23,360 bases of DNA from a virus: positions 1-23,360 of the IMG/VR virus record IMGVR_UViG_3300043446_000660, one strand, 5' to 3'. The position numbers and the translations under genes are program-made. The notes under the pieces were generated by a model. That model saw only the letters and a list, made by a program, of their open reading frames with translations. It did not search any database and was not told the origin of the DNA. Below are positions 1-23,360 of this stretch, piece by piece. Within the stretch, counting starts at the first letter, position 1. Each line of letters opens with the position of its first letter.

Positions 1-313
1 GGGCATAGACTTCAATCGGAAACGATTCTTCTTGATAGAACTTCGCTCGATGGGCCCAATGTTTATAGCAATAGTTGACGTAGGATTTTTGATGGGCGTC
101 GTCAATCAGATCCATGACATACACCACTTTCTTGCTGGCATGAAGCCGCAGTCCGCGACCAATACTCTGTAACACGCGATAGCGGCTTTTAGAGGGAGAG
201 GCAAAGACCACATGATGCAGTTTACGAATGTTTACACCCGTGCTGAACGTGCCATACGACGCAATCAAAATCGCGTCTTTCACGGTCTCCGATTCAATCT
301 TCACGGGTTTCAT
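1..313 (-). CDS. uvsW: UvsW-like helicase, C-terminal fragment (partial)
   Basis: This is the second half of a T4 UvsW-type superfamily 2 helicase, which unwinds branched DNA such as R-loops and stalled forks during phage recombination and late replication. Translating the minus strand from the ATG at 313 gives a protein starting MKPVKIESETVKD. It then carries the motif V region (ILIASYGTFSTGVNIRKLHH) and the motif VI arginine finger (VLQSIGRGLRLH), followed by VVYVMDLIDD. Both motifs are typical of the second RecA-like domain. The frame stays open to the window edge, so the C-terminus is missing. The first RecA domain, with Walker A and DECH box, is in a separate gene at 1286-2623. An in-frame stop lies shortly upstream, and the ATG has its own Shine-Dalgarno (GAGGTG, about 8 nt away), so this fragment appears to be translated on its own. 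Confidence 0.85.
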   Translation of the reverse strand, partial: MKPVKIESETVKDAILIASYGTFSTGVNIRKLHHVVFASPSKSRYRVLQSIGRGLRLHASKKVVYVMDLIDDAHQKSYVNYCYKHWAHRAKFYQEESFPIEVYA

Positions 314-354
314 ATGCGACACCTCGGCTTACTCATACAATAGGTAGTATATCA

Positions 355-361
355 TATTTAG
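355..361 (-). promoter_or_regulatory. Putative late promoter CTAAATA (uvsW C-part)
   Basis: The minus strand reads GTACTAAATATG here, resembling the T4 late promoter core TATAAATA. It lies just after the terminator of the 269-aa structural gene and about 42 nt before the ATG at 313. The promoter role is inferred from position and from recurrence of the motif at other gene boundaries. Confidence 0.5.
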
Positions 362-364
362 TAC

Positions 365-395
365 AATAAAAAAGGGAGAGCATTGCTGCTCTCCC
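365..395 (-). terminator. Rho-independent terminator after 269-aa structural gene
   Basis: On the minus strand a perfect 8-bp stem (GGGAGAGC / GCTCTCCC) with loop AGCAAT is followed by TTTTTTATT. It lies 24 nt past the stop codon of the 419-1228 gene. The same hexaloop AGCAAT occurs in the terminator after the capsid gene. Confidence 0.9.
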
Positions 396-418
396 TCAGT
401 ATTCGCGAATCCCGATTA

Positions 419-1228
419 TTACTCAGGAAGCACGGTGTCGTCGCTGGCGTCGCTGCTAATAAATTTACCAGCCACCAATGTCTCATATTGCGTGCGATTG
501 CCGACTTTCTTTCGCAGCACCCATCCCGCGTGAGTGATACCGCCCTGCTCGGACCGCAGCGTTGCGGCACCCGTCGCACCCGTGCCACCCGCACCCCCGA
601 AGGTCACGGTCGGCACTGCCGTATAACCAGAACCATTCGCGGTCACGGTCACACCATTGACACCGTACGACAAGTTTACACGCAAACTCGTACCGTTACC
701 ACCGGTGGGCGTGTTGTTTGCCAGCGTCGGAAGCGCGGTATACGAACCCGCCACGTTAATCGATAAGGTAAGCGCACCACCTGACGCATTGACGGTCAGT
801 ACGTTAATTTTCGCGACGGTGCCTGCGGTTCCGCCCGCGACGGTCACCACATCACCTGCGGCGTAATCTTGACCACCAGCACCAGTACCGCCACCAAGCG
901 TTACCGAGACCACCTTCGCCGTTGCTGTCGCAGTCGCACCGGACGCGCCCTGACCACCACCCGAAAAACTCACCGTGGGGCGCACGGTGAAGCCCGAGCC
1001 TGCGGTCGAAACGGTCACACTCGCAACCTGACCGACTACTGCGTCAGCCATTTCTGCGGTGGACACACCATAGGTACCGACCGTTGCACCCGTAATATAG
1101 GCACCAGAAGTGGTGTTATTAAACAATGCGTTTGCTTCGAGACGGGTCGAAGGCTTGTTAACCTGTGCAGGTGCCCAAATCGGCGAATCCTGCTTACGGT
1201 CTACCTTACCCCATTGACTTTGTGCCAT
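419..1228 (-). CDS. Virion structural protein with glycine-rich beta repeats
   Basis: The 269-aa protein is probably a virion component. Its ends (MAQSQWGKVDRKQDSPIWAP, and ITHAGWVLRKK...TQYETLVAG at about 231-254) resemble a conserved structural protein of cyanophage-type T4-like phages; this is family recall, not a search. Between about residues 66 and 223 lie Gly/Thr/Val-rich beta repeats with the recurring signature GSGFTVRPTVSFSGGG / GSGYTAVPTVTFGGAGG, common in phage fibre and decoration proteins. The ATG at 1228 has an upstream AAAGGA. The gene is a self-contained unit: a CTAAATA motif at 1287-1293 precedes it and a strong terminator at 365-395 follows. It sits between the two halves of uvsW and therefore looks like an inserted cassette. 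Its place in the virion cannot be told from sequence. Confidence 0.75.
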   Translation of the reverse strand: MAQSQWGKVDRKQDSPIWAPAQVNKPSTRLEANALFNNTTSGAYITGATVGTYGVSTAEMADAVVGQVASVTVSTAGSGFTVRPTVSFSGGGQGASGATATATAKVVSVTLGGGTGAGGQDYAAGDVVTVAGGTAGTVAKINVLTVNASGGALTLSINVAGSYTALPTLANNTPTGGNGTSLRVNLSYGVNGVTVTANGSGYTAVPTVTFGGAGGTGATGAATLRSEQGGITHAGWVLRKKVGNRTQYETLVAGKFISSDASDDTVLPE

Positions 1229-1285
1229 GTTCGTGTCCTTTTCTAGTGAACGTTAAAGAAACTGTTGGGTTTCCCTGCCCTATTT

Positions 1286-2623
1286 CTATTTAGACATTTT
1301 CAACACGCCACTATTGGTGCGGCACCACTGATCATCCACGTCATCATCCACCGAAATGTCCTTGGCGAGTTTCCGGTGACCATTAGAGAGCGGAACCCAT
1401 TCGTCGGGTAAGCACCGCACCTGAAGGTCGCCAAAGTCCAGCACAAGGTGTTCTGAGCGTTCTAGCAACGCACGGACGCGCTCTCGCTGCTCCGCGTCGA
1501 TGTCTCCGCTCACAAAGTATATAGGTCGATGTTTGCCAAGTTTTTCACGAATGGCGTCATACAGGGGAATCCCATGCTTTTCGACAAACTGATACAGAAT
1601 GAGTACGTTATTCGACAACTGTGAGACAAATTCGACCAGCCACTCCATACGGCCGGGGTGCTGTACCAAATAGTCCAGTTCTTCGTGATAACTACGCTTG
1701 TGTTCCTTAAGCATCCACTTATCATGTTTACTATATTGAAGAAAGTGCGCTTGGACGGTAATAGGAGTGAGGTGTCCTTGTGTTTGCAGGTCAGCGGTGC
1801 GAGCGACCTGATACGATGGGCCAAAGACGCCCTCCACCATGAGTTTGTTGGACTTCGCATCATCGAGGGTGCCCGTCACCCCAATGCGCACCGCACAGTT
1901 CGGCACCTTCTCCATGATGCCACGCAGCGACTCCGCTTTATACAAATGACATTCGTCGCCCAGCACGGTGGTGTAGCGGTCGAACCAGTCTTCGGGTTGC
2001 TTGAAGATTGACTGCCATGTGCTGACGACGATTGGCTTATCGGTGTCTTTCTTCACACCCCCACGAATGGAATGTACCGATTGTTCCACGTTGGTCCACC
2101 CATATTCTCGCCAATCTTCCACCATCTGTGAGACGAGTGAGATGGTCGGGACGATGAGCAGTACCGGCCCGTGCGACATACGCGCTCGCACGAGATAATA
2201 CAGAATCAAACTCTTTCCAGACGCCGTGGGAGAAATAAGCACACAGCGTTGACGATGCAGACCGTGAGTGATTGCCTCTTCCTGATATGACCGAATCTCA
2301 AATGGAATGGGGTGCTGTTTGATAATTGCGGCGGTGTCGAGCCCCGACCATGCGCCCGTGGTGATGGGTGTGCGGTTCTCTACGGTGTAGCCGCGGTTCT
2401 TCGCCCAGCGTTCAATTTTTGCGGTCAAGCCGGCGTAGATGGTTTTCGTCACGCGATTGAATAAGCGAATCTTTCCATCCCAGTTGCGCTTGCGATAGAT
2501 GGACATATATTGCGCCCCAGGCACCACGAACGAGAACTCATCCGAGAGTTCACGCTCGATGGCTTCGTCGGACCAAATATGAATGAACGCATGATTCAAG
2601 GGTGCAAGGATAATATCCGCCAT
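1286..2623 (-). CDS. uvsW: UvsW-like helicase, N-terminal fragment with intein-like tail
   Basis: The 445-aa protein carries the UvsW N-terminal DNA-binding region (about 1-85), then a RecA-like ATPase domain. Walker A is SPTASGKS at 131-138, the DECH box is at 223-226, and motif III GVTGTL is at 248-253. The second RecA domain begins (LILYQF, YFVSGDIDAEQR) but homology stops near residue 391 (ALLERSE), just before motif V. Motifs V and VI are in the separate gene at 1-313, whose start (IESETVKDAILIASYG) picks up at about the same point. The last 50 or so residues are unrelated to UvsW. They contain CLPDEWVPLSNG at 404-415 and KLAKDISVDDDV at 418-429, similar in pattern to the N-terminal block of inteins and Hint domains. 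Alone the fragment should bind ATP but lacks the arginine finger. The start follows the glycosyltransferase stop by one base. Confidence 0.85.
   Translation of the reverse strand: MADIILAPLNHAFIHIWSDEAIERELSDEFSFVVPGAQYMSIYRKRNWDGKIRLFNRVTKTIYAGLTAKIERWAKNRGYTVENRTPITTGAWSGLDTAAIIKQHPIPFEIRSYQEEAITHGLHRQRCVLISPTASGKSLILYYLVRARMSHGPVLLIVPTISLVSQMVEDWREYGWTNVEQSVHSIRGGVKKDTDKPIVVSTWQSIFKQPEDWFDRYTTVLGDECHLYKAESLRGIMEKVPNCAVRIGVTGTLDDAKSNKLMVEGVFGPSYQVARTADLQTQGHLTPITVQAHFLQYSKHDKWMLKEHKRSYHEELDYLVQHPGRMEWLVEFVSQLSNNVLILYQFVEKHGIPLYDAIREKLGKHRPIYFVSGDIDAEQRERVRALLERSEHLVLDFGDLQVRCLPDEWVPLSNGHRKLAKDISVDDDVDDQWCRTNSGVLKMSK
1287..1293 (-). promoter_or_regulatory. Putative late promoter CTAAATA (269-aa structural gene)
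   Basis: The minus strand reads TGTCTAAATAGA. The motif overlaps the stop codon of the upstream uvsW N-part and lies about 59 nt before the ATG at 1228. The final codons of the helicase fragment (Met-Ser-Lys-stop) are formed partly by this motif, as expected if a promoter-bearing cassette defined the new end of the gene. Confidence 0.5.
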
Positions 2624-2624
2624 G

Positions 2625-3953
2625 CTAGTCTACCCACTGATAGATCGTGTCACGTCCTGTCGTATCGAAAATGTTTGGATGCCGAAGCAACGCACGTCGG
2701 TATGGCGTCCACGCAATTCCTCTCCCCCAATTCAACGATTTAATCATCGCGGCTTTAGTGACCGAAGAATTAGCGCGAATGTAATGCTCCAGTTGTGCCG
2801 TCATGCTGGATTCTCGTGTGGGAAGCGTAGAGACCAATCGATCAATATCCGCGCTAATCTGCTCTGCGCGAACGGTCGTCGTCAATTGCCGCGCACGGGT
2901 CAGACCGTGAGTCGCCTGTGTATTCCGATACGTCACATCATCGAGATAGCGATTGATCAGCACCAACGCCTCTGACCAATCGGTAAAGGTATCCGCACCG
3001 GGATGGAGTTCCTGATAATAGTCTGCATCATAGAAAATATACGGACACCCATTCATCAGACCATCCGTCGCGGCAATACTCCATCCTTCATACGTCTGTC
3101 GTGGCGCAATCCCCACCCGGCACTGACGCAGCATCTTATAATACGCCGCTTTATCCAATTTAGTATTCACCATCCACGGCTCGGGACAACTATCTGCCAG
3201 AGGCACCCACACCGTGAAATCCTGTCGCTGCTTGCGCAGTTCCCGCATGGCGCGAAGGAACGCCGGGTAATCCTTATACGGGTCAGGTCGATGATTAAAG
3301 ACAATCACCGGATCGGATTCCTCCTCAATCGAGGACACAATCTGCGACGGGGACACACCGGGAGAGGACACCTGAAGAATCTGGTCAAGTCTATTACAGA
3401 TTTTCTTCGAGAAGAGCGCGGACGCATTGGCCAGCACCAACTGTTTCTGGGCTTCGGTATTCACGTAGCACAGTTGCATGTCCAGCAATCCACTCAGGTT
3501 CTCACGGAAACTCGCACCTTCCCACGAGGCCGTCTGTGGCAGGTCAAACCAATGCGCATACCCAAAGAACGCCGGGCGATGGTGCGTCAGGTTCATCATC
3601 GTGGCATACAACGCATGAGTCGCTTCAGGGAGATGATGAAATACTAAATCGAAATCGTTGGCATGAGAGAGTAATTTTTTTGCCAACAACACATCAAAAT
3701 GCACCCGCATCGCCGGGGCATGAGTCGGTAGCGGCCAGTTAACCTGTTCCACATTGGGGAACTCTAAAGATTTTACCGACTCTGGGAGCCAAAGTGTAAA
3801 AAACAAATCATCTCGGAGCGTATTCAGTTCCGCAATAGTTGTAGACAGATACTGGACAAACGAATCCTTTTCGATATCTTTACGGTATGTAAGATTTGGA
3901 TAAACGAGGGCCCGTATCATTTTGCGCGGGGTCTGCGGCATCACATCAAACAT
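2625..3953 (-). CDS. GT-B family glycosyltransferase
   Basis: This 442-aa protein looks like a GT-B fold glycosyltransferase (GT4-like), which moves a sugar from a nucleotide-sugar donor to an unknown acceptor. The second Rossmann domain is the clearest part: VIVFNHRPDPYKDYPAFLRA (about 216-235), then a short conserved block YEGWSIAATDGLMNGCPYIF (288-307), which resembles the donor-binding acidic loop of GT4 enzymes. The N-terminal half is weakly conserved. A C-terminal extension (about 383-442) is predicted helical and ends IYQWVD; it may be an added binding domain. The ATG at 3953 has GGAG 7 nt upstream and overlaps the end of uvsY. It sits in the uvsY-uvsW recombination block. Possible acceptors are modified phage DNA, as with T4 alpha- and beta-glucosyltransferases, or a virion or host glycan; sequence alone does not decide. 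Confidence 0.75.
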   Translation of the reverse strand: MFDVMPQTPRKMIRALVYPNLTYRKDIEKDSFVQYLSTTIAELNTLRDDLFFTLWLPESVKSLEFPNVEQVNWPLPTHAPAMRVHFDVLLAKKLLSHANDFDLVFHHLPEATHALYATMMNLTHHRPAFFGYAHWFDLPQTASWEGASFRENLSGLLDMQLCYVNTEAQKQLVLANASALFSKKICNRLDQILQVSSPGVSPSQIVSSIEEESDPVIVFNHRPDPYKDYPAFLRAMRELRKQRQDFTVWVPLADSCPEPWMVNTKLDKAAYYKMLRQCRVGIAPRQTYEGWSIAATDGLMNGCPYIFYDADYYQELHPGADTFTDWSEALVLINRYLDDVTYRNTQATHGLTRARQLTTTVRAEQISADIDRLVSTLPTRESSMTAQLEHYIRANSSVTKAAMIKSLNWGRGIAWTPYRRALLRHPNIFDTTGRDTIYQWVD

Positions 3954-3955
3954 GC

Positions 3956-4390
3956 TTAGGCTCCTTGCGAGAATTTCAAATAATCAATATACGAACGAAT
4001 GAGATACCCGCGACCGTTGATATGCTTAATCGCATCCTCAATAAACTTGAGTTTGGTTTCTTGAACTTCTAATTTGCCAGCATAAGGCAATAAGTCGGTA
4101 TCACTACTCAAATATCCATCAACCTCAGACCTGACGATGCGCAGATGCTGTGGCGGCCAGCCACGCTTCTCGCGTTCCGTCTCATCGAGCCGTCCGACAT
4201 ACCATTCAAACTTGGCACGACGCAATTCATCATGCTCCTGTTTAATCAGCACGTAGCGTTGACGTTCGTCCGTATAATAGCGCCACCATTTCGCATGGAG
4301 CAGTGGCACATCACGAATGGCTTTGTCGGGGCGATCGAGGGACAAGTCTTGGTCTTTTGCCCATTCGGTGTGTAATGTCTCTAGTGTCAT
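3956..4390 (-). CDS. uvsY: UvsY-like recombination mediator
   Basis: The 144-aa protein matches T4 UvsY in size (137 aa) and in its C-terminal pattern: AIKHINGRGYLIRSYIDYLK here against the T4 AIKSRGFAIKHI segment. The middle (LLHAKWWRYYTDERQRYVLI and KFEWYVGR) also fits the charged helical UvsY core. In T4, UvsY helps load UvsX recombinase on ssDNA coated with gp32. A GTG at 4399 would add three residues, but the ATG at 4390 is preferred; neither has a strong Shine-Dalgarno. The gene starts 20 nt after the stop of the preceding gene and almost touches the glycosyltransferase. Its neighbourhood with uvsW parallels T4. Confidence 0.85.
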   Translation of the reverse strand: MTLETLHTEWAKDQDLSLDRPDKAIRDVPLLHAKWWRYYTDERQRYVLIKQEHDELRRAKFEWYVGRLDETEREKRGWPPQHLRIVRSEVDGYLSSDTDLLPYAGKLEVQETKLKFIEDAIKHINGRGYLIRSYIDYLKFSQGA

Positions 4391-4410
4391 CGTGACCACT
4401 AGTATATCAT

Positions 4411-4980
4411 CTATCGACGCACTTCCACGATGGAATAATACGCATATTCAAACGTGGCTTGGCAGGTCAATGGGGTGATGGGATCAATTGAAGTCGTAGC
4501 AAATTGAATTTGCCCCAATGACGTGATATACACATCATGGAACACGAACCGCAAGAGTGGAATCTTAGCGGCGTTGATGATGGTCAACCCTGCTGTCGTG
4601 CGTCCCGCTTTGTCCAGTCGGGCTGCCGGCTTTTCGGGATAGACAAAGTTAATTTGCGATTCCACAAAATCAGCGGTCGTCACACTGCGATCCGGCCCAC
4701 CCACCATGCCATACATCCATGAATAGAGTTCGCGCCACGCACGAAACTCTTCATCCACCAAAAACGAAATAGTGAGCGGGTCATACGTGAGACGGTCAGG
4801 AAGATGTTTGGTATTGATGCCAGGGGTATTTACCGTCGCCGTCCGTGCGGTCACGGCGGGAAGGTTCACTTCTTGAATGGTGAACGTGGTCATCGGCAGT
4901 CGAGCAAACTGCATGACGTGGCTAACAGAGTCAGCCGGAAACAGATTGAATGTATCGGACGGAATGGAAATAGTGCTCAT
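4411..4980 (-). CDS. Tail-tube-fold-like virion protein
   Basis: This 189-aa protein starts MSTISIPSDTFNLFPADSV. The central block (LTYDPLTISFLVDEEFRAW, then LYSWMYGM) recalls gp19/gp54-type tail tube and tube-initiator proteins, where a beta-sandwich ends with a conserved Trp-rich helix. The rest (ISHV..., PLTCQATFEYAYYSIVEV at the C-terminus) is also strand-rich and matches how tube proteins end. An upstream in-frame start at 5049 is rejected because it lies beyond a terminator hairpin (4997-5027). The chosen ATG has no Shine-Dalgarno but sits 6 nt after a CTAAATA motif, so its transcript may be leaderless. The gene follows the capsid block and precedes uvsY. The exact role (tail completion, tube initiator or vertex component) is unknown. 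Confidence 0.6.
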   Translation of the reverse strand: MSTISIPSDTFNLFPADSVSHVMQFARLPMTTFTIQEVNLPAVTARTATVNTPGINTKHLPDRLTYDPLTISFLVDEEFRAWRELYSWMYGMVGGPDRSVTTADFVESQINFVYPEKPAARLDKAGRTTAGLTIINAAKIPLLRFVFHDVYITSLGQIQFATTSIDPITPLTCQATFEYAYYSIVEVRR

Positions 4981-4985
4981 AGCAG

Positions 4986-4992
4986 TATTTAG
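4986..4992 (-). promoter_or_regulatory. Putative late promoter CTAAATA (tube-like gene)
   Basis: The minus strand reads TTCCTAAATACTGCTATG. The motif directly follows the T-tract of the terminator at 4997-5027, and its last base is 6 nt from the ATG at 4980. If it acts like a T4 late promoter, transcription would start at or next to the start codon. Confidence 0.5.
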
Positions 4993-4996
4993 GAAA

Positions 4997-5027
4997 TAAA
5001 AAAGGAGGCGAGTATTATCCCACCTCC
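4997..5027 (-). terminator. Rho-independent terminator after membrane-protein gene
   Basis: On the minus strand GGAGGTG pairs with CGCCTCC (one G-T wobble) around a loop of about 10 nt, followed by TTTTTTATTT. It separates the 5068-5583 gene from the tube-like gene. Confidence 0.8.
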
Positions 5028-5067
5028 TCGTATGTATTACTGTTATCATATCTCTGTATAATGATTA

Positions 5068-5583
5068 CTATGCGGCTTCTTTCCGTGCGACGATATCCTT
5101 TAACGCAATTACCATTTTTGCGGCTTCGTCTTGAGATTGCGGCGAACTCAAATCCATTGAGGACAATCGATTAGAGTATCGAGTGACCATAGATTTGCCT
5201 CTTGCACCAAGTGAATTATACACACGTTGTGCGGCGGCTTTCACACGCTGAATTTCTTCGGGAGACAATTCTTTCTTCGTGTTATAGATTTGTTGCGCCT
5301 TTTTAATTTCTCTAATCATCTCAGATATCAGCATCGGTACATCGCCCATAAACCCTAGTATTGCAGCAATAGGACGAAGTACCGTTGCGGTGGCCAACCA
5401 CACAAAAAATACCACCACTACAATCAGCACTCCAGAAATATACCCCGCCAAATATTTACAAAATTCCCATGATAACCGAGAAAAGGTGCCTTCCATCAAT
5501 ATCTGTTGTTCGGTTAATTGTTGCGGATCGTGCGCGTGGGTTTTCGCATCCGCTATAAACGATCTCCAATTGGTATGTGACAT
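5068..5583 (-). CDS. Small membrane protein, possible prohead-protease substrate
   Basis: No family is recognised with certainty. The 171-aa protein has a polar N-terminus, a long hydrophobic stretch at about 44-78 (YISGVLIVVVVFFVWLATAT, then a second patch ILGFMGDVPML) that could span the membrane once or as a hairpin, and a charged helical C-terminus. At residues 28-32 the sequence ILMEG fits the T4 prohead-protease consensus (I/L-x-E followed by G/A), cutting between Glu31 and Gly32. The gene immediately follows the capsid gene. Together these suggest an internal head protein or inner membrane-associated assembly factor whose N-terminal peptide is removed during maturation; this is inference. 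The ATG has AAGGAG about 8 nt upstream. It is transcribed separately from gp23 because a terminator lies between them. Confidence 0.6.
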   Translation of the reverse strand: MSHTNWRSFIADAKTHAHDPQQLTEQQILMEGTFSRLSWEFCKYLAGYISGVLIVVVVFFVWLATATVLRPIAAILGFMGDVPMLISEMIREIKKAQQIYNTKKELSPEEIQRVKAAAQRVYNSLGARGKSMVTRYSNRLSSMDLSSPQSQDEAAKMVIALKDIVARKEAA

Positions 5584-5601
5584 ACAAGTACTCCTTAGTC
5601 G

Positions 5602-5608
5602 TATTTAA
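5602..5608 (-). promoter_or_regulatory. Putative late promoter TTAAATA (membrane-protein gene)
   Basis: The minus strand reads TTTTTAAATACGAC. The motif merges with the T-tract of the capsid terminator and lies 19 nt before the ATG at 5583. It is a one-base variant of the CTAAATA seen at other gene boundaries. Confidence 0.35.
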
Positions 5609-5638
5609 AAAGAAAGGGGCAGGATTGCTCCTGCCCCT
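5606..5638 (-). terminator. Rho-independent terminator after gp23
   Basis: On the minus strand the stem GGGGCAGG / CCTGCCCC (8 bp, extendable by one A-T pair) with loop AGCAAT is followed by TTTCTTTTT. It lies 33 nt past the stop of the capsid gene, as expected for a very highly expressed late gene. Confidence 0.9.
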
Positions 5639-5671
5639 CTCTCAGTCGTTCTTGTCACAATCGCCGACCTA

Positions 5672-7018
5672 TTAGAACAGGTTGGCGACCTTGACCTTGC
5701 GGTAGTACTGGTTCACATCCGCTTCGATGGAACCATTCGACTGACCCGCCGTGCCCTTCGAGAACGGGTTCGAGACCAGCGCGTAGCGGGTCTTGAAGCC
5801 AATCTTCGGGACAAAGCTGTTCGGGTCAACCGCACGATACATCTGGAGCGGCACGTACGGGCAGTAGAACAGACCCGCATCGTAGGGTGACGAACCCTTG
5901 TAACCAACCACGAAGTATTCGGCCGCTGCACCAATCGGAGCATACGGATCGACGAACACCTTGTAGCGTCCCATCAAGGTACCAGCAAACGTGTTGCCCG
6001 TGTCATCCACGGCCAAGTCCGCTTGCATCGCGGGGGTGTAGTCGAGCACACCAGCCGCCACCAACGCTGACGCAACGTCAGACGAGGTGATGATGATGTT
6101 ACCACGGCCACGACGTGTCTGCTTCGCAATCGCGTTCGCTTCGCGCTCGATCTGGAAGAACAGACCCTTGAACTTCTCCACCGACCAACGACCGTTACTA
6201 TCCACATCGAGGTCGAAGGTGCCCGGAGCAGCCGTCTGAGCCGCACCGTTCGCCGCCGAGTAACCGATACTACGCACCACTTCACGGTTGACTTCCGCGA
6301 GGATTTCAGCCGAGAGAATGTTTGCGAGTTCCGACTCCGCGTCGAGGTTGTGGATCGCCTTCAAGTCCTGCGCAATTTCCACCGAGTATTCGGCCTTGAG
6401 CGCACGGGTCACTGCGGTCGCAGTTACCTTCTCAATGCTGAATGCCATCTGCGGAATTGCGTTGGTCGCTTCAAGACCGCCGGTGCTGTTCGCAACACCA
6501 AGCGATTCACCAAACGCCGTGTTGGCACCCGTCGAGGTACCGAACGACGCCGAGAACGGGTTGGCGTTCGCACTGTGCGTACCACCCTGACCCACAGCGG
6601 ACCATGCGGTGTTCGCTTCCTGATACAGTGCTTCGTCGCCGCTCTGCGAGCCGTACCGTGAACGCATTGCGAAGATGAGACCCGTGGGACCAGACATCGG
6701 CTGGACACCGCAGACATCATACGCAATCAGGTTCGGCATCGAACGACGCACGAGGGCGATGAGGATCGGATCGAAACCCGCGACAGGGCCCGTGGCCGTT
6801 GCCGTGGAACCGAAACCACCCGTGCCTGCTGCCATCGTCGGAACCGACTCGGTGAGGAGGTCCCCATTGATACCAGCCGCCTTGCGGGCTTCGCGCTCTT
6901 GGTTTTCAAGCACGATGGCCGTCACAGCGCGACGGTACTCGTCCTTGATCTTGGGCATACCCTGATGGTCGAGCAGGGGTGCCCACTTCTTCTCTAATTG
7001 ACCCTTAAGAATGGACAT
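5672..7018 (-). CDS. 23: Major capsid protein gp23
   Basis: The 448-aa protein is the T4 gp23-type HK97-fold major capsid protein, forming the head hexamers. Typical family blocks are SILKGQLEKKWAPLLDHQG at the N-terminus, then DPILIALVRRSMPNLIAYDV with VQPMSGPTGLIFAMRSRYGS (about 82-122), and the C-terminal SLFYCPYVP-like segment (AGLFYCPYVPLQMYRAVDP). T4 gp23 has 521 aa, so this is at the shorter cyanophage-like size. The prohead protease gp21 should remove an N-terminal propeptide; LLTE at 54-57 followed by Ser58 is a candidate cut site, though Ser at P1' is less usual than Ala. The gene follows gp22 by 51 nt and has its own AGGAG ribosome site and a strong terminator. Confidence 0.97.
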   Translation of the reverse strand: MSILKGQLEKKWAPLLDHQGMPKIKDEYRRAVTAIVLENQEREARKAAGINGDLLTESVPTMAAGTGGFGSTATATGPVAGFDPILIALVRRSMPNLIAYDVCGVQPMSGPTGLIFAMRSRYGSQSGDEALYQEANTAWSAVGQGGTHSANANPFSASFGTSTGANTAFGESLGVANSTGGLEATNAIPQMAFSIEKVTATAVTRALKAEYSVEIAQDLKAIHNLDAESELANILSAEILAEVNREVVRSIGYSAANGAAQTAAPGTFDLDVDSNGRWSVEKFKGLFFQIEREANAIAKQTRRGRGNIIITSSDVASALVAAGVLDYTPAMQADLAVDDTGNTFAGTLMGRYKVFVDPYAPIGAAAEYFVVGYKGSSPYDAGLFYCPYVPLQMYRAVDPNSFVPKIGFKTRYALVSNPFSKGTAGQSNGSIEADVNQYYRKVKVANLF

Positions 7019-7069
7019 GTCTAACTTCTCCTAGTAAGTAAATAAACTAACGGTTAATGAACTGAGCGT

Positions 7070-8701
7070 TTATGACCGCCCTGTGAGACGATCCGCAATC
7101 TTCGTGTAAGTATCTACACTGGAGACCGTGGCTTGCTTCGTCTCAAAGAGTGGGGCAGCAACGGGCTCATTACTCGGTCGCTCAACCGACTTCGTGGCCC
7201 TAAAGTACTGCTCCCGCAGAGCAATCAAATCCTTTTTGAATTCCTTCGTGGTGGTGAACTTCACCGTGTTTGCCCGCTCCACGAATCCCCCACGGTCAGC
7301 CGCGGTCACCGCACTTGCCGCTTCCGCAATTAACCGTGCCTTGTGTTCCTTCTTCAACGCAAGCCGCTCACGCTGAATCGCTACACGCGACTCCTCATGC
7401 AACTTCACGGACTTCGCTTCCGCATCCTTCAACTTGCTCTTCAACGACTTCACGTTCTTCGCTAACGCTTCTACCACATTCACCTTCGATTGTGGCACTT
7501 CCACGTAGTGTTCCACAAACAACTTCTGAAGCCCCGCAATGAAACTATCGGAGAGACGATTGCGTAAGTGATTCTGTAACGCAACCTTGTTATCCTTCGC
7601 CCATTGTTCGACCACATACGACAAATACTGGTCTACTTGTTCGGCAACTTTCGCTTCATGTTGTTTCTTTGCGGCAACAAATCGCGATTGATACGTCTCG
7701 TGCAATTGTTGACCGATTTGCTTGGCCACGGAACGCACGGCACTTTCAAACAATACACGCGACTGACGCTTATCCTCTTCGGTCAGCACGGTGTTGTTTT
7801 CAAAGAGTTGCTTGGCTTCGTCCATCTTGAACGAAATCTTTAACTTCCCTTCGGCCACGGGCTCCGCATGTTTCTTCTCGTCATCGGACTCTTCGTCATC
7901 TTCTTCCGTAACGATATCCTTCTTTTCGGCATCGTCTTCGTCATCTTCTTCAGAGACCATTTCTTGCTCGTCGTCTTTCTTGTCGTCTTCGTCGCCTTCT
8001 TCGGCGATGACATCATCAATCTTTTCTTCTGCGTCATCTTCGTCGGCGTCGTCGGATTCATCCACGTCAACCTTCATTTCGGATTCGTCGTCATCCTGCC
8101 ACACCTTGTCATCTTCCTCGGGGGTGAAATCAGGCGTCTCGTCCTCATCCGTATCGTCGTCGCCTTCGTCTGAGACTTCTTCCTCGTCACCGGAGAGTTC
8201 AACGACATCACCATCTTCGTCGTCCATCAAGTCTGACAAATCAAGGTCGAGCGTTTCGTCGTCAGAGTCGTCCGCGTCATCTTCGTCCGTGTCGGCTTCA
8301 TCAACCTTCATGGACGGAGCATCCTGACGGAGTTCATCGGCGGTCTTGGGCTCATCTTCCGTGCCGCCTTCTTCCGCAACGACTTCTGTTTCGTCGTCTT
8401 TCTTTTTCTCGTCGCCATCCTCTTCCTTCAGCGACTCGCATTCGCACGGTTCCTTGCCACACACGGGGCAGGCTTCGGCTTCTTCAAGTTTGTCCGCTTT
8501 TTCGGCGTCAACTTCAGTCGGAATCGAAGAATCTGGCGACACACCCACAGCCGCATCAAACTTGAAATTGGCGTAGTTTGCGGTTGACCATTCCGGCTCT
8601 GGTCCACCGACCTCTTGAACCTTCGCATCTTCCGTGTTTGCATCAAGTTTGTCTTGCTTTTCAGCATTCGTGACTGATAACAGTTTCTCTGGTGTTGCCA
8701 T
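7070..8701 (-). CDS. 22: Prohead core scaffold gp22 with long acidic domain
   Basis: This 543-aa protein occupies the gp22 position between protease gp21 and capsid gp23. Its C-terminal half (about 285-543) is helical and fits the T4-like scaffold (T4 gp22 has 269 aa), with coiled-coil-like stretches around 411-460. The N-terminal half is unusual. Residues 78-88 form a Cys cluster (CPVCGKEPCEC, Cys 78, 81, 86, 88) that could bind zinc. Residues 91-280 are almost only Asp, Glu, Ser and Lys, and may stand in for the small acidic core protein gp67 of T4. Candidate prohead-protease sites include LEE|A at 72-75 and IAE|A at 458-461, consistent with scaffold destruction during maturation. The ATG at 8701 follows GAGGA by about 5 nt. 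Confidence 0.9.
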   Translation of the reverse strand: MATPEKLLSVTNAEKQDKLDANTEDAKVQEVGGPEPEWSTANYANFKFDAAVGVSPDSSIPTEVDAEKADKLEEAEACPVCGKEPCECESLKEEDGDEKKKDDETEVVAEEGGTEDEPKTADELRQDAPSMKVDEADTDEDDADDSDDETLDLDLSDLMDDEDGDVVELSGDEEEVSDEGDDDTDEDETPDFTPEEDDKVWQDDDESEMKVDVDESDDADEDDAEEKIDDVIAEEGDEDDKKDDEQEMVSEEDDEDDAEKKDIVTEEDDEESDDEKKHAEPVAEGKLKISFKMDEAKQLFENNTVLTEEDKRQSRVLFESAVRSVAKQIGQQLHETYQSRFVAAKKQHEAKVAEQVDQYLSYVVEQWAKDNKVALQNHLRNRLSDSFIAGLQKLFVEHYVEVPQSKVNVVEALAKNVKSLKSKLKDAEAKSVKLHEESRVAIQRERLALKKEHKARLIAEAASAVTAADRGGFVERANTVKFTTTKEFKKDLIALREQYFRATKSVERPSNEPVAAPLFETKQATVSSVDTYTKIADRLTGRS

Positions 8702-8725
8702 ATGATCCTCGCTTAAAAGGTAAAC

Positions 8726-8748
8726 AACGCTAATGTTTATTTAGCGTT
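8726..8748. repeat. Perfect inverted repeat around the gp22 promoter motif
   Basis: An 8-bp perfect inverted repeat (AACGCTAA and TTAGCGTT) with a 7-nt loop overlaps the stop codon of gp21 and contains the CTAAATA motif on the minus strand. It has no T-tract, so it is not a clear terminator; it could be an RNA hairpin or a protein-binding site. Confidence 0.6.
8738..8744 (-). promoter_or_regulatory. Putative late promoter CTAAATA (gp22-gp23)
   Basis: The minus strand reads ACGCTAAATAAAC, 37 nt before the gp22 ATG. It would drive the scaffold and capsid genes. It lies within an inverted repeat. Confidence 0.55.
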
Positions 8749-9448
8749 ACCGTATGTTTGACTGAACCCCTTGGCGAAGCGCCGTAAGGAATTGATTGAA
8801 CGACTCTACTAATGCCACCGACCGCTCTTCACTTGAAACCGTCGGCTTGTGTACTTCCTCAATAGTTTGTGCAATTTGCGATACCGCACATTCCTTCAAG
8901 ACACCGCTTTCCCATACCCATGCTTTCCCCTCCATAACCCCACGCACAAATGCGTCGGGCGCCGAAGGATCAGCCACGATATCCACCGTTGAGAAGTAGA
9001 AATCGTCCTGAACTTCCATAATGCCATGATCTGTATCTCGCAGGGAACCTAACCCACGAGACGAGACTCCGAGTTCAGCGCCTTCGTCAATTAACGCTTT
9101 GACGATATTGCCCATCGGGGTATGCACCATGACCTTGGCTTTGCCCACAAAGTTATTGTCCTCTTGCTTCAATTCGGTAATCATATGCGACACCCGATCC
9201 AGATTGACTGTTGGACTATCGGGATGCCCCAATTCACCAAACGCACGTTTGCGGTCAATATATTCTTTCTGATACCGAAGCATCTCCCGCACGAGCGTTT
9301 CAGTCGGATAGACTCGACCGTTCTGGTTCTTCTTGTTGCCCTGCATGAAAATGCCTTCGATAAAATATGCGGGCTTAGTCGCACCCTCGGCTTCTTCCAC
9401 GAGAGTGCGAACATTCGCAACGGTTTCGGTGATGAGTTTTAGTGCCAT
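8747..9448 (-). CDS. 21: Prohead protease gp21
   Basis: The 233-aa protein matches the T4 gp21 prohead protease (212 aa), a serine protease that degrades the scaffold and trims capsid proteins during head maturation. Catalytic candidates are His75 in AFGELGHP and Ser130 in LGVSSRGLG, with Asp160 in IVADPS as a possible third member. The His-Ser spacing of 55 residues agrees with the T4 enzyme. The N-terminal LITE at 5-8 is followed by Thr and may be a self-processing site. The ATG is one base after the stop of the previous gene, so the two are translationally linked. Confidence 0.95.
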   Translation of the reverse strand: MALKLITETVANVRTLVEEAEGATKPAYFIEGIFMQGNKKNQNGRVYPTETLVREMLRYQKEYIDRKRAFGELGHPDSPTVNLDRVSHMITELKQEDNNFVGKAKVMVHTPMGNIVKALIDEGAELGVSSRGLGSLRDTDHGIMEVQDDFYFSTVDIVADPSAPDAFVRGVMEGKAWVWESGVLKECAVSQIAQTIEEVHKPTVSSEERSVALVESFNQFLTALRQGVQSNIR

Positions 9449-9449
9449 G

Positions 9450-10103
9450 TTAGTACCGTCCTAATACGTTGCGTTGGAGGAAGGGTTGAGCGTATCCGCT
9501 ATACTTGTTAATATCAACTAAAATGGTATAACTGGACTTGGTATCCCAATTCAACGTCGTAAGAATAATATTACCCGTGGGGTTGTTTGCGTTGTTGGGA
9601 ATGCGAGCACCGTGGGTATCAAACTCCAATACACCTTTACCCGTTAAGGTTACAATCGTGCGATTATTCGCACCTCCGCCGTTGCCTTCCCACATGAGTT
9701 CTACCGTTTCTGTGGTGTTACTTTCTCCAACATCGTATATCACTCGCGCAACTTGCAACACATACGTGTCAGGGACGACCGGACCATTTTGCGTGCGCGT
9801 TTTTAACGTCGTGGTGCCGGTGATGATGTCGGTGTCGGCAAACGTGCCCGACACATCGATCAAATTGATTACCGTGGGACTGAGCACATCCTGTACCGTC
9901 GCGGTGCCGCCACTGCTGGAATTAACCGTCTCTCCGACCTTGAAGTTGTTGGCGGATGCGTCGGTCGTGACTTGTACGACCGCATACCCTAACGCGGCGG
10001 CATTCACGACTAACGCACTGGTTTCCGTGTTGGCAAGATTGACCCGCTTGACCACATGGCGTCGGTCAGTGTCTGCGATAACTTGAACTTGTGTATACGC
10101 CAT
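9450..10103 (-). CDS. Conserved T4-like virion structural protein
   Basis: The 217-aa protein starts MAYTQVQVIADTDRRHVVKR and ends with YSGYAQPFLQRNVLGRY. It appears to be a beta-rich virion protein of unknown role. Residues roughly 46-110 look like an inserted domain containing FKVGETVNSSSGGTATVQDV and a second strand-turn repeat; a very similar signature (FQVGETIVGQRSNATGVISQ) is inserted in the neck protein gp13 here. The flanking part (TETVELMWEGNGGGANNRTI, WDTKSSYTILVDINK) resembles a protein found between core genes and gp21 in cyanophage-type genomes; this is family recall only. It starts 5 nt after the small core gene and ends within a base of gp21. Confidence 0.7.
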   Translation of the reverse strand: MAYTQVQVIADTDRRHVVKRVNLANTETSALVVNAAALGYAVVQVTTDASANNFKVGETVNSSSGGTATVQDVLSPTVINLIDVSGTFADTDIITGTTTLKTRTQNGPVVPDTYVLQVARVIYDVGESNTTETVELMWEGNGGGANNRTIVTLTGKGVLEFDTHGARIPNNANNPTGNIILTTLNWDTKSSYTILVDINKYSGYAQPFLQRNVLGRY

Positions 10104-10108
10104 ATATC

Positions 10109-10264
10109 CTACTTCTTGGTAATAAGTGTCTTCGCGGTGTCTTGGTATTCACGCGCTAACACGGCCCGCATTTTATCTTGAATAATCGCAGAGAACTGTT
10201 CCTTGGCCTCCACGAAATCCTTTGCACGAATTGCCCGTAATAATTCTACTGATGACGCCATCAT
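10109..10264 (-). CDS. 68: Small prohead core protein, gp68-like
   Basis: The 51-aa protein MMASSVELLRAIRAKDFVEA... is all helix-forming and charged. It resembles the small prohead core proteins (T4 gp68 type) found between portal gp20 and protease gp21, which share the pattern of a hydrophobic LLRAIR-like start followed by DFVEAK. A possible prohead-protease site is FVE|A at about 17-20. The ATG at 10264, with a second ATG at 10261, is preceded by AGAGG at good spacing. Position supports the assignment more than the short sequence does. Confidence 0.7.
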   Translation of the reverse strand: MMASSVELLRAIRAKDFVEAKEQFSAIIQDKMRAVLAREYQDTAKTLITKK

Positions 10265-10276
10265 TTGCCTCTATTC

Positions 10277-10283
10277 TATTTAG
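10277..10283 (-). promoter_or_regulatory. Putative late promoter CTAAATA (core protein gene)
   Basis: The minus strand reads TTTCTAAATAGAATAGAGG, 13 nt before the ATG at 10264 and just past the portal gene stop. The short distance leaves about 7 nt of leader, which would still contain the AGAGG site only in part. Confidence 0.4.
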
Positions 10284-10297
10284 AAAATATGTAGTGA

Positions 10298-11947
10298 CTA
10301 CTCTTTCGCCAACGTATCTCCAAAGAAGAATTCCTCCGCATCAGGTTCTGGTTCCACTCCTAGTGGTTCAGATTTTGGTGCGGGGGGCGCAGGTTCCGGT
10401 GTCGCACCTAATTCGGATTCCGGTCCGCCCATGCCCTCTGGTGGTGTCGGAGGATTTTCTTTATTATCTTGCTCAATCTGTTGCTGCTCTTCTGATGTGA
10501 GACGAAGAATATGGTCACGAACATATTGCTCGGAGAAATACTTCCCAACATATGGATCTACTTGTTGCACCACGTTCAACCGTTCTTTCAAGACCTCCAT
10601 CTTCTTCAATTCTGAGAAGTAAGAATCGGTATTGAACTCATATCGAATAAAATGCCGCAATTGACGCCATTGTTCTTGTGACCGAATGATGCCCTTGAGC
10701 GTCAGGTGACGTTGCAGAATCTCATCAAACAAAGTCGCGAGACGATCGCGCTGACGTTGCAAGAACCTTGAGAAGCGAATTTCATCGCGAGTGATTTCCG
10801 TCGTGCGTCCTAACTGGAATTGCGATCCGCTGGATTCTAAGCGTGACGCGGGAATCGCAAGAGCCCGATAGAGTTTCTTGCGGAAGTAATCCACATCCTG
10901 CATCTCACCGAGATTCTGTCCACCCTGTAACTGCGTGACTTCCGTGCCGCGTCCATTGCTGCGGCGCGGAAGGAAGAAATCTTCCAGCATGGATTGAATC
11001 TTGCGGTCATCCCGAATTTCGCCCGTGTGACTGTCGTAAACTACGCGGTTACGGTAGCGCGTGGCGACCGCATTAACATATTGCTCGGCCCGAGCCGTGG
11101 GAAGATCTGCTACGTCGATGTAAAAGACGCGGCGTTCGGGGGCGCGAGTGATGCGATAGATGACCGTCGCATCTTCCACCATGCGCAATTGATTGAACGG
11201 CTTAATGGCCTTATGGAGTGGCGATAATACCGTGACGTTGCCAGGTGTATAGATGCCAGAATTGATATACGCAATACGGTCTTTCGCAACCTTGACGCCA
11301 GGACCAGAACTAATGTTCGATAGGTTACGGAAGCCCATTGGATTATACACATAGTATTGATCCACGACTTCCGTTAACCGGGCCCCCGTCTCTTGATGCC
11401 ACATATCGCGGACTTCACGCACGGCGCGAATTGTGCGTGGGTCTACATTCCGAACCTCAACAACTCCACCCTCGGGACGACTTTCATCAATCATTAAATC
11501 GTAATACAACCGACCATCCACATAAAACTGCCGCGCAATAGAGTGGCATCGTTCTTTGAAATTGAGTAGGTCGATGACGTAATCAAATTCTTTTAAGACT
11601 TGCTGACGGAAGGTTTCGTCGTAAACTTTAGGAAGCGCATCCACATTCATCGAGACGGGAGAATCCCCGTCGTCACGAATGACCATCTCGTTGATGATGT
11701 CGCTAATAGCCTCATCGACTTCAGGTTGCAAGGCAAGGTCACGATACTGATTGATGAGGTCGATTTCGCTGGTATACGCAGAGTAGGTATCAAAGTCTAC
11801 GGCATACCCACCAAATACACCCAGCCCGTTTTCATTGACGGTTGCCGCGCCGTCTTCGTTCTTGGGTGGGACCAAGGACGGAGACATACTCCGATTCACG
11901 ATTTCATTTTGCGAGAGAATGGTGTAGCCGAAGAGTTTAATCGCCAT
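10298..11947 (-). CDS. 20: Portal protein gp20
   Basis: The 549-aa protein is the T4 gp20 portal (T4 524 aa), a dodecameric vertex ring that nucleates the head and passes DNA. Family blocks include INQYRDLALQPEVDEAISDI with NEMVIRDD (about 65-95), SIARQFYVDGRLYYDLMID with RNVDPRTIRAVREV, and RITRAPERRVFYIDVADLP with YRNRVVYDSHTGEIRDDRK. The last 60 residues are a Pro/Glu-rich tail (EGMGGPESELGATPEPAPP). The ATG at 11947 overlaps the region of the upstream gene's stop; GGAG lies 14 nt away, too far for a normal ribosome site, and an AATAAATA motif ends 6 nt before the ATG. Confidence 0.97.
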   Translation of the reverse strand: MAIKLFGYTILSQNEIVNRSMSPSLVPPKNEDGAATVNENGLGVFGGYAVDFDTYSAYTSEIDLINQYRDLALQPEVDEAISDIINEMVIRDDGDSPVSMNVDALPKVYDETFRQQVLKEFDYVIDLLNFKERCHSIARQFYVDGRLYYDLMIDESRPEGGVVEVRNVDPRTIRAVREVRDMWHQETGARLTEVVDQYYVYNPMGFRNLSNISSGPGVKVAKDRIAYINSGIYTPGNVTVLSPLHKAIKPFNQLRMVEDATVIYRITRAPERRVFYIDVADLPTARAEQYVNAVATRYRNRVVYDSHTGEIRDDRKIQSMLEDFFLPRRSNGRGTEVTQLQGGQNLGEMQDVDYFRKKLYRALAIPASRLESSGSQFQLGRTTEITRDEIRFSRFLQRQRDRLATLFDEILQRHLTLKGIIRSQEQWRQLRHFIRYEFNTDSYFSELKKMEVLKERLNVVQQVDPYVGKYFSEQYVRDHILRLTSEEQQQIEQDNKENPPTPPEGMGGPESELGATPEPAPPAPKSEPLGVEPEPDAEEFFFGDTLAKE

Positions 11948-11952
11948 GCTAT

Positions 11953-11960
11953 TATTTATT
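11953..11960 (-). promoter_or_regulatory. Putative late promoter AATAAATA (gp20)
   Basis: The minus strand reads GTAATAAATAATAGCATG. It differs from the T4 late consensus TATAAATA at one base, overlaps the stop codon of the tube paralogue, and its last base is 6 nt from the portal ATG. Confidence 0.45.
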
Positions 11961-12534
11961 ACTCCACCATAAAGATGGTCGAGAGATATTGAAACTCGAC
12001 ATCATAGGTTTGTACTTGCGCATCGTTCTCATATGAATAATTCAATCCGCCAATGGATGTGGGAAACGCATTAAAAAACGTATACGTACCTCGCACATCA
12101 TGGTGCAGGTCTCGCGATGTTAATTCAATCGTCGCATAGTTTCCGTTGGGATTGTATGGAAATACGTCTGTGGATACTTGGCCATTTCTATAATTTTCAC
12201 CGGCATTCCGCACGTTAGATATCGATGTATTGTAGAGAGATAACCATACTAAGAATACATTACGCACATCATAATTTTGCGTATTGTAAAACGACAGCGT
12301 AATGGGTTGAAACTGTCGTGCGGCCGGTACCTTTACGGAACGAGTAAAGTATTTTAGATCGGTAAAATCTAACTGCGCGGCGGGAAGATTTGCGGCTTTA
12401 CACAATAGCAATTGCGTTTGGTCAAATAACGGCTCATTTTGAAACGTAATTTGACAATCGTAAAACACACCACGGGATAATCCTCCCGCGGCTGCAACAC
12501 TCGCTTTGAATTGATTGATGCTGAAATCCGCCAT
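11959..12534 (-). CDS. Second tail-tube-like protein (gp19 paralogue)
   Basis: The 191-aa protein MADFSINQFKASVAAAGGLS... has the layout of a gp19 tail tube protein: a short N-terminal helix, LFDQTQLLLCKAANLPA, then TRSVKVPAARQFQPITLSFY and VRNVFLVWLSLYN, ending YDVEFQYLSTIFMVE. These blocks line up with the gp19 gene just upstream (SELPGTQHNPITVKFAGREI; VRRGLEAWFEAMN; YTCEFAYQYWEP), so the two look like diverged paralogues. It could be a tube initiator or terminator (gp54/gp3-type), or a minor tube variant. The ATG at 12534 has GAGGA about 7 nt upstream. Confidence 0.75.
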   Translation of the reverse strand: MADFSINQFKASVAAAGGLSRGVFYDCQITFQNEPLFDQTQLLLCKAANLPAAQLDFTDLKYFTRSVKVPAARQFQPITLSFYNTQNYDVRNVFLVWLSLYNTSISNVRNAGENYRNGQVSTDVFPYNPNGNYATIELTSRDLHHDVRGTYTFFNAFPTSIGGLNYSYENDAQVQTYDVEFQYLSTIFMVE

Positions 12535-12590
12535 TAGGAATCCTCAAGGAAAGTAGATAGCATCATATTCATACTCTAAAGGCGAACAGA

Positions 12591-12613
12591 GGGAGAGGCC
12601 ATTCGCCCCTCCC
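12591..12613 (-). terminator. Possible terminator hairpin after gp19
   Basis: On the minus strand GGGAGGGGC pairs with GCCTCTCCC (one wobble) 18 nt past the gp19 stop. The following TCTGTTCGCC is a poor T-tract, so it may attenuate or protect the mRNA end rather than terminate fully. Confidence 0.45.
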
Positions 12614-12631
12614 CCTTTGAATACCTACCAA

Positions 12632-13237
12632 TTAGACCGTGATAACGGGGTCAAGAATTCTGTCAGCAATACCAGCACCGACCAACGCCGGTTCCCAGTA
12701 TTGATACGCAAATTCGCACGTATACTCTTCAATGGCACCATCGTTTGACCAATCTAATGCGATGGGCGCTAAGGTCACCGGGAACAAATCCACAAGACGA
12801 TACCCACGAATGCGTTGGCCATTCTTGTTGTATTGATACACCGTGCCCGTGCCCGCATATCCCGATGAGGTTGGAGAGGATAACTTGCTACGGTTGCTCT
12901 CACGAGTATTCATGGCTTCAAACCACGCTTCCAACCCGCGGCGCACCGAAAAGGCTTCGTCGTTGAGGATGGTAATCGTGATGTTGTTGAATACGCGCTG
13001 ACCCGCATACTTAATTTCACGCCCCGCAAACTTGACCGTAATGGGGTTGTGCTGTGTGCCAGGCAACTCCGAGACGCGGCAGTGAAACCGCGTCTTGGCT
13101 TGTGCGAGTAACACCGCTGGTGCGGCCGCACTTCCAATCAAATTTGCCGGAAAATCCAGCGTCATTTCAAAAAGAGAAGGACGTGCGCCTCCGTCTAATA
13201 GTTGTTCTTTGAAGTCCGTAATGCTAGGAAATGCCAT
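12632..13237 (-). CDS. 19: Tail tube protein gp19
   Basis: The 201-aa protein is the gp19-type tail tube subunit (T4 163 aa), stacking in hexameric rings inside the sheath. It follows gp18 directly as in T4. Family features are SITDFKEQLLDGGARPSLFE at the N-terminus, FHCRVSELPGTQHNPITVKF in the middle, NNITITILNDEAFSVRRGLE, and the final tube strand AIEEYTCEFAYQYWEPAL. Extra residues relative to T4 include the loop TGTVYQYNKNGQRIRGYR. The ATG at 13237 has AGGAG upstream. Confidence 0.92.
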   Translation of the reverse strand: MAFPSITDFKEQLLDGGARPSLFEMTLDFPANLIGSAAAPAVLLAQAKTRFHCRVSELPGTQHNPITVKFAGREIKYAGQRVFNNITITILNDEAFSVRRGLEAWFEAMNTRESNRSKLSSPTSSGYAGTGTVYQYNKNGQRIRGYRLVDLFPVTLAPIALDWSNDGAIEEYTCEFAYQYWEPALVGAGIADRILDPVITV

Positions 13238-13255
13238 GTCGTGTCTCCTACTCCT

Positions 13256-13262
13256 TATTTAG
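13256..13262 (-). promoter_or_regulatory. Putative late promoter CTAAATA (gp19)
   Basis: The minus strand reads GAACTAAATAAGGAG, 19 nt before the gp19 ATG, in the 31-nt space after the sheath gene. Confidence 0.5.
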
Positions 13263-13268
13263 TTCATC

Positions 13269-15146
13269 TTATGAAAGGTTCGTAATGACTTCATTGAACG
13301 CCACATCTGACCGCACCGCGACGAAGTTCAACTGAATGAAGTTGACACTTCGAATCGGCTTGACATAGATGTCTGCGCGGAACTCATTGCGGTCTACCGC
13401 GTCCTGTGGGTTGTTGCTTTCGTCACAGACCACATAGAAGTCTGAGATACCACGACGACCCTTCACCGAGCGGAGGAACGGTTCCACCAAGTTAATGAAA
13501 GTGTTGCGTGTATACTCGTCGTTCTGCTCAAACAACTGATACTTTGCCGAACGGTCGATGGTCTTTTCCAACACGATGAAGAGACGACGAACATTGATAC
13601 GGTCAAAGGCGCTCGGCTTTGCTTGCAGCGTCTTGTCACCATACAATACCGTGCCTTCTCCGGGGAAGGACACGACAGGGTTGACACCCTTGAGATACAA
13701 GCTGTCGCGATCCGCTTGCTTCGGATTCCACGCCAACTTCACCGTGTTTCCAATCTTCAACTGACCACGAGTGAACCCTGCGGGCGAGAACCACGATTCC
13801 GCTACTTGGTCGGTACGCGCCGCGCATCCCGCAATGTCACCATTGAGCGGCACATAGCGGTAGACTTGGTTATACTTGTCGTATTGATACTTCCATCCAG
13901 AATCAAGCACCGCATAACTGGTGGACGGGAGGGATTCACGGAACGCAATGACCGACTCTACTTCATCCCCAACGTTGTCAACAACCGCCGACTTTGTGGG
14001 AGAAATAAATGCCATGGCATACTTACGCGGTTCAACAACTTCGTTGATGATATACGCCGCCACTTGCGCACTCGCTTCACCGCCCATGATGAAGGACACT
14101 TCGACTTGTTCGTCTTTGAACAAGTCATATGCGGCTTCTTGTTCGGCATCGCTTAAGGTTTCCCCGCCAACACCACCCGAGAGTGATGCGACCACTGGTG
14201 CGACCGGAGAATCAAAGGTGTTACTTGCGGAATCGCCCCAGTTTCCGCCATCTGCCGGATGCTCCAAGAACCAGACCCACGCAGATTTTGAGTTAATTAC
14301 ACTCGGATAGTAACTAACCGCACCATTGTCGGCTCTAGCATCTTCGGCCTTACTTAATCCTTCGTACCGTTCAAGCACGGTGTTTGCAGTACCACTAATG
14401 GCGGCTTTTTCGTCAATCACCACGACATGCACCTCATCGTTCGCTCCACCGCGCTGGTCTGCGTAGGTAGACGTACCAGGCGCTGCGGTGAAGTATCCCG
14501 CATATTTCCATTCCCGAATGAACGCTGACCCGTTAGTCGCAGCCGCACCAAACGCCACGTTAATGGTGCATTCCGTCGCGTTTGCCACCGCAGTGACGCG
14601 GCGCTTCTGTGACCCAACAATCAACGTGTCGCCTACCGACAGACTATCAACGTTTGCACTAAACGTGACGGTATTGCTGTCAAAGTCCGCCGTTATGGCA
14701 CCCGAGTTAAACCGAAATGCGTCAGCACTCGCGCAAATCTCGACACGCAATGAGTTACCGAGCGTTCCCGCATACTTGGCTGCCCACACACCCTCACCCG
14801 GGGTAGTTCCCGCAATAGTGGTATTGTAGTGGTCTTCGTTCTTGATGAGTAACCCACCACCGTCATCGGTCGCGTTTAATGCTGACGTATTCGCCGCCCG
14901 CACCACGCGCAACGTGTTGCTATAGGCCAAGAAGTTGGCTGCGGTGAAGAACGTGCTCGCCGTATCATTATTCGGCTTACCAAAATTCTGGGCGAGTTCG
15001 GTTTCTGACGACACCGTTACTACGTCAAGAATCGGGCCCCACGCGAACGACCCCGCAATGGCCCCTTCCGTCAGCGCCACTTGCGTCAGCGAATCTGAAC
15101 GGTCAATTTCGTTAATTACTACGCCTGGACTGACTTGCGTTGCCAT
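13269..15146 (-). CDS. 18: Tail sheath protein gp18
   Basis: The 625-aa protein is the contractile tail sheath subunit (T4 gp18, 659 aa). The N-terminus VSPGVVINEIDRSDSLTQV matches the conserved strand donor of sheath proteins. The C-terminal domain is the best conserved: ALVYGDKT-like GTVLYGDKTLQAKPSAFDRI, NVRRLFIVLEKTIDRSAKY, TFINLVEPFLRSVKGRRGIS and SNNPQDAVDRNEFRADIYVK. Residues about 148-212 form a beta-rich segment (SVGDTLIVGSQKRRVTAVAN, with NVAFGAA) that looks like a small inserted barrel and resembles an insertion in gp14 of this window. The ATG at 15146 has GAGGAG about 6 nt upstream. Confidence 0.97.
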   Translation of the reverse strand: MATQVSPGVVINEIDRSDSLTQVALTEGAIAGSFAWGPILDVVTVSSETELAQNFGKPNNDTASTFFTAANFLAYSNTLRVVRAANTSALNATDDGGGLLIKNEDHYNTTIAGTTPGEGVWAAKYAGTLGNSLRVEICASADAFRFNSGAITADFDSNTVTFSANVDSLSVGDTLIVGSQKRRVTAVANATECTINVAFGAAATNGSAFIREWKYAGYFTAAPGTSTYADQRGGANDEVHVVVIDEKAAISGTANTVLERYEGLSKAEDARADNGAVSYYPSVINSKSAWVWFLEHPADGGNWGDSASNTFDSPVAPVVASLSGGVGGETLSDAEQEAAYDLFKDEQVEVSFIMGGEASAQVAAYIINEVVEPRKYAMAFISPTKSAVVDNVGDEVESVIAFRESLPSTSYAVLDSGWKYQYDKYNQVYRYVPLNGDIAGCAARTDQVAESWFSPAGFTRGQLKIGNTVKLAWNPKQADRDSLYLKGVNPVVSFPGEGTVLYGDKTLQAKPSAFDRINVRRLFIVLEKTIDRSAKYQLFEQNDEYTRNTFINLVEPFLRSVKGRRGISDFYVVCDESNNPQDAVDRNEFRADIYVKPIRSVNFIQLNFVAVRSDVAFNEVITNLS

Positions 15147-15207
15147 AGGTTACTCCTCGATAAGTCTTAAATGTGATGCACGTCGTCGTGCCCAATATTT
15201 CATTTGA

Positions 15208-15214
15208 TATTTAG
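15208..15214 (-). promoter_or_regulatory. Putative late promoter CTAAATA (gp18)
   Basis: The minus strand reads TTACTAAATATCAAATG, about 62 nt before the sheath ATG, in the 82-nt gap after the terminase gene. Spacing is normal for a promoter with an untranslated leader. Confidence 0.55.
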
Positions 15215-15228
15215 TAAACCCTTCTTGT

Positions 15229-16857
15229 TCAGCGCAGCACCCAGTACGGGTCATCATCATCGTTCGAGTTTCCGAATACGCCCAACGGCATCGGATGCTC
15301 GTCATCTACGACAATAGGCACGGGGTTATCTTTACTTTCCGTAATAATCTGGGTATATGCATCCAAGGCCCGAGTTCCCGTCACTTCGGCAAAATTTGGT
15401 TGGAGGGAAATCCACCCCAACATGACCAAGGGCATCACTAAGTCATCGTGGTGACCCGTTTCGGCCATATACAGCGACCCTTTTTGCACAAATACGGACA
15501 ATTGTTGCACGATCCGATAGTCATTAATCATAAGATGATGATTTTCGACCAACGTCTTGAGCACCGCACATCCTGACCGTTTGACACCAGCGGTCATGCG
15601 TAATCCAAGATGTCGATTCATTTTGGCATTAAAGGTCAATCGCTGTCCCAATCGCTTTTCAGTGACCGCCGTCATGAGTCGTTCATACTCATGGTCGCGG
15701 GAGAGAATAAAGGCCACATCGCGACCGATATCCATAACTTCCACCATGAGCCACGGCATGAAGTAGCGTTTCGCATATTGCATGATGACCTGTGGGAACT
15801 CCATCGTAGTGATGCGATTATTCGCATAGGTCGCGGCGATACGATACGGCATTTCTGATACATCGACAATCACGAAGGTGGAATAATCGAGTCCCTGACC
15901 TGATGCCGTATCGACGGTCATCACATAGGCGCGTGACTTGTCGGGCGGAAGGAACTCCGCATACCCTGTGTCACTAGTTTCGATGGGCTGACTATGGGTG
16001 AGGGTCTGTAACACTTGCGACCGAATGAGTGTATACGAGGTCGAAAGGAACGAGCACTCATATTCTTGGGCAAATTTTTCGGGTCCACCAATATTACGGG
16101 CGGTTTCCTCTTTCCATGCGTCATCACGACCCGGCACTTGACTCCAATGAACAAACAATGGTTTAAAATCGTTGTCACCGGCTTGGGCTTCCGCCCAGAA
16201 TTTATGAAACAGATTCATACCATTAGGCGTCGAGACAATAATCAACTTGGTGGTCTTACCTGACGTAATGGTCGGGAACGTCGAAGCATAAAACTCATTC
16301 GCAATATTTTCAGGCACGAACGCAAACTCGTCGAGCAACAGGATATTATAAGATCCACCACGGACGGCACTGGAAGAGGTGGCGGCCGCGAAACACGTCG
16401 CACCGTTGGCCAGTTCGATTTCCATGCGCGCCCAACGCACGACACCTTGTTGGAGGAACCGTGGCAAATTTTCATAGGCGAGTTTCAAACGACCGAGCAA
16501 GTCCACAGCCGTTTTCTGTTTATTGGCCGAAATACAGCACCGCACGTTGACGTTGAAGAGAATATACCAGAGAAAGTAGCCGATGACGGTAGTAGACTTA
16601 CCGACCTGACGCGAACACATGGTGATGCTAAAACGGTTCTCGTGATAGCAGCGCACCATGTTTTCCTGAAACTCCCACATTTCAAACGGCACCAAGCCCT
16701 TATCGACTTGAATAATCTTCATGTAGGTTTTAATAAAATACACGGGGTCTTGCGAGCATTTTACAAATTCACGGAGTTCCTCGACATTGTACGCATAGGT
16801 CGCGTCCGCCGGCGGTAAACTGGCATTTCCCTTAAAAATTTCATCATCGCGGCCCAT
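15229..16857 (-). CDS. 17: Large terminase subunit gp17
   Basis: The terminase motor (542 aa from the ATG at 16857; T4 gp17 610 aa) pumps DNA into the prohead and cuts it. Numbering from the upstream GTG at 16863, Walker A is SRQVGKST at 84-91, Walker B is ILLLDEF with catalytic Glu179, and the coupling motif is IIVSTPNG (208-215). The nuclease domain shows VMTVDTASGQGLDYSTFVIV (Asp318), VEVMDIG (Glu375) and ETGHHDDLVM (Asp473/474), the expected acidic metal ligands. The GTG overlaps the gp16 stop; the ATG two codons later has AGGTG at proper spacing and is preferred. No intein or intron interrupts it. Confidence 0.97.
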   Translation of the reverse strand: MGRDDEIFKGNASLPPADATYAYNVEELREFVKCSQDPVYFIKTYMKIIQVDKGLVPFEMWEFQENMVRCYHENRFSITMCSRQVGKSTTVIGYFLWYILFNVNVRCCISANKQKTAVDLLGRLKLAYENLPRFLQQGVVRWARMEIELANGATCFAAATSSSAVRGGSYNILLLDEFAFVPENIANEFYASTFPTITSGKTTKLIIVSTPNGMNLFHKFWAEAQAGDNDFKPLFVHWSQVPGRDDAWKEETARNIGGPEKFAQEYECSFLSTSYTLIRSQVLQTLTHSQPIETSDTGYAEFLPPDKSRAYVMTVDTASGQGLDYSTFVIVDVSEMPYRIAATYANNRITTMEFPQVIMQYAKRYFMPWLMVEVMDIGRDVAFILSRDHEYERLMTAVTEKRLGQRLTFNAKMNRHLGLRMTAGVKRSGCAVLKTLVENHHLMINDYRIVQQLSVFVQKGSLYMAETGHHDDLVMPLVMLGWISLQPNFAEVTGTRALDAYTQIITESKDNPVPIVVDDEHPMPLGVFGNSNDDDDPYWVLR

Positions 16858-16863
16858 AAGCAC

Positions 16864-17328
16864 CTACTGGCGATCTTTAGAAATCAATCGTAACAATTCT
16901 TCGGAACTGCCTTGAAAGACGACCCCTTGTTGAATATTCACTTGACTTGCCGGTGTCTGTGCGGTTTTTGTCGCCAAACGAATTTCCGCGGCGGTTTTAT
17001 GTAGACCTTGAAGTTCGCGATGTGCTTCTAATGTGGCGCGTACCAAATCACCGACGGCTTCAAATGAGCGTGGAGTATCGGTTTGATTCGCAACATCCAC
17101 CGCCCGATGTAGCGTATTTTGTGATTCGGTGGCCACGGACTTCAATGCGCCTCGGGAAAATTCAAAATCTTCTCGGGCGAGTTTTTCTGCTTCACTTTCG
17201 TCTGGCGGCGCAGAAGAGATTGGTGCCGGTAAAATTTCCACCGCTGGAATAATTTCGGCGGAGGTAGATGGTGTGACCGGCTCGACATCAAAAATAGTAT
17301 TCAGCGCCTCTTTGGTTGAATCATTCAC
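16864..17328 (-). CDS. 16: Small terminase subunit gp16
   Basis: The 154-aa protein matches T4 gp16 (164 aa) in size, position and C-terminal pattern: QVNIQQGVVFQGSSEELLRL corresponds to the T4 block [20 protein letters not shown]. It forms rings that recognise DNA and regulate the gp17 motor. The central part (LVRATLEAHRELQGLHKTAA) is helical, as in the T4 oligomerisation core, and the N-terminus is Pro/Glu-rich. It uses a GTG start at 17328 with GAGGAA upstream, 14 nt after gp15 stops. Confidence 0.92.
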   Translation of the reverse strand: MNDSTKEALNTIFDVEPVTPSTSAEIIPAVEILPAPISSAPPDESEAEKLAREDFEFSRGALKSVATESQNTLHRAVDVANQTDTPRSFEAVGDLVRATLEAHRELQGLHKTAAEIRLATKTAQTPASQVNIQQGVVFQGSSEELLRLISKDRQ

Positions 17329-17342
17329 AATGGTTCCTCACG

Positions 17343-18290
17343 TTATACTACTGAAGCCGGAGCATCGGAGTCATCGTCAATACCTAAACTCACATATGCT
17401 TGTTTTCCATCCACATATTCAGTAATAGTCGTAGTACTATCTACAGGTTTCTGTGGTAACGCATTAATTGGATCGGGCACAATCTCAATACGCGCTTGAC
17501 GCGCAAAGGTACGTAAATCAACTACACTATCTTCATCAATCAGCCGGCCGCGTTTATCTTCTAATAGAATCCGATGTAACGCATCAGTCACAAAATAGTT
17601 AGGACCTTCCATAATCTTATCATTCGGAATATTGTAGAGATCGACCATGATATGACGAATAATCGAAGGTGGTACAGGCGATAGAGGTCCATAAAAGTTT
17701 GCGGACACATTAAATGTCCACGTCAATACAATCTCTCGGGTATTTGGAAAACTCGCCGTCTCATAGGTATCCGACCACTGGGGCGACCCCCCATCCATCA
17801 CCACACGCATACGATCCATAATGCCCAATGACGGAATCAATCGAATGAGCATTGAATAATCCGGTGTGAAGAACGGGAGAATTTGTTCGGTGATTTGGTT
17901 CGCATCTTCAATGCTGCGCGTAATCGCATAGAGATTGAACGTGAGAATGTAGGGTGTGCCCACAAAGTACCGACGCACCGTATTCAAGGCACCATCCCGA
18001 CTCGGAGACGTGCGTTGGTTGAGACTGTTCAGTTTGCGTGACGGGTCATAACGCATACTGGTCATCTCAAACGCGAGTCGCGGCAACACAATCGCCGCTT
18101 GGTTATTCAAGTCGGGGTCTTGCCGCAGACGAGTGAGCCATCCCTCGCGGTTGGCATACTCAATGGGCAACACCATGCGTTGTAGTTCATCTCCCGTCGC
18201 ATCGTCGCGCACGATGGTCAGGTTCTTGAAAATTGTGCCAAACGCAATGTGATACTTGCGAAGGAGTTCGTGATAGAAGGGCGCAAACAT
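17343..18290 (-). CDS. 15: Tail completion / sheath terminator gp15
   Basis: The 315-aa protein corresponds to T4 gp15 (272 aa), a hexameric ring that caps the tail and joins it to the head. Matching blocks are FYHELLRKYHIAFGTIFKNL at the start, VLPIEYANREGWLTRL, IVLPRLAFEMTSMRYDPSRK with LNSLNQ, PYILTFNLYAITRSIEDANQ and QILPFFTPDY. It has a longer C-terminal tail than T4 (ITEYVDGKQAYVSLGIDDDS). It begins after the gp14 stop, with a GGGAGG ribosome site about 9 nt from the ATG. Confidence 0.95.
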   Translation of the reverse strand: MFAPFYHELLRKYHIAFGTIFKNLTIVRDDATGDELQRMVLPIEYANREGWLTRLRQDPDLNNQAAIVLPRLAFEMTSMRYDPSRKLNSLNQRTSPSRDGALNTVRRYFVGTPYILTFNLYAITRSIEDANQITEQILPFFTPDYSMLIRLIPSLGIMDRMRVVMDGGSPQWSDTYETASFPNTREIVLTWTFNVSANFYGPLSPVPPSIIRHIMVDLYNIPNDKIMEGPNYFVTDALHRILLEDKRGRLIDEDSVVDLRTFARQARIEIVPDPINALPQKPVDSTTTITEYVDGKQAYVSLGIDDDSDAPASVV

Positions 18291-18292
18291 GA

Positions 18293-19426
18293 TTAGACGC
18301 CTCCCACGATGCGATGAATCTCGCGGTTGTCAATAATGTCATTATCTTTTTCGTCAAGATACGTATTATCGGCCGCTTTGGTATTGGGCATCAGCATCGT
18401 ATTCGGGGCTTCTTCGAGATAGTACGAGGCTTGCGATGAGTATCCCGCGACTAACACAGCCGGCTTAAACTCACCCTTGATATTACCCACCCGTAGAATA
18501 TGATTCTCCGCATCCCATGACACAACATCTGCGCTGGCGGTGCTATCCGCGAGATAGGCGCCCTGATAAACATGTTCGCCAACTTCATACGCACCCACCC
18601 CCGCCTCTTGCACCAAGAACAAATCTTGTTGATATTCGTAGGTTTGTGCGTAGATATCAATACTCGGATCGCCCGTCTCGATGACTTCATGATTGTAGGT
18701 AAAGATTTCACATTCGACTTCGTAGAAGGTTAATTTGCCTAACGGATAGAACTGACCCGATGCTTTTTCATGTTGCACATACTTGACTTCCATCATGACA
18801 TTCAACGGCTCGGGGAAATAAATCAAATCCCCTTCCATTGGACGTGACGGAGGAAGATTCGACCGATCGGTCGGAAGCACGGTCGGGGTCGTCACAGGAA
18901 TGGAGAAGTATTCGGATTCTACTACTGTGGTATACGGTGTATCTACCGTCAGTTTGGTGTTACTCTCAATCGATACAATCGTGCGTGACTGACCACTACG
19001 ACTGGTGATAATGACATCGCCCACTTTCAGTTCGGAACGGAACTTGGTATTATTCCCACTCACGACCACGCCGTCCGCGTCAGCAGATATTTGCCCCGTG
19101 GTAAGACGCGCTCGTGGGATAATCTCATCGAAGCGTTCGCGAGAAATCATCAGGGTCATCTTATCATCGACGCGCAACCCAAACTTGCTCAAGAAGTTAC
19201 CTTGACCATCCCATCCTGTCACGTTTTTGAGATAGGCTTCAATCGAATATGTCGAGGTAAACTTACTGAGAATATCTTCGTTATACAACGTATCTTCACG
19301 GCGCATCGACCGCGGCATGTAGACCAAATCAAAGCCATGAAATTTAATGGCTTCGGTCATTAGGCCTTGGAGTAAGTTTTGCTCGTTGGTATCCGTCCAC
19401 CAGCGAACGTAGGAGTTAGTTGCCAT
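18293..19426 (-). CDS. 14: Neck protein gp14 with inserted beta domain
   Basis: The 377-aa protein corresponds to T4 gp14 (256 aa), which with gp13 forms the neck that lets heads join tails. Family blocks are EAIKFHGFDLVYMPRSMRRE (26-45), YNEDILSKFTSTYSIEAYLK (48-67), SKFGLRVDDKMTLMISRERF (80-99) and PMEGDLIYFPEPLNVMMEVK (196-215). Residues about 109-180, between the last two blocks, are extra relative to T4: a beta-rich unit with VVSGNNTKFRSELKVGDVII and RTIVSIESNTKLTVDTPYTT. The C-terminal region is also longer (VYQGAYLADSTASADVVSWD). The start has GGAGGAG and touches the end of gp13. Confidence 0.95.
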   Translation of the reverse strand: MATNSYVRWWTDTNEQNLLQGLMTEAIKFHGFDLVYMPRSMRREDTLYNEDILSKFTSTYSIEAYLKNVTGWDGQGNFLSKFGLRVDDKMTLMISRERFDEIIPRARLTTGQISADADGVVVSGNNTKFRSELKVGDVIITSRSGQSRTIVSIESNTKLTVDTPYTTVVESEYFSIPVTTPTVLPTDRSNLPPSRPMEGDLIYFPEPLNVMMEVKYVQHEKASGQFYPLGKLTFYEVECEIFTYNHEVIETGDPSIDIYAQTYEYQQDLFLVQEAGVGAYEVGEHVYQGAYLADSTASADVVSWDAENHILRVGNIKGEFKPAVLVAGYSSQASYYLEEAPNTMLMPNTKAADNTYLDEKDNDIIDNREIHRIVGGV

Positions 19427-19438
19427 ACAGGTCTCCTC

Positions 19439-20410
19439 CTACATGACCAAGAATTCGGGCGGTAACTCAAACTTGGCTTGAATGGTTTCTTCGAGTTGGG
19501 TGACTTCTCGATTGCCCTCATCGTAGATAGCGCGACCATTGAGCGTGACGCCCCCTGGCATTTGCACCCCTTCATACTTCACAAGATTCTGACCCCACTG
19601 CTTCTTCACCAATGCGGTGGCATAATCGCGGAGGAATCGGTCTGACCAAATTTTAGTATAATCCGCAGGGTTCAGCACTCGCTGTGCTTCCACCACCACC
19701 CAATCTCCGGCTTTAACTTTTTGTCGCCAATCCACATCCAAATACAACTTGTTCACATATCGATTGAATCGTAATTGAGTGTCACCAATAAACATGTCGT
19801 TCAACATTTCCATATGCGAACGAGTGAGAAAATATGAAATGACACTACTACTGGACAACCAACTCAAGTCATTCATCAAGAATTGATAGTTCCACGAGAA
19901 CAATCCCGTGCCACGATCTACGGCAAATCCATCAATAGTCAGGACGCGATAGATATTCAATACAAGGTCAGAGATGGGAATGTATTGATTATCCCAATCC
20001 CCGACATTGATTTGCGAAATGACACCCGTGGCGTTAGAGCGTTGGCCGACAATGGTTTCACCCACCTGAAAATTTTGCGTGTCATTAGGCCGACTATACG
20101 TAAACATCAAGGACGTATTTGACGATTGTCGAAATACCACTCCGGCTGTATTACTAGTTTGACCAAGAATGAGTTCATTATTTGTAAATTCACCTGTGGT
20201 GTTGGTCGTAAAAACGACATTCGACCACGTAAGTTGGTGCTTCAGATAAACTTTCTCTGACGCGGCAAAATGATAATCTTGGAAAAACGCCAATGCATCA
20301 TCAATACGCTCTTCGAGTTGGTCATCCGCGACATTCACGGTAATGACCGGCTCTCCCAAACGACGTTTAATATAGGTCTTGAGTTGTGTGCGCGTAGTTG
20401 GTAATGCCAT
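19439..20410 (-). CDS. 13: Neck protein gp13 with inserted beta domain
   Basis: The 323-aa protein corresponds to T4 gp13 (309 aa). The N-terminal block LKTYIKRRLGEPVITVNVAD (10-29) with ERIDDALAFFQDYHF (34-48) and the later block NQYIPISDLVLNIYRVLTID (141-160) are typical. Between them, residues about 70-137 form a beta-rich insertion with two copies of an ILGQTSNTAGVVF / VGETIVGQRSNATGVI signature. The C-terminus carries the family pattern KIWSDRFLRDYATALVKKQW, then GQNLVKYEGVQMPGGVTLNG. The ATG at 20410 has no Shine-Dalgarno; a CTAAATA motif ends 7 nt before it. Confidence 0.95.
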   Translation of the reverse strand: MALPTTRTQLKTYIKRRLGEPVITVNVADDQLEERIDDALAFFQDYHFAASEKVYLKHQLTWSNVVFTTNTTGEFTNNELILGQTSNTAGVVFRQSSNTSLMFTYSRPNDTQNFQVGETIVGQRSNATGVISQINVGDWDNQYIPISDLVLNIYRVLTIDGFAVDRGTGLFSWNYQFLMNDLSWLSSSSVISYFLTRSHMEMLNDMFIGDTQLRFNRYVNKLYLDVDWRQKVKAGDWVVVEAQRVLNPADYTKIWSDRFLRDYATALVKKQWGQNLVKYEGVQMPGGVTLNGRAIYDEGNREVTQLEETIQAKFELPPEFLVM

Positions 20411-20416
20411 ATACCA

Positions 20417-20423
20417 TATTTAG
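20417..20423 (-). promoter_or_regulatory. Putative late promoter CTAAATA (gp13-gp17)
   Basis: The minus strand reads CCGCTAAATATGGTATATG. Its last base is 7 nt from the gp13 ATG. It would be the only motif of this kind ahead of the five-gene run gp13 to gp17, all of which are close or overlapping. Confidence 0.5.
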
Positions 20424-20437
20424 CGGAATGAATCCCG

Positions 20438-20463
20438 CCCGTCGCAATTATTGCTGCGACGGG
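20438..20463 (-). terminator. Strong hairpin at end of HExxH gene, no T-tract
   Basis: On the minus strand a perfect 9-bp stem CCCGTCGCA / TGCGACGGG with an 8-nt loop contains the stop codon of the HExxH gene. No T-run follows; instead a second short imperfect hairpin and the CTAAATA motif do. It may be an mRNA end stabiliser, processing site or weak terminator. Confidence 0.4.
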
Positions 20464-21602
20464 TCCACCACAGTGAAAGGAACTACCGAATCAAACCGCA
20501 CAGCGGCCGCACCATCTGCTATAGGTTCTGCCGCTATTTCTTCGTCTTTGCGACGCTTTAACTCTGCCAATAATACTTCTTTTGTAGACTGTTCGACCCC
20601 GTGACTATAGTTAGGATCTAGTTGTAGTTTTTTAGCAGTTTCTTCAAGCACCCGCAACCGTTCTTCGCGATATTCTAATGCTTGTGCATACCGCGTTTCA
20701 AATTGATTGCCTAATCCATCCTTTAATACTTCGATACCTCGCGCAACTACATCTTCGCCCCATTCTAAGTAACCATCAAAAAAATCTTTACCTTCGGGGG
20801 TAAATTTAATATTGTTTCGAATCTCGGTTAGCCCGTCTTGAATTTTTGGAATATTTCCAATTAAGTATGATACCGATGCTTCTGCGGCGGTTTGTTGCTG
20901 TTCGGGATGTTTTGTGTCGTATCCCGTTAAATTTTTTGCGCATTGAATATCGGCTTCACAAAACATAATCCACGAATAAACGGCCTGCACCACCGCAGAC
21001 ATAGGTCGCTTAATATCCCACCGTACTGGAGAATCGTACAATTCATCTGGTCCGTTTAATAGTAGACGACTATCATGTGTATCAATATCAATCCCCACCG
21101 ACTCTAACCGAGCGTGACCTACTTCATGATAGATTCCTTCAGAGCATCCTTGCCAATCGTTTGCGGTCACATATACGGCATTTAATACAAGCCCCTTTGT
21201 GAGTCCATAGTCGTGCAGGCAGGATTTCATTTCATAGTGGCCTGAGGAACATCCGCGCCCATGTTTGTCCATAAACTTGGACCATTTGGCCCAATATTCA
21301 TCTAAGAATAATTGGAGCATCTGTCCACCTTCTGGCCACGCCATTAAAAAGCGGTCAATCCCCGCACAGACTTCAGGTGTCATATATGGCATACCATCTG
21401 TCATTGGATTACTAGGATGGCTAATTTGTTCGGGAGTATATTGTCGGTCTTGAACGACCGCCACCGCACCGTTACATAACCGCAGTTCTGATGTAGGTTG
21501 AATTTTTTTCCACCCGTATTTTTCATTCAAAATACTGGCAATCACCTCTGAATCATAACCATCTGGCTGGGGCTTGGCTACACGCTTCCACTCAATCTTC
21601 AT
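20448..21602 (-). CDS. HExxH protein, putative aKG-dependent peptide beta-hydroxylase
   Basis: The 384-aa protein contains HEVGH at 159-163, within EGIYHEVGHARLESVGID. About 30 residues on is YDSPVRWDIKRPMSAVVQAV followed by YSWIMFCEADIQ (189-220). This order (HExxH, then a W/R-rich D-x-RP block, then a helix with a Gly/Ala-V-Y pattern) recalls the HExxH putative peptide-modification proteins of RiPP clusters, now regarded as alpha-ketoglutarate-dependent peptide beta-hydroxylases. The match is from memory. A zinc metallopeptidase cannot be excluded, since HExxH alone is shared. The C-terminal third (about 300-365) is charged and helical, and the tail is acidic/hydrophobic. The start chosen is the ATG at 21602, with GAGGTG 4 nt upstream; a GTG at 21614 overlaps that site. 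It follows the His/Asp-rich protein by 21 nt, so it is probably co-expressed, and that protein is the obvious substrate candidate. Confidence 0.65.
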   Translation of the reverse strand: MKIEWKRVAKPQPDGYDSEVIASILNEKYGWKKIQPTSELRLCNGAVAVVQDRQYTPEQISHPSNPMTDGMPYMTPEVCAGIDRFLMAWPEGGQMLQLFLDEYWAKWSKFMDKHGRGCSSGHYEMKSCLHDYGLTKGLVLNAVYVTANDWQGCSEGIYHEVGHARLESVGIDIDTHDSRLLLNGPDELYDSPVRWDIKRPMSAVVQAVYSWIMFCEADIQCAKNLTGYDTKHPEQQQTAAEASVSYLIGNIPKIQDGLTEIRNNIKFTPEGKDFFDGYLEWGEDVVARGIEVLKDGLGNQFETRYAQALEYREERLRVLEETAKKLQLDPNYSHGVEQSTKEVLLAELKRRKDEEIAAEPIADGAAAVRFDSVVPFTVVDPSQQ

Positions 21603-21623
21603 ATTACACCTCACTAATTATTA

Positions 21624-22571
21624 CTACACAACCTCGGGTTTATCTATATGAGCAATATCGGTATGGGTATTTACAAACGATACGTCGCTATGGCTATTCA
21701 CGAACGAGACATCATTGTGTGATATATTTTGTGCCACGTTGGTGTGCGAACTACTGAACGGGGCATCATAATGTGCGTTTGAATGCGAATTAATAAATGG
21801 CGCGTCATAATACAAATTTGTATGAGAACTACTGAACGGATCATCTTGATGTGAGTTAGGAGGTCCTGCATCTGTATAATCGTCTGTATGTGCGTCTGAG
21901 TGTGAACTACCGAATGGCCATTCATCATAATGATTTTCTGGATCGTACCCTCCGTCGCCATGATCTCCAAAATCATAATGTAGATCTACGTAGGGACCAC
22001 CGTCAGTATATGAATCTTCGTGCGAATCATAATACGCATTACTAAACGGGGCATCATAATGTGCATTCGAATGTGAACTACTAAATGGCGTATCGGTATG
22101 CGCGTTCGAATGTGAACTACTGAACGGGGCATCATAATGCGCATCTGAATGAGCGATGTCCGTGTGTGCGTCCGTATGGGCCGTGTCGGTATGAAGATCG
22201 GTGTGGGCCGTGTCGGTATGTGAGTTCACAAAAGTGGTATCATTGTGCGCCCAGATTTCATCTTGTGCAGCACCGATAAAATGCAATTGTCCGTTAGCCA
22301 ATGACGGTGCATAGACGTTATCAATCCACATCGACCCCGCAAGCGCCCCAACTCCTGCGCGGTTTGCCACAAACGGTCCGTCTATGTAGCGTTCTGTGCC
22401 TAACGCATCAATGTAATGAATGGTGTTTGCTGAAATCCACATACTACCTGCCACAGCACCGGCGGGTGTTGCGACAGTTGTACCCAAAAAACGAAATTGT
22501 GTATTACTCGCGTTCATCCAATGCAAGTAAGTCCCGCTTACCCACATCGACCCATTTGATTCATTTGCCAT
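21624..22571 (-). CDS. Fibre-like protein with H-x-D/N repeat array
   Basis: The 315-aa protein has two parts. Residues 7-104 hold three fibre-type units of about 36 aa, each starting GSMW (GSMWVSGTYLHWMNA, GSMWISANTIHYIDA, GSMWIDNVY), a pattern seen in tail-fibre proteins of T4-like phages. Residues 116-310 are a repeat array with about 21 H-x-D and 5 H-x-N tripeptides, for example HTDTAHTDLHTDTAHTD, then a 13-aa unit APFSSSHSNAHYD repeated with changes. Tyr, Ser, Asp and His dominate and there is almost no hydrophobic core, so the tail should be extended and could bind metal ions. No known enzyme motif is seen. The ATG at 22571 has GGAG about 7 nt upstream. It lies between a repeat fibre gene and the HExxH gene. 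A virion fibre or precursor peptide role is inferred. Confidence 0.75.
   Translation of the reverse strand: MANESNGSMWVSGTYLHWMNASNTQFRFLGTTVATPAGAVAGSMWISANTIHYIDALGTERYIDGPFVANRAGVGALAGSMWIDNVYAPSLANGQLHFIGAAQDEIWAHNDTTFVNSHTDTAHTDLHTDTAHTDAHTDIAHSDAHYDAPFSSSHSNAHTDTPFSSSHSNAHYDAPFSNAYYDSHEDSYTDGGPYVDLHYDFGDHGDGGYDPENHYDEWPFGSSHSDAHTDDYTDAGPPNSHQDDPFSSSHTNLYYDAPFINSHSNAHYDAPFSSSHTNVAQNISHNDVSFVNSHSDVSFVNTHTDIAHIDKPEVV
21642..22226 (-). repeat. Coding repeats encoding H-x-D/N array
   Basis: Degenerate tandem units encode HxD/HxN tripeptides at intervals of 3 to 6 residues in the first part and in 13-residue APFSSSHSNAHYD-type units later. Codons vary between copies (for instance His-Tyr-Asp), so selection appears to act on the peptide rather than being a recent DNA duplication. 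Confidence 0.85.
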
Positions 22572-22598
22572 GCAAATCTCCGCGACTTAATGGGACTA

Positions 22599-23360
22599 TT
22601 ATAATGCCCACAAGTTTGACCCTACAGGAAGCACAAACCGCCCGTTAGTAGTATTTAGGGTCAATTTTCCGTTTGCGGTAATACCTGTACTAGTATTACT
22701 ATTAAAGGTCGGTGTGGAAGTTAATGTCAGATTGATGGTGCTATTTCCCACGAACACAGTCGTCGTGTTGGCGTACACGTTCGCACCGGCGTAGAATCCA
22801 GTCGTATTGGCGACTTGGGTACCAATCGTGAGCGAGATAGGTGTCAACGTTGCCGTGTTGGTACTATTCGCCACCGACAGTGATGTGGCTGTTGCTACTG
22901 TATTTACCGTACTGTTCCCGAGGAACACGGTCGTTGTATTTGCAACCGTTCCGCCAATCGTCAACGACACCGGTGTCAAGGTGGCGGTATTGGTACTATT
23001 GGCCACGGACAGTGAGGTGGCCGTATGTACCGAGTTGACGGTACTGTTGCCAAAAAACACAGTCGTCGTGTTGGCGTACACGTTGGCACCAGCGTAGAAG
23101 CCAACGGTATTGGCCACCTGAGTACCAATCGTCAGCGAGATGGGCGTCAACGTGGCGGTATTGGTACTGTTGGCCACCGACAGTGACGTGGCGGTATGTA
23201 CCGAGTTGACGGTACTGTTGCCAAAAAACACAGTCGTCGTGTTGGCGTAGACGTTCGCACCGGCGTAGAATCCAATCGTATTCGCAATCTGTGTCCCGAT
23301 AGTGAGTGAGATAGGTGTCAACGTGGCGGTATTGGTACTATTGGCCACGGACAGTGAGGT
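22599..23360 (-). CDS. Repeat-rich fibre-like protein (partial, N-terminus missing)
   Basis: The reading frame is open at the window edge, so only the last 253 residues are seen. It consists of 57-aa units beginning VANSTNTATLTPISLTIGTQ and continuing GFYAGANVYANTTTVFFGNS, then TVNSVHTATSLS. Two full copies are almost identical, a third is shortened to 44 aa by loss of the GFYAGANVYA segment, and a fourth leads into a distinct C-terminus (TSTGITANGKLTLNTTNGRF, then VLPVGSNLWAL). Asn/Thr/Val-rich, strand-turn repeats with NST motifs are typical of long tail or decoration fibres of cyanophage-like T4 relatives. A GTG at 23348 is only an internal Val in the repeat, not the start. Confidence 0.75.
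   Translation of the reverse strand, partial: TSLSVANSTNTATLTPISLTIGTQIANTIGFYAGANVYANTTTVFFGNSTVNSVHTATSLSVANSTNTATLTPISLTIGTQVANTVGFYAGANVYANTTTVFFGNSTVNSVHTATSLSVANSTNTATLTPVSLTIGGTVANTTTVFLGNSTVNTVATATSLSVANSTNTATLTPISLTIGTQVANTTGFYAGANVYANTTTVFVGNSTINLTLTSTPTFNSNTSTGITANGKLTLNTTNGRFVLPVGSNLWAL
22652..22658 (-). promoter_or_regulatory. Putative late promoter CTAAATA inside upstream gene
   Basis: The minus strand reads ACCCTAAATACTAC within the final codons of the repeat fibre gene (Thr-Leu-Asn-Thr), 81 nt before the ATG at 22571. It may be chance, since it is coding, but its position fits a promoter for the fibre and HExxH pair. Confidence 0.3.
22875..23348 (-). repeat. Tandem 171-bp coding repeats
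   Basis: Units on the minus strand run 23348-23178, 23177-23007 (171 bp each) and 23006-22875 (132 bp, internally shortened by 39 bp). The two 171-bp units are highly similar at the DNA level, so copy-number change by recombination or slippage is likely, and short-read assembly may have collapsed further copies. Confidence 0.85.

Follow-up and report, generated by a model that had tools for sequence, protein, structure and literature searches.

The locus described here raises the question of why a phage HExxH protein should be encoded directly behind a fibre-like protein that consists largely of His-x-Asp (HxD) tripeptides, and whether the latter is the substrate of the former. The window, i.e., the whole stretch of DNA analysed, is an IMG/VR virus fragment of 23,360 bases with a T4-like structural block encoded on the minus strand (terminase, tail sheath, tube, portal, protease, scaffold, major head protein and UvsY). 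From the upstream end of the record, a cut-off fibre gene, the HxD gene, the HExxH gene and Ad2 follow each other, with these features:

22599..23360, minus strand: preceding fibre gene, 5' end lost at the record end; homologues precede the HxD gene in relatives
21624..22571, minus strand: structural, fibre-like protein with HxD repeats, 315 aa, candidate multi-site substrate; homologues among IMG/VR and Thermus phage proteins
22260..22553, minus strand: three GSMW-type units (residues 7, 42 and 79), conserved N-terminal region
21642..22247, minus strand: tripeptide array, residues 109-310, with 22 HxD and 5 HxN plus FxN (5), FxS (5) and YxD (5)
20448..21602, minus strand: aKG-HExxH-type peptide beta-hydroxylase homologue, 384 aa; TIGR04267 and AF2 fold matches
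21114..21128, minus strand: HEVGH motif, residues 159-163; H159, E160 and H163 invariant in a 10-member alignment
21003..21032, minus strand: SPVRWDIKRP block, residues 191-200; S-P-x-R-x-D-x-x-R-P invariant in the same alignment
19439..20410, minus strand: head-tail adaptor Ad2 homologue, downstream cassette boundary; likewise placed in L002-L008

The ORF coordinates confirm the earlier observation that the HExxH gene begins 21 nt past the stop codon of the repeat gene, with its ATG at 21602 and a ribosome-binding site (GAGGTG) four bases ahead of it; an alternative in-frame GTG at 21614 would give a protein of 388 aa. The earlier estimate of some 26 H-x-D/H-x-N tripeptides is close to the 27 counted. 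Elsewhere in the window, three paralogues of the tail tube (phrog_45; 4411-5049, 11959-12534 and 12632-13237) were noted, and a phage DNA helicase is apparently split into an N-terminal part (1286-2623) and a C-terminal part (2-322) with a 269-aa structural-type ORF (419-1228) between them.

The tripeptide array

A chance origin of the repeat was ruled out by 20,000 composition shuffles of the window HxD protein, which gave a mean of 5.5 and a maximum of 14 HxD/HxN motifs against the 27 present. Synonymous codons are mixed across these motifs, so that the repeat appears to be kept at the protein level. Recent tandem duplication of DNA was likewise rejected, as only local 27/39-base repeats with a 64-75% match were found, and these imperfect repeats together with the mixed codons indicate that selection acts on the protein. 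The motif spacing (3, 4, 5, 6, 7, 9 and more) does not agree with the fixed period of a beta-helix or coiled-coil fibre repeat and, being irregular, points to the tripeptide as the unit. In the window array, 44 of the 52 aromatic residues are followed by D, N or S at position +2.

The same preference was found in 55 distinct array proteins. The presumed substrates can carry some 60 motifs or even more. The +2 residue of His was Asp in 2,029 of 2,138 cases (95%) and Asn in 62, in proteins chosen by their HxD content, which makes the share of Asp dependent on the selection. In His-rich ORFs upstream of genes selected by radical SAM (rSAM) similarity, Asp stood at +2 for 544 of 685 His, a figure that counts every His, chance frames included. 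The middle position of HxD is free and accepts all kinds of residues, Pro occurring only once among the 2,029 motifs. Phe was followed at +2 by N (93), S (54) or D (44), and Tyr by D (108). The array beside a HExxH gene in one further contig (L191, 3-761) is mostly HxN (HTN) rather than HxD.

GSxW units are common to most marine, freshwater and Thermus homologues, and the N-terminal region with its GSMW-type units may serve as virion anchor and enzyme-recognition region. Gene order and these N-terminal repeats make it probable that the HxD protein is located in the fibre.

The HExxH protein

The window HExxH protein matches only the TIGR04267 model, with 21.7 bits (E 1.7e-4) and thus under the curated cut-off of 40. 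All ten aligned homologues match the same model (best 1.6e-19, 70.5 bits), and those from three other HxD cassettes exceed the cut-off (L034, 70.5; L042, 55.3; L178, 53.1 bits). Single-sequence phmmer searches of HExxH proteins against the PDB gave no match; the profile alone succeeded, matching SjiH (PDB 22nu, E 1.2e-4) over both the HExxH and the PxRxDxRP regions, the equivalent block of SjiH being PWRKDLRP. A template-free AlphaFold (AF2) model of the window protein reached an overall pLDDT of 71.8, with values of 75-97 for most of the core (residues 150-310). When it was compared with the PDB using Foldseek, SjiH (22ob) and ChlB-HExxH (8s5f) were recovered with a probability of 1.00 at modest TM-scores (0.29-0.44), and the search yielded no other convincing match and no peptidase. 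The protein combines HExxH, SPxRxDxRP and a predicted ChlB/SjiH fold. By transitive homology and modelled fold, it is a diverged aKG-HExxH enzyme scoring below the family cut-off. The resemblance to RiPP-type aKG-dependent beta-hydroxylases that the earlier note had pointed out is therefore supported by TIGR04267, the SjiH/ChlB fold and the conserved SPxRxDxxRP block, and the profile search and structure prediction that it had suggested placed the protein in this family with no metallopeptidase match.

An identity as a zinc metallopeptidase, processing the fibre or degrading the host envelope, would account for the HExxH motif; the aKG-HExxH enzymes themselves have a zincin-like fold, and PflC is described as cleaving peptide bonds when the leader is missing (PMC12636437). 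This identity was rejected, and we consider it extremely improbable, since neither a Pfam peptidase match nor a peptidase fold match was obtained, the fold search led to SjiH and ChlB only, and SPxRxDxxRP is conserved as in the aKG family.

The HExxH gene is closely linked to the array. Seven IMG/VR relatives of the protein are 67-76% identical to it, and in all six close relatives with upstream DNA the gene is flanked by an HxD/HxN array immediately before it and by Ad2 behind it. A wider scan for HExxH relatives gave 15 contigs, three of them truncated; in each of the 12 whose upstream sequence is long enough, the ORF maps, as we read them, show an array. Four proteins of the alignment used as query had come from searches for HxD or rSAM. 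Conversely, only 3 of 40 HxD-selected contigs contained a HExxH gene, which makes it an accessory in a minority of HxD cassettes. The expected co-occurrence of enzyme and array holds in one direction: in every contig with enough upstream DNA the enzyme comes with the array, but the array mostly comes without the enzyme. Independent occurrence of the two genes, which had been named as grounds for abandoning the idea, is found in this weak form, while the array hardly ever occurs without some peptide-modifying enzyme. The proposal that the array is the multi-site substrate of the HExxH protein keeps the support of family and linkage, but the HExxH protein is the minority partner and an rSAM/SPASM enzyme the constant one.

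Radical SAM/SPASM and DUF483 partners

A DNA pattern of ten fixed HxD codons, holding no rSAM information, retrieved 47 stretches from IMG/VR. Among the 40 HxD-selected contigs searched whole, 35 encoded the cassette rSAM (E 1e-50 to 1e-240). In two of the five others (L030 and L054) the HxD gene runs off the contig end, and one contig of 46 kb (L187/G035) carries an HxD fibre with no rSAM within the sequence covered. Reciprocally, an HxD gene lay upstream in most rSAM-selected viral contigs, and those without one were mainly cut off on that side; none of 78 generic rSAM loci had an HxD array. The HxD gene lies just upstream of the rSAM gene on the same strand; the two overlap by 4 bases in about a dozen phages, and in many others the gap does not exceed about 36 nt. 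A DUF483 protein, often fused to a methyltransferase, was present in 43 of 51 records. The constant partners of the array are thus the rSAM/SPASM maturase and the DUF483 protein, and not the HExxH protein. An alignment of the DUF483 family (L081:7249-8151 with 24 homologues, A4) showed invariant CC, N, R and Cys residues. Its model is confident (pLDDT 87), yet no solved relative was obtained at E < 0.1, and no RiPP recognition element was among its fold matches.

According to the earlier note, nothing else encoded nearby accounts for the HExxH protein. This is true of the window, but the window stops within the preceding fibre gene, and relatives carry rSAM genes just past that point. Two relatives with intact upstream DNA (G004 and G005) have two tandem rSAM genes upstream. 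The order in G004 is fibre, HxD protein, rSAM (673 aa), rSAM (453 aa), DUF483-methyltransferase, a 361-aa protein (glycosyltransferase-like by eye, with no match in the family search), fibre, second HxD protein, HExxH and Ad2; a contig of 109 kb (L164) follows the same cassette logic with an additional 2OG oxygenase. The latter, a 2OG-Fe(II) oxygenase-like protein encoded between the HxD gene and HExxH (12650-13243; PF13640 E 1.9e-5, one bit under the cut-off), is a second candidate hydroxylase unrelated to HExxH. In G005 the second rSAM gene ends 3.7 kb before the HxD gene, whereas the window extends only 0.8 kb there, so that the rSAM genes of the window phage would fall just off its record; the 23,360 bases of the record hold no rSAM gene. 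The synteny in G004, G005 and L164 makes it very probable that the window phage itself encodes such an enzyme.

The CxxxCxxC motif and the SPASM cysteines (Cx14Gx4C, CxxCx5CxxxC and C) are invariant in the rSAM alignment (A2), and the cassette enzymes match PF04055 above its cut-off. The nearest PDB entries were anSME (8.8e-21), which among solved structures comes closest over its whole length, and the rSAM domain of ChlB (1.6e-9). The product of anSME is formylglycine. Several cyclophane maturases were among the best NCBIfam matches, while the best scores (DynA, 62.9 bits; AmcB, 60.1 bits) lie far below the cut-offs of 450 and 425, as they do for every NCBIfam equivalog, cyclophane maturases included; the reaction type is therefore not fixed by homology. 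At least two HxD motifs, typically HGDHxD, are borne by the C-terminal part of the rSAM itself in 36 of 43 distinct complete proteins, possibly reflecting self-modification or a built-in substrate mimic. Such HGDHxD tails can be seen, e.g., in L014:9689-11707 (minus strand), L025:8507-10174 and L026:8001-9248.

The cassette extends to the cultured Thermus phages phiMa, Cumys and phiLo. In phiMa and Cumys the HxD gene lies 8 nt before the rSAM gene, followed by DUF483, the HxD proteins being phiMa_29 and Cumys_13, with Cumys_12 as the rSAM and Cumys_11 as the DUF483 protein; phiLo encodes two HxD proteins (474 and 782 aa) on the other strand. In two samples of about 250 and 248 bacterial relatives, the rSAM was found in the seed genomes only. 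A Bryobacterales MAG (L080:5486-8809) encodes two HxD peptides, 66 and 69 aa long, together with HExxH and an rSAM fused to a DUF483-like domain, in a neighbourhood in which phage genes were not recognised, and we regard this operon as a bacterial RiPP-like version of the cassette. Chengkuizengella axinellae (L081:3164-8154) has two HxD proteins, rSAM and DUF483; the two preceding proteins look Fe/2OG oxygenase-like by eye and gave no match in the family search.

Proposed maturation of the array

Three-residue cyclophane enzymes are described as linking the beta-carbon of the residue at +2, which may be Asp, Asn or Ser among others, to His C2, Tyr C3 or Phe C4; the known triceptides given there comprise His C2, Tyr-Asp, Phe-Asn and Phe-Ser links (PMC11002830). 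The HExxH enzyme of ChlB beta-hydroxylates Asp and His after cyclophane formation (PMC12636437). The arrays have the corresponding form, i.e., aromatic-X-X3 with D, N or S at X3 and a free X2, and, at the level of homology and pattern, the residues, the spacing and the enzyme pair of the cassette agree with cyclophane plus hydroxylation chemistry.

We propose that the window genes are the distal part of a phage RiPP-like maturation cassette whose substrate would be a virion structural protein and not a small peptide. The 315-aa protein would be the precursor, with its N-terminal GSxW units followed by the aromatic-x-D/N/S array. The rSAM/SPASM enzymes, encoded a few kb upstream in relatives, would act on each tripeptide and most likely close it to a three-residue cyclophane, in which the Asp/Asn/Ser at +2 is bonded through its beta-carbon to His C2 or to a ring carbon of Tyr/Phe. 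The HExxH protein would subsequently hydroxylate the beta-carbon of His and/or Asp/Asn in the modified array, and would use Fe(II), alpha-ketoglutarate and O2 for this. The result would be a stiff rod with dozens of small rings, some of them hydroxylated, exposed at the tail, and it could provide stiffness, protease resistance or receptor binding.

This explanation as a whole, a phage maturation cassette with rSAM cyclophanes and HExxH hydroxylation of a fibre-like protein, appears rather probable to us. Judging from the sequences, the array is highly probable as the substrate of the cassette enzymes, and beta-hydroxylation by the HExxH protein is reasonably likely. Cyclophane formation on the array tripeptides is only slightly favoured and forms the weakest step. 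The beta-hydroxylation of the fibre put forward in the earlier note is thereby supported in part, as cross-linking is likely the primary modification and hydroxylation a secondary one. The presumed substrate, typically a structural protein of 200-780 aa, departs from the short precursor with leader and cleaved core that defines a RiPP, short HxD peptides (66-69 aa) having been found only in the Bryobacterales locus; the cassette works like a RiPP pathway but falls outside the RiPP definition. Beta-hydroxy-Asp and His are siderophore-type ligands. A poly-cyclophane, beta-hydroxylated fibre, possibly acting as a siderophore-like iron ligand that reaches outer-membrane iron receptors, is a tentative idea, plausible rather than probable. 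Any analogy between such a rod and the Trojan-horse proposal, which concerns iron in phage fibres (PMC11705849), would be speculation.

The rSAM enzymes might instead modify the array by a chemistry other than cyclophane formation, with the HExxH protein still hydroxylating it; a different His-Asp bond, sulfatase-maturase-like oxidation of Asp/Ser, epimerisation or group attachment by the DUF483-methyltransferase would be the options. The full-length similarity to anSME, which no other solved structure matches, the scores under all NCBIfam equivalog cut-offs and the nearly constant, often methyltransferase-fused DUF483 protein are in line with such a chemistry. We nevertheless find it unlikely, given that His-x-D/N, Tyr-x-D and Phe-x-N/S with free X2 fit the described cyclophane motifs exactly (PMC11002830), that cyclophane maturases are among the best NCBIfam matches and that the aKG-HExxH precedent acts on cyclophanes (PMC12636437). 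The array could also be an unmodified metal-binding or pH-sensing fibre, with the enzymes directed at some other target such as a different fibre, the surface of the host or DNA. Both His and Asp bind metals well, iron-binding HxH motifs occur in T4 gp37 and marine phages (PMC11705849), and DNA modification has been proposed for the Thermus rSAM module (PMC11437467). Against it, in many phages the rSAM gene starts at the HxD stop codon or overlaps with it, the rSAM tail bears the motif of the array and the enzyme families are peptide-directed, so that we hold it to be quite improbable. DNA modification by the rSAM module was itself rejected: it leaves the aromatic-x-D/N/S conservation unexplained, as well as the linkage, which is with the HxD gene, and the loci examined showed no partner for DNA modification.

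RiPP chemistry is known for small toxins, antibiotics and cofactors. Here, RiPP enzyme families are tied to a long structural protein that consists almost entirely of the motif they recognise, and the linkage is seen in aquatic T4-like phages, in tailed phages from many samples and in cultured Thermus phages. If the cyclophane and hydroxylation explanation is true, phages covalently rebuild their fibres, each chain at tens of positions, and virions have a layer of chemistry that neither genome annotation nor sequence-based structure prediction can reveal. Our data offer a candidate substrate for the Thermus rSAM/DUF483 module, earlier guessed to act on DNA, and phiMa and Cumys on T. thermophilus HB8 provide a culturable test system. 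Long multi-cyclophane rods would also be of materials interest.

Comparison with known systems

The His-Xaa-Ser system (HxsA-D, NCBIfam) has His-x-residue tripeptide repeats encoded beside two rSAM genes; it is bacterial and has Ser in place of Asp. An HxsB/HxsC model was absent among the best 25 rSAM matches listed, and we treat the likeness as a lead only.

The HxH iron-binding fibres of T4 (gp37) and alterophages resemble the HxD fibre in their His-rich repeats and possible metal binding; they differ in having few HxH sites, which are unmodified, and maturation enzymes are not described in the sections cited (PMC11705849). The rSAM module of the Thermus phages Cumys and phiMa (Kolesnik 2024, PMC11437467) is the cassette described here, as its rSAM is 39-40% identical to P0002, DUF483 is present and the neighbouring unknown gene encodes the HxD protein. 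That report proposes DNA modification and, in the sections cited, makes no mention of the HxD array, HExxH or aquatic T4-like phages.

The triceptide rSAMs (XncB, OscB, YxdB, HaaB and YhhB) share with the cassette a SPASM rSAM and an aromatic-x-(D/N/S) motif that includes His and Tyr (PMC11002830). The cassette differs in its long fibre-like substrate, in the nearly exclusive His-x-Asp and in scores far below the equivalog cut-offs. ChlB and SjiH (PDB 8s5f, 9gm3, 22nu and 22ob) belong to the HExxH fold family of the window protein and likewise work alongside a SPASM rSAM. In ChlB, a bacterial enzyme, the two are fused and the substrate is a small RiPP precursor, whereas the phage cassette consists of separate genes, has a DUF483 partner and presumably acts on a virion structural protein with tens of sites in each chain.
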